NCBI GenBank assembly: GCA_024228575.1
Contig: JAAETH010000548.1
Location: 1 to 46,490 of the forward strand
Length of the DNA stretch: 46,490 bases
Direction of reading: 5' to 3'
DNA from: Actinomycetes bacterium
Lineage (GTDB): Bacteria > Actinomycetota > Acidimicrobiia > Acidimicrobiales > Poriferisodalaceae
Program-made: the position numbers and the translations under genes
The notes under the pieces: model-generated
Seen by the model: only the letters and a program-made list of their open reading frames with translations
Databases searched by the model: none
Told to the model about the DNA's origin: nothing
Shown: piece after piece, positions 1 through 46,490 of the stretch
Numbering within the stretch: position 1 is the stretch's first letter
How the letters are laid out: each line of letters begins with the position of its first letter

Positions 1-52
<52 letters not shown>

Positions 53-123
53 TCGATGGAAAGATCAGTATGGCGACCGATGCGCCCAGTTGCAACCTGC
101 CGTCGCTACAACCTGCGACCCGG

Positions 124-1725
124 TCAGCCGGTCCGCCTGAGAACCCGGCCGGAATGGTCCGATGATCGTTCGCCTCCGCTGAAGGCGACCGCACCGTTGA
201 CCAGCACGTGATCGATGCCGTCGGCATACACCGTGGGATTCGAGAAGGAGGAGTTGTCGCGCATCGCAGCCAGGTCGAAGACGACGACATCGGCAGCGAA
301 CCCCTCTGCCAAGTAGCCGCGATCGGCCAACCCGAGCCGATCGGAGGGCAACCCGGTGAGACGACGTACACCGTCCTCGAGCCCGAGCACCTGCTCGTCG
401 CGCACATAGTGCGCCAGAAACTTGGCCACCCAGTTGTATCCGAGCACACCCATCATCCGACCCGCCAAGGGGCCATCGTTGGCCATCGCCATCGTGTCGG
501 ACTCGACCGAACAAAGTGGATGTTCGAGAGCCAACCTGTTGTCCTCCTCGGCGAAGGCCTCACCTGTCAACATCAGCCCCTTCAATCCCGGTCCCTCCTC
601 GACAAGCAGGTCGAAGATGGTGTCCCAACCACTGCTCGTATTCCGCTCGATCGTCAACTCGTCGATCGTGCGACCAGCGAGGTTGCCGTTGGCCGAACAC
701 GCGAGCAGACGGATTCGGTCCCACCGCTCTTCAACCGCCAGCTGCCACATGGGTAGTGAGTTGTCCCTCAGCCGCCGTCGCCCATCGGCTGTCCCGAGCA
801 GTTCGAGCAGTTCGTCATTCGAGAGCCGGAACGACCACGCCGGCAACAGGGAGGTGGCAGCCGTGTGGTTCCAGTTGGTCGGCATCATGTCCATGGCGAC
901 ATCGACACCCTCTTCGCGGGTCCACTCGATCATCTGAAGGGTGTTGCGCAGGGCGTGCTCGGGCCGCCCGTATTTGGGATTGATGTGCGAGATCTGCGGC
1001 CGCACACCGGTATCGCGGGCCACATCGAGCGCCTCACCGAAACCGACGAAGTAGCGCAGATCGCGATTGCGCGAGTGGGTGGCGTAGATCCCGTCGACAT
1101 CGGCGACGGCACCACACAGGGAGGCGAGCTCGTCGTAGGTCGCCGACTTCCCAGGGTGATACTCCAACCCGGTGGTGAATCCGAATGCGCCCTCCTCGAG
1201 CGATTGGCGAAGCATCCGCTCCATCTCGGCGATCTCGTCGTCGGTGGCCGGACGGGGTTCGTTCGGGCCCATCACGGCGGTGCGCAGCGCTCCGTGACCG
1301 ACCATCCCAACCACGTTGGTGGCGATGTGAGCATCATCCATCGCCTCGAGCAGTTCGCCGTAGGTGTGCCAGTGCCCGTGTTCCCAGGAACCGATCTGGG
1401 CGAACAGAGCCGCTCGGTTGTGGGGCGTGCAGGGCGCCAGGCTGATTCCGCATTGGCCGATGGCTTCGGTGGTCACACCCTGGCGGATCTGACTCTCGGC
1501 TCGCGGGTCGACAAAGTGGGCCATGTCGCTATGGGTGTGGATGTCGATGAACCCGGGAGCGACCACCTTGCCCGAAGCATCGATCTCGACTGCGGCCTCG
1601 GCACCGGACAGGTCGTCGATGACGACAACACGCCCATCGGTGACAGCAACATCGTTGACCGAGCCCGTCCGACCGCTGCCATCGACGACAAGGCCTCCCC
1701 GAATGAGAACGTCGAAGCTGGCCAT
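124..1725 (-). CDS. N-acyl-D-amino-acid deacylase / D-aminoacylase-like amidohydrolase
   Basis: A 533-residue member of the amidohydrolase superfamily, probably a zinc-dependent cytosolic enzyme hydrolysing N-acyl-D-amino acids or a related amide. Visible features are an N-terminal beta-sandwich strand (FDVLIRGGLVVDGSG), the metal motif HTHSD near residue 65, the QCGIS segment, GHGALR, EYHPGKSATYDEL, THSRNRD, ISHINP, and a C-terminal VFDLAAMRD/HVLVNG return to the beta-sandwich. Length fits the family (about 480-570). The start is ATG 1725, because a TACGGT box lies 5 nt upstream and the longer frame runs into the PIG-L gene. The exact substrate cannot be read from sequence. The upstream PIG-L deacetylase is on the same strand but separated by about 70 nt. 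Confidence 0.85.
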   Translation of the reverse strand: MASFDVLIRGGLVVDGSGRTGSVNDVAVTDGRVVVIDDLSGAEAAVEIDASGKVVAPGFIDIHTHSDMAHFVDPRAESQIRQGVTTEAIGQCGISLAPCTPHNRAALFAQIGSWEHGHWHTYGELLEAMDDAHIATNVVGMVGHGALRTAVMGPNEPRPATDDEIAEMERMLRQSLEEGAFGFTTGLEYHPGKSATYDELASLCGAVADVDGIYATHSRNRDLRYFVGFGEALDVARDTGVRPQISHINPKYGRPEHALRNTLQMIEWTREEGVDVAMDMMPTNWNHTAATSLLPAWSFRLSNDELLELLGTADGRRRLRDNSLPMWQLAVEERWDRIRLLACSANGNLAGRTIDELTIERNTSSGWDTIFDLLVEEGPGLKGLMLTGEAFAEEDNRLALEHPLCSVESDTMAMANDGPLAGRMMGVLGYNWVAKFLAHYVRDEQVLGLEDGVRRLTGLPSDRLGLADRGYLAEGFAADVVVFDLAAMRDNSSFSNPTVYADGIDHVLVNGAVAFSGGERSSDHSGRVLRRTG

Positions 1726-1730
1726 GGCGA

Positions 1731-1736
1731 ACCGTA
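1731..1736 (-). promoter_or_regulatory. TACGGT -10-like box, leaderless promoter candidate
   Basis: TACGGT lies 5 nt before the ATG at 1725. It matches the TANNNT box repeatedly found just upstream of starts in this window. No clear -35 is seen. Confidence 0.45.
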
Positions 1737-1796
1737 GCCGCTGAGCAGTTCGCAGTGGTTTGGCAGTCGCCAGCCCTGCGACCCCGAAGGGTTCAC

Positions 1797-2534
1797 TCAA
1801 GCCGTGCTGACGACCTTGAATGCCTCGGCGACACGACCCCGATCGAAGCGGGCCTGCTCGGCGGTGCCCTCGCCCCACTCGCGCAGGAGTTCTGGCAGAC
1901 GGTCGCCCATCTTCTCGGTCTGGCTCTTGTGGGCCCGCAGCGCTTCGACCTTGCGATCGAACACGTCGGTAATGTCGATGAATCGGTCGGGATCCAGACC
2001 CGTCACCCACACCTCTGGCACCGGGTGGGGTTCGAGACCCTCTTCGAGCAACTCGGGGAAAGCCCGCGGGTTTCGGCTGTCGGGGTAGACCGCCGAAATG
2101 GTTGCCTCGCCGGTTGCGAGGTGGTCGGGGTGGCTGCCATAGATACGGTTCAGGTTGCGGACCGCAGACTGGGTGACGACCACGCTGGGCATCGTCATAC
2201 GAATGATCCGCGAGATGTCGCGGCGCAGGTTCAGGTCGGCCACGACCGCACCGTCGGGATGTCCAAGCCAATGCAGTTCGGAGACTCCGACGATGCCGGC
2301 AGCCTCGGTTTGTTCCCTCTGCCTCAGCTCTGCCAACTGTTCGGCAGGCACCGTCATGTCGTCGTCGCCCGCTTCACCGCTGGTGACAAGGCAGTAGACG
2401 ACCTCTGAGCCCGCATCGGTCAACGATGCGATGGTGCCCGCCGTGCCGAAGTCGATGTCGTCGGGATGAGCCACGACCACGAGCACCTTTGGAGGCGCGT
2501 CGATAGGACCATCGGCCGTGAGAATCTGGCCCAT
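1797..2534 (-). CDS. PIG-L (LmbE-like) deacetylase
   Basis: A 245-residue PIG-L family zinc-dependent N-deacetylase. In actinobacteria this family includes MshB and Mca (mycothiol synthesis and mycothiol S-conjugate amidase). The diagnostic AHPDD motif occurs near residue 22, and the second metal motif HPDH near residue 135 (GSHPDHLAT). The start ATG overlaps the TGA stop of the upstream UPF0182 gene by one base (TGATG), so translation is probably coupled. Whether it acts on mycothiol precursors or another acyl amino sugar is not decidable here. Confidence 0.85.
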   Translation of the reverse strand: MGQILTADGPIDAPPKVLVVVAHPDDIDFGTAGTIASLTDAGSEVVYCLVTSGEAGDDDMTVPAEQLAELRQREQTEAAGIVGVSELHWLGHPDGAVVADLNLRRDISRIIRMTMPSVVVTQSAVRNLNRIYGSHPDHLATGEATISAVYPDSRNPRAFPELLEEGLEPHPVPEVWVTGLDPDRFIDITDVFDRKVEALRAHKSQTEKMGDRLPELLREWGEGTAEQARFDRGRVAEAFKVVSTA

Positions 2535-5524
2535 CAGGCAGATGCTTCCGAGGTCGTGGTCGTGCTGGCGACCTCGGCCTCGAGTTCCTCTCGCGCCTGA
2601 TCGAGAAGCTCCTCGGCTCGTGTGACGGCGTCCTGATATGCGGCGAGGTCGCCCTCTCGCAAGGCGACATCGGCTTCCTCGAAGGCCATCGATGCTGCCT
2701 CGAGCAGCCCGGCCACCGAGTCGATCGGGATCGTCGTCGCCGGGCCCTCGCCGTCGGAATCGTCGGGTGTTTCACCGTCGGTGGAGTCGGGTTCCTCGCC
2801 ATCGGCGGGAGTTGGCACAAAGTCGGCTCGACCGATGTCGACCATCTCGGGGGAGAGACCGGGAACGAGCTCGGCCAGAGCTTCCTCGAACGTCGGACGC
2901 ATGACCACCTGATCGCCGAGACCGACGATGACCTGCTCGAGTTCGGGGACCGCTGTACCACCCGTGGCCTCGACGAAGAGAGGGCGCACGTACAACAACG
3001 AGTTCTCGATCGGAACGAGCAGCAGGTTTCCCGGCCGGACCTTCGATCCGCTGTCGTTCAGCAGGGTGAGCGTCTTGGAGATGTCTTCCTCGGTGAGGAT
3101 GTTCGAGTTGAAGATCGCCGGACCATCGACCTGCCTGTCGGAGGGCATCTCGAAGACTTCCAACTGGCCGTACTTGCCCGGGTCGGAGTGGGCGATCATG
3201 AACCCGGACAGGTCCTTGCGTGTGTCGTTCTCGGAGAACGGCACAAACGGACGGAAGTTCAAGAACGACACCTCGTCCTCGTTGGGCAGACGCATCAGCA
3301 GGTATTGGGGGGCGATACGTTCCTCGGACGTCGAGACCAACCCGGTCTCGGAATCGGTCTGTGTTGTTTGATCGGGTGAAACACCGATCTCGTCGCCCGG
3401 GTCCTGGGCCACACTCCAGCGCCCCACGGCGTCGTAGAACTCGCGTCCATCGTCGATGCGGTACAGGCCCCACATGTTCGTCTGAACCCGGAAGAGGTCC
3501 TCGGGATAGCGGAACTGAGCCTGCAACAAATCGGAGGGGTCCTCTTCGGAGAACAGGTCTGGGAACATGCCGCGATAGCTGCGGACCAGGGGGTCTGTCT
3601 CGTCGATGACGAAGAACTCGACCGAACCGTTGTAGGCGTCGACGACCACCTTCACCGAGTTGCGCACATAGTTGAACTTGCGGCTGAGACCGCTGCTGCT
3701 GTCGATCTCGCGGGTCTCGGCCCTTTGGGAATAGGGATATCGGTCCGTGGTCGTGAAGGCGTCGATGATCCAGAACAGGCGGCCCTCGACGAGCGCCGGA
3801 TAGGGATCGGCGTCGTAGGCCAGGAAAGGAGCCAGCTCGTTGACACGTTCCTCGATGTCTCGGATGTACACGATGCGGCTGTCGCCGGTGATCTGGCCCG
3901 AGATCAGCAGGTTCGTGTCGGCGAACCGCAGTGCATAGGCCGCCCTGCGGAAGAACCCACCGATCTCGACGCCGCCCGTGCCGGCGTAGCGCGTCTGTTG
4001 TGTTGTGTCTTCGGATGTCTGGTAGTCGACCTCGTCGCGCTTTGCGCCGACGATCGCGTAGCTGCCAAGGCCCTCGCCGTAGTAGATGCCCGGCTGTTCG
4101 ACCTGAAGAGCGGGTGCGTTCGATGGCGATCGGGTGGGGATGTCGCCGACGACAAACTCGGGACGGCCCGCGATGACATCGTTGGCCGGTGCGACGGTGA
4201 GGCTGTAGCCGTGGGTGAACGCAACGTGTTCGCTCTCCCAGCTCTTGGTGGGGAGGCCGTCGAGCAACAACTCGCGAGCCGACAACACGACCTGGGTCAC
4301 CTGGCCGTCGACGACGTAGCGATCCACGTCGACGTCGCGGAATTGATAGAAGCCCCTGACACCCTGCAGCTGGTTGAAGGTGTCGTCGATGATGGCCGGG
4401 TCGAGCAGGCGAACGTTTGTGACCGTGTCGAGGTTGTTGACCACCTGGGTTGCAGAGAGGTCCGATTCGTAGGCGAACTCGCGCTCGACCACCTCGTCGA
4501 GGCCAAAGGCCCGTCTGGTGGCCTCGATGTTGTGAGTTATGTAGGGCTCTTCACGATTCGACTCGTCGGGGATGACCTGGAAGCGCTGCACGATGGCCGG
4601 ATAGGCCGTACCGGCGATGGTCGCGACAAGCGCCCACAAGCCCACGGCAATGATCGGGTAGGTGAACCCGCGCCGCCAGATGTTGAAGATGAGCAAACCG
4701 AACGAGAACAAGCTGATGATGATCAACAGCCGGATGGCCGGAAGCTGGGCATGTACTTCGGTGAAGGAAGCACCGTCGACAAACCCTCTGGTGGAAAGGG
4801 TCAGCTCGTACTGATCGAGCCAGTAGCCGGCAGCCCGAACCAGGGCCAGCATGCCGAGCAACAGCGAGAGATGGCCCTTGACCGCGGCCGAGACGCGTTT
4901 GCCCGACGCTTGCTGAAGCCGGATGCCGCCATTCAGGTAATGGGCGACTGCGGTGACGACGAAGATGATGAAGAACGCAGCGAACAGCCACCCGACCAGG
5001 TACGACAGGAACGGCAGCTGGAATACGTAGAAGCCGATGTCTCGGCCGAACAAGGCGTCCTCGATACCAAACTCTTCTGAGTTCGTGAACAAGAGCCACT
5101 CTCGCCACTGCGACGAAACACCCACGCCGGCGATGAGGCCGAGCAGCAGCGAGACGACAACACGGACCAGGCCCGTGCGATGGCCGATCATCGCGTGATA
5201 GCGCTCGACCAGCTCTTCTTCTGGGCCACGCGGCCTGACGGCAGGCCCCAACCTGTCGGCTACCCAGAGGTTCGCCAGAGTCAGCACGAAGAACACGGTT
5301 GTGAACAGCAGGGCCAGCATTACCTGCGAGAAGATGACCTTGCGCCACACCGAGGTGAAGCCAAGGGAATCGAACCACAAGTACTCGGTATAGAAGCCAG
5401 CCAAGCCGCGCAGCGAGATCAGCAGCACGAAGGCGGCTATGGCCACCAGCGCAATGAGGATCCGACGACGGTTGCTGGGGCCTTGGCCGCGGCGAGCGGC
5501 CCTCATCTCATCCGGTGGACGCAT
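2534..5524 (-). CDS. UPF0182 family integral membrane protein
   Basis: A 996-residue protein of the UPF0182 family, widespread in actinobacteria and cyanobacteria, function unknown. The N-terminal third has about seven hydrophobic segments (the first near residues 23-43, after the basic stretch RRAARRGQGPSNRRR). A large, probably extracytoplasmic domain follows, containing typical family phrases such as PYITHNIEATRRAFGL, WIIDAFTTTDRYPYS and NYVRNSVKVVVDAYNG. The C-terminus is an Asp/Glu/Thr-rich linker plus a helical coiled segment. ATG 5524 is used; a second ATG seven codons in is an alternative. The TAGCCT box 9 nt upstream overlaps the stop codon of the preceding gene. Confidence 0.92.
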   Translation of the reverse strand: MRPPDEMRAARRGQGPSNRRRILIALVAIAAFVLLISLRGLAGFYTEYLWFDSLGFTSVWRKVIFSQVMLALLFTTVFFVLTLANLWVADRLGPAVRPRGPEEELVERYHAMIGHRTGLVRVVVSLLLGLIAGVGVSSQWREWLLFTNSEEFGIEDALFGRDIGFYVFQLPFLSYLVGWLFAAFFIIFVVTAVAHYLNGGIRLQQASGKRVSAAVKGHLSLLLGMLALVRAAGYWLDQYELTLSTRGFVDGASFTEVHAQLPAIRLLIIISLFSFGLLIFNIWRRGFTYPIIAVGLWALVATIAGTAYPAIVQRFQVIPDESNREEPYITHNIEATRRAFGLDEVVEREFAYESDLSATQVVNNLDTVTNVRLLDPAIIDDTFNQLQGVRGFYQFRDVDVDRYVVDGQVTQVVLSARELLLDGLPTKSWESEHVAFTHGYSLTVAPANDVIAGRPEFVVGDIPTRSPSNAPALQVEQPGIYYGEGLGSYAIVGAKRDEVDYQTSEDTTQQTRYAGTGGVEIGGFFRRAAYALRFADTNLLISGQITGDSRIVYIRDIEERVNELAPFLAYDADPYPALVEGRLFWIIDAFTTTDRYPYSQRAETREIDSSSGLSRKFNYVRNSVKVVVDAYNGSVEFFVIDETDPLVRSYRGMFPDLFSEEDPSDLLQAQFRYPEDLFRVQTNMWGLYRIDDGREFYDAVGRWSVAQDPGDEIGVSPDQTTQTDSETGLVSTSEERIAPQYLLMRLPNEDEVSFLNFRPFVPFSENDTRKDLSGFMIAHSDPGKYGQLEVFEMPSDRQVDGPAIFNSNILTEEDISKTLTLLNDSGSKVRPGNLLLVPIENSLLYVRPLFVEATGGTAVPELEQVIVGLGDQVVMRPTFEEALAELVPGLSPEMVDIGRADFVPTPADGEEPDSTDGETPDDSDGEGPATTIPIDSVAGLLEAASMAFEEADVALREGDLAAYQDAVTRAEELLDQAREELEAEVASTTTTSEASA

Positions 5525-5533
5525 ACAGAATTG

Positions 5534-5539
5534 AGGCTA
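5534..5539 (-). promoter_or_regulatory. TAGCCT box embedded in upstream stop codon
   Basis: TAGCCT lies 9 nt before the UPF0182 ATG. Its first three bases are the TAG stop codon of the DivIVA-domain gene (5537-5539). Confidence 0.4.
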
Positions 5540-7675
5540 CTGGCCCGTTGGAACGACGAGGCATCGACACCCAGCAGTCACGGGTGGAACTACGTGTCCC
5601 GACGGGAACTGTGATCCGGCGGGCACCTCGCCGGCGGCAGCGTTCTCGGCACACTCGGCAACCGGGCAACCTCCGCCGCGCGTCGCCCACCGAACCCGCG
5701 CCCCAGGGGGCAACGTCGACAGGACACCAAGATTGAATGCCGCTGTGGTCGCCTGCCGGGCGACCTCTTCGACACGATCGCGGCGCCATTCGCGATAGAC
5801 ACCGCGGATGTGTGCGTCGAGGTTGTCTTCGCCGAGCTCGACGAGGTTCGCAACACGGCGGCGCAGAGCTCCGCCTACATCGGCTGAGACGGCCATCTCG
5901 ACGGCGCTGAGATCGAGGTCAAATGCGGTGCCCTGCTGTCCCCGGTGGCCTGCCTCAGCGAGCACACTCGAAATCGCGCCGCCGAACACGGGAGAATCGT
6001 TGGGAAGCAGGTCATCGACCGACCCTGGGTGATCGACCCTGCGATGAGCGTCAAGCACCTCGTTCAGCTGATCGGCGAGCGCACGTTTGAGACCCGACGA
6101 CGCTGACGACTTCAGATCGGCCATGTCGTCGACTGCCTGGAACAGTTCGGCTTCGGTCCAAGCTGCTGCGCGAACCTGGACCGGTTGGGGCGCAGCCTGC
6201 TCTGGTTCCTCGATACTGGCTGCGGGGACATGGGCGGAATCGACTCCGGCCACAGCCGACGCGATGGAGCGCGAGGAACGAATGCGCTTGAAGAGCTCGT
6301 CGATGTTGCTGTCGCGGAGACCGAACAGCGGAGGTGACTCGGTGTGTTCGGGAACCGGCCCGTCGTCGAGCAGGTCGGGAAGAATGGGTGGCTCGTCGTC
6401 GACGCTGACGCCGGCTTCCAGCTCGGCCACAGCCGCCTCCACCTCATCGACCGGTTGCTCCTCAGAAGCCTCGTCCTCTGGCGTGTCCGCGTCGGCAGCA
6501 GCAGTCGTGTCGGTAGGTTCGTCAACCCGGTCGTCAAGAACGTTCGACTCGGTGGTCGGCGGTGTCGCAGGCATGGCGCTGTCGATCATGGTGTCGATGA
6601 CCAATGCATCGAGATCGACGCCAGATTCCTGGCCTATCGAATCGGCGATGTCGACTGCCTCGGCTGGCTCGACGTCGTCGATGTTTCGCAGCGGCTCGAT
6701 CTGAGGAACGGTGCCAGGCGGGGGCTCTGGTCGACGTTCTCGCTGGACGATGGTCCGCCGGGCGGCCTCGCGACGCTCGCGGGTTGTAGTGACGGTGTCG
6801 ACATCGTGCGTTGGGTCGATTGTGCCTTCGGCAGCGCCACCGGAATCGTGGTTGGGTTCCTCGGAATCGACGGTCTCGGACTCCGTGACCGTCAACGGTT
6901 TCACCTCTGGCGCTGCGGCCTCGACAACCGCTACGTCGTCTTCGGCATCGGAATGATCGAACGCCTCTGCGGCCGAGATGGCCGCATTGCGCGCATCGTC
7001 GACCGAGGTGTCGAGAACGCGGACCGATGAGTCGAGCAGGCTTCGCAACTCGTCGTAGGTCTCGCTCAGCTGATCGATGCCGGCTCGCAGCTGGATGATC
7101 TCGCGCCGCGCCCGTTGACGGCGCCCCGCCAGATCCATCAGGACCTGCTTGCGAGCGGTCTTCGCCTCCTCGACCACACCCCTGGCGTAGTCGAATGCCT
7201 CGGTACGGGTCCTCGAGGCAGCCTCGACCGAAGCGGTGTGCCGTGACTTTGCGTCCTCCTCCAGATCAAACACACGTCTCTCGGCCGCTTCGACGACATC
7301 GGCACCGTCCTGCTGGGCAGCAGAACGAATCTCGGCCGCTTCGGCTCTTGCCTCGCGCAACATGCGCTCGACATTTTCCTCGGCTCGACTCTGGATGTCT
7401 CGACCGGCATCCTCGGCGGTCCTCAGGACACGAGCGGCCTCCTCGCCGAGGTATTCGGTGACTTCATCGCGGCTCATCCGCGGGCGATCGGACGGCTGAT
7501 GCCTGGCGACCACGAGTTCGGAACTGAGGCGCACGACCTCGTCGCTCAGGCGAGCGATCTCAGAGGCAGCGGAGCGAAGGAAGGCACGAACCTCGCGGAC
7601 GTCATATCCACGAAACCCGTGAGAGAAGTCTTGGGACGCGACCTCGTCAGGTATCAGTCTCGACGTCTCGGCCAT
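5537..7675 (-). CDS. DivIVA-domain coiled-coil protein with phage-head-protein-like C-terminus
   Basis: A 712-residue protein. Residues 1-45 form a DivIVA/Wag31-type N-terminal domain (IPDEVASQDFSHGFRGYDVREVRAFL). A long Ala/Glu/Arg coiled coil follows (about 45-235), then an acidic, low-complexity Pro/Asp/Glu linker (about 240-480) and a folded helical C-terminal domain (about 510-712). The last 45 residues carry a Cys/His cluster: C670, C675, H694, C703 and C705, in the order CPVAEC ... FPSGHVVPP ... CRCLVVP. That pattern resembles the end of SPP1 gp7/Mu gpF minor head proteins (CPxC ... PPxHxxCRC). DivIVA proteins organise polar growth and division; the role of this tail is unknown. ATG 7675 is preceded by TACCCT 8 nt upstream. 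Confidence 0.8.
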   Translation of the reverse strand: MAETSRLIPDEVASQDFSHGFRGYDVREVRAFLRSAASEIARLSDEVVRLSSELVVARHQPSDRPRMSRDEVTEYLGEEAARVLRTAEDAGRDIQSRAEENVERMLREARAEAAEIRSAAQQDGADVVEAAERRVFDLEEDAKSRHTASVEAASRTRTEAFDYARGVVEEAKTARKQVLMDLAGRRQRARREIIQLRAGIDQLSETYDELRSLLDSSVRVLDTSVDDARNAAISAAEAFDHSDAEDDVAVVEAAAPEVKPLTVTESETVDSEEPNHDSGGAAEGTIDPTHDVDTVTTTRERREAARRTIVQRERRPEPPPGTVPQIEPLRNIDDVEPAEAVDIADSIGQESGVDLDALVIDTMIDSAMPATPPTTESNVLDDRVDEPTDTTAAADADTPEDEASEEQPVDEVEAAVAELEAGVSVDDEPPILPDLLDDGPVPEHTESPPLFGLRDSNIDELFKRIRSSRSIASAVAGVDSAHVPAASIEEPEQAAPQPVQVRAAAWTEAELFQAVDDMADLKSSASSGLKRALADQLNEVLDAHRRVDHPGSVDDLLPNDSPVFGGAISSVLAEAGHRGQQGTAFDLDLSAVEMAVSADVGGALRRRVANLVELGEDNLDAHIRGVYREWRRDRVEEVARQATTAAFNLGVLSTLPPGARVRWATRGGGCPVAECAENAAAGEVPAGSQFPSGHVVPPVTAGCRCLVVPTGQ

Positions 7676-7683
7676 GTATCAGC

Positions 7684-7689
7684 AGGGTA
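7684..7689 (-). promoter_or_regulatory. TACCCT -10-like box
   Basis: TACCCT lies 8 nt before the ATG of the DivIVA-domain gene, consistent with a leaderless or very short-leader transcript. Confidence 0.4.
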
Positions 7690-7695
7690 CGTGAA

Positions 7696-8832
7696 TCAGG
7701 CAGCCGGCGCGAGGCTCGCGTCCTGAAGAAACTCGAGCCCGTTTCCACCCCGGACCGCGAGCTCACGAACCGCATCGGCGAATGTGTCCACCGCTACTAC
7801 CTCGAGTTCGTCTCCAGCAGCCTCAGCAGCAGCCTCGTAGTTCGCGGCGGGCACGAGGAACAGATCGATTCCCGCCCTCCGGACAGCATGCGCCTTCTGT
7901 TCGACACCACCGATCGCAAGCACAGCTCCGGCCAGATTGATCTCGCCGGTCGTGGCAACCTCGATACCACCGGTCAACTCGCCCTCCGTCAGCAGGTCGA
8001 ACATCGACAACGTCAGGGCCAAACCCGCTGAAGGTCCACCGACCGACGACGTGTTCACCTCGATCTCGAACGGGAGATCGACCAGGTCGATGCTCTGTTG
8101 GATGTTCACACCCATCAGGGCGCGACCCGGGACATCGCTCTCCCCGAGCACAACCACCAGTTCCAATCTCTCGGATTCGAGTTCGTCGTCTTGTGTGACA
8201 TCGTCGATGGGACGCATCACAATCAGGTCGAGCTCGGCTCCGGGCTCGCGGGCCCGGATCTGGTCGACCAGGTCCTGCTGGGCGATGATCTGGAGGCCTC
8301 CCGCCTCGACGACGACGTCGCCACGCTCGAGCACGCCATTCGCCCCGGAGTCAGGCTCGACACCGACGATGAGAGCACCGTTGGGATCGATCACGTCGTA
8401 GCCGAGGTGATCGAGAGCGACCCGCTTGGCAACTTCCTGCGACGCTGTCATCATCGCCAGGTTTCGTTCGCGCTGCTGATCGCGGGATTGTCCTTGAAGT
8501 ACCAGATCCTCGTCGATGAGCTCGACCGAGCTGTCGAACCATGCCCCGATGTACTCGAGAACGGACAACTCGCCGGTGAGGCGAACCGTGGTGAAGAAGA
8601 TCTCGCCATCGCTCGGAAACTCCTCGGTTCCCTCGACCTCGATGAGCGCCTCGAGTGGCGTGGCCGAACCCGGGGCCTGGGAGAAATAGGGGACGGTGAC
8701 CAACGACATCGTCACCAACGCGACACCCACGAGACCAACACCAATAGCCAGAAAACGAGAAGCGTTCAGCCCACCGGGCCGACGGGTCGGCACAGTGGGT
8801 AGAGTTTCATGAACAGTGTCGGAATCGGTCAT
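7696..8832 (-). CDS. YlbL-type PDZ/Lon-fold (S16) membrane-anchored protease
   Basis: A 378-residue protein with one N-terminal transmembrane segment (LAIGVGLVGVALVTMSLVTV), a PDZ-like region around residues 140-205 (ALIVGVEPDSGANGVLERGDVV) and a C-terminal Lon-type S16 peptidase domain. The Ser-Lys dyad is visible: Ser268 in SVGGPSAGLA and Lys313 in GGVEQKAH. The catalytic domain probably faces outside the membrane. Residues are numbered from ATG 8832. The frame is open to an upstream GTG/ATG (8907, 8871), but MTDSDTVHE at 8832 is the most natural start, with GGGAGG about 14 nt upstream. The start is therefore moderately uncertain. Confidence 0.86.
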   Translation of the reverse strand: MTDSDTVHETLPTVPTRRPGGLNASRFLAIGVGLVGVALVTMSLVTVPYFSQAPGSATPLEALIEVEGTEEFPSDGEIFFTTVRLTGELSVLEYIGAWFDSSVELIDEDLVLQGQSRDQQRERNLAMMTASQEVAKRVALDHLGYDVIDPNGALIVGVEPDSGANGVLERGDVVVEAGGLQIIAQQDLVDQIRAREPGAELDLIVMRPIDDVTQDDELESERLELVVVLGESDVPGRALMGVNIQQSIDLVDLPFEIEVNTSSVGGPSAGLALTLSMFDLLTEGELTGGIEVATTGEINLAGAVLAIGGVEQKAHAVRRAGIDLFLVPAANYEAAAEAAGDELEVVAVDTFADAVRELAVRGGNGLEFLQDASLAPAA

Positions 8833-8963
8833 CTCGTTCAACTGGCCCTCCCGAGCCGACCTCCAGCCTGCCATGATTCTGCCGATGGACACCTGCGCCC
8901 CGACCACCGGGACACACGCTTCAATCGACCCATCGACCGAAATCGACTAAGTCAACAGCAACG

Positions 8964-9233
8964 ATGGACAATTCGCCCACCAATAACAGAACCCACAGAC
9001 CGGGCGACCCCGTTCCCGCCAAGGCTCCACCTCCCCCGACGACCGGTTGGGCCGGGCGCCGCAACCGCACGCGATCCTGGAACGAGCGGTACAGACCGGC
9101 GCCTCTCTGGAAACGACTCTTCTCGGTGATCGCCCTCGGGTCGATCTCGATTGCATCCGGCATCATGATCGCGACCCTTGTCGCTGCAGCCATCACAGCG
9201 GCTGCCATCGCCCTTCAATCACTGTTCACGTGA
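8964..9233 (+). CDS. small single-TM hypothetical protein
   Basis: An 89-residue protein with a Pro-rich hydrophilic N-terminus, a basic patch (WNERYRPAPLWKR) and one hydrophobic C-terminal helix (about residues 52-86, Ala/Ile-rich). It is not recognised as a named family. Its TGA stop lies inside the GTGA that starts the following HEAT-repeat gene (4-nt overlap), so the pair is probably translationally coupled and works together. Confidence 0.65.
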   Translation: MDNSPTNNRTHRPGDPVPAKAPPPPTTGWAGRRNRTRSWNERYRPAPLWKRLFSVIALGSISIASGIMIATLVAAAITAAAIALQSLFT

Positions 9234-9838
9234 CCCCGCCCCCTGGCATCGAACACGCCAGCCGCTTGTTGGCGCGATCGGTGGTTGTGGCCGGTCATCG
9301 AGGCGACGCCGGGGTGGCCGCTTCGAACCTGAACCACCCGGCTGCCGAAGTGCGTACAGCAGCCCTCGGCGCTCTCCATCGCACGGCCAGCCTCGAGGTG
9401 AGCAGCATCGCCGACGCTCTGAAGGACCCCTCCCCTTCGGTCCGAAGACGGGCGGTGGAGTTGGCGACAGGGGCACCGACGATAGATCTCGCACCTGCAC
9501 TCGCAGACGACGACAGCTCGGTCGTCGACGTCGCCGCCTGGGCGTGTGGCGAGCGCGACAGCGTCTCAGGATCGGAATTTGACGGCTTGTGTTCTGTGGC
9601 GACCGACCATCAAGACCCCATCTGCCGCGAGTCTGCCATCGCAGCCCTCGGTGCGATTGGAGACCAACGCGCCCTGGTGGTCATACTCCGAGCGACGAGC
9701 GACAAACCCGCCGTGCGTCGTCGCGCTTCGCTCGCCCTAGCCCCATTCGCGGGCGCAGAAGTCGACGAAGCTCTGACACGACTGCTCAACGATCGCGACT
9801 GGCAGGTTCGCCAGGCCGCCGAGGATCTTCTCGGCTAG
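9230..9838 (+). CDS. HEAT-repeat protein
   Basis: A 202-residue soluble protein made of repeated HEAT/PBS-lyase-type helical hairpins. Repeats are visible at AEVRTAALGALHRT, PSVRRRAVELATG, SSVVDVAAWACGE, PICRESAIAALGAIGD, PAVRRRASLALAPF and WQVRQAAEDLLG. Such scaffolds usually mediate protein-protein contacts. The GTG at 9230 overlaps the TGA of the upstream membrane protein (GTGA). An upstream in-frame ATG at 9047 would overlap the small membrane gene by 187 nt and give an unlikely His/Cys-rich leader, so it is rejected. The gene ends in a 4-nt convergent overlap (CTAG) with the lipoprotein gene. Confidence 0.75.
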   Translation: MTPPPGIEHASRLLARSVVVAGHRGDAGVAASNLNHPAAEVRTAALGALHRTASLEVSSIADALKDPSPSVRRRAVELATGAPTIDLAPALADDDSSVVDVAAWACGERDSVSGSEFDGLCSVATDHQDPICRESAIAALGAIGDQRALVVILRATSDKPAVRRRASLALAPFAGAEVDEALTRLLNDRDWQVRQAAEDLLG

Positions 9839-11109
9839 CGGAACGCTTCCTCGACCGCTTCGATACCCGGCGCCTCGTATGTCTGGATCGGGCGAAGACC
9901 GAGCGGATCGCCTCCCACCTGCACAACCTCGTGGATTGTGACGGAACGCACGTAGCCGTCGCGGCCGAGCGATCGATCGGGTGCACCGACCAGCCCGTCG
10001 GTGTCGGGCTCGAGGTTCGTCGCCAGGTCGAGCAGATCCTCACGGGTGACCGAACCCTTTCTGGTGGCGGCGGTCAACAACACGTCGGTTGCGTACTGAG
10101 CAGCGAACCCCGCCCTGATCCACGGGTCGGGCCTAGCGTCCGGCAGGTAGCCATCCATCGCGATGCGCAGCGCGGATGGGCCGGGGCGTTCATCTCCCCA
10201 AGAGGGAGCGTCGACCGAGACGATCATGCGCCCGACAGCCCAGGCTTCGACGGCATCGGGCAAGGGGAAGTCCACTTCGGAGCCAACCGCGACCTCGACA
10301 GGAAGATCGCGTTCGGCCATCGCCGCGAGAATTGGTCCCGACACTGGAGCACTGGCGGCGACTACAACACGTTCACAACCCGAAGCCTCGATCTGTTCGA
10401 CCACCACCGCTGCTGAAATGCCTGGCGACGCGTCGATCGACGCCTCCTGCAGGTTGTCCTTGTCTCTCATCGCGAGCAATGCGCCGACCAGAAGGTCGTC
10501 GCCTCCAGGGGACGCGTCGCGGACGGTACACAACAGGGTCGGTTCGGTATCGACACGGGTCATCCAGGCCACAGCCGAGAATCCCTCGACGGCATAGCTG
10601 GCCCCCAGCGGCAATAGATTCGGGATCGTCCCCCACGTCGACTGGCGAGTCGCCGGAACGACCAGGGTCGCAGCTGACTCCGCCAGAGAACGAATGGCGT
10701 CGATAGCACCGGTGTCGCCGACCAGAGTGAACAACGCGACATCTGGTTCGAGCTCGCCGAACGCGGCTACAGCAGCAGCGGTGGACCCGCCTGTGTCGCG
10801 GACCACCAGCTCGACCGGGAAGCTGTGATCGACTCCCCCTACTGCGTTCACCGTCGACCAGTAGGCCTCCACCCCCGCCAGCAGCGACGCCGCCTGTTCG
10901 GCCCCGGGGCCGGTCAGATCGACGAGAACACCCACCCGAAAGACGGACGTGTCGAATCCGACCGTTCTGGCGGGCGAAGCAGGGCGCGGGTTCTCGATGA
11001 CGACGGGTTCGGATGATTTGTCGGGCTCGCTGCACCCAACGAGCAGAACAACCGGCACCAAAAAAGCAGCCACCCATCCCCGCAGAGCTTGATTGCCGGG
11101 CCTGTTCAC
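9835..11109 (-). CDS. ABC-type substrate-binding lipoprotein, LivK/branched-chain amino acid type
   Basis: A 424-residue periplasmic-binding-protein-fold lipoprotein. From GTG 11109 the N-terminus is a lipoprotein signal (hydrophobic stretch ending LLVGC, lipidated Cys at residue 26). A type-I binding fold follows (FRVGVLVDLTGPGAEQAASLLAGVEAYW..., PVELVVRDTGG, later DVLLTAATRKGSVTREDLLDL). No permease or ATPase genes are adjacent, so it may serve a distant transporter or act as a sensor. It starts 4 nt after the mreB stop and so sits in the moaE-mreB unit. The longer frame back to 11283 lies inside mreB and is rejected. Confidence 0.78.
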   Translation of the reverse strand: MNRPGNQALRGWVAAFLVPVVLLVGCSEPDKSSEPVVIENPRPASPARTVGFDTSVFRVGVLVDLTGPGAEQAASLLAGVEAYWSTVNAVGGVDHSFPVELVVRDTGGSTAAAVAAFGELEPDVALFTLVGDTGAIDAIRSLAESAATLVVPATRQSTWGTIPNLLPLGASYAVEGFSAVAWMTRVDTEPTLLCTVRDASPGGDDLLVGALLAMRDKDNLQEASIDASPGISAAVVVEQIEASGCERVVVAASAPVSGPILAAMAERDLPVEVAVGSEVDFPLPDAVEAWAVGRMIVSVDAPSWGDERPGPSALRIAMDGYLPDARPDPWIRAGFAAQYATDVLLTAATRKGSVTREDLLDLATNLEPDTDGLVGAPDRSLGRDGYVRSVTIHEVVQVGGDPLGLRPIQTYEAPGIEAVEEAFR

Positions 11110-11113
11110 CGCA

Positions 11114-12124
11114 CTAGCGCTGACCGCGGGACCCCATGAAGACACCGCTGAGACTGTCGAAGTTTTCGAGTACACGACCAGCACCAAGTACCACGGCTTC
11201 GAGGGGCGCGGCGACCACCCTGACAGGAACCTTGGTCGCATCGGAGAGTCTGGAGTCGAGACCACGGAGCATTCCACCACCACCGACCAGGTGGATTCCG
11301 TTGTGGATGAGGTCCTGAGCTAGCTCTGGCGGGGCTTCGGACAAACAATCGAGGACCGACTCGACCATCGCAGCGACGACCTCCTCGATCGCTCCGCGAG
11401 CCTGCCCGGGTTCGAGGACAAAGGTGCGGGGAAGGCCCGAAGCGAGGTCGCGGCCGCGGATCTCGGCTCGCATCTCGTTCTCGACGGGCCAGGCGGACCC
11501 GATGGCGATCTTGATCTCTTCAGAGGTTCGTTCACCGATGGCAACACCGTGATGGCGGCGGGCAAAGGCTTGCAACGCATTGTCGATCTCGAAGGAACCG
11601 AGGCGTATCGCCTTGATCGAGACGATGCCACCCAGGGAGATCATCGCTGTTTCGCTGGTGCCACCGCCGATGTCGACCACCATCGAACCGATCGGCTCGT
11701 GGATCGGAAGACCTGCGCCGATCGCGGCCGCCATCGGCTGCTCGAGCAAGCGGACATCTGACGCACCGGCTCGACGGGCCGCTTCGGTGACAGCTCGCCG
11801 TTCGACGGCGGTGATGACCGACGGTACGCAGATGACGACACGGGTGCGTCCGAAGCGACCGACACCGACCCGCTGGAGGATGAGGCGAATCATCCGTTGG
11901 GTCGTGTCGAAGTCGGTGATGGCCCCCTTGCGCAGGGGGCGGACCGCAACGATGTGTGCCGGGGTCCGCCCGATCATCTGCCACGCCTCATGGCCGACGG
12001 CCAGGACATCGCCCGACTTCTCGTTGAGAGCTATCACAGACGGCTCGTTCAAGACGATGCCGCGTCCCGATTCGAACACCAGGGTGTTCGCCGTGCCGAG
12101 ATCTATTGCGAGATCGCGAGCCAT
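11114..12124 (-). CDS. mreB: rod shape-determining protein MreB
   Basis: A 336-residue bacterial actin homologue that polymerises on the inner membrane face and guides lateral wall synthesis. Actin-superfamily signatures are clear: phosphate-1 AIDLGTANTLVF at the N-terminus, LLEQPMAAAIGAGLPI, phosphate-2 MVVDIGGGTSETAMISLGG and the adenosine motif IHLVGGGGMLRGLDSRL. Length is normal. Unlike the usual mreBCD-pbp2 operon, it lies between a 68-residue membrane protein and a binding lipoprotein, with moaE further upstream. Confidence 0.95.
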   Translation of the reverse strand: MARDLAIDLGTANTLVFESGRGIVLNEPSVIALNEKSGDVLAVGHEAWQMIGRTPAHIVAVRPLRKGAITDFDTTQRMIRLILQRVGVGRFGRTRVVICVPSVITAVERRAVTEAARRAGASDVRLLEQPMAAAIGAGLPIHEPIGSMVVDIGGGTSETAMISLGGIVSIKAIRLGSFEIDNALQAFARRHHGVAIGERTSEEIKIAIGSAWPVENEMRAEIRGRDLASGLPRTFVLEPGQARGAIEEVVAAMVESVLDCLSEAPPELAQDLIHNGIHLVGGGGMLRGLDSRLSDATKVPVRVVAAPLEAVVLGAGRVLENFDSLSGVFMGSRGQR

Positions 12125-12126
12125 GC

Positions 12127-12333
12127 TCAGCGCCTCCGCTTGCGGCTACCGACGGAAACGTGCTGCTTGTTGTGGTGACGATGATGGAACAAAGCGAGCG
12201 TTTCGCGCGCACTTCGGAACTCGTGAATGCCTTCGTCGGAACGAGGACGGTTGATCAGCTTGTAGACACCGATACCCAACAATCCCACCAGTACGATCCC
12301 CAGGGCTATCAACAAGAAGAAGACGTTGTGCAC
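12127..12333 (-). CDS. small single-pass membrane protein
   Basis: A 68-residue protein starting at GTG 12333, one base after the moaE stop (TGACGTG), and ending 2 nt before mreB. One N-terminal transmembrane helix (VFFLLIALGIVLVGLLGIGVYKLI) is followed by a basic, His-rich cytoplasmic tail (HHRHHNK ... RKRRR). The frame extends upstream to 12429, but only inside moaE. The family is unrecognised. Its position in front of mreB suggests a link to the cell envelope; this is inference only. Confidence 0.65.
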   Translation of the reverse strand: MHNVFFLLIALGIVLVGLLGIGVYKLINRPRSDEGIHEFRSARETLALFHHRHHNKQHVSVGSRKRRR

Positions 12334-12334
12334 G

Positions 12335-12823
12335 TCAGTCGCCCTCTGAGCCGGCCGAAGCGAGATCGGCGACGTCTTCGATCTCGTTTGCACAAAGACC
12401 CCAGTCGACCCCACCGTCCCATGTTTCACGCTTCCAGATGGGAACGGTCGCCTTCAACACATCGATGCCAAACCTCGCCGCCTCGAACGCCTCGGGACGG
12501 TGAGGCGAGCTGACAACAACAACGACGGACACCTCGCTCGGTTTCAGCGGGCCGACTCGGTGCCACAGAACAATACGTGCCAGATCGGGCCACCGATCGC
12601 GCATGGCATCGGCGATGGCCGACAACTTGGGCACGACCTGTGACTCGTAGGCCTCGTACTCGAGCAAGCTGACGCCGGTGCGATGCTCTGCATGATCGCG
12701 GACCGTTCCGCTGAACACCACGACCGCTCCGCAGTCGTCGCGAACAGCCCAGTCGTGGGCAGGTCCGACGTCGAGTATCGACGTCGTCAGCTCAAGCCAA
12801 GTATCGCCCGAGGGATGATTCAC
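12335..12823 (-). CDS. moaE: molybdopterin synthase catalytic subunit MoaE
   Basis: A 162-residue protein converting cyclic pyranopterin monophosphate to molybdopterin together with MoaD. Family signatures are VVFSGTVRDHAEHRTGVSLLEYEAY, the HRVG turn after RIVLW, and the catalytic lysine region PIWKRETWDGGVDW near the C-terminus. GTG 12823 is chosen because TACGAT lies exactly 7 nt upstream; ATG 12832, three codons earlier, overlaps that box. No moaD is seen next to it. It heads the unit moaE-small TM protein-mreB-lipoprotein. Confidence 0.88.
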   Translation of the reverse strand: MNHPSGDTWLELTTSILDVGPAHDWAVRDDCGAVVVFSGTVRDHAEHRTGVSLLEYEAYESQVVPKLSAIADAMRDRWPDLARIVLWHRVGPLKPSEVSVVVVVSSPHRPEAFEAARFGIDVLKATVPIWKRETWDGGVDWGLCANEIEDVADLASAGSEGD

Positions 12824-12830
12824 GGATTGC

Positions 12831-12836
12831 ATCGTA
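12831..12836 (-). promoter_or_regulatory. TACGAT leaderless promoter box of moaE
   Basis: TACGAT lies 7 nt upstream of GTG 12823 and overlaps the alternative ATG at 12832. The arrangement favours the GTG start. Confidence 0.45.
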
Positions 12837-12889
12837 TGCGCCACAACCCGTGAGGGCACGCCCGCGGTATCTCGACGGCACATCGTGGC

Positions 12890-12895
12890 TACAGT
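12890..12895 (+). promoter_or_regulatory. TACAGT -10-like box of the HtrA-like gene
   Basis: TACAGT lies 8 nt before GTG 12904 and supports the shorter start of the protease gene. Confidence 0.4.
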
Positions 12896-12903
12896 CACCC
12901 GAC

Positions 12904-14211
12904 GTGGAGGGCCAATTCCCCGGTGAGGGGTCGAGCGAACAGAACGAGCCGTCACCCCATGAGGTGTTCGGTTGGTGGAACGAGATCCACGGTGCCGACG
13001 GTCTCGGATTCTCCGACTTCGACGATCCAGACGATCTCGAATCGACCGCTCCCCTACCCCTGGCTCCCGACGATCGTCTGTGGCGACATCCCAGCGAGCT
13101 GAGCCTGCTCGACGAACCCGAGCCGCCGAAGCGCCCCGCAACCCGCCTGCTGCTCGGTGTCGCTCTTGCGACCGGCTGCCTCGGAGCGACCATCGGCGCC
13201 AGCGCAATGCTGGCGTTCGGCTCGGGAAGGACGGTCGAACGGGTCGTCGAACGCGAATTGGTTGCGCCGGTCACTCGATTCGCTTCGACTTCGGCCACCG
13301 CCATCGATGTGGTCGCCATCGCCGACCAGGCCAGGCCCAGCATCGTAAGGGTCGAGGTCCGCGACGAAACCGGCCCGATCATCGGCTCAGGCTCCGGGGT
13401 GGTGTTTCGAGACGATGGCCACATCCTCACCAATGCCCACGTGATCACCGAAGGTTCAACTGTCGAGGTCGTCACCCACGATGGTCGGACGCTGCCGGCC
13501 GTCCTGGTCGGGAAGGACACCCTCACCGACATCGCCGTGCTTCGTGTCGAAGATGCACTCACACCGATCACGCTCGGATCGACCGGATCGACCCGAGTCG
13601 GAGAACCCGCTGTGGCAATCGGTTCGCCGCTACGCCTTGAGGGTGGTCCGACGGTCACCCTCGGCGTCGTATCGGCGATGGGGCGCTCGCTCGCTCGACC
13701 GGACTCGCTCTGGTTGTACGACCTGGTCCAAACCGACGCACCGATCTCGCCAGGATCGTCCGGCGGTGCCCTGCTCGACGCGAACGGCGCCCTCATCGGC
13801 ATCACAACCGTCATCGCCGTCTCCAATGTGGGCGCCGAGGGACTCGGCTTCGCGACACCGGTCGAAATCGCTCACGACGTAGCGGTGGACCTGATCAACG
13901 ACGGCAGGGCAAGGCACGGATTCCTGGGCGTCGGAGGTGAAGACCTTCGCGCCGAACGAGCAGACGAACTCGGAATCACAGGTGGTTCGGTCGTCACGTC
14001 GATAGGTGAGGATTCGCCGGCAGAACAAGCCGGCGTGCAGGCGGGCGACCTCATCGTCAGCGTCGATGGGGCTTCCGTCGAGAGCATGGCAGCTCTCGTC
14101 GTATTGATACGTCGCTCCGAACCGGGCCAGAACGTCGAGCTGCACGTGATTCGCGACGGCGAGAGGCTGACGGTGGAAGTCGAGCTGACCGAACGTCCCG
14201 AAGAGGGCTAG
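12904..14211 (+). CDS. HtrA/DegP-like membrane-anchored serine protease with PDZ domain
   Basis: A 435-residue protease for envelope protein quality control. It has an acidic cytoplasmic N-terminus (about 80 residues), one transmembrane helix (LLLGVALATGCLGATIGASAML), a trypsin-like domain with catalytic triad His179 (LTNAHV), Asp209 (LTDIAV) and Ser286 (PGSSGGALL), and a C-terminal PDZ domain (GGSVVTSIGEDSPAEQAGVQAGDLIVS). The catalytic part is extracytoplasmic. GTG 12904 is preferred over GTG 12850 because of the TACAGT box 8 nt upstream. It is divergent from moaE and ends in a 4-nt convergent overlap with the SDR gene. Confidence 0.88.
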   Translation: MEGQFPGEGSSEQNEPSPHEVFGWWNEIHGADGLGFSDFDDPDDLESTAPLPLAPDDRLWRHPSELSLLDEPEPPKRPATRLLLGVALATGCLGATIGASAMLAFGSGRTVERVVERELVAPVTRFASTSATAIDVVAIADQARPSIVRVEVRDETGPIIGSGSGVVFRDDGHILTNAHVITEGSTVEVVTHDGRTLPAVLVGKDTLTDIAVLRVEDALTPITLGSTGSTRVGEPAVAIGSPLRLEGGPTVTLGVVSAMGRSLARPDSLWLYDLVQTDAPISPGSSGGALLDANGALIGITTVIAVSNVGAEGLGFATPVEIAHDVAVDLINDGRARHGFLGVGGEDLRAERADELGITGGSVVTSIGEDSPAEQAGVQAGDLIVSVDGASVESMAALVVLIRRSEPGQNVELHVIRDGERLTVEVELTERPEEG

Positions 14212-15323
14212 GAGATCTGGTCCAAGGGGATGGCTGCTGGGAGCGTTCTTGGACGGCCGTGTCGACGGAACACCACCACGGTGACTGCAATCACCGCACA
14301 GGTGAGCACAGCGGCCAGCGCGCCAAGCGACAGATACTGACGCTGCTTCGCGTTCAGGGCGACCCAGGGTGGTGCCTGATCGGCCTCGATGAACGCCTCA
14401 TCGTTCTCCGACTCAGGTTTCCAGCCCGCGCGACGAAGCCTGTCGTTTGCGACGACCCACGAGTTCATCGTGTATGGCAGCAGGCCAGCGGGCCGGGGGG
14501 ATCGGCGGGACCTGACCAACCAGGCCTCGACACGTTCGGCCATCGCCGTCGGCAGCCGAACTCGTGGCCGCGGGCCGAACAGGGCCCTCAGTTCTTCTCC
14601 GGTGAGCCATCCGTCGGGTGCGACGTTGTAGGGACCGTCCAACCGACGTACCGCTGCCAATGCGATCGCCGACGCCAGGTCGTTCTGATGGAGGAACTGG
14701 GTCGGCGGGTCCTCGAGCCCCGCCTTCATGGCCGCGGCGTTCATCACTGCGTCGCCTAGCCAACTCACATGCCTGTCGGCCACGGCGGGGGCCGGTCGCA
14801 AGATGCTGACCCCGATCCCGGTGCGTCGGCGCCACTCGACGATCAGCCGCTCGTGCTCGGCCTTGGTTTCTGCGTAGCGGAAGCCGGGATTGGGCCGGAG
14901 AGGCTCGATCTCGGAAATCGGGACCGGCGAGTTCGGCCAGGCACCGTAGACGGTGGCCGAGGACACCATGACGAGGTGAGCCACACCACCCAGCTCGGCG
15001 GCGCGCAAGACGTTCAAACACATCTCCCGGTTGAGATCCTCACCTGCCCGGATCTCGGCATCGGAACTCGAATCGGACCAAGCGAGGTGGACGATGACAT
15101 CGCTGCTCGAGGCCATCTCCGTCAACAACTCGACGTCTCGGGCCACATCGAGGGACACAAAATCGACCGCTTCGTCGTGTAGACCCACGGGCCCACGGGC
15201 ACCCAGCGGGTCGACATCGGTCGCGACAATCCGACAATCGGGATCCGCTCGCCGCAAGGCGGAGATCACGAGGGCGCCCAACTCGCCGGCAGCGCCGGTC
15301 ACAAGGAACTTCGAGTTGCTCAA
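14208..15323 (-). CDS. NAD-dependent epimerase/dehydratase (extended SDR) with C-terminal membrane helix
   Basis: A 371-residue extended short-chain dehydrogenase. The Rossmann fold has the NAD-binding glycine motif VTGAAGELG at the very N-terminus and VATDVDPLG after beta-2. The catalytic elements are VSSATVYG (Ser) and FRYAETKAEHE (YxxxK). Unusually, a C-terminal transmembrane segment (LSLGALAAVLTCAVIAVTVVVF) follows residue about 330 and ends in a basic tail, so the enzyme is probably membrane-tethered. TTG 15323 with AGAGG 5 nt upstream is the likely start; an in-frame start at 15407 would run into the divergent gene. The substrate is probably a nucleotide sugar, or another sugar or sterol-like compound, and is unknown. 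Confidence 0.78.
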   Translation of the reverse strand: MSNSKFLVTGAAGELGALVISALRRADPDCRIVATDVDPLGARGPVGLHDEAVDFVSLDVARDVELLTEMASSSDVIVHLAWSDSSSDAEIRAGEDLNREMCLNVLRAAELGGVAHLVMVSSATVYGAWPNSPVPISEIEPLRPNPGFRYAETKAEHERLIVEWRRRTGIGVSILRPAPAVADRHVSWLGDAVMNAAAMKAGLEDPPTQFLHQNDLASAIALAAVRRLDGPYNVAPDGWLTGEELRALFGPRPRVRLPTAMAERVEAWLVRSRRSPRPAGLLPYTMNSWVVANDRLRRAGWKPESENDEAFIEADQAPPWVALNAKQRQYLSLGALAAVLTCAVIAVTVVVFRRHGRPRTLPAAIPLDQIS

Positions 15324-15376
15324 CGCTACCTCTGGTCGCTCACGTGGTCCGCGGTGTGGACCACTCAGTTCCCATC

Positions 15377-15382
15377 TACGAT
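15377..15382 (+). promoter_or_regulatory. TACGAT leaderless promoter box
   Basis: TACGAT lies exactly 6 nt before GTG 15389 of the zincin gene. Confidence 0.5.
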
Positions 15383-15388
15383 GCCCCT

Positions 15389-16579
15389 GTGAGCGACTCT
15401 GGTTCAAGCGATCCCGACGATCCTTTCTCGGGTCTGCCCTTCTTCGGCGATCTCGGCAAACTCCTGGGCGGGTCAGAAGGGCCCCTCAACTGGGACGCAG
15501 CCCGTCAATTCGCCCTCGGTTTGGCCAGCGGCGGTTCCGAACCCAACGTCGACCCGATCCACAGGACCAAACTCGCCGATCTGTCACGAATCGCCGAGTT
15601 GCGGGTCAACAGCGCGACCGGGCTCGATCTCACGGTCGATGGCACCTCACCGATAGTTGTTCCGGTGACGCGAAGCGAATGGGCTCATCGAACGCTCAAC
15701 GACTACCGGCCGTTGTTCGAACGATTGGCGTCCGGACTCTCACATACACCAGACGACACCGATCGAGAAGACCCAGCCGCCCAGCTCCTCGGCAGCATCA
15801 TGAAGATGATCGGGCCGATGACCACGGCGATGAGCGTCGGCTCGATGGTCGGACATTTGGCAGCCCGCGGCCTCGGTGGCTACGACCTGCCCATTCCCCG
15901 CGCCGTCTCACGTGAACTCGTGGTCGTCGACTCGAACCTCACCGCCTTCGTCGACGAGTGGAGCGTCCCCTTCGACGAAGTCGCCTTGTGGCTCTGCATC
16001 CACGAATTGCTGCACCACGGCCTCTTTGGTGTCGAACACGTCAGAGACCGGTTCGAAACCCTGCTCGGCAGCTTTGCCGAAGGATTCCAGACATCCGACG
16101 GTTCAGCCCTGGAAACAAGACTCGGCGAGCTCGACGGCGGTGCCGACCTGGCCGGCTTGCAGAGCCAGCTGCAGAACCTCTTCGCCGATCCCGAGGTATT
16201 GCTCGGGGCCATGCGCACCCCGGCTCAGGACGCCATCATCGACGAACTCGAAGCCCTGCTGGCCGTCACAGTCGGTTGGATCGACCATCAGATGGACCAC
16301 ATCGCCTCAGGGCTCATCTCCTCGGCCGGAGCCATATCCGAGGCGATCAGACGGCGACGCATCACCGCTGGCCCCCAAGACCGCTTCGTCGAACGGATGC
16401 TCGGCCTCAATCTGAGCCGCGACGTCGTCGAACGCGGGCGCTCCTTCATCGGTGGGGTGGTCGAGCGAAGTGACCATCAGAAACTCGCCCAGATCTGGGA
16501 CGATCCCAGGTGGATTCCGACACCCAACGAGATCGACGCGCCGGGGCTGTGGCTGGCGCGCATCGACCTTCCCGAGTAG
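15389..16579 (+). CDS. zinc-dependent metalloprotease-like protein (zincin_2 / F420-biosynthesis-associated family)
   Basis: A 396-residue actinobacterial protein of the family annotated as putative hydrolase or coenzyme F420 biosynthesis-associated protein. The zinc-binding HExxH motif is present as HELLH (His205, Glu206, His209). The sequence is otherwise helical with characteristic phrases (MIGPMTTAMSVGSMVGHLAARGLGGYDLPIPR, ITAGPQDRFVERMLGL). Neither substrate nor a role in F420 metabolism can be shown from sequence. GTG 15389 is placed by the TACGAT box. The gene ends in a palindrome shared with the convergent MFS gene. Confidence 0.8.
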   Translation: MSDSGSSDPDDPFSGLPFFGDLGKLLGGSEGPLNWDAARQFALGLASGGSEPNVDPIHRTKLADLSRIAELRVNSATGLDLTVDGTSPIVVPVTRSEWAHRTLNDYRPLFERLASGLSHTPDDTDREDPAAQLLGSIMKMIGPMTTAMSVGSMVGHLAARGLGGYDLPIPRAVSRELVVVDSNLTAFVDEWSVPFDEVALWLCIHELLHHGLFGVEHVRDRFETLLGSFAEGFQTSDGSALETRLGELDGGADLAGLQSQLQNLFADPEVLLGAMRTPAQDAIIDELEALLAVTVGWIDHQMDHIASGLISSAGAISEAIRRRRITAGPQDRFVERMLGLNLSRDVVERGRSFIGGVVERSDHQKLAQIWDDPRWIPTPNEIDAPGLWLARIDLPE

Positions 16580-16590
16580 CGACTACTCGG
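16572..16590. terminator. palindrome containing both convergent stop codons
   Basis: CCGAGTAG-CGA-CTACTCGG is a perfect 8-bp stem with a 3-nt loop. The TAG of the plus-strand zincin gene and the TAG of the minus-strand MFS gene lie on opposite arms. It could act as a bidirectional terminator or transcript end; it has no T tract. Confidence 0.45.
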
Positions 16591-18055
16591 CCTCGGGGTC
16601 GGGTTCGTAGTCGGCCACGACACCCGGATCCGAGCCCGACTTCAAGCCCCGTTCACGGCGGCCGATCGTCGCACTGCGCAAACGCGAATTGAATCGCTGC
16701 ACGCGCGGATCTGATACCACCTTCTGCTTCAAACGATCGGCAGGCGTCGCAGTACCGCTGGCGACTGCGCGCAGGCCGCCCAGATAGAAGAACGCGCCGA
16801 TCGAGGCGGCGAAGGCCAGAACCAGGAAACCGATCTGTATCGGCAACGAGGCGAAGCCCAGGACTGGTATCAGCGCCGAAACGACCCACACGAGCTGGAA
16901 GCGTGTTTCGAAGCGGGCGAACGAACGTCCCTGATTGGCGTCGGGAGCGTCGCGTTGGACGATGGCATCAAACGAAAGCTTCCCGAGGCTGGTCGAGATG
17001 CCGACGGTCAGGGCAAGCACGGCGGCAAGGGCTCTGGAAGGTGATGCCGCGGCAAGAAACGCCACCACTCCGGCGAGGATCAGGACTCCACCGAGGATGT
17101 TCTCCTCGCGGAGCATTCGTCTGACGGTCGGGGCGAGCGCCGCGCCGCCCATGCTGCCGATGACTCCGAAGGCACCGATGAGCCCAAACCAGGCGATGGC
17201 TGCATCTTCGGAGCGCAACCAGAACACGACCAGGAACGTGAGGAACCCGACCATGCCCCGCAGCAGGGCCATGGCCGATGCTGCCATCAAGATGCCCGCA
17301 CCCCTCAACTCGAGGCGCTCGAGTTCGTCCGTGGCTTCCTGGGCCACCACGCTGGAAGGTAGGCGTGAGGCCAGAACCGAAGCGCCCAGGAACAAGAGAC
17401 ACGCCAACACGAGGGGCAACCCGGCCCGCAGCCACTGGAGAAGGCTCCCCGGCCCAAAGGCCAACGAACTCGCGACGCCACCGATCAACACCAGCTTCGA
17501 GTTCGCCTCGACGAAGCCGGCGTCACGCTTGACGAGGGTCGGAACGATGGCGCATTTTGAGACGTGGTAGGCCTTGCCCATCACCAGCATCACGAACGAT
17601 GCGGGATAGAGCAACAGACCGTTCAGGAACCGGAGCATCACCAGCGCCAGCACGGCACGCGAAGCGGTCGCGACAATCATCATCGTCCGGCGCCCACCTT
17701 TCGCCCGGTCGATCATGGGCCCGATCAGGGGTCCGACCAGAGCGAACGGCGCGGCGGTGAGGGCCAGGTACAGCGCAACCCTGCTGCGGGCTGAATCGGC
17801 GCTGACCTGGAAGAACAACGATCCGGCCAGGGCGATGGTGACAAGGGTGTCGCCGGCCACGCTGAGCACGTGGGTCCGGGCCAGTCGCATGAAGGGCGTG
17901 ACGATGAACGCCTCGGCGCCACGCGCTCCCCGACGCTGCGCGCGAGGGCGCTGCTCGGACCGAGCTGCGTCGCCACTACTGCTGCCCTCAGCGGGCCGAT
18001 CATCCACGGGGATCCACTCTATGTTGATGACGACACGTCGAGGAGCAGATGCCAC
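16583..18055 (-). CDS. MFS-type transporter
   Basis: A 490-residue polytopic membrane protein with roughly 10-12 hydrophobic helices and the MFS loop-2-3 motif in modified form (GPMIDRAKGGRRTMM). A hydrophilic basic N-terminus of about 50 residues (many Arg) and an acidic C-terminal tail (DPGVVADYEPDPEAE) flank the membrane domain. The substrate is unknown. The start is GTG 18055. The upstream gene is divergent (start near 18119), so the two share a short intergenic region. Confidence 0.8.
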   Translation of the reverse strand: MASAPRRVVINIEWIPVDDRPAEGSSSGDAARSEQRPRAQRRGARGAEAFIVTPFMRLARTHVLSVAGDTLVTIALAGSLFFQVSADSARSRVALYLALTAAPFALVGPLIGPMIDRAKGGRRTMMIVATASRAVLALVMLRFLNGLLLYPASFVMLVMGKAYHVSKCAIVPTLVKRDAGFVEANSKLVLIGGVASSLAFGPGSLLQWLRAGLPLVLACLLFLGASVLASRLPSSVVAQEATDELERLELRGAGILMAASAMALLRGMVGFLTFLVVFWLRSEDAAIAWFGLIGAFGVIGSMGGAALAPTVRRMLREENILGGVLILAGVVAFLAAASPSRALAAVLALTVGISTSLGKLSFDAIVQRDAPDANQGRSFARFETRFQLVWVVSALIPVLGFASLPIQIGFLVLAFAASIGAFFYLGGLRAVASGTATPADRLKQKVVSDPRVQRFNSRLRSATIGRRERGLKSGSDPGVVADYEPDPEAE

Positions 18056-18118
18056 AGCTGAGCGAACTATCAGTTGACCCTCTTAAGCGACGTGGGTTCT
18101 TTGCCGACTCATCCGTTG

Positions 18119-20101
18119 ATGTCTGGACTCAATGATGTGCTGGGCAATGTCTACGGCACAGCCGAAGACAAGCCCCAAAAGCCCGATCTCGAGGACGTGA
18201 AGAGCTCCATGGAGGCCCTCCTCGACGACGCCGATAGGTCCTTCGACGCGCCAACTCCCGAGCCGGTCGAGACCGAGGCGCCCGAGGCAGCTACACCGAT
18301 CGAGACAGTGCCCGACGCCGCTCTGGAGGAGCTGGACGAGTGGATCGACCAAGAGGAGGGCGACGGTGACCCGTTCGGCACCGAATCGACCTATGTCGAA
18401 GACGATCTCGAATTCGAGTTCGACGACACACCGGCCGTGGCCCCCGACACCGAGATCGAAGCCGTCGGGGTTCCTGACCAGCCCGACGACGACCTCACCG
18501 ATGACTTCTTCGCCAATTTCGAACCCACCGATGACGACGATCTGGCGGAAAGCGACGACCCGACTCAAGAGTCCGACCTCGGAGTTTCGTGGCTGACCGA
18601 CGTAGACGGTTCCGAACAAGACGACGACTGGTTGAATGATCTCGTCGACGACGACGAGCCGACAACTGCCACCAACTCGGCTGCAACCGAACTCGACGAC
18701 ACTCCTGAACTCGCCACCGAGAGCTTCGACGACCCGAACGGCTACGAAGACGACGACCGATTGGGTGATCTCGACGACACTCCTGAACTCGCCGCCGAGA
18801 GCTTCGACGACCCGAATAGTTTCGAAGACGATTCGGAGCTGGCCGACTTCGACTTCGGCGGCTCGGCCTCTGACACCTCCGAAGCGGTCGAGTCCGGAGG
18901 CCCTCTCGACGCAAGCCCCCTCGACGCCTCCGTCGAGGACCTTCTCGACGATGGCGACGAGGCCTGGCTGGACGACCTGTTCGCAATCGACGGCGAAACA
19001 GCGACCGACCCTGCCCCCATCACTTCGGCTCCGGATTCAGAGATGATCGCAAGACCCGCGCTGGAGTTGGAGATCCCGGCGGATGAAGCCCGCGATGTGG
19101 CACCGGAGAACGGCGACACAACCTCCAGCACAAGTGCAATCATTCACCCGACCCCCGAACCAAACCTCCCCCCTCCTCTGGACACGGGCGGACTCGACCT
19201 GGGGGCTCAGGGCGGCGGAGCGGTCGACGAGACCGCGATGCAGGAGCCCGACCGGGCCTTCGCACCCCCGATCCACTTCGGTGGCTGGGCCAGGATCGAC
19301 GACGACATCTTGCCGTCGAAGGCCACCAAGGGACGACGCAGGTCCAAGAAGAACCAAGACGTGGCGATCCACATCGACACATCACAGATCGACCTTGCCA
19401 GCGCCACCCGCGAGTCCCACGAACACGCTGGGCTGCAGCCAGACGCGGTGAGGACCGACCTGTCGGCCGTGGCCGACGGTGTCCCCGTCATTGGAGAAGA
19501 ACTCTCCGAACCTACAGACGGTGATGCTCTGGTTCATATGTTCTCTCCCGAAGAGGATGAATCGAAGCGATCGAAGAAACAGAAGGCCAAGGCCGAGAAG
19601 AAGACGAACAAGACTGTTTCCAACAAGAGCAGGACATCCAGGAGCAAGGGCCGAGCCAAGAAGAAGTCCTCGAAGGAACTCCTCGACGAACACGACCCAA
19701 CGGCAGATGCCAGTGGGCTGGCCGAAGCGATCGTCGCGGCTGAACCGATCGAGGAGCCGGCGAGAAGCGGTCGCAAGGCCAAGGCCGAGAACAAGGCGGC
19801 CGCCAGAGCCGAAGCCAAGGCGGCCAAGGCGGCCAGGGCGGCCAAGAAACCCAAGAAGCCCAAGGGTGGGCGGGGACGCAAAGCCAAGAAGACAACAGAG
19901 GAGATCGAGGCAGAACTCCTGGCTCAGGTCGAGGCAGCTGCAGTTGTTGCTCCGACGACGGTGGATGAGGTTTGGGCCGACGACCATGTATGGAACAACG
20001 ATGGTTTGCCAGCGCCGGTTGAACCGATGCCACTGCCAGAGGGTGTGGCCGATCCCCTCGAGTCGGCCCTGATGACTCCGCCTCCCCCCGTTCAGGGTTG
20101 A
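18119..20101 (+). CDS. large low-complexity protein, acidic first half and Lys/Ala-rich second half (hypothetical)
   Basis: About 660 residues with no recognisable enzyme domain. The first half is extremely Asp/Glu-rich and contains a 26-residue tandem duplication (LDDTPELA-ESFDDPN type). A short ordered-looking segment follows (IHFGGWARIDDDILPSKATKGRRRSKKNQDVAIHI, in pieces). The last third is Lys/Ala/Arg-rich (runs of AKAAKAARAAKKPKKPKGG type) and resembles histone-like or nucleic-acid-binding tails, then ends Pro-rich. It is probably intrinsically disordered. The start is uncertain: ATG 18119, GTG 18092 or TTG 18074. It is divergent from the MFS gene. Confidence 0.65.
   Translation: MSGLNDVLGNVYGTAEDKPQKPDLEDVKSSMEALLDDADRSFDAPTPEPVETEAPEAATPIETVPDAALEELDEWIDQEEGDGDPFGTESTYVEDDLEFEFDDTPAVAPDTEIEAVGVPDQPDDDLTDDFFANFEPTDDDDLAESDDPTQESDLGVSWLTDVDGSEQDDDWLNDLVDDDEPTTATNSAATELDDTPELATESFDDPNGYEDDDRLGDLDDTPELAAESFDDPNSFEDDSELADFDFGGSASDTSEAVESGGPLDASPLDASVEDLLDDGDEAWLDDLFAIDGETATDPAPITSAPDSEMIARPALELEIPADEARDVAPENGDTTSSTSAIIHPTPEPNLPPPLDTGGLDLGAQGGGAVDETAMQEPDRAFAPPIHFGGWARIDDDILPSKATKGRRRSKKNQDVAIHIDTSQIDLASATRESHEHAGLQPDAVRTDLSAVADGVPVIGEELSEPTDGDALVHMFSPEEDESKRSKKQKAKAEKKTNKTVSNKSRTSRSKGRAKKKSSKELLDEHDPTADASGLAEAIVAAEPIEEPARSGRKAKAENKAAARAEAKAAKAARAAKKPKKPKGGRGRKAKKTTEEIEAELLAQVEAAAVVAPTTVDEVWADDHVWNNDGLPAPVEPMPLPEGVADPLESALMTPPPPVQG
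18692..18847 (+). repeat. 78-bp tandem duplication within CDS
   Basis: Two adjacent 78-bp units (18692-18769 and 18770-18847) are nearly identical over the first 45 bases (CTCGACGACACTCCTGAACT...). They encode the repeated acidic peptide unit of the low-complexity protein. Confidence 0.8.
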
Positions 20102-20125
20102 GCCAGGGAAACCTCCCCGTCAGGG

Positions 20126-21622
20126 CTAACGACAGAACTCGACGGAGGCAGCCGATCCGGACCCTCCGTCGAAGAATCCGCTCTTGAACGCGTCGACGCG
20201 CTCGAACAACGAGGCCGCGTCGGCGCGTTCAGGGTCGTCGATCAGGGTGGCGAGCGCCTCGTCGAGATCGCCTCCGGTCAGCTCGAGCGGTCGAGTCGAT
20301 GTGTACGCGACATCTCCGGCCCAGACACCGGCAAGGCAGTCGGCGACCAATCCAACATCGTCGCGGAACCCGGCTTCGGTCACTACTGCTTCGCCATAAA
20401 GTCGTGCGAGGTGTAGCCCGGTGGCGAAGTCGCCGATGTCGGCGTGGAGGCGTGCGAGCGTTTCCTGGTCCAGCTGAATCGAACCATCGCCGGCGCAATA
20501 GTGGAACACCTGTCCGCCCGAGCCGGCGTCTACACAGGGAATCGACACACCCGAGAACCATTCGGTGCCGAGGCCGTTCGGGAGGCCAATCTCGGCGAGA
20601 TACGGGTTCCAGAAATCCTTGAGATCTGAGAGGACCGCGTCGACGGCTTCCTGGAATCCCAGATTGCCCCCGCCCACGTCTAACTGTTCGAGAGCGATAT
20701 CGACGATCTCGACACCCTCGGACGCGAAGTCGCGACAACGGGTGGCACCCTCCGAGAATCCGCTCTGGAATGCGTTCACACGGTCGAAGGCAGACCCGTG
20801 GGCACTCTGGCTGTCAGTCGGATTGCCGGGAGGGTCACGCAGGAGCAGGAAACCCGAGACAGCACCCTCGAGGTCGGAATCGGTCAACCTGATGGCGCCA
20901 TCGCCGTCGATGGCCCGGCGAATCCACGACCCGGCGAAACAATCGGCCTGCAGGTCACGAATGATCGGCGCCGCCTGGAGGCCACCCCGGGTCTGGACGG
21001 CGTGGCCGTACTCATGGGCCAGCACGACCCCGACGGCCGCCTTGCCGAAGTTTGCGTAGAAATTCGGGATCAGGAAGCTGTCGTCCCAGGTTATGTAGTC
21101 CTCGGGTGGGCAGTAGATCGCGTTGCTGTTCAGGATTTTTGGGTCGAGGGGTTGTCCGCAGCTGATCTGGCGGTTCCCGTTCGGGTCGAACGCAAAAATG
21201 TCCTTCAGGGGTTGGAACGCCGATCCGTAGACCTCCGGGTACTCCTCGGTCCAGTACGCGAGCAGGTCATCGACAGTGTCGGCCACGAAGTCGTCGAGAT
21301 CGGTTGCCTCGGCCGAGGACAACGAGGAGCGGGTCGTCTTTTGAACATCGACCAGCTGGGTCCGCTGACCGACCACGTCGCCGGCACCGGTCGTGTCGCC
21401 GCCGATTCCACCACCCCCACCTTTCATGACCATGAAAGCGACCGCCAAGGCGATGATCAGCCCGACGACACCACCTCCCTTGCCGAGGTTGCCGATCCCA
21501 CCGCCGCCGACACCTCCAAGGGTCGGCCGAGCTGCGCCGCCGGCCCTCCCTTGCGGCGTGGACATACGTTCACCACGATTGCCTGCTGCGCGGCGAGATT
21601 CACCCTGACGACGAATCCTCAT
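20126..21622 (-). CDS. neutral zinc metallopeptidase (YpfJ family), internally duplicated
   Basis: A 498-residue membrane-anchored protein: Gly-rich N-terminus, one transmembrane helix (residues 52-66), then a zinc metallopeptidase domain with HEYGH (203-207) and the downstream acidic motif DLQADCFAGSW (223-233). The rest is a second, diverged copy of the same domain: LYGEAVVT aligns with EYGHAVQT, GLVADCLAGVWAG with RDLQADCFAGSW, and FERVDAFKSGFFDG with FDRVNAFQSGFSEG. The second copy lacks the HExxH histidines, so only the first half can bind zinc catalytically. The family is usually about 290 residues, so this is a near-doubling. ATG 21622 has GGGGG 6 nt upstream. Confidence 0.85.
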   Translation of the reverse strand: MRIRRQGESRRAAGNRGERMSTPQGRAGGAARPTLGGVGGGGIGNLGKGGGVVGLIIALAVAFMVMKGGGGGIGGDTTGAGDVVGQRTQLVDVQKTTRSSLSSAEATDLDDFVADTVDDLLAYWTEEYPEVYGSAFQPLKDIFAFDPNGNRQISCGQPLDPKILNSNAIYCPPEDYITWDDSFLIPNFYANFGKAAVGVVLAHEYGHAVQTRGGLQAAPIIRDLQADCFAGSWIRRAIDGDGAIRLTDSDLEGAVSGFLLLRDPPGNPTDSQSAHGSAFDRVNAFQSGFSEGATRCRDFASEGVEIVDIALEQLDVGGGNLGFQEAVDAVLSDLKDFWNPYLAEIGLPNGLGTEWFSGVSIPCVDAGSGGQVFHYCAGDGSIQLDQETLARLHADIGDFATGLHLARLYGEAVVTEAGFRDDVGLVADCLAGVWAGDVAYTSTRPLELTGGDLDEALATLIDDPERADAASLFERVDAFKSGFFDGGSGSAASVEFCR

Positions 21623-21814
21623 CGATGCCCCCTGTGTGGTTGGCGAGCTTCGACGTTACCCGGCGACGGGCGCCGTCGGTTGGGCGAGCGAGAAGCCTCA
21701 CCGACAGCGTCAGATCGTCCAATCGAGTCCGAGACCGGCCCACACACCGTGAGGATCAGCTCAAGAGTTTCCCGTTCGCCGAGGAACCTCGGCGCGAAAT
21801 CGCAGGTCGGGGGA

Positions 21815-22066
21815 TCAGACGGCCACCGCAGCCTCAGCTGCGATGCGACGACGTTTCAGGATGCGCCGTCGTTCGCGCTCGCTGGCGCCACCCCATACCC
21901 CATGGTCGATTCGGTTGACGAGGGCGTACTCGAGGCACGTCTCTTTGACGGGACAGGTGGCGCAGACCTTGCGGGCTCGGTCGACGCCTACTCCGTCACT
22001 CGGGAAGAACTCACTCGGCGGCCGCTCGGCGCAGTTCCCCTTGGACATCCACTTCTTGGTGCTCAT
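21815..22066 (-). CDS. WhiB-family Fe-S transcriptional regulator
   Basis: An 83-residue WhiB protein. The four cluster-ligating cysteines are Cys in GNCAER and the three in CATCPVKETC (CxxCx5C). The GVWGG turn and the basic C-terminus SERERRRILKRRR complete the family signature. These proteins bind a [4Fe-4S] cluster and usually act with the principal sigma factor. ATG 22066 has GGAGGGG 9 nt upstream; a TTG three codons earlier is less likely. A long AT-rich upstream region (about 330 nt, shared with the divergent hypothetical gene) holds several palindromes. Confidence 0.93.
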   Translation of the reverse strand: MSTKKWMSKGNCAERPPSEFFPSDGVGVDRARKVCATCPVKETCLEYALVNRIDHGVWGGASERERRRILKRRRIAAEAAVAV

Positions 22067-22396
22067 TGTGCGCAACCCCTCCGTTGACTTCTACGACGAA
22101 CGAGCGACTCGTTCGGTTCCCGAAGTCGGCAAGTTTTGTCGGTTGTGTTCCTTTGGGTTCCGCCCGAATGGCTGATCGTCGACCGGCAGGGCTGGGAACA
22201 CCTCAAGGGATGTAACGCAGTGCCCTGGTCCGGATTGCGGATCGTCTAACAAGGGAAGACTATTACAGATTCATGACACTAGTGCGACATTTATGTCGGA
22301 ATTGTCTCGTTAGGGTGCACTCGCAGCAACCAATCGTGTGAGGGCATACCGTCCCAACGACGTACAATCGTCGATCGATCCAGATCGGGAGTGACC
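22067..22396. promoter_or_regulatory. 330-nt divergent intergenic region with palindromes
   Basis: This gap between whiB and the divergent small gene is AT-richer than its surroundings. It holds clustered palindromes at about 22270-22298 (TCATGA, ACTAGT and CGACAT-TT-ATGTCG). A -10-like TAATAG lies on the minus strand near 22260, and TACAAT (22363-22368) on the plus strand upstream of 22397. No gene is seen in it. Confidence 0.45.
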
Positions 22397-22669
22397 GTGA
22401 GCGACATCGAGACCGCAGAAGAAACGATCCCGCCGGTGGCCGGTGCCCGGCTCGTGTATCTGGGTCCGGTTGCACCCCACTGGGAGACCGAGTGCACCTA
22501 CGGCGACCAGAGTGTGGTCGACAATTTCCGCACCCGCACGAACGCCCGCCTCTTGCTCTTGCCCCCTCACGATCCTCAGTTCCGGCGTAATCGCGAGCGG
22601 GTGGCCCGTGATGCAGAGCGCGAGAACATCGAGCTCGTCTGGGATCTCGGCATGCCCGAAGAGGCTTGA
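22397..22669 (+). CDS. conserved-looking hypothetical protein
   Basis: A 90-residue soluble protein (VAGARLVYLGPVAPHWETEC ... ARLLLLPPHDPQFRRNRERVARD ... ELVWDLGMPEEA). Codon use is like its neighbours, but the family is not recognised. GTG 22397 has GGGAG 5 nt upstream and is preferred to the in-frame GTG at 22391. A TACAAT box lies about 28 nt upstream. It converges with the anti-sigma gene. Confidence 0.65.
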   Translation: MSDIETAEETIPPVAGARLVYLGPVAPHWETECTYGDQSVVDNFRTRTNARLLLLPPHDPQFRRNRERVARDAERENIELVWDLGMPEEA

Positions 22670-22688
22670 ACCCCTCGACGCCGCTCTC

Positions 22689-23471
22689 CTAGGGCTGGAC
22701 ACCGACCAGGTCGACCAGCTCTCGACTCGCATCCACGATGCGGTCACCCAGAGATCGCTCGGTTTCCGGCATAGCGTTCGACACGACAAACATGTCATCG
22801 ACGACCGATCCGGTGACGAGATAGACCGAGTCACCTCGACCGACGACCAGAACGTGTCGACCGTCGATGTCGCCAAGCCAGCCGGCGCCGTCTTCGACGT
22901 CCAATCTCGAGCCGATCGGCAACCCGTCCCAATCGACCCGACCACGTTGCACCATCACAGCGACATCGTCGACACCATTCGAGTACAGGTACTGGTCGAC
23001 ACCTTCGCTGCGGGAGGCTTCGACCAGGGAGAAGCCGTCTGCACTCATCGGCATCGCGTCGACGGCGGAGGGGTCGATCTCGGTGCCAGACTCGGATCCG
23101 TCGGTATGAAACGCCACGACGCCGGCCAGGTCGGGTAGCACCTCGGTCGATGAGCCGGTGCCGACGAGTACACCCCAGAACGCGACCGATACGAGAGCGC
23201 TGAGCGCACCGGCGCGCGTGCGCGTGCGCCGCCTGGGACGAGCGACGGGGCCGAATGGAGACCGTCGCTCGAGCCTCTGGGCAAATTCGTCTGGAATGTC
23301 GAGTAGCGGGAGATCCCGGACCGCCTCGCGGATCTGACGCATCGATCGAAGCTCGTCGACCAATGCCTCATCGAGGGTGAGGGCCTCGTCGACCCTGCGG
23401 CGTTCGTGATCGTCGAGCTCGTTGTCCATGTAGGCGCTGAGAAGTTCGGAGACGTTTTCGATCTGGTTCAC
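22689..23471 (-). CDS. anti-sigma factor, single-pass membrane protein
   Basis: A 260-residue protein encoded directly after the ECF sigma gene with a 4-nt GTGA overlap. The N-terminal cytoplasmic domain (LLSAYMDNELDDHERRRVDEAL) matches anti-sigma domains of the RseA/RsiW class but lacks the zinc HxxxCxxC motif. A basic stretch (ARPRRRTRTR) precedes one transmembrane helix near residues 86-106, and an extracytoplasmic sensor domain follows. It probably sequesters the partner sigma factor until an envelope signal releases it. Confidence 0.82.
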   Translation of the reverse strand: MNQIENVSELLSAYMDNELDDHERRRVDEALTLDEALVDELRSMRQIREAVRDLPLLDIPDEFAQRLERRSPFGPVARPRRRTRTRAGALSALVSVAFWGVLVGTGSSTEVLPDLAGVVAFHTDGSESGTEIDPSAVDAMPMSADGFSLVEASRSEGVDQYLYSNGVDDVAVMVQRGRVDWDGLPIGSRLDVEDGAGWLGDIDGRHVLVVGRGDSVYLVTGSVVDDMFVVSNAMPETERSLGDRIVDASRELVDLVGVQP

Positions 23472-24028
23472 GTCGCACTCCTGTCTTGATCGAGCACGTC
23501 GCGCATCTGCGAACGAGCCCGGTGGATCCGGCTGCGAATGGTCCCGATGGGTGTGTCGAGTGCTTCGGCGATCTCGGCATAGCTGAGACCTACGACGTCG
23601 CTGAGCACGAGAGCGGCCCTGAAATCGTCCGACAGCTGTGCGAGGGCGACCTGAACCTCACCCGAGAACGTCGACTGCTCGAGCACGTCGTCCGCGGCGT
23701 CAGATGTCGGAAGAACTCGTTCTGGGTTCTCGTCGGGAAGGGCATCCGTGGGGCGACGCTTCTTGCGCCTCACCTCGTCGAGGAATGCGTTCGTGGTGAT
23801 TCGCGACAACCATCCCTGCATCGAACCGGGCCGGAAGGTGCGCAGGCCGCGCTGGACCCTGACCAGAACGTCCTGAACAAGGTCCTCGGCTTCAGCCCGG
23901 TTGCCGGTCAGGCGATAGGCGACGGTGTAGATGAACGCACCGTGTTCGCGAGCCACTTCCTCCCAGGTCGGAACCGCTTGATGATGCTGAGCCCGGGATC
24001 GCCGACGCGCTCGACGCGAGTCAACCAT
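23468..24028 (-). CDS. ECF (extracytoplasmic function) sigma factor
   Basis: A 186-residue sigma-70 family group 4 factor. Region 2 is visible as AFIYTVAYRLTGNRAEAEDLVQDVLVRV and GWLSRITTNAFLDEVRRKKRR. Region 4 is LSDDFRAALVLSDVVGLSYAEIAEAL followed by GTIRSRIHRARSQMR. ATG 24028 has GGGG 7 nt upstream; an in-frame GTG at 24064 is the alternative. The downstream gene encodes its membrane anti-sigma factor. tatA lies just upstream, reminiscent of the mycobacterial sigE region. Confidence 0.9.
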   Translation of the reverse strand: MVDSRRARRRSRAQHHQAVPTWEEVAREHGAFIYTVAYRLTGNRAEAEDLVQDVLVRVQRGLRTFRPGSMQGWLSRITTNAFLDEVRRKKRRPTDALPDENPERVLPTSDAADDVLEQSTFSGEVQVALAQLSDDFRAALVLSDVVGLSYAEIAEALDTPIGTIRSRIHRARSQMRDVLDQDRSAT

Positions 24029-24130
24029 TGTGAATCCCCGAGTAGGAAGAGTGGCCGCAGTCACTCCAGTGCAACGACAACGCCACGCTCAGAGTTCCCA
24101 CCGATCACAAATCGGCGCGCGACGTGCCGC

Positions 24131-24289
24131 TCACGACTCGTCGTCGGCCTCAGTGCCCTCCTGGAGGCCGTCCTTGAACTCGCGCTGAGCCTGACCGAGC
24201 GATCGCGCCAACTTGGGCAGCTTGGTCCCACCGAACAACAACAGGACGACAACGAGGACGATTAATAGTTCGGGCGCTCCGAGGTTCAC
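24131..24289 (-). CDS. tatA: Sec-independent translocase subunit TatA/TatE
   Basis: A 52-residue TatA-like protein: short N-terminus (MNLGAPELLI), one transmembrane helix (LIVLVVVLLLFGGTKLP), the FGGTKLPKLARSLG hinge/amphipathic helix typical of TatA, and an acidic tail. It forms the protein-conducting part of the twin-arginine translocase. The start is GTG 24289, with TATCCT exactly 7 nt upstream. It is shorter than most TatA proteins (about 60-90) but complete. Confidence 0.88.
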   Translation of the reverse strand: MNLGAPELLIVLVVVLLLFGGTKLPKLARSLGQAQREFKDGLQEGTEADDES

Positions 24290-24296
24290 ACCGGCA

Positions 24297-24302
24297 AGGA
24301 TA
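24297..24302 (-). promoter_or_regulatory. TATCCT leaderless promoter box of tatA
   Basis: TATCCT lies 7 nt before GTG 24289 and fits the leaderless TANNNT pattern. Confidence 0.5.
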
Positions 24303-24306
24303 CCCG

Positions 24307-24597
24307 CTATTCGCCCGCGGCGGCACGGCGAGCCAGGGCACGCTGTCGCCTGAGGCGCCGACGCTCGCGTTCGCTCATGCCACCCCAGATGCCGAACTTC
24401 TCACCCTGAACCAGCGCATACTCGAGGCAGTCATCACGAACGATGCAGCCGCGACAGACCTCTTTTGCCTCCTTTGTGGAGGCCCCACGCTCTGGAAAGA
24501 AGAGGTCGGGTTCGACGCCGAGACAGTTGGCGAAGTCCCACCAAGTCTTCGGCTCTTCGTCCTCGAACTCGGGCGCTGCGTCGGGGATGAGTGACAT
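24307..24597 (-). CDS. WhiB-family Fe-S transcriptional regulator
   Basis: A 96-residue WhiB protein with cluster cysteines in FANCLG, CRGCIVRDDC (CxxCx5C), the FGIWGG turn and a basic tail (SERERRRLRRQRALARR). An acidic N-terminal extension (DAAPEFEDEEPKTWW) distinguishes it from the other two WhiB copies here. ATG 24597 has GGAG 4 nt upstream. Confidence 0.93.
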   Translation of the reverse strand: MSLIPDAAPEFEDEEPKTWWDFANCLGVEPDLFFPERGASTKEAKEVCRGCIVRDDCLEYALVQGEKFGIWGGMSERERRRLRRQRALARRAAAGE

Positions 24598-24813
24598 TTG
24601 GCTCCTGCGGCTGACAGCAAGACGGTGCCCGCACGCGCGATCGTTATGGGGTCACACCGATGGTCTGTCGGATGACGTCGGGGTAATTACAACGACGCGA
24701 TTGTGGAACGTTGATGACGACAGTGCAAATAATTCCTCAAGCTCGAGTGACACTTGAGACTATGTTCACCAATCCGGCTTGGGATCTCACTCAGAGTCTC
24801 TGTTTTTGCCACT

Positions 24814-27039
24814 GTGGATGAGATGACTCCGTTGCTCGCCACCACACTCCTGTGGCTGGAAAAGGACCCGCGATTCGTATGGAGTCGCTCGAAAGCAGCT
24901 CACACAGCGAGGCTCGCGACCGGAACTCCGGCTGGCTGTGACCCGTCGCTGCTGCAAAGGGTCGCCCCCCGGGGTCTGTGGCTGCACCAGCACGACGCGA
25001 TCGACCTGATCGGAACCGGATCAAATGTTGTCATCTCGACCCCGACCTCCTCGGGCAAGTCGTTGTGCTACCAGGTCCCGATCGCAGCGGCCATCGCCAG
25101 AGCTCCGACAGCCACCGCACTTGTCATCCACCCGACCAAGGCGCTCGGCCACGACCAGCTGCTCGCCTTCGCCAAGCTCGTTCCCGACGCCGTCTGCGCC
25201 GACTACGACGGCGACACACCGTGGGAGGCCAGGGCCGCCGCGCGCAAGTCGGCGAACGTGCTCTTCACGAACCCAGAGATGTTGCACGCCACGATCTGCG
25301 CCAACCATCTCCGGTGGTCTCGGGTCTGGTCCAACCTCAGATATGTGGTGATCGACGAGGCGCACACATACCGCGGCAGCTTCGGCATACACATGGGTCA
25401 CATCTTGAGGCGACTCGGGAGAATTGCCGCGTTCCACTCGGCGAGACCTCAATTCATCTTCACCAGCGCGACCATCGACGGACCAGGGGAACTGGCCAGC
25501 CGACTTCTCGGCCAGGTGGTCGAGGTCGTCGGCGACGACGGATCACCTCGCGGCGAAACCACCCAGGTGTTATGGAATCCGCGCGCGACCGGAAAGGCCT
25601 CATCGCTCGTTCCCGATAGCGCCCACCTGCTCGCCTCGATGATCGAGCGCGACCACCGCTGCATCGTGTTCTGCCGATCGAGAGGTGGGGCCGAGGCCAT
25701 CGCAGCGTTGGCCCGCGAACTCTCACCCTCGAACGCGGGGAAGATCGAATCGTACCGCGCCGGCTACACCGCCGACGAGAGGCGTTCGATCGAGCGGCGG
25801 CTCGGGGACGGCTCGCTGACGGGCGTCGTGTCGACGTCGGCGCTCGAGATGGGAATCGACATCGGCGATCTCGACGTGGCGATCTCGGCTGGCTTTCCGG
25901 GGTCCTTGACATCGCTGCGCCAGCAAGCAGGGCGAGTGGGCCGGCGAGGCCAGCCCGCCGCATCAATTCTTGTGGCTGGAAACGACCAGCTCGACCAGTG
26001 GTTCGCGCGCCATCCGACAGACCTCATCGATCGCAAGGGCGAGCGGGTGATGGTCAACATCGACAACCATCACATAGCCAGGAAACACCTCGCCTGCGCC
26101 GCCCATGAGATTCCCCTGGATCCCGCCACCGACGACCAGTACTGGCCGGCGGTTCTCGACGAGGTGGTCTGTGACCTTGCCTCGGTCGGGCTGATCGAGG
26201 TCACGGGAGGTCGCGCACGGTTTGCCGGGCGGTCGAACCCGGCACGCGAGGTCGGCCTGCGAACCTCGGACGCCGGCACCGTACGAATCGAGGACCGCCA
26301 GGGCTCACTGATCGGAACCGTCGATGTTTCACGCGCCCCGGCTACCGCTCACCCCGGGGCGCGGTACCTGCACAGGGGCGTGCCATGGAAGGTCGTCGCC
26401 CTCGATATTCCACAGCGGTTGGCGACCGCCGAACGCGACGATCGAGGTTCGGTCCGAACCGTCGCTCGCTCGGTCACGACGATCGACCACGTCGGTGAAC
26501 GTGCCGTCTCCGACGGTTCACCAACGCTACATCTCGGGTCTGTCGAGGTGACCGAACAAGTCGTCGGGTACTCGCTGATCGACGCCAGACACCGTTCGCG
26601 ACAACACTTCGACGTTGCCGTCGACCCGATCAGCTACACAACCGACGCCGTCTGGATCGACTTCGGCACAACCGACTCGCCGAAGCTCGGCGCGCTGCAT
26701 GCTGCCGAACACGCTCTGGTGGCCTCGTTGCCACTTCTCGCCATCTGCGACACATGGGATGTCGGCGGTCATTCGCACCGAGCCAAGGGTTCGAGGCATG
26801 CGACGATTCACATCCATGACACAATCCAGGGCGGGGCGGGCCTCGCGGCCCTTGCGTACTACCAGATGAACTCGCTGGCCAGCCTCGCTCGGGATCTGGT
26901 GGCGGGCTGCGACTGTGCCGAAGGTTGCCCCTCATGTGTTGTGTCTGGCCGATGCGCTAGGGGCAACGAACACCTCGACAAGGCCGGGGCCAATGAGGTG
27001 CTCGGGCGGATCGTGACCGCTCGCCCGGGTCTGCCCTGA
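24814..27039 (+). CDS. DEAD/DEAH-box helicase with DUF1998 domain, MrfA/Hrq1-like
   Basis: A 741-residue superfamily 2 helicase, probably 3'-5' and active in DNA repair as described for MrfA. Motifs: Walker A TPTSSGKS (about residues 76-83), DEAH in VIDEAHTYRG, FTSATI, and motif VI QQAGRVGRRGQ. A C-terminal DUF1998 region carries the four-cysteine site CDCAEGCPSCV that binds a metal or Fe-S. Length fits. The start is uncertain: GTG 24814, ATG 24823, or TTG 24754 further upstream. The 3' 108 nt overlap the convergent tadE-like gene. Confidence 0.88.
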   Translation: MDEMTPLLATTLLWLEKDPRFVWSRSKAAHTARLATGTPAGCDPSLLQRVAPRGLWLHQHDAIDLIGTGSNVVISTPTSSGKSLCYQVPIAAAIARAPTATALVIHPTKALGHDQLLAFAKLVPDAVCADYDGDTPWEARAAARKSANVLFTNPEMLHATICANHLRWSRVWSNLRYVVIDEAHTYRGSFGIHMGHILRRLGRIAAFHSARPQFIFTSATIDGPGELASRLLGQVVEVVGDDGSPRGETTQVLWNPRATGKASSLVPDSAHLLASMIERDHRCIVFCRSRGGAEAIAALARELSPSNAGKIESYRAGYTADERRSIERRLGDGSLTGVVSTSALEMGIDIGDLDVAISAGFPGSLTSLRQQAGRVGRRGQPAASILVAGNDQLDQWFARHPTDLIDRKGERVMVNIDNHHIARKHLACAAHEIPLDPATDDQYWPAVLDEVVCDLASVGLIEVTGGRARFAGRSNPAREVGLRTSDAGTVRIEDRQGSLIGTVDVSRAPATAHPGARYLHRGVPWKVVALDIPQRLATAERDDRGSVRTVARSVTTIDHVGERAVSDGSPTLHLGSVEVTEQVVGYSLIDARHRSRQHFDVAVDPISYTTDAVWIDFGTTDSPKLGALHAAEHALVASLPLLAICDTWDVGGHSHRAKGSRHATIHIHDTIQGGAGLAALAYYQMNSLASLARDLVAGCDCAEGCPSCVVSGRCARGNEHLDKAGANEVLGRIVTARPGLP

Positions 27040-27429
27040 CCCTGCGCCCGACCCCGATACCTCGACCAACATCGTCGCGACCGAGGAGAGCCGTCGACCG
27101 GCGAGCAACGATGCAAACAACGGCAACGAGCTGGGCGGTCCGTACACGACCCGAATGGTGACCAGGCCCCCGGGCGCGGCTCGGCCGACGACCTCGACCG
27201 ACAACCTCGACGGGTCGAGAGAGGTCGCATCGAGAGCTGCAGACCTCGCGGCTCCCGGCGCCGGGTTGACCGCCGCTGCTCTGGCAGCCTCTCGCCCTGC
27301 GTGGATGACCATCAGCTGGTCCCGCCACACCAGGCCAACCTGGATGATCGCCAGAACGATGACCAGGATCGGTGCCAGCAGGAGCGCCAACTCGACGGTC
27401 GCTTGACCGTCCTGACGTCGGGCCGGCAT
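26932..27429 (-). CDS. TadE-like pilus assembly protein
   Basis: A 165-residue protein with a class III prepilin-like N-terminus: QDGQATVELALLLAPILVIVLAIIQVGL (in pieces), with cleavage expected after Gly and the conserved Glu at +5. The N-terminal helix is a membrane anchor/pseudopilin core, and the remainder is extracytoplasmic. Its ATG overlaps the TGA of the upstream flp-like gene by one base. The C-terminal about 35 codons overlap the 3' end of the convergent helicase gene, which is unusually long. Confidence 0.75.
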   Translation of the reverse strand: MPARRQDGQATVELALLLAPILVIVLAIIQVGLVWRDQLMVIHAGREAARAAAVNPAPGAARSAALDATSLDPSRLSVEVVGRAAPGGLVTIRVVYGPPSSLPLFASLLAGRRLSSVATMLVEVSGSGAGSGQTRASGHDPPEHLIGPGLVEVFVAPSASARHNT

Positions 27430-27629
27430 CAGGCCGCAGCCCGGATGAGCCCTTCGAAGACAGCATCGAGCAGGGCTGACACCTTGCCGGTTCCGGCAGC
27501 CCAGGCAGCGACGAGTCCGACGACGAGAGCGACGACTCCGGTGAGCAGCGCGTACTCGGCTGTCGCCTGACCGTCCTCGCCGCGACGGTCGAGTCGTCCT
27601 GCGATCGCTGTGTTCAATTGAGTTTGCAT
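27429..27629 (-). CDS. Flp-type pilin-like small protein
   Basis: A 66-residue protein with a basic leader (LDRRGEDG) and a prepilin cleavage site G-QATAEYALL. Glu at +5 and Tyr at +6 are characteristic of Flp/Tad pilins. A hydrophobic helix (LLTGVVALVVGLVAAWAAG) and a short C-terminus follow. It is the probable major or minor Tad pilin. ATG 27629 has GGAG 5 nt upstream; the frame extends 6 codons further. Confidence 0.78.
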   Translation of the reverse strand: MQTQLNTAIAGRLDRRGEDGQATAEYALLTGVVALVVGLVAAWAAGTGKVSALLDAVFEGLIRAAA

Positions 27630-27677
27630 TGGGTCTCCTCGAGACATCTCACTTTCGGGATTCGGGGGAAGTGGAGA

Positions 27678-28190
27678 TCAGGCCGTCAACGCCGGCAACA
27701 AGGCGGGCGCCACCGCGACGAGCAGGAAGGCGGGCAGATGGCACAACACGAGCGGAGCCGTCAACCAGACCGACATCCGGCGCGCTCGCGTCGCGACATC
27801 GAGCGACTCGAGTCGACGGACGTCGGCTCCGACCCGGTCGAGTTCGTCCACGAGCGAGCCCCCTCGATCGGCCGCGTCAGCCAATGCCTCGAGAGCTACC
27901 GCCAACGGGTCGGACGGGTCCAGTGTCGCCAAATCGACGGCGCCACGAACGGAGACACCAAGATCGAGCGCCGATACGAGCGGCGCCAGGATCTGAGAGT
28001 CGGTGGTCGTGACGTACCGCACGCAGCGATCGAGCGATTCGTGGAACGAGGCACCGCGGCGCGCTGACAACGCCAGCAGATCGACGATGTCGGCGGTCCT
28101 TTGTGGGGCGGTTCGCCGGAACCGCTGCCGTGGCGGGGCCAGCCAAGCCCACACACACCAGCAGACCGAGGCCCAGAGCAGCACACTCAT
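27678..28190 (-). CDS. tadC: TadC-like pilus membrane protein
   Basis: A 170-residue protein with a type II secretion F-like domain (ADIVDLLALSARRGASFHESLDRC ... ALADAADRGGSLVDELDRVGADVRRLE) and hydrophobic C-terminal segments (PLVLCHLPAFLLVAVAPALLPAL). With TadB it forms the inner-membrane platform of the Tad pilus. ATG 28190 lies 16 nt after the tadB stop; the longer frame lies within tadB and is rejected. It is short compared with canonical TadC (about 300), as is usual in actinobacteria. Confidence 0.78.
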   Translation of the reverse strand: MSVLLWASVCWCVWAWLAPPRQRFRRTAPQRTADIVDLLALSARRGASFHESLDRCVRYVTTTDSQILAPLVSALDLGVSVRGAVDLATLDPSDPLAVALEALADAADRGGSLVDELDRVGADVRRLESLDVATRARRMSVWLTAPLVLCHLPAFLLVAVAPALLPALTA

Positions 28191-28206
28191 CCTGGCACCC
28201 TTCGGG

Positions 28207-28917
28207 TCATGTTGCCCTCTCGACCATCTTGATGAGGTGAAGCGACCACAGGGTTCCGACCAGTGAAAGGGCGACACCCGACAGAGTCGTCGAGCGGATG
28301 TTGACCGAGGTCCAGTGCGCCGACAGACCGTCTCCGCCGAATCCGCCCAGGACCGCTGCACCCCAGGGCAACACGGCAAGTGCCAGGGCCGACGCTGTTG
28401 CCTGGGCAGCCTGTGCTGAGATTTCGCCGCGACGCAGGCGGCGTTCGCGCAGTGTCCGTGCAGCTGCGGCAAACGTTGGTTCGGCGTCGGAGACCCGATC
28501 CGCGGCCAGTTCTATCGAAGCCCCTAGGAAACGAACATCGACCTCCGAGTGAGACCGCAGCGGACCCAGAGCATCGACGTAGGGCAACCCCAGTTCCAGT
28601 CCACGGAGAACCGACTCGAGCTCGCCCCTGATGCCGGGGACGAGCTGAGCTCTGGCGGCGAGGGCGTGGGTCAGCTGCTGCCCGGCGCCCATGCGCCTGG
28701 CGGCCTCGTCAGCGAGCTCGGGAAGCCCCTTCAGGGTCCGGGAAGATTGGCGGCGAGCAACAAGCACCGTCGACACACGCCAGATGAGCAATATGTCGAG
28801 GGTGAGGATGCCCGCCCACAGTTGACCGAACGTTAGCCCCACAACAAGCGGGATCGACACGACGCGCAGTCGGCGAACCCTCGCCAGCAGGACCAGGCCA
28901 GCGATCACTACGAACAC
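28207..28917 (-). CDS. tadB: TadB-like pilus membrane protein
   Basis: A 236-residue protein with an N-terminal hydrophobic pair of helices, a central T2SF domain (LPELADEAARRMGAGQQLTHAL ... SIELAADRVSDAEPTFAAAARTLRERR) and C-terminal membrane segments (LSGVALSLVGTLWSLHLI). GTG 28917 overlaps the tadA 3' end by 10 nt, indicating an operon. It is the partner of TadC. Confidence 0.8.
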   Translation of the reverse strand: MFVVIAGLVLLARVRRLRVVSIPLVVGLTFGQLWAGILTLDILLIWRVSTVLVARRQSSRTLKGLPELADEAARRMGAGQQLTHALAARAQLVPGIRGELESVLRGLELGLPYVDALGPLRSHSEVDVRFLGASIELAADRVSDAEPTFAAAARTLRERRLRRGEISAQAAQATASALALAVLPWGAAVLGGFGGDGLSAHWTSVNIRSTTLSGVALSLVGTLWSLHLIKMVERAT

Positions 28918-29999
28918 ACAAACGCCTCGAGCGACCGGGACGGGGCAACGTCGACCAATTGGCGGCGCCCGTCTTGGCCGGGGGCGACAACGGCTACGAG
29001 ATCGAAGGCTTCGAGCAACTGCTCGGTCTCGGGATCGCCGCCGCGTGGCGCCGCACCGTGATCACACAGTGACCACAATCGCCTGAGCGCTCCGGCGGTC
29101 GATGCGGCGTGGATCGATGCCAATCCTCCCCGATGACCTGTGTTCAGAGCCTGTACGAGCCCCCTGGCTTCGCGGCCCCTGACCTCGCCGACCACGATGC
29201 GGTCGGGTCTGAGGCGCAAGGCCAGCCTGACCAGGCTCTCGAGATCTATCGGGAGATCGGTGGGCGACTCGGCTCGTGTGACCAGCCTGGCCACATCGGG
29301 GTGTGTTGTGTTCACCTCGGCCGTGTCCTCGATGAGCACCACTCGGTCGTCGGTGGGAACAAGGTCGATGAGAGCGCCTATGAGGGTCGTCTTGCCCGCC
29401 CCGGTCGGTCCGGCGATGAGAACCGATTCTCCAACGGCCACAGCGTCGACCAGACGTTCGATAAGCCCTCGTCTCGACTCGTCGAACGAGCCGATCCCGT
29501 GGAGATCTGTGCGAAATCGGCGGATCGCTATCAATGGTCCGCCGGTCGCTACGGGAGCGACGGCCACGGTGACCCTGTGACCCGCCGGCAGCACACACTC
29601 GAGCACGGGGGCGCGAGCATCGGGACGGCGCCTTGCCAGAAGGGCAATTCGATCGACGAGCAACCTGACCCCGTCGGAGTCGAGGACGATCGAAGAGAAC
29701 TCGAGATGGCCCGCTCGCTCGACCCTGACTCGGCCGGGGCCGTTGATGAGGATGTCCGAGATGTCGGAAGCGACGAGAAGTGGTTCGATCTCGCCCAACC
29801 CCACCAATCGGCGCCGCGTAGACGCGACGACGGCATCGACGCCTTCTTGGCCGAGCCAGGGTGCAGCCTTGGTCGCCATCGAGGCAAGGACATCTGGTGC
29901 CTCGACACCGCCGAGAGCAGCCTCGCGGTGAAGCGATGAAACAAGAACGGACAGCTCGCCCACAACCGACGCTGAGTCGTCGGCAACCGGCTGGGTCAC
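28908..29999 (-). CDS. tadA: TadA/CpaF-type secretion ATPase
   Basis: A 363-residue type II/IV secretion system ATPase driving Tad pilus assembly. Features: N-terminal segment IEPLLVASDISDILINGPGRVRVER, Walker A GPTGAGKTT (197-205), Asp box VVLIEDTAE, Walker B RIVVGEVRG and His box LNTGHRGGLASIHA. GTG 29999 has GGGAGG 5 nt upstream. It heads the operon tadA-tadB-tadC-flp-tadE; selC is transcribed from just upstream on the same strand. Confidence 0.92.
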   Translation of the reverse strand: MTQPVADDSASVVGELSVLVSSLHREAALGGVEAPDVLASMATKAAPWLGQEGVDAVVASTRRRLVGLGEIEPLLVASDISDILINGPGRVRVERAGHLEFSSIVLDSDGVRLLVDRIALLARRRPDARAPVLECVLPAGHRVTVAVAPVATGGPLIAIRRFRTDLHGIGSFDESRRGLIERLVDAVAVGESVLIAGPTGAGKTTLIGALIDLVPTDDRVVLIEDTAEVNTTHPDVARLVTRAESPTDLPIDLESLVRLALRLRPDRIVVGEVRGREARGLVQALNTGHRGGLASIHAASTAGALRRLWSLCDHGAAPRGGDPETEQLLEAFDLVAVVAPGQDGRRQLVDVAPSRSLEAFVCS

Positions 30000-30100
30000 G
30001 GCATCCTCCCGAAGAGGTCGAAGTACTTCTCGAGGGGGAAGTCGAGTTCTTCGGGGGAGGTTGTGGTCGACCCTACCGAGGGTCGAGCGCGGAGGCAACG

Positions 30101-30196
30101 TGGCGGAGGCGGACGGGAATCGAACCCGCCGGACGGGGATCTCCCGTCCCACCCGCTTTGAAGGCGGGGGAGCCCACCAGGCGCTCAGACACCTCC
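30101..30196 (-). tRNA. selC: tRNA-Sec (anticodon TCA)
   Basis: A 96-nt tRNA read on the minus strand, CCA-encoded. It has a GGAGGTG/CGCCTCC acceptor stem, a long variable arm (GGACGGG/CCCGTCC with a short loop), a T arm with TTCGATT loop, and an anticodon stem CCCGC/GCGGG enclosing loop CTTCAAA. The anticodon UCA, complementary to positions 30159-30161, reads UGA. The long variable arm and extended acceptor/T helix identify selenocysteine tRNA rather than Ser or Leu. It pairs functionally with selA and selB found 10 kb away. Confidence 0.95.
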
Positions 30197-30203
30197 ATCA
30201 GGG

Positions 30204-30209
30204 AATATA
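30204..30209 (-). promoter_or_regulatory. TATATT promoter box of selC, 7 nt before mature 5' end
   Basis: A near-consensus -10 hexamer TATATT lies exactly 7 nt upstream of the first base of tRNA-Sec. Transcription may therefore begin at, or within a base or two of, the mature 5' end. No good -35 is visible. Confidence 0.55.
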
Positions 30210-30397
30210 GCCGCTGCCGGAGTCGATTGGGATCCACGGACAGCCCGACGAGGAGTTTGCTCACAACACCACCTGGCTGGGTCGCACAGCTGAGCGAGCA
30301 GCAGCACCTCTGGCTGCGTCAGCCTCGGCCGAAGAACTGGCGCGCACGGCCACCGACCTCGACAAATTCGTCAGCGGCTACCACCAGCCGACCCAAC

Positions 30398-30413
30398 CAC
30401 CCCTTTCGGGGTG
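30398..30413 (-). terminator. hairpin after sigma factor gene
   Basis: CACCCC-TTTC-GGGGTG forms a 6-bp stem 11 nt beyond the stop of the sigma factor gene. There is no U tract, so terminator function is tentative. Confidence 0.35.
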
Positions 30414-30423
30414 TCACCGGTGA

Positions 30424-31374
30424 TCAGACCGACAAGAGGTCGCGCGCTCCCGTGTCGCTCGACGGGTGGCGAAGCTTCGACATCGCCCTTGCTTCGATCT
30501 GGCGAATGCGCTCGCGCGTGAGGCTGAAGTGTTCGCCGACCTCCTCGAGCGTGCGAGGTTCGCCTCGGTCGAGACCGAAACGGAGCTTGAGGATCTCTCG
30601 TTCGCGCTCGTCGAGCGGGGCGAGCAGCCGGTTGATCTCTTCGGGCAGCAGGGCTGTGGCGGCAACTTCGAAAGGTGATTCGGCGGAGCGATCTTCGACA
30701 ACATCGCCGAGCTCGGCGTCGCCGTCTTCGCGGAGTGGCTCGGAAAGCGAGAGCGGTTCGGCAGCGAAGCGCAATGCTTCGGTGACCTTGTCTTCTGGCA
30801 TCTCGACCTCGGCCGCAAGCTCTGAGAGTGTGGCCGGGCGGCCCATCTTGAGCTCCAACCGCGAACGTGCCTTCTGCAGGCGCGCAAGGGTGTCGCCTGC
30901 GTGGACCGGAAGCCGAATGGTACGCCCGGTGTTCGCGATGCCGCGGGTGATGGCCTGCCTGATCCACCACGTTGCGTAGGTCGAGAACTTGAATCCCTTG
31001 CGCCAGTCGAACTTCTCGACCGCATGCATGAGGCCCAGGTTCCCTTCCTGGATGAGATCGAGGAGGGGAAGACCCGATGCCTGATACTTCTTGGCGATCG
31101 ATACGACCAGGCGGAGGTTCGACTGCACAAACGTGCGCTCGGCCTCTTCACCGGCGCGCGACGCCTTGCGGGACTCGCGCTTCTTGGCTGCGGTCAGCGG
31201 CTTGCCCTCTGCACAACAACCACGGTCGAGCACCTCGCGTGCGTCATTACCGGCCTCGATTGCCTGGGCGAGCCTCACCTCGTCGTCCTTGGTCAACAGC
31301 GGGTATTGGCCGATGTCGGTGAGATACAGTCGGACGAGGTCTTCCTCGTCTCGTTCGACCCGCTCCTTGGCCAC
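30424..31374 (-). CDS. RNA polymerase sigma factor, group 1/2 (RpoD/HrdB-like)
   Basis: A 316-residue sigma-70 factor. Region 1.2 DLVRLYLTDIGQYPLLTKDDEVRLA, region 2 NLRLVVSIAKKYQASGLPLLDLIQEGNLGLMHAVEKFDW and FSTYATWWIRQAI, region 3 around GRPATLSELAAEVEM, and region 4 LDEREREILKLRFGLD with ERIRQIEARAMSKLR are all intact. It lacks the long acidic region 1.1 of principal factors, so it may be a group 2 sigma. GTG 31374 has AGGAG 9 nt upstream. A TAGAAT -10-like box lies near 31505-31510 on the same strand. Confidence 0.92.
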   Translation of the reverse strand: MAKERVERDEEDLVRLYLTDIGQYPLLTKDDEVRLAQAIEAGNDAREVLDRGCCAEGKPLTAAKKRESRKASRAGEEAERTFVQSNLRLVVSIAKKYQASGLPLLDLIQEGNLGLMHAVEKFDWRKGFKFSTYATWWIRQAITRGIANTGRTIRLPVHAGDTLARLQKARSRLELKMGRPATLSELAAEVEMPEDKVTEALRFAAEPLSLSEPLREDGDAELGDVVEDRSAESPFEVAATALLPEEINRLLAPLDEREREILKLRFGLDRGEPRTLEEVGEHFSLTRERIRQIEARAMSKLRHPSSDTGARDLLSV

Positions 31375-31550
31375 GTGGCGTCGCTCCTGTGAAGGCAGTC
31401 ACTCTGAACTGGCCGGTACCGTACCGACCCATTTCCCTGACGCACACGTCCAGACGACCGAATGTCGAGCTTTGGCAGGACGCGCACTACAAAGCAGATC
31501 GACGATTCTACCAGTGTTGATGAGAAATCGGCGGGAAGAGAGCTCGCCGA

Positions 31551-31580
31551 CCCTTGTGCCGGTGAGCCTCAGCACAAGGG
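31551..31580. other. 9-bp inverted repeat in the sigma-glnII intergenic region
   Basis: CCCTTGTGC at 31551-31559 and GCACAAGGG at 31572-31580 form a perfect 9-bp stem around a 12-nt loop. It lies between the glnII stop and the sigma gene start in an otherwise gene-free stretch of about 260 nt. It may be a glnII transcript terminator or a structured leader for the sigma gene. Confidence 0.45.
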
Positions 31581-31637
31581 CGGACCGAGCCCGAATGGCA
31601 GACCTATCCCGTCGAGCGAAACCCGACCGGAGCCGTT

Positions 31638-32651
31638 TCAGGCGAGAGCGCTGCAGACCGTCTCGGTCATCAGGGTCGCCAGAACGTATGGGTCGGCATT
31701 GGCGTTGGGACGACGATCTTCGATGTAGCCCTTCTGATCCTGCTCGACCTGCCACGGGATACGAATCGAGGCGCCACGGTCGGACACGCCGTAGCTGAAC
31801 TGGTCGTAGCGCTGGGTCTCGTGGGCGCCGGTGAGGCGATCCTCGATGCCCACGCCGTAGCCGGCCAGGTGTTTCTCAGGCACGCCGGGCTGCCCGAGTG
31901 CCTCACACGCAGCGATGACGGCGTCGTATCCCTCGCGCATGGCCTTGGTCGAGAAGTTGGTGTGCATGCCCGCGCCGTTCCAGTCGCCCTTCATGGGTTT
32001 GGCGGCCAGAGACATCTCGAGATTGTGCTCCTCGCCGACGCGATACAGCAGGTATCGGGCGATCCAGATGTGGTCGCCGACGGCGACGGTGTCAACCGGT
32101 CCAATCTGGAACTCCCACTGACCCGGCATGACCTCGGCGTTGGTGCCAGAAATCATCAGGCCGGCGTCGATGCAGAACGACGTGTGCTCCTCGACGAACT
32201 CGCGGCCGTGGATCTTCACCGCGCCGACACCGCAGTAGTACGGGCCCTGGGGAGCAGGGAAGCCGTTGGGCGGGAAGCCGGCAGGCCAACCGGTGTGCGG
32301 ATCGATCATCGTGTATTCCTGCTCGAGGCCGAACCAGGGCTCCTGGTCCTCGAACTTCTCGAGGGCCTCCCTGGCCTTGGCTCGGGTATTCGTCGGGTGC
32401 GGGGTCACCTTGTCGGTGAGGAAGGTCTCGCACAGGACCAAGATGTCGTCGCCCCCGCGGATGGGATCCGGGCATTGAAAGACCGGCTTGAGAACCACAT
32501 CGGAGTTGTCGCCGGTTGCCTGGTTGGTGCTCGACCCGTCGTAGCCCCAGATTCCGGGCTCGTCTCCATTCTGAAGAACCCTGGTCTTCGACCGGATCTC
32601 CGAAGTGGGCTCGACACCGTCGATCCACAGGTATTCAGCGCGATACGCCAC
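31638..32651 (-). CDS. glnII: glutamine synthetase type II (GSII)
   Basis: A 337-residue eukaryote-like glutamine synthetase that condenses ammonia and glutamate using ATP in the cytosol. GSII features include YLWIDG, IWGYDGSSTNQATGDNSDVVLKP (in pieces), FGLEQEYTM, GTNAEVMPGQWEFQIGP, and NGAGMHTNFST. Length matches GSII (about 340) and not GSI. GTG 32651 has GGA 7 nt upstream. It is divergent from glnA; glnR follows glnA, suggesting common nitrogen control. Confidence 0.95.
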   Translation of the reverse strand: MAYRAEYLWIDGVEPTSEIRSKTRVLQNGDEPGIWGYDGSSTNQATGDNSDVVLKPVFQCPDPIRGGDDILVLCETFLTDKVTPHPTNTRAKAREALEKFEDQEPWFGLEQEYTMIDPHTGWPAGFPPNGFPAPQGPYYCGVGAVKIHGREFVEEHTSFCIDAGLMISGTNAEVMPGQWEFQIGPVDTVAVGDHIWIARYLLYRVGEEHNLEMSLAAKPMKGDWNGAGMHTNFSTKAMREGYDAVIAACEALGQPGVPEKHLAGYGVGIEDRLTGAHETQRYDQFSYGVSDRGASIRIPWQVEQDQKGYIEDRRPNANADPYVLATLMTETVCSALA

Positions 32652-32757
32652 TGCTCGTCCTTCGATAGTTCAGGTCCGGGCCGTCTGGCCGGACGCGCAG
32701 CACCTTGCTGCTCTGTGTCCATCATGGCGTCACCGGATTTCACCCACATTGCCCGAA

Positions 32758-32775
32758 TGTGAACGCAGTGTGAAC
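32758..32775. promoter_or_regulatory. 11-bp-spaced direct repeat, candidate GlnR/PhoP-type operator
   Basis: Two TGTGAAC copies (32758-32764 and 32769-32775) are spaced one helical turn apart. On the complementary strand they read GTTCACA-N4-GTTCACA. This resembles tandem sites of OmpR-family regulators (PHO-box-like, GlnR-like). They sit between glnII and glnA, about 50 nt before the glnA start. Assignment is inference. Confidence 0.45.
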
Positions 32776-32813
32776 CGGTGCTCCAGCCCTTCCAACACCG
32801 GCTTCGAGGAGTC

Positions 32814-32819
32814 GACAAT
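32814..32819 (+). promoter_or_regulatory. GACAAT box 6 nt before glnA start
   Basis: GACAAT lies exactly 6 nt upstream of ATG 32826, a one-base variant of the TANNNT leaderless box. Confidence 0.35.
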
Positions 32820-32825
32820 GGAGTC

Positions 32826-34160
32826 ATGGAACGTCGAACCGACTACGTGATGCGCAAGGTCGAGGACCGCGGGGTCCGCCTCGTGCGACTGCTGTTCACC
32901 GACGTGCACGGGCAGCTCAAGTCCCTGAACATCGGCCCCACCGAGCTCGAGACCGCGTTCGAAGAAGGCATGTTGTTCGATGGCTCGTCGATCGACGGTT
33001 TCAGCCGCATCGCCGAGGAGGACGTTCTGGCCCGTCCCGACGCGAACTCGTTCCAACTGCTGAACTGGAACGACAGCGACGAGCGAGTGGGTCGCATGTT
33101 CTGCGATATCGAATCCGCCGACGGTGAAGCCTTCGAAGGTGACACCCGCCAGGTCCTTCGGCGTCAACTCGACAGGGCTCGAGAACTGGGATTCACCTTC
33201 TTCGTCGCTCCGGAACTCGAGTACTTCTTGTTCCAGGATGGCGACCCATCAACACCGCTCGTACCCCTCGACTCGGGTTCCTACTTCGACCTGACGACGG
33301 CTGACGTCGCCAGCTCGATCAGGCAGCGCACCCTTCAGGCCCTCGAGAGCATGGGCATCAGCGTCGAATACTCGTTCCACGAGGACGCACCCAGCCAGCA
33401 CGAGATCGACCTGCGCTACACCGATGCCCTCACCATGGCCGACAACGTGATGACCTTCCGCCTCGTGGTGAAGGAGATCGCCATCGAACACGGGGTACAC
33501 GCAACCTTCATGCCCAAGCCGATGGCAGCACACCAGGGCTCGGGCATGCACACCCATCTGTCGTTGTTCCGAGGTGACAAGAACGCCTTCCACGACCCCG
33601 ACGGCGAGGCCGGTCTCACACCGGTGGCAAGACAGTTCATGGCCGGACTGTTGCGACACGCGTCCGACATCACAGCGGTCACGAACCAGTTGGTCAATTC
33701 CTACAAACGTCTGGTCCCAGGGTTCGAGGCTCCTGTCTCGATCTCGTGGGCTCGCTCGAACCGCGCCGCTCTCATCAGGGTGCCCTCGATAAAGAAGGGC
33801 AAGCCAGATTCGGCCCGGATCGAATACCGGGCACCCGATCCAGCCTGCAACCCGTACCTGACCTTTGCGCTTCTACTCGCCGCAGGGCTCGATGGGGTCG
33901 AGAACAAGTACGAACCACCCTCGGAGGCGCCCAAAGACCTGTTCAAGATGACGTCGGCCGAGATGTCGGCCGCCGGCCACGGCCCGCTACCCGACTCGTT
34001 GGGTACCGCACTCGATCGTCTGGAGGCCTCACAGCTCGCCCAAGACGTACTCGGAACACACCTCTTCGAATGGTTCGTCAGAAACAAACGTGCCGAATTC
34101 GCCGACTACAAGACGCAGGTCTCACAATTCGAGCTGGACCGCTACCTACGCAACGTGTGA
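32826..34160 (+). CDS. glnA: glutamine synthetase type I
   Basis: A 444-residue GSI. It shows MLFDGSSIDGF, the metal/active site region FFVAPELEYFLF, HEDAPSQHEIDLRY, FMPKPMAAHQGSGMHTHLS, the ATP region LVPGFEAPVSISWARSNRAALIRVP and RIEYRAPDPACNPYLTFALLLAAG. Length and the lack of an adenylylation-type NLYDLPPEE tyrosine motif fit the alpha-type GSI or a GlnA2-like paralogue, so regulation by adenylylation is unlikely. ATG 32826 is used because the family N-terminus (DYVMRKVEDRGVRLVRLLFTD) follows immediately. It is followed after 11 nt by glnR. Confidence 0.94.
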   Translation: MERRTDYVMRKVEDRGVRLVRLLFTDVHGQLKSLNIGPTELETAFEEGMLFDGSSIDGFSRIAEEDVLARPDANSFQLLNWNDSDERVGRMFCDIESADGEAFEGDTRQVLRRQLDRARELGFTFFVAPELEYFLFQDGDPSTPLVPLDSGSYFDLTTADVASSIRQRTLQALESMGISVEYSFHEDAPSQHEIDLRYTDALTMADNVMTFRLVVKEIAIEHGVHATFMPKPMAAHQGSGMHTHLSLFRGDKNAFHDPDGEAGLTPVARQFMAGLLRHASDITAVTNQLVNSYKRLVPGFEAPVSISWARSNRAALIRVPSIKKGKPDSARIEYRAPDPACNPYLTFALLLAAGLDGVENKYEPPSEAPKDLFKMTSAEMSAAGHGPLPDSLGTALDRLEASQLAQDVLGTHLFEWFVRNKRAEFADYKTQVSQFELDRYLRNV

Positions 34161-34171
34161 GCCTTTAGCCA

Positions 34172-34858
34172 GTGGAACCAATCGCCGTATTCCCCTCACC
34201 TCCACCCTCGGAGCTGGCCAGAACCCTCGATCTGGCCGACTACACATGGAAACCGATCGCGGACGAATTCGAGATCGTTCGAACCGAACCCGACGACGGT
34301 TGGGCAGGTGCAATCGTCTGCCTCGACGCCGTCGCGAACGCCGACGAGGGGTGGAGTATCTGTCGCGCTCTCAGGCGTCGCGACGATGCGGCGGTCCCTC
34401 TGCTGTTGTTGCTGCGCGGGAACCAGCTCGACGAGCTGGAGATGCGCGACGAACTCTTCGATGACTTCTGCCTATCGCCGTTCCATCCACGCGAACTCGA
34501 AGCACGGCTGCGTCACCTGTTCAACCACGAAGGTGCCCCGGGTTCGGGAGACCTCGTCGAGTACGGGCCACTGGTTCTCAACCTCGAAACCTACGAAGCG
34601 GTAGTCGACGGGCATCCAATCGACCTCACCTATATGGAATACGAGCTGCTGAAGTTCCTCGCGGGACATCCGGGACGGGTGTTCACCCGCGAGGTGTTGC
34701 TGAACCGGGTGTGGGGATATGAGTACTACGGCGGCGCACGCACGGTCGACGTACACGTACGACGTCTGCGCTCGAAGCTGGGCGAAGAAAACGCCAACCT
34801 GATCCAGACCGTGCGATCGGTCGGCTACAGGTTCGGTCAATCGCGCTGGTCGACCTGA
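34172..34858 (+). CDS. glnR: GlnR-like OmpR-family nitrogen regulator
   Basis: A 228-residue protein with an atypical receiver domain (about 1-115; GAIVCLDAVANADEGW with Asp52 in the acceptor position) and a C-terminal winged-helix DNA-binding domain. The latter is strikingly similar to actinobacterial GlnR (LDLTYMEYELLKFLAGHPGRVF, LLNRVWGYEYYGGARTVDVHVRRLRSKLG, IQTVRSVGYRFG, in pieces). GlnR activates glnA, glnII and ammonium transport genes under nitrogen limitation. It starts 11 nt after glnA, so it is probably cotranscribed with one of its expected targets. GTG 34172 is the only close start. Confidence 0.87.
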   Translation: MEPIAVFPSPPPSELARTLDLADYTWKPIADEFEIVRTEPDDGWAGAIVCLDAVANADEGWSICRALRRRDDAAVPLLLLLRGNQLDELEMRDELFDDFCLSPFHPRELEARLRHLFNHEGAPGSGDLVEYGPLVLNLETYEAVVDGHPIDLTYMEYELLKFLAGHPGRVFTREVLLNRVWGYEYYGGARTVDVHVRRLRSKLGEENANLIQTVRSVGYRFGQSRWST

Positions 34859-34864
34859 ATCCGT

Positions 34865-34879
34865 CCGGCCTTCGGCCGG
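34865..34879. terminator. GC-rich hairpin between glnR and the small membrane gene
   Basis: CCGGCC-TTC-GGCCGG, a 6-bp stem, starts 6 nt after the glnR stop and lies before the convergent small gene's stop. It is a likely bidirectional terminator without a T tract. Confidence 0.5.
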
Positions 34880-34894
34880 GGAACCCCAGGAACC

Positions 34895-35050
34895 TCAGAA
34901 GTTGGTTTCGAGAAGTTCGCTGCCCTCGGCGCGGGCCGCGGCGTCGTTGTTCAGAACCCCGCCGAGAAGGGCTGCGATTATCGACGCGCTGGCGACGATG
35001 ATCACCGGGGTGATCAGGAGCAGCACGACGATGATGATTCCTCCGAGCAT
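34895..35050 (-). CDS. very small membrane protein (51 residues)
   Basis: A 51-residue ORF from ATG 35050 with one long hydrophobic helix (MLGGIIIVVLLLITPVIIVA and onward to IIAALLGGVL) and a short hydrophilic tail (NNDAAARAEGSELLETNF). The TACACT box 6 nt before the ATG and the tidy placement between glnR and ridA support it as a real, probably leaderless, gene. The family is unrecognised. Confidence 0.65.
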   Translation of the reverse strand: MLGGIIIVVLLLITPVIIVASASIIAALLGGVLNNDAAARAEGSELLETNF

Positions 35051-35056
35051 GTGCTG

Positions 35057-35062
35057 AGTGTA
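35057..35062 (-). promoter_or_regulatory. TACACT leaderless promoter box
   Basis: TACACT lies exactly 6 nt before ATG 35050 of the 51-residue membrane protein gene. Confidence 0.5.
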
Positions 35063-35065
35063 GCT

Positions 35066-35413
35066 CTAGTCGCCGAGGTAGGCCCACGCCTCGATCTCGA
35101 CGAGCCCACCGAGAGGCAGGGCGGCGACCGCCACGGCCGAACGGCTGGGGAGGTGATCGCCGAAAGTATCGGCATAGATCGAGTTGATGGTGGCGAAGTT
35201 CGCCATGTCGCTCATGAAGATCGTGCACTTGGCGACATCGGTGAACGAGGCTCCAGCAGCCTCCAGTACCGAACTCATGTTGGCCAAGGCTTGGCGAGTC
35301 TGTTCCTCGACACCCTCGGTAAGGGCACCGTCGCGCAGACCCAGCTGGCCAGACACGATCAGCCAATCGCCGGCACGAAAGGAAGGCGAGTAGTGGGCAA
35401 CGGGCTTCGACAT
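35066..35413 (-). CDS. ridA: RidA/YjgF family enamine/imine deaminase
   Basis: A 115-residue RidA-family protein that hydrolyses reactive enamine/imine intermediates of PLP enzymes. Family elements: YSPSFRAGDWLIVSGQLGL, EEQTRQALANMSSVLEAAGASFTDVAKCTIFM (in pieces), and the C-terminal PSRSAVAVAALPLGGLVEIEAWAY. In many members an Arg in the PxRxxV region binds the carboxylate; here PSRSAV is present. ATG 35413 has GAGG 8 nt upstream. Confidence 0.9.
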   Translation of the reverse strand: MSKPVAHYSPSFRAGDWLIVSGQLGLRDGALTEGVEEQTRQALANMSSVLEAAGASFTDVAKCTIFMSDMANFATINSIYADTFGDHLPSRSAVAVAALPLGGLVEIEAWAYLGD

Positions 35414-35460
35414 CTTCTTATCCTCGAATGGGTTTGGTGGTTGGTGAGATCGGTAACTGT

Positions 35461-37035
35461 CTAGCCGTGGGCCGAGACCGGAACCACCGGAGGGTATCGG
35501 GCGTCACGCCAGGCGGCAGCGGCAACCGCACAATACGCAGCCACACTGGCTGCGACCGGGTCGGACTCCGAAGGCACGATCTCGACCGTGATTTTGGGTG
35601 TGTCAACAGAGCGCAGGATGCCAAAGGATCGAATCGTGAGGTCCTGAACCTCGCCCTCGGCATCGACCGCCAGCGACTCGGAACGCACAAATCCCAGCGC
35701 TTGATGAGCAGCGCCGATGACATACGAGCGCAAAATGATCTCGTCCAGGGCAGCTCCGGCATGAACGACCACGTTCACCGCGTTGTCGTCGACCGACGCC
35801 CTGGCCCAGGCGCCCGAGGTCAGGAGGACCGTAGGCTCCGCATCGTCGCTGATCTGCGCCTTGACCATCTCGATCTCGGCTCGTACGGCGCCCCGAAGTG
35901 ACAGCGAGGTCGGTGGGCCGAGGAGGTCAACCTGCTGCACGGCCAAGCCAGATGCCAGGCCGGACACGAGATCGTCGACCCCGGGGGTCCGGGCGACCCG
36001 AAGGACTCCTCGCATGTTGGTGTCGACGCCGATGGCGAGCGGGGGGCGCTTCGGCCCTTGCCGAACTACGTCCTCGCGGTCGAACAGCAGCCGTACCGGC
36101 TTGCCGTGTTCGTCGGCGAGGCGGCGGGCATCGACCCTCATTTGGCCATCGAGTTTGCCGCCAAAGGCCCCACCGTTCGTGAGCGGGCCCACGGGTTCGC
36201 CACCGGGCTCGCAGAACACAGCGTCGGGTTCGAGGTAGGCGGGTTCGACCCAACAGGTCCGCAGGGTGACATCCCATCGGCCGTCGGCCAGCGTGATCGG
36301 CGGCTCGGCGGGCACCGTTGTTCGACGACCCTGCACCTTGCCCAGAAGGGATCGAGCTTCGGACAACGATTCGGCCACGACCCACGAATCGCCTTGTGGC
36401 AACGCGACGAGGGAGTGTGAGGGGGCGCAATCGTCGGCGAACCCGCCATGGCCCAGCGCCACGTTCGGCGACACCGTCTGCACGGCCCCACCTTCGAGTC
36501 GGGCCCGCTCGGCCGCTGCCACAAGATCACGCTGTTCGGTCGTGGTTTCGGTGCTTGCCACACGGATTGCAGCCTCGTGGACCGTCTGCCATCCGGTACA
36601 ACGACAGGCGTGGCCGAGCAGCGCCTTGTCGACAACCGCTCGATCACTGATGTCGGCGCCCTTCTCCGCGGCAGCCTCGAGGCGACAGATGATTCCAGGA
36701 GTACAAAAACCGCACTGACTGCCCCCAGAAGCACACATGGCACCAGCCCACAGATCGCGGCGCTCCTCGGCGAGGCCTTCGACCGTGACGATGGACTTGC
36801 CCTTCACCCGCCGCACCGGGGTGACACAAGAGACCCTGGGAGCGCCGTCGACCAGGACGGTGCAACAACCGCACTGACCCTGTGGCGAACAGCCGTCTTT
36901 GACCTCGACATGGCCCGCCGAACGGAGGACCTCGAGCAAGCTTCGCCCGTCGTCGAGAACCTCGACAGGAGTCCCGTTGATCTCCAGGTTGACGTGGCCC
37001 GTCGGGCCCGAGCTGTCAGCTGAAGCTGTCGCCAC
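35461..37035 (-). CDS. fusion of CoxS-like 2Fe-2S subunit and abbreviated molybdenum-hydroxylase large-subunit segments
   Basis: About 524 residues. The N-terminal 160 residues form a complete xanthine dehydrogenase/CO dehydrogenase small-subunit module: plant-type 2Fe-2S ligands in GCSPQGQCGCCTVLVDG and the second cluster in SQCGFCTPG plus ACRCTGWQTV. The C-terminal part contains scattered large-subunit motifs: NGGAFGGKLDG, GKPVRLLFDREDVVRQGPKR, and a C-terminal AHQALGFVRSESLAVDAEGEVQDL...DTPKITVEIVPS block. It is only about 350 residues instead of about 750, so the molybdopterin pocket is at best condensed. GTG 37035 overlaps the ErpA-like gene by 20 nt; a TTG at 37074 is possible. No FAD subunit is adjacent. 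Activity is uncertain. Confidence 0.72.
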   Translation of the reverse strand: MATASADSSGPTGHVNLEINGTPVEVLDDGRSLLEVLRSAGHVEVKDGCSPQGQCGCCTVLVDGAPRVSCVTPVRRVKGKSIVTVEGLAEERRDLWAGAMCASGGSQCGFCTPGIICRLEAAAEKGADISDRAVVDKALLGHACRCTGWQTVHEAAIRVASTETTTEQRDLVAAAERARLEGGAVQTVSPNVALGHGGFADDCAPSHSLVALPQGDSWVVAESLSEARSLLGKVQGRRTTVPAEPPITLADGRWDVTLRTCWVEPAYLEPDAVFCEPGGEPVGPLTNGGAFGGKLDGQMRVDARRLADEHGKPVRLLFDREDVVRQGPKRPPLAIGVDTNMRGVLRVARTPGVDDLVSGLASGLAVQQVDLLGPPTSLSLRGAVRAEIEMVKAQISDDAEPTVLLTSGAWARASVDDNAVNVVVHAGAALDEIILRSYVIGAAHQALGFVRSESLAVDAEGEVQDLTIRSFGILRSVDTPKITVEIVPSESDPVAASVAAYCAVAAAAWRDARYPPVVPVSAHG

Positions 37036-37336
37036 AGCCGCAGGTGCGTTCGGCGTTCGGGTTGTCGATGGCAAATCCCGAGCCCATCAGGCCGTCACTG
37101 AAATCGAGGGTTGCTCCCTCGAGAAGCTGCGCACTCATCGGATCGGAGACGACCTTGACCCCATCGAAGTCGATCGTGAGGTCGTCGGTCGCGAACTCGG
37201 AGTCGAAGTACATGTCGTATGAGAAGCCCGAACACCCGCCGGGGCGCACCGCCACGCGTAGGGCCAGACCGGGATCGTTCTCTTCCTCGATGAGTTCGCC
37301 GACTTTTGTCGCGGCGCCGTCGGTGAGAGTGATCAT
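37016..37336 (-). CDS. ErpA/HesB/IscA-type Fe-S cluster insertion protein
   Basis: A 106-residue A-type Fe-S carrier. The three ligand cysteines are Cys35 (RPGGCSGFSY) and Cys99/Cys101 (TCGCGDSF). It delivers clusters to apo-proteins. ATG 37336 has GGAGG 5 nt upstream; the longer frame lacks support. It overlaps the 2Fe-2S fusion gene by 20 nt, so it may mature that protein. Confidence 0.93.
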   Translation of the reverse strand: MITLTDGAATKVGELIEEENDPGLALRVAVRPGGCSGFSYDMYFDSEFATDDLTIDFDGVKVVSDPMSAQLLEGATLDFSDGLMGSGFAIDNPNAERTCGCGDSFS

Positions 37337-37435
37337 CAATACCTCCGTCGGAACAATCGCGGGAGACCGCCTGAGAATCCCGGTGTAAAGCAATCTTATC
37401 CTCGATCGGCGACAGGTCCACAGGCTCTGCCCGGG

Positions 37436-37441
37436 TAGATT
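37436..37441 (+). promoter_or_regulatory. TAGATT leaderless promoter box of mrp
   Basis: TAGATT lies 7 nt before ATG 37449. No Shine-Dalgarno sequence is visible between them. Confidence 0.5.
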
Positions 37442-37448
37442 TCGCCCC

Positions 37449-38636
37449 ATGCCCGACAACACAGGCAGCACACCACAAGACGTCATCTCGATCCTCCGCG
37501 GTGTCATGGACCCCGAGCTGAACGACAACATCGTAGATCTGGGCATGGTGCGCAGTGCCGAAGTCGAGGACGGCGAGGCCGTCATCACGATCGCACTGAC
37601 CACGGCAGGTTGCCCGCTGCGAGCGACGATAAAACGCGACGTTCAACACCGGGTCGAGACACTCCCCGACATCACCTCGGTCACCCTGCGCTGGGACGAG
37701 CTGACAGCAGACGAGAAGGCTCGCACCATGGAGCGGGCCCGCGCCAAGGCCCGCGACGACGCCAGGCCGACACGCGTACCAACCTCAACACGTGTGCTGG
37801 CCATCGCTTCGGGCAAGGGTGGTGTGGGCAAGTCATCGGTCACGGTGAATCTCGCCGCCGGACTGGCGGCAAAGGGTCACACCGTCGGCGTTCTCGATGC
37901 CGACATCTGGGGATTTTCGGTTCCGCGGATGTTGGGTGTCAGCGAGCGGCTCGAGGCCGAGCGAGACGTCGAGACAGACCGACCCGTCATCCGGCCCGAG
38001 AAAGCCCTCGTGGGAGATGGCGAGATCCAGGTCGTATCGATGGGGCTCCTGGTCGAGAGCGAGGACTCGGCCCTCATGTGGCGCGGTCTCATGTTGGCCA
38101 AGGCGGTCGAACAATTCCTGAACGACGTCGCCTGGGGTGACATGGACTATCTGCTCGTCGACATGCCGCCGGGCACCGGCGACGTACAGATGGCGTTGGC
38201 CCGCCTGCTCCCCCAGGCCGAGATGATAGTGATCACAACCCCAGCGCTCGGAGCTCAGAAGGTGGCATCGCGGGTCGCCGACATGGCTCGCAGGTCACAC
38301 ATGCCCGTCGTGGGCGTCATCGAGAACATGGGTGCGTTCGTGGCACCCGACGGCGCCAGCTATCCGCTGTTCGGCCAGGGTGGCGGGCAACGGCTCTCGG
38401 ACGAGATCGGGGCTCCGCTCATCGGATCCATCCCCCTCGAACCGGCCGTGGGCGCCGGCGGCGATGAAGGAGTACCAGTGGCTCTCGGCAGCGATGGTCC
38501 GGCTTCGATCGCCATCCGCGGCATCGTCGAGCGGTTGGTCGACGAGATATCACCCCCGACCGATATCGGCGGTTGTAGTGCACGCATGTTGGCCGCCATC
38601 GACGACGCGCTCGGCGCGCTCGATCGACCGCGATGA
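37449..38636 (+). CDS. mrp: Mrp/ApbC/Nbp35-type P-loop Fe-S carrier ATPase
   Basis: A 395-residue protein with an N-terminal MIP18/DUF59 domain (about 10-90: VMDPELNDNIVDLGMV, TTAGCPL) and a MinD-like ATPase domain with deviant Walker A ASGKGGVGKSS, switch I DADIWGFSVPRMLG and Walker B VDMPPGTGD. This family binds and transfers Fe-S clusters. No CxxC pair is obvious in the C-terminal region, where Mrp/Nbp35 proteins often carry one. It is divergent from the ErpA-like gene with a 112-nt gap. Confidence 0.92.
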   Translation: MPDNTGSTPQDVISILRGVMDPELNDNIVDLGMVRSAEVEDGEAVITIALTTAGCPLRATIKRDVQHRVETLPDITSVTLRWDELTADEKARTMERARAKARDDARPTRVPTSTRVLAIASGKGGVGKSSVTVNLAAGLAAKGHTVGVLDADIWGFSVPRMLGVSERLEAERDVETDRPVIRPEKALVGDGEIQVVSMGLLVESEDSALMWRGLMLAKAVEQFLNDVAWGDMDYLLVDMPPGTGDVQMALARLLPQAEMIVITTPALGAQKVASRVADMARRSHMPVVGVIENMGAFVAPDGASYPLFGQGGGQRLSDEIGAPLIGSIPLEPAVGAGGDEGVPVALGSDGPASIAIRGIVERLVDEISPPTDIGGCSARMLAAIDDALGALDRPR

Positions 38637-38693
38637 GGCCTCGACCGAAGAGCCAACAGGCGGTGTTTGGGGCTGTGCCTATCGGCGCGGCTC

Positions 38694-39527
38694 CTAGGGC
38701 CTGATCGAATCCGGCGCGAGCCAGTTGTCGCTGGCTTCCTCGAATCCCTCGTCGCCCTCGATCAGTGGTGTCGGAACACCGTCGCGAATGACAATTCTGG
38801 GCATGATGGCGGGGATGTCGGTGCGACCCGCCGCATCTGCCATCAGGGCGTCGACGGTGTCGAAGCGGCTCACGTCCCGGAGGTTCATGATGGTGGGGAA
38901 GATCATCTCGAAGTCGCCGGCCCGCTGACGCTCGAGGGCACTCTCAACCGATACCCAGGCGCTGGCAACCGTCTCGCCACCGTCGTGCAGCGGGGTCTGC
39001 CCATCGGGCATACGTGCGACAAAAAACCGCGTGTCGAACCGCCTGGGAGGCCCGACCGGCGTTATCCAGTGACTGAAGTACTCAACCTGATCGACCTCGA
39101 GTTCGAGCCCTCGATCGCGACAGACCTGGGCGATACGGATCTTGCCCTCGTAGACGTCGCGGCGAGTGTCGGCCCAGAACTCGGGCTCGTCGTCGAGAGC
39201 TACGTTCACACCGGACTCGTTGCGTGCCAGGAACACGCCCGCTTCCTCGAAACACTCCCTGATGGCCGCGACAAACTGTGCGAGACCACCTGATTCCACG
39301 CCTAGGCGGGCGCTGGCATCGGCGTCGGAGAACCCGCCGCACACCGCCGCGAGTTCGGCGTCGAACCTGTCGGACTCGTCGACCTTTCCTCCCGGGAACA
39401 CATAGGCACCACCGACGAAGTCGCTGTTCAGGTTGCGGCGCAACATGAACACCTCGATGCCAGCGTCACCGTCTCTCGCCAACAAGACGGTCGCTGCAGA
39501 GCGGACGGTCATCGCCGGGTTGCTCAT
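38694..39527 (-). CDS. NUDIX hydrolase, NUDT19-like
   Basis: A 277-residue NUDIX enzyme cleaving a nucleoside diphosphate linked to another moiety. The Nudix box is split by a long insertion: FPGGKVDESD, then about 35 residues, then FVAAIRECFEEAGVFLAR (REcfEEaG). Split boxes of this type are known in NUDT19/RP2p-like proteins, often CoA-diphosphatases. ATG 39527 overlaps the fxsA TGA by one base (TGATG), indicating coupling. Confidence 0.85.
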   Translation of the reverse strand: MSNPAMTVRSAATVLLARDGDAGIEVFMLRRNLNSDFVGGAYVFPGGKVDESDRFDAELAAVCGGFSDADASARLGVESGGLAQFVAAIRECFEEAGVFLARNESGVNVALDDEPEFWADTRRDVYEGKIRIAQVCRDRGLELEVDQVEYFSHWITPVGPPRRFDTRFFVARMPDGQTPLHDGGETVASAWVSVESALERQRAGDFEMIFPTIMNLRDVSRFDTVDALMADAAGRTDIPAIMPRIVIRDGVPTPLIEGDEGFEEASDNWLAPDSIRP

Positions 39528-39916
39528 CAGATCTCCTCGATGTCCCAGATCACTCGGCGGGTGAACCGGCGTCCCAACCAGCGCCGTATGACAGCTCGGA
39601 TCGGAGGGATCAACAATGACAGGCCGACGGCGTCGCTCAGGAATCCGGGGGTCAACATCAGGGTGCCCGCCACCAGGATGAGCACGCCGTTCACCAACTC
39701 GTCCGTGGGAAGTTCGCCCACAGACAGCTGCTGTCGAATTCGCGTCAACACCCCCGTGCCCTGGTGGCGCACCAGCCACGCTCCCGCAACGCTGACGAGA
39801 ACCAGCAACGCGAGGGTCGGGAACACGCCGACCGACGATCCGACCTGAATGATGACGGCCAGCTCAAGGATCGGGACGATGATGAAGGCCGCGAACAGCA
39901 CGACGACCAGTGACAT
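39527..39916 (-). CDS. fxsA: FxsA family membrane protein
   Basis: A 129-residue membrane protein with FxsA features: N-terminal helix (VVVLFAAFIIVPILELAVIIQVGS), second helix (PTLALLVLVSVAGAWLVRHQG), then LTPGFLSDAVGLSLLIPP and a basic C-terminus. The molecular function is poorly defined. ATG 39916 has TAGGCT 7 nt upstream. It is divergent from selA with about 60 nt between them. Confidence 0.88.
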   Translation of the reverse strand: MSLVVVLFAAFIIVPILELAVIIQVGSSVGVFPTLALLVLVSVAGAWLVRHQGTGVLTRIRQQLSVGELPTDELVNGVLILVAGTLMLTPGFLSDAVGLSLLIPPIRAVIRRWLGRRFTRRVIWDIEEI

Positions 39917-39923
39917 GCAGGCG

Positions 39924-39929
39924 AGCCTA
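39924..39929 (-). promoter_or_regulatory. TAGGCT leaderless promoter box of fxsA
   Basis: TAGGCT lies 7 nt before ATG 39916. It is back to back with the selA box at 39966-39971. Confidence 0.5.
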
Positions 39930-39965
39930 CCGACGTGCCCATTGTCAGCAACAGCGCACCGTCCG

Positions 39966-39971
39966 TAACCT
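39966..39971 (+). promoter_or_regulatory. TAACCT leaderless promoter box of selA
   Basis: TAACCT lies exactly 7 nt before GTG 39979, which favours that start over the in-frame ATG at 39973. Confidence 0.5.
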
Positions 39972-39978
39972 TATGGGT

Positions 39979-41250
39979 GTGCGCCCTCCCTCCGTAGACG
40001 CCCTCGCCCGGTCGCGAGCCGACAGTCACCTGCCTCATCCGCTGCTGGTGGAAGCGGCCAGATCGGCCATCGCCGACGGAGCACACGAGCAGTTCGATGC
40101 CTACGTCGAACGAGTCGAGCGGCGACTCTTGAGTCGTGTCATCAACGCCACGGGTGTGCTGCTACACACAAACATGGGCCGCGCCCCTCTGGCGACGAAC
40201 CGAAACGCCGGCTACACGAACCTCGAGCTCGACCTCGACACCGGCGCCCGGGGCAGCCGCCAGGAGCGCGCAGGCCTGTTGCTCGCCAAGGCGTGCGGCG
40301 CAGAAGCGGCGATCGTGGTCAACAACTGTGCCTCGGCGGTGATGCTCGGTCTCGCCGCAGTAGCGAAGGGGTCGGGAGTTCCGGTGTCGCGCGGCGAACT
40401 GGTCGAGATCGGTGGCGGTTTTCGCGTGCCAGAAGTCCTCGAGCAGTCGGGATGTCGTCTGGTCGAAGTCGGCACCACAAATCGCACCCGCCTGGCAGAC
40501 TTCGAGCGAGCCATCGCCGAGAACCAAGACATCGCCGCCGTCCTGAAGGTTCATCCCAGCAACTACCGCATCGAAGGTTTCCAGCAATCGGTGGGTGTGA
40601 AAGCCCTGTCGACACTGGGTGTTCCACTCATCGTCGATCTCGGGAGTGGACTGCTCGACGAGGCGTGCCCATGGCTCGAGGGTGGACGCCCCGGCTGGTT
40701 ACTCGACGAGCCCGCGGTCCGCCAGACGCTCGACCAGGGTGCCGATCTCGTCATGTTCTCGGGTGACAAGCTGCTGGGAGGACCCCAGTCGGGCATCATC
40801 GCCGGGCGTGCAGAGATGGTCGAACGCTGTGCTCGCCATCCGCTCATGCGAACATTTCGCCCCGGCGACCTGGTCATCGGAGCACTGCAGGATGTTGCAC
40901 TCGCGTACCTTCGTCGCGATGGTGATGCGATCCCGTTCTGGGCGATGGCCACGATTCCCCAGCCGGTTCTGAGTCGGCGCGCCGAGGCGATCGTCGCCGC
41001 GTCGGGTATCGGGATGGTCGTCGATTCCGAAGCCACCCCCGGAGGAGGATCACTCCCGACGGCCACCATCGCCTCGGCCGCCATCGAGATCGCTGGCGAC
41101 CACAGCACCGAGTTGCGCGATCACACAACCCCGATCATCGCCCGGGTGCACGAGGGCAGAACCCTTCTCGACCTTCGCACGATCGACCCCGCCGACGACG
41201 CGATCATCACCTCGGCCCTCGCTGCGTCCAGGCTCGAAGGGCTCGCGTAG
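39979..41250 (+). CDS. selA: L-seryl-tRNA(Sec) selenium transferase SelA
   Basis: A 423-residue PLP-dependent enzyme that converts seryl-tRNA(Sec) to selenocysteyl-tRNA(Sec) using selenophosphate. Signature segments: RPPSVDALARS at the N-terminus, RVINATGVLLHTNMGRAPL, VVNNCASAVMLGLAA, RGELVEIGGGFRVPEVLEQSG, HPSNYRIEGF and the PLP-lysine region MFSGDKLLGGPQSGII with Lys264. Slightly short of the E. coli enzyme (463), mainly at the N-terminus. GTG 39979 is set by the TAACCT box. It is followed 9 nt later by selB. Confidence 0.95.
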   Translation: MRPPSVDALARSRADSHLPHPLLVEAARSAIADGAHEQFDAYVERVERRLLSRVINATGVLLHTNMGRAPLATNRNAGYTNLELDLDTGARGSRQERAGLLLAKACGAEAAIVVNNCASAVMLGLAAVAKGSGVPVSRGELVEIGGGFRVPEVLEQSGCRLVEVGTTNRTRLADFERAIAENQDIAAVLKVHPSNYRIEGFQQSVGVKALSTLGVPLIVDLGSGLLDEACPWLEGGRPGWLLDEPAVRQTLDQGADLVMFSGDKLLGGPQSGIIAGRAEMVERCARHPLMRTFRPGDLVIGALQDVALAYLRRDGDAIPFWAMATIPQPVLSRRAEAIVAASGIGMVVDSEATPGGGSLPTATIASAAIEIAGDHSTELRDHTTPIIARVHEGRTLLDLRTIDPADDAIITSALAASRLEGLA

Positions 41251-41253
41251 AGT
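41248..41253 (+). promoter_or_regulatory. TAGAGT box of selB overlapping the selA stop codon
   Basis: TAGAGT lies 6 nt before GTG 41260. Its TAG is the selA stop codon (41248-41250). Confidence 0.45.
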
Positions 41254-41259
41254 CGGCCC

Positions 41260-42978
41260 GTGCACGTCGTCGCGACCGCAGGCCATGTCGATCATGGGAA
41301 GTCAACCCTTGTCCGCGCCCTGACCGATATCGATCCCGACCGGCTGGCAGAGGAGAAGGCGAGAGGTCTGACCATCGATCTCGGCTTCGCCTGGACGAAA
41401 CTGCCCTCTGGCCGCGGCATCAGCTTCATCGACGTTCCCGGTCACGTCAGGTTCATCAAGAACATGCTCGCCGGCGTCGGCGCAGTCGATGCCTGCCTGT
41501 TCGTCGTCTCGGCGGTCGAGGGTTGGAAACCACAGTCCGAGGAACACCTTCGCATCCTCGAGATGCTCGGCCTGGAAGCAGGTGTGGTCGCCCTCACCCA
41601 GGCCGGTTTGGTCGACAACGATCTGCTCGAACTGGCCCATCTCGACATCACCGAACACGTCGAAGGTACCTTTCTCGAGGATGCGCCGATCATCGCCGTC
41701 GACAGCATCGACCGGACCGGCATCGACGACCTCTTCGCCGCTCTCGACGACCTGACAGCAACCGTTCCAACCGCTGCAGACCACAAACGTCCACGCCTGT
41801 GGATCGACAGGGCGTTCGCTGCCAAGGGTGCTGGGACCGTCGTCACGGGCACCCTCACGGGCGGGATGCTGCGCGTCGATGACGAGGTGACCATCGAACC
41901 CCAACACACCCGCGCTCGGGTCAGGGCGGTGCAATCTCTCGGCAACGAGAGGACGAAGGTAGGTCCTGGCAACCGCGTGGCTCTCAACCTCTCCGGCATC
42001 GACCGCTCCGATGTCGGCCGCGGCGATGTTGTCGTGTTCGACGGACAGTGGCACCGCACCCAACGTGTCGACGCAGAACTTCGGGTTCTCGACCGCCTCG
42101 ACCACGAGGTGTCGCGGCGGGGTGCATATGCGCTGTACCTGGGATCGGCCGAGGTGCCGGTTCGGATGCGCATTCTCGGTCCGGCAGCACTGCTACCGGG
42201 CGAGACAGGACCGGTTCGGCTGCATCTCGAAAAGGAACTACCCCTGCTGCCTGGAGATCGGTTCGTGATCCGAGAGTTCGGCAGAGACGAGACGGTCGGC
42301 GGGGGTCAGATTCTTGATGTGGCCCCGGTCCTTCCGGCGTCTCGCTCTCACCCCGACCGCTCCGTTGATCGGGTCGTCAGCGAACGGGGATGGGTCGATG
42401 CGGACGAACTCGTGCGTCTCACCGGCGAACGACGTCCCCCGGATCTGGGGAATTGGGTCGTCGATCCGACCGAGCTGGCGAGACTGACCGAGTCGGTTCA
42501 CACCGCGGTCGAGTCGAGCGGCGATCGTGGTGTCGACATCGCCTCGTTCGACGAACGGCAGCGAGCCGTGCTCGATCGGTTGGGGGACATCGTCATCGAC
42601 GCCGGTCTCGTCCGACTGGCCGGCACAAGCGACGTCTTCTCGGACCACCCATTCGTGGCAGCCGTCGACGCTTCGCCGTTCGCACCACCCGACCCAGACA
42701 ACGTTCCCAGCGACGAACTACGAACCCTCGTCCAGCGCAAGCAGCTCGTACATCTGGACGGGCGCTACTTCACCCCGGCAGCCATCGAGAAGACCGCAAC
42801 AGCGATTGCCCACATGTTGAGCGACAATCCCGAAGGGGTCACCGTCTCGGAGGTCCGCGAGCGACTCGGCAACACCCGCAAACACGCGCTGCCATTGCTC
42901 GGCCACCTGGATGCGACCGGAGTTACAAGACGGAGAGACGACGTCAGAATCGCCGGTCCCCGATTGCCTGAGGTCTAG
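41260..42978 (+). CDS. selB: selenocysteine-specific elongation factor SelB
   Basis: A 572-residue GTPase that delivers Sec-tRNA(Sec) to UGA codons followed by a SECIS hairpin. G1 GHVDHGKST (8-16), switch region EEKARGLTIDLGFAW, G3 DVPGH (58-62) and the SelB-typical VEGWKPQSEEHL are normal. The expected NKxD/TKAD G4 motif reads TQAG (113-116), lacking both the Lys and the guanine-recognising Asp. EF-Tu-like domains II/III and the C-terminal winged helices for SECIS binding (TATAIAHMLSDNPEGVTVSEVRERLGNTRKHALPLLGHL, in pieces) are complete. It ends in a 4-nt convergent overlap with whiB. Confidence 0.94.
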   Translation: MHVVATAGHVDHGKSTLVRALTDIDPDRLAEEKARGLTIDLGFAWTKLPSGRGISFIDVPGHVRFIKNMLAGVGAVDACLFVVSAVEGWKPQSEEHLRILEMLGLEAGVVALTQAGLVDNDLLELAHLDITEHVEGTFLEDAPIIAVDSIDRTGIDDLFAALDDLTATVPTAADHKRPRLWIDRAFAAKGAGTVVTGTLTGGMLRVDDEVTIEPQHTRARVRAVQSLGNERTKVGPGNRVALNLSGIDRSDVGRGDVVVFDGQWHRTQRVDAELRVLDRLDHEVSRRGAYALYLGSAEVPVRMRILGPAALLPGETGPVRLHLEKELPLLPGDRFVIREFGRDETVGGGQILDVAPVLPASRSHPDRSVDRVVSERGWVDADELVRLTGERRPPDLGNWVVDPTELARLTESVHTAVESSGDRGVDIASFDERQRAVLDRLGDIVIDAGLVRLAGTSDVFSDHPFVAAVDASPFAPPDPDNVPSDELRTLVQRKQLVHLDGRYFTPAAIEKTATAIAHMLSDNPEGVTVSEVRERLGNTRKHALPLLGHLDATGVTRRRDDVRIAGPRLPEV

Positions 42979-43235
42979 GCCTGGACAACCTGAAGGAAGC
43001 GTTTGCGCTCGACCTCGCTGTGGCCACCCCAGATGCCGTGTTGTTCGCGGATCTCAATCGCGTAATCGAGGCATTCCGAACGCACACAACACTGGCCACA
43101 GATCGACTTGGCCATCAGTTCGCGTTCGATCTTCTCGTGTTTGCGTTCGTGGCGCGGTGGTGGAAAGAACACCGCAGCCTGAGGGCCGCGACACGCAGCT
43201 CTCAGTTGCCAATCGTGGCTGTGCAATGCAACCAA
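42975..43235 (-). CDS. WhiB-family Fe-S transcriptional regulator (WhiB4-like context)
   Basis: An 86-residue WhiB protein with cysteines in RAACRG and CGQCCVRSEC (the family CxxCx5C spacing plus one extra Cys), the HGIWGG turn and a basic C-terminal stretch (SEVERKRFLQ). TTG 43235 is preferred because GGGGGG lies 7 nt upstream; ATG 43298 would add an atypical 21-residue leader containing a TAGATT box (43276-43281) that may be the promoter. It is divergent from the small ORF and two ArsA-like ATPases, the same order as mycobacterial whiB4 with Rv3680/Rv3679. Confidence 0.9.
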   Translation of the reverse strand: MVALHSHDWQLRAACRGPQAAVFFPPPRHERKHEKIERELMAKSICGQCCVRSECLDYAIEIREQHGIWGGHSEVERKRFLQVVQA

Positions 43236-43330
43236 TGTGATACCCCCCTCGGCATCCCGATATTCCCCAACAGCGAATCTAGCGATGGCGTGACCCATTC
43301 CACAAGGGGGGTTGAAGGTCGACTCCTCGT

Positions 43331-43477
43331 GTGGGTCGACCGATCGAACCGGTCCAGGCTCGAGAAGCCGTCTGGGGCATCGTCGGGTGGGCCCTCGCGA
43401 AGACCCACCTCAACACCGGCGCCCCCGACGACGATTCGAACCCGTACGACACACGTGAGTGGGATGAGTGTCGCTAG
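43331..43477 (+). CDS. 48-residue conserved-looking small protein
   Basis: From GTG 43331 the frame encodes REAVWGIVGWALAKTHLN followed by an Asp-rich polar tail (GAPDDDSNPYDTREWDECR, in part). Codon use is typical of the region, and it lies immediately before the ArsA-like pair. Its TAG stop forms the beginning of a TAGCCT box for the next gene. It is too short for confident family assignment; a comparable small ORF may exist at the mycobacterial locus. Confidence 0.6.
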   Translation: MGRPIEPVQAREAVWGIVGWALAKTHLNTGAPDDDSNPYDTREWDECR

Positions 43478-43480
43478 CCT
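43475..43480 (+). promoter_or_regulatory. TAGCCT box overlapping the stop of the small ORF
   Basis: TAGCCT begins with the TAG stop of the 48-residue ORF and lies 27 nt before the ATPase start at 43508. That gives room for a short leader with its GGAG ribosome-binding site. Confidence 0.4.
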
Positions 43481-43507
43481 GACCAGGCCGAGGCCTCCGG
43501 AGACCGT

Positions 43508-44392
43508 GTGGTGTCAACCAAGTCCATCGTCGACTCACAAGTCGTCATCATCGCCGGAAAGGGTGGGGTCGGAAAGACCACCATCGCCGGGGCTGTCGCT
43601 CTGGCCGCGGCCGACACGGGCCGCGATGTGCTCATCGTCGAGGTCGACGGCAGTCGAGCCACCAGGCGTCTCCTCTCGGTTCCAGATGCGGGCGTCGAAC
43701 CGATGCCATCGCCCTCGTACGGCGAGCGGCTGATGGTCGCAGCAATCGATCCGACCGAAGCGCTGGCCTTGTACCTCGAAGAACACGGTCTCGGGCGTTT
43801 TGGCAGCCGCCTGGCGCGGTCCGGCACGCTCGAGTTGATCGCAACCGCAACTCCCGGGATCCCCGACCTGGTGCTCCTCGGACGGCTCAGACAGCTCGCA
43901 GACCAACACAGCGATCGCCTCGTCATCGTCGATGGGCCCGCTGCCGGGCACGCCATCGCCTTGCTGAGCACTCCGGCGGACATCATCGACGCCGTCGACA
44001 CCGGCCGCATCAGAGACCAGGCCGAGGCCTCCCTGGCCTTCCTGAGCGACCAAGATCGCGTCACCGTGAACCTGGTCACGCTTCCCCAGACGACCCCGGT
44101 GAACGAGACGATCGAGGCGGCATTCACGATCGAGGAGCGGCTGGGGGTGAGGCTGGGTCCGATGATCGTGAACATGGTCGAGCCCGAGCTTCCGGACTCT
44201 GGTTCGTATGGCTCGAGGTCGTCGTCGGCCAGATTCCTGGCCGAGCGAATCTCCTCGGAAGGCGCCGAAATCGAGCGACTTCGCGCCGAGCTGCCGTTGC
44301 CGCACCTGATCACAAGCCGACTCGACGTTGCCCCCTCTGGGCCCGACGAACTCGCTCCGCTCGTCGCCGCGTTGATGGAAACACCGTCGTGA
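43508..44392 (+). CDS. ArsA/GET3-like anion-transporting ATPase, first of pair
   Basis: A 294-residue P-loop ATPase of the ArsA/GET3 family. Deviant Walker A AGKGGVGKTT (about 16-25), switch VEVDGS, LVIVDGPAAGHA as the Walker B/switch II region, and the NMVEPEL loop are visible. It resembles mycobacterial Rv3679/Rv3680, which work as a pair. GTG 43508 has GGAG 5 nt upstream. The TGA overlaps the GTG of the second ATPase (GTGA), so the two subunits are coupled. Confidence 0.85.
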   Translation: MVSTKSIVDSQVVIIAGKGGVGKTTIAGAVALAAADTGRDVLIVEVDGSRATRRLLSVPDAGVEPMPSPSYGERLMVAAIDPTEALALYLEEHGLGRFGSRLARSGTLELIATATPGIPDLVLLGRLRQLADQHSDRLVIVDGPAAGHAIALLSTPADIIDAVDTGRIRDQAEASLAFLSDQDRVTVNLVTLPQTTPVNETIEAAFTIEERLGVRLGPMIVNMVEPELPDSGSYGSRSSSARFLAERISSEGAEIERLRAELPLPHLITSRLDVAPSGPDELAPLVAALMETPS

Positions 44393-45450
44393 ACCAATTC
44401 GACAGCATCTTCCTCGTCGGGACACGGATCATCGTCTGTGTCGGCAGCGGCGGCGTGGGCAAGACAACCTCTTCGGCCGCCCTCGGACAGGTTGCGGCCG
44501 GCAAGGGTCTTCGAACGGTCGTGGTCACGGTCGATCCGGCGAGGAGGTTGGCCGATGCACTCGGCCTGGCCGAAGGGCTGACCGCAGAGCCTCAGTTCCT
44601 TCACGGCTCCGATGCCGGTGGAGAACTCTGGGCGATGATGCTCGATCCTCGAACGACGTTCGATCGGGTGATCGCAGCCGAGGCCAGGCCCGACCTCGCC
44701 GCCAAAATCGGCAAGAACCGCCTCTACAACAACTTCGCCAACGGCATGTCGGGCACCCACAACTACCTCGCCACCGAGGAGCTGTTTCGGTTGTCGAACG
44801 ACGAACGCTTCGACATCGTGGTCGTCGACACACCACCCTCGACCACGGTGCTCGACATCATCGATGCTCCGGGTCGCCTCGTCCGCCTGATCGACAACCG
44901 GATCTACCGGGTGTTGAGCGGCCGATCGTCGGGTGTCATGGGTGTCATGACACGGATGGCGAACCGGTTCGTCCGAACCCTGGCGTCTGTGATCGGAGCC
45001 GACGTCATAGATGACGCCGTCGAGTTCTTCGGCTTGTTCAAGCCACTCGAACAGGGATTCCGAGATCGGGCGGTCGCCGTCGAGGCGCTGCTGGCCGGTG
45101 ACGAGACCCAGGTGATTCTGGTGACGACGCCAAGGCCCGATGTGGTCGCGATGGCCGGCTCGTTGGCCCAGGACCTCGACGAACGTTCGCTGATGCCCGA
45201 CACGGTGATCGTGAACATGGCCCATCCCGATCTGGGCGAGGACGCCGAGGACTTCGACGACACCCGCGACATCGAAGCAGTGCAACGCTTGAGACGCAGA
45301 GTCGAGGCCGAAAGACGAGCAGTCGACCCGCTCGGCTCGCTGATCGGCGCTGAAGCGGCGAGGTTGATCTGGGTACCGGCACTCGCCGGCGATGTACACG
45401 ATTCGGCCGGCCTCGCCCACGTGGCCTCATACCTCCGCGCGGGCGGCTAG
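44389..45450 (+). CDS. ArsA/GET3-like anion-transporting ATPase, second of pair
   Basis: A 353-residue partner ATPase: deviant Walker A GSGGVGKTTSS, TVDPARRLADALGL, Walker B region VVVDTPPSTTVLDIIDAP, and a C-terminal IVNMAHPDLGED loop. A longer helical insertion (LFRLSNDERFD, then RIYRVLSGRSSGVMGVMTRMANRF) gives it the larger size typical of one partner. Its TAG stop supplies the start of the -10-like box of the next gene. Confidence 0.87.
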   Translation: MNQFDSIFLVGTRIIVCVGSGGVGKTTSSAALGQVAAGKGLRTVVVTVDPARRLADALGLAEGLTAEPQFLHGSDAGGELWAMMLDPRTTFDRVIAAEARPDLAAKIGKNRLYNNFANGMSGTHNYLATEELFRLSNDERFDIVVVDTPPSTTVLDIIDAPGRLVRLIDNRIYRVLSGRSSGVMGVMTRMANRFVRTLASVIGADVIDDAVEFFGLFKPLEQGFRDRAVAVEALLAGDETQVILVTTPRPDVVAMAGSLAQDLDERSLMPDTVIVNMAHPDLGEDAEDFDDTRDIEAVQRLRRRVEAERRAVDPLGSLIGAEAARLIWVPALAGDVHDSAGLAHVASYLRAGG

Positions 45451-45453
45451 CCT
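45448..45453 (+). promoter_or_regulatory. TAGCCT box overlapping the ATPase stop codon
   Basis: TAGCCT lies 7 nt before GTG 45461. Its TAG is the stop codon (45448-45450) of the upstream ATPase. Confidence 0.45.
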
Positions 45454-45460
45454 TGACCCC

Positions 45461-45865
45461 GTGGCAGATGTACTTATCGCCAGCGACGTCGCTTCGATCG
45501 TCGCCGAGGTCAAATCAGCACTGAGCGGACCCGAACACGAGGTTCGTGTCGTTCGAGCAGGCGCGGACGTCCGTGGCCAGGTTGAACAACGAGCTCCCGA
45601 TCTTGCGATCTTCGATCTGCAGATAGGCAACATGGGCGGCATCGCTGCCTGCCTCGACCTGCATCTCGAAGAGAGTGGGGGACGGCTTCCTCACGTTCCG
45701 GTGCTGCTGATGCTCGATCGCGAGGCCGATGTATTCCTGGCCCAGACCTCCGACGCCGAGGGATGGATGGTCAAGCCCCTCGATGCTTTCCGCCTGCGCA
45801 AGGCCATCACGGCGCTGCTGGGCGGAGGCACCTACCACGAGAATCAGACCGCAGGGGTTTCCTGA
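45461..45865 (+). CDS. stand-alone receiver-like (response-regulator) protein
   Basis: A 134-residue CheY-like fold without an output domain. It has an N-terminal strand VADVLIASD, putative acceptor Asp in PDLAIFDLQIGNMGG (in part), LMLDREAD after beta-4, and the conserved Lys in WMVKPLDAFRLRKAI. The usual DD pair after beta-1 is weak (ASDVAS), so phosphorylation is uncertain. GTG 45461 is set by the TAGCCT box 7 nt upstream; the frame extends earlier only inside the ATPase gene. Confidence 0.75.
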   Translation: MADVLIASDVASIVAEVKSALSGPEHEVRVVRAGADVRGQVEQRAPDLAIFDLQIGNMGGIAACLDLHLEESGGRLPHVPVLLMLDREADVFLAQTSDAEGWMVKPLDAFRLRKAITALLGGGTYHENQTAGVS

Positions 45866-45934
45866 GGCCGATCAGGCTGACACAATCTCGGTTCCGTCAC
45901 GGCACTCGGCCAGATACCGTTGACCACCGACATA

Positions 45935-46008
45935 CGGGATGTGGCGCAGTTTGGCAGCGCGCTGCGTTCGGGACGCAGAGGTCGGGGGTTCAAATCCCCC
46001 CATCCCGA
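45935..46008 (+). tRNA. tRNA-Pro (CGG)
   Basis: The acceptor stem CGGGATG/CATCCCG pairs perfectly. The anticodon stem CTGCG/CGCAG encloses loop TTCGGGA with anticodon CGG at 45969-45971, and the T arm GGGGG-TTCAAAT-CCCCC is intact. The discriminator is A; CCA is not fully encoded (ACA follows). Confidence 0.95.
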
Positions 46009-46015
46009 CAATTGT

Positions 46016-46064
46016 GATGTCTCAGGACATCGGAAACCCTTGAACCTGCGCGTTCGGGGGTTTC
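46016..46064 (+). terminator. tandem hairpins terminating tRNA-Pro
   Basis: A 6-bp hairpin GATGTC-TCAG-GACATC (46016-46031) is followed by a 13-bp stem GAAACCCTTGAAC / GTTCGGGGGTTTC (46033-46064, two G-T pairs, loop CTGCGC), then a T-rich stretch. This is a good intrinsic terminator for the tRNA and possibly for the convergent remnant gene. Confidence 0.65.
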
Positions 46065-46065
46065 T

Positions 46066-46272
46066 TCACGTTTTGTGGCGTGGTTGGTAGTCGCCGATCA
46101 TGCCAAGCCTCGCGAACGCCAGCTCGGAGTCCTGTTCGACGCCACCACCGGGCAGTTGGAGTGTGTCGAGGTGTGCTCTTGCTGTTCCCGCTGGATGTCC
46201 GTCGGGGTCGACGACAGCGACCTTTGGTCCACTGGTACCGAGGTCGATCGCTACGACGTGTGGGGTTGACAT
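46066..46272 (-). pseudogene. FGGY-family carbohydrate kinase, N-terminal remnant
   Basis: A 68-codon frame from ATG 46272 begins with an unmistakable FGGY N-terminus: VVAIDLGTSGPKVAVVDPDG (phosphate-1 loop of the actin/hexokinase fold) and LPGGGVEQDSEL, which matches PGGWVEQDPE in xylulokinase-like enzymes. It then runs into an unrelated tail (LGMIGDYQPRHKT) and stops. FGGY kinases are about 480-520 residues, so this is truncated or internally deleted and probably non-functional. An inverted-repeat operator candidate lies 168 bp upstream. Confidence 0.6.
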
Positions 46273-46439
46273 GGGGAGGCGCACGGGGTGTTTGTTGTCG
46301 ATCTGTGGTCGTTGAACCCTGGGGCAACGTTGCGAGACCAGGTGTGACCGCGGTGGTGCGGATCGCACTCGATGTGTCTTTCCCGCCACTCTCAATGGCC
46401 GAATCGGCTTTCCGGTGAGTGTCCCACCCCCTCAGTAAG

Positions 46440-46457
46440 GTTTCGCATACGCGAAAC
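46440..46457. promoter_or_regulatory. operator-like inverted repeat GTTTCGC-N4-GCGAAAC
   Basis: Perfect 7-bp arms around ATAC form an 18-bp dyad typical of repressor operators. It lies upstream of the FGGY remnant on the minus strand, near the window end; the regulator is not in the window. Confidence 0.5.
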
Positions 46458-46490
46458 AACACCGAACAGCAGGGCAAAAGGGGAAGACAA

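Follow-up and report, generated by a model that had tools for sequence, protein, structure and literature searches.

Promoter geometry predicts a leaderless selenocysteine tRNA in Acidimicrobiia

Introduction

The selenocysteine tRNA gene (selC) of an actinomycete of the Poriferisodalaceae appears to carry its own housekeeping-sigma promoter, with a -10 element set so that RNA polymerase would start at the first base of the mature tRNA (G1) or no more than one base away from it. Its primary transcript would then have no 5' leader and begin as pppG1, leaving RNase P without a substrate at the 5' end and the 3' end alone in need of processing. Production of tRNA 5' ends in bacteria is regarded as a universal task of RNase P; a leaderless selC would mean that one tRNA sidesteps RNase P in bacteria that contain it, that it is the same tRNA as in eukaryotes, and that promoter architecture is tied to the unusual acceptor stem of this tRNA. 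Initiation at G1, the triphosphate end and the escape from RNase P are what I infer from sequence comparison; the reading leads one to expect tRNA-Sec with a 5' triphosphate in bacterial groups that can be named, and it makes the question of why tRNA-Sec is made differently a testable one.

The gene and its -10 element

The window, by which I mean the whole stretch of 46,490 nucleotides that was analysed, makes up one of the 960 contigs of a 6.15 Mb genome. Within it, selC occupies 30101-30196 on the minus strand, starts with GGAGG, encodes CCA at its 3' end and carries the anticodon UCA (tca in the ARAGORN call), and besides its fold it scores 66.8 bits against the RF01852 covariance model, whose gathering score is 47, which places it among the bacterial tRNA-Sec genes. 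The gene shares the window with selA (39910-41250, plus strand; TIGR00474, 392.8 bits against a cut-off of 267.9) and selB for the selenocysteine-specific elongation factor (41260-42978, plus strand; TIGR00475, 281.2 bits against a cut-off of 242.25) and so is part of a selenocysteine system that appears to work, the three genes lying within 13 kb although on opposite strands. Elsewhere in the window, a tRNA truncated by its left end (1-52, minus strand) matches RF00005 with 29 bits, at the threshold, and two glutamine synthetase-like reading frames lie back to back on opposite strands at 31638-34160. A mechanically called reading frame for a TadA-type ATPase (28908-30152, minus strand) begins inside the tRNA-Sec gene, and the true start of this ATPase is probably downstream of the tRNA.

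The sequence-only reading of this DNA had noted a near-consensus TATATT ending 7 nt before G1, and the hexamer is indeed there: on the minus strand it runs from 30209 to 30204, starting at -13 relative to G1, and is followed by a 7-nt discriminator, CCCTGAT (30203-30197), which is pyrimidine-rich at its start and ends in T at -1, and then by G1 at 30196. The box region reads ...GCGGCTATATTCCCTGAT and then GGAGGTG or, spelled out, ...CCGGCAGCGGC TATATT CCCTGAT GGAGGTG.... TATATT agrees with TATAAT at 5/6 positions, retaining the A at -11 and the T at -7, and it has the form TANNNT that is the actinobacterial -10 consensus (PMC12288462; PMC3848588). In 246 kb of the organism's own genome, drawn from stretches of it and counted on both strands, TAnnnT makes up 0.08% of sites, and hexamers that match TATAAT at 5/6 positions or better account for 0.008%, rare enough that a chance match at one set position is unlikely. 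Of the two hexamers of a housekeeping-sigma promoter, the window offers no recognisable -35 match near TTGACA, and TATATT provides what marks such promoters in Actinomycetota, a TAnnnT -10 at start-proximal spacing; many mycobacterial promoters have a degenerate -35 element or lack one, and it is hence not strictly required (PMC12288462). That TATATT is the -10 element of selC is nearly certain.

Conservation across the class

An RF01852 search of 395 genomes of the class Acidimicrobiia found tRNA-Sec in 261. Upstream regions of selC loci from the order and the class were aligned on the mature 5' end, as placed by ARAGORN and, where a gene started one or two bases off, slightly corrected without regard to the box, and near-copies were dropped at 75% identity, leaving 91 Acidimicrobiia genes. 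This is the alignment that the sequence-only reading had proposed for its 7-nt spacing, and it bears the spacing out: TAnnnT starts at -13 in 67/91 genes and at any other position in at most 6, in a set chosen partly by match score and in which common ancestry remains after dereplication, whereas 500 shuffles averaged 0.7 at -13 and nowhere exceeded 5. Widening the position to -14 to -12 brings the count to 76/91, and the box at -13 is present in 26/30 families and 54/69 genera sampled, with T at -13 conserved in 76%, A at -12 in 76% and T at -8 in 84% while the remaining upstream sequence has diverged; a -35 element showed no clear enrichment among these genes. Four of the 30 families are without the box at -13. 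In one family (f15), most members have it at about -17, as in ordinary tRNAs (loci L041, L043, L051, L054 and L057), which makes this family a natural experiment for the loss of leaderlessness.

Other tRNA genes as a control

Placement of the box at -13 as a general property of tRNA genes was considered and rejected on two control sets. The first drew 95 genes for other tRNAs from five of the Acidimicrobiia genomes, the organism's own included, and only 4/95 have a box at -13 (6/95 within -14 to -12; Fisher p = 6e-25 for selC against these controls at -13). Most of their boxes lie between -15 and -21 and peak at -17, and 38/95 have no recognisable box. The second set, 57 tRNA genes of eight genomes from other lineages whose selC is of the leaderless type, gave 2/57 at -13 and no peak. 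When leaders were predicted by a simple weighting of my own that uses published start-site weights, control tRNAs with a box mostly received 3-9 nt and tRNA-Sec mostly 0 nt (72/91). Most other tRNAs of the Acidimicrobiia genomes thus appear to keep short leaders, and leaderlessness is largely specific to selC.

The four exceptions at -13 are tRNA-Ser(CGA), tRNA-Ser(UGA) and tRNA-Arg(UCU) of the own genome (L002, L003 and L377, respectively) and a tRNA-Tyr of another (G107). The tRNA-Arg(UCU) of a further genome (G002, locus L389) has its TAnnnT at -12. A few other tRNAs (Arg UCU, Ser CGA, Ser UGA) may therefore be leaderless or nearly so.

Where transcription would start

Distances between -10 elements and start sites in these bacteria can be gauged from their leaderless mRNAs. 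In the own genome, again sampled as stretches, candidate start codons are preceded by TAnnnT 9 times at -14, 9 times at -13 and 7 times at -12, against about 1-2 elsewhere, and in G002 the peak runs from -15 to -12, the candidate starts in both being mechanical calls, not curated genes. The bases around the expected start point the same way. Polymerase favours a purine start after a pyrimidine, and among the 108 dereplicated selC loci of all lineages with the box at -13, base -1 is C or T in every one, compared with 126/185 of the others (p = 3e-14). Of positions 6-9 past the -10 element, G1 alone completes a pyrimidine-purine (YR) step in 86/108 of these loci, the window included, and +2 is G in 104/108. 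Published rules have positions 6, 7, 8 and 9 used at 8, 55, 29 and 7%, with a purine start and G at +2 preferred, and pyrimidine-rich discriminators such as CCT move the start downstream (PMC5730371). It counts against a start at G1 that in E. coli transcription begins most often at position 7 and not at 8; the discriminator here begins with CCCT, fitting the downstream shift, and G1 (30196, minus strand) is at position 8. Because ruler geometry, YR initiator and published start-site rules agree, the start is expected at G1, and together the geometry and initiator support a leaderless tRNA-Sec.

The explanation that competes best is a minimal leader, in which the first transcribed base lies 1-2 nt before G1, A-2 (position 6) being one candidate, and the resulting dinucleotide is trimmed off by RNase P. 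A study of Propionibacterium acnes puts the centre of TAnnnT at an average of -9 from the start (PMC3848588), a distance that allows such a leader and would put the selC start near -1 or -2; base -2 is moreover a purine in 78/108 loci, and short leaders seem to be usual for the other tRNAs of these genomes. However, the invariable pyrimidine at -1 (position 7) disfavours a start there, only about 8% of starts fall at position 6 (PMC5730371), a start at A-2 would leave the strict pyrimidine at -1 unexplained, and the leaderless-mRNA ruler centres on -13, so that a minimal leader is unlikely. The sequence-only reading had suggested a start at the mature 5' end, and this has gained strong comparative support (67/91 against 4/95, together with the YR initiator), while the exact base is one that I infer; on this comparison of sequences, the main start of selC is probably G1 or a base directly next to it.

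A second explanation accepts the box as real and has selC made mainly by read-through from the gene upstream, RNase P processing a long precursor. That gene encodes a primary-like sigma factor of the RpoD/SigB group (30424-31374, minus strand), scoring 379.5 bits to the NCBIfam RpoD profile, under that profile's curated cut-off, and it lies on the same strand as selC, about 230 nt away. Directly 3' of it, though, the sequence folds into a strong hairpin, CACCCC-GAAA-GGGGTG (30398-30413, minus strand), with a GAAA loop and without a T run, which is possibly a terminator setting the sigma gene apart from selC. The box is also retained in 26/30 families although the adjacent upstream sequence diverges, and read-through as the main source of selC is very improbable. 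That TATATT lies near selC by chance and without function, for which only the absent -35 hexamer would speak, is as good as refuted by the comparative data, with one exact position occupied in 67/91 genes against about 0.7 expected from the shuffles.

Spread beyond the class

Among 67 dereplicated selC genes of other Actinomycetota, 17 have the box at -12 and 14 at -13; the mycobacterial loci L266 and L282 are without a box at -13. Chloroflexota have tRNA-Sec in 113/151 genomes, and their selC genes have the box at -13 in 9/41 and within -14 to -12 in 14/41 (about -17 in L466, L476, L490 and L491). For 8/9 of those at -13, a hexamer matching at least 4 positions of TTGACA is present, in 7 of them 17 bp upstream, as in TTGACA-N17-TACAAT-N7-GAGAG, and these -35 hexamers support the box at -13 as a real -10 element. 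In a mixed sample of other bacteria, 11/81 have it at -13 where 1.4 would be expected; among them are gamma- and deltaproteobacterial records and one member of the Desulfovibrionaceae. One genome of the survey with tRNA-Sec (that of L319) also has an ARAGORN tRNA-Pyl beside other tRNAs (L436). The enterobacterial selC of Atlantibacter (L280) has a TATAAT far upstream, implying a longer leader, and this, together with the family whose box is at about -17 and the four families without it at -13, indicates that leaderlessness is not obligatory.

RNase P and the acceptor stem

Loss of RNase P as the cause of a leaderless selC was considered and dropped, since RNase P RNA was found in 19/20 relatives, including all 17 high-quality ones. 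It was not found in the organism's own fragmented metagenome-assembled genome, which is most likely an assembly gap. A likely reason lies in the tRNA itself, whose 8-bp acceptor stem is an exception among RNase P products (PMC11143913): compared with the usual 7 bp, it would call for an atypical cleavage, and a start at G1 would fix the 5' end without one. Whether mature tRNA-Sec also keeps its triphosphate and never meets RNase P deserves a lower weight, because a pyrophosphohydrolase could still convert the end, and I would hold that part only tentatively, at somewhat less than an even chance. The broader proposition, that across several bacterial phyla tRNA-Sec matures independently of RNase P and retains its 5' triphosphate as in eukaryotes, the 8-bp stem making cleavage risky, is likewise possible but falls a little short of being the probable one; if true, leaderless selC would be a recurrent and possibly ancient bacterial solution.

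Comparison with known systems

A search confined to open full-text literature found no report of bacterial tRNA genes read without a leader, nor of a leaderless or triphosphate-bearing bacterial tRNA-Sec. The passages found in differential RNA-seq papers on P. acnes, S. coelicolor, H. volcanii and C. difficile give no tRNA-Sec starts, and those on the first two attribute tRNA 5' ends to RNase P (PMC3848588; PMC4681348). Leaderless mRNAs are common in Streptomyces (PMC4681348), and in the same genomes as selC those of actinobacteria have their TAnnnT between -12 and -14 relative to the first coding base, just as selC has before G1; they differ in that the product of selC is a structured tRNA, with the benefit in 5' maturation rather than translation.

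In E. coli, the selC leader is cut by RNase P to give the 8-bp acceptor stem. The tRNA-Sec there is orthologous (RF01852) and shares that stem, whereas the leader implied for Atlantibacter sets the enterobacterial arrangement apart. In Nanoarchaeum equitans, promoter placement likewise gives tRNA transcripts that start at the mature 5' end (PMC10941002; PMC10100707), but there RNase P is missing and leaderless tRNAs compensate for it (PMC10941002), while in the present case RNase P RNA is in 19/20 relatives, the boxes of other tRNAs lie mostly at -15 to -21 and largely one gene is concerned.

Eukaryotic tRNA-Sec is transcribed by Pol III from +1, carries a 5' triphosphate and goes through no RNase P step. 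The tRNA is the same and so is the predicted outcome, a start at the mature end without RNase P; the polymerase and the promoter are different, the special upstream promoter in eukaryotes having been reviewed (PMC8362101), and in the bacteria the triphosphate is a prediction. The bacterial and eukaryotic forms of leaderless tRNA-Sec are probably convergent, and leaderless selC, as its sequence would have it, may be seen as a variant of known phenomena, the leaderless tRNAs of Nanoarchaeum and the tRNA-Sec of eukaryotes.
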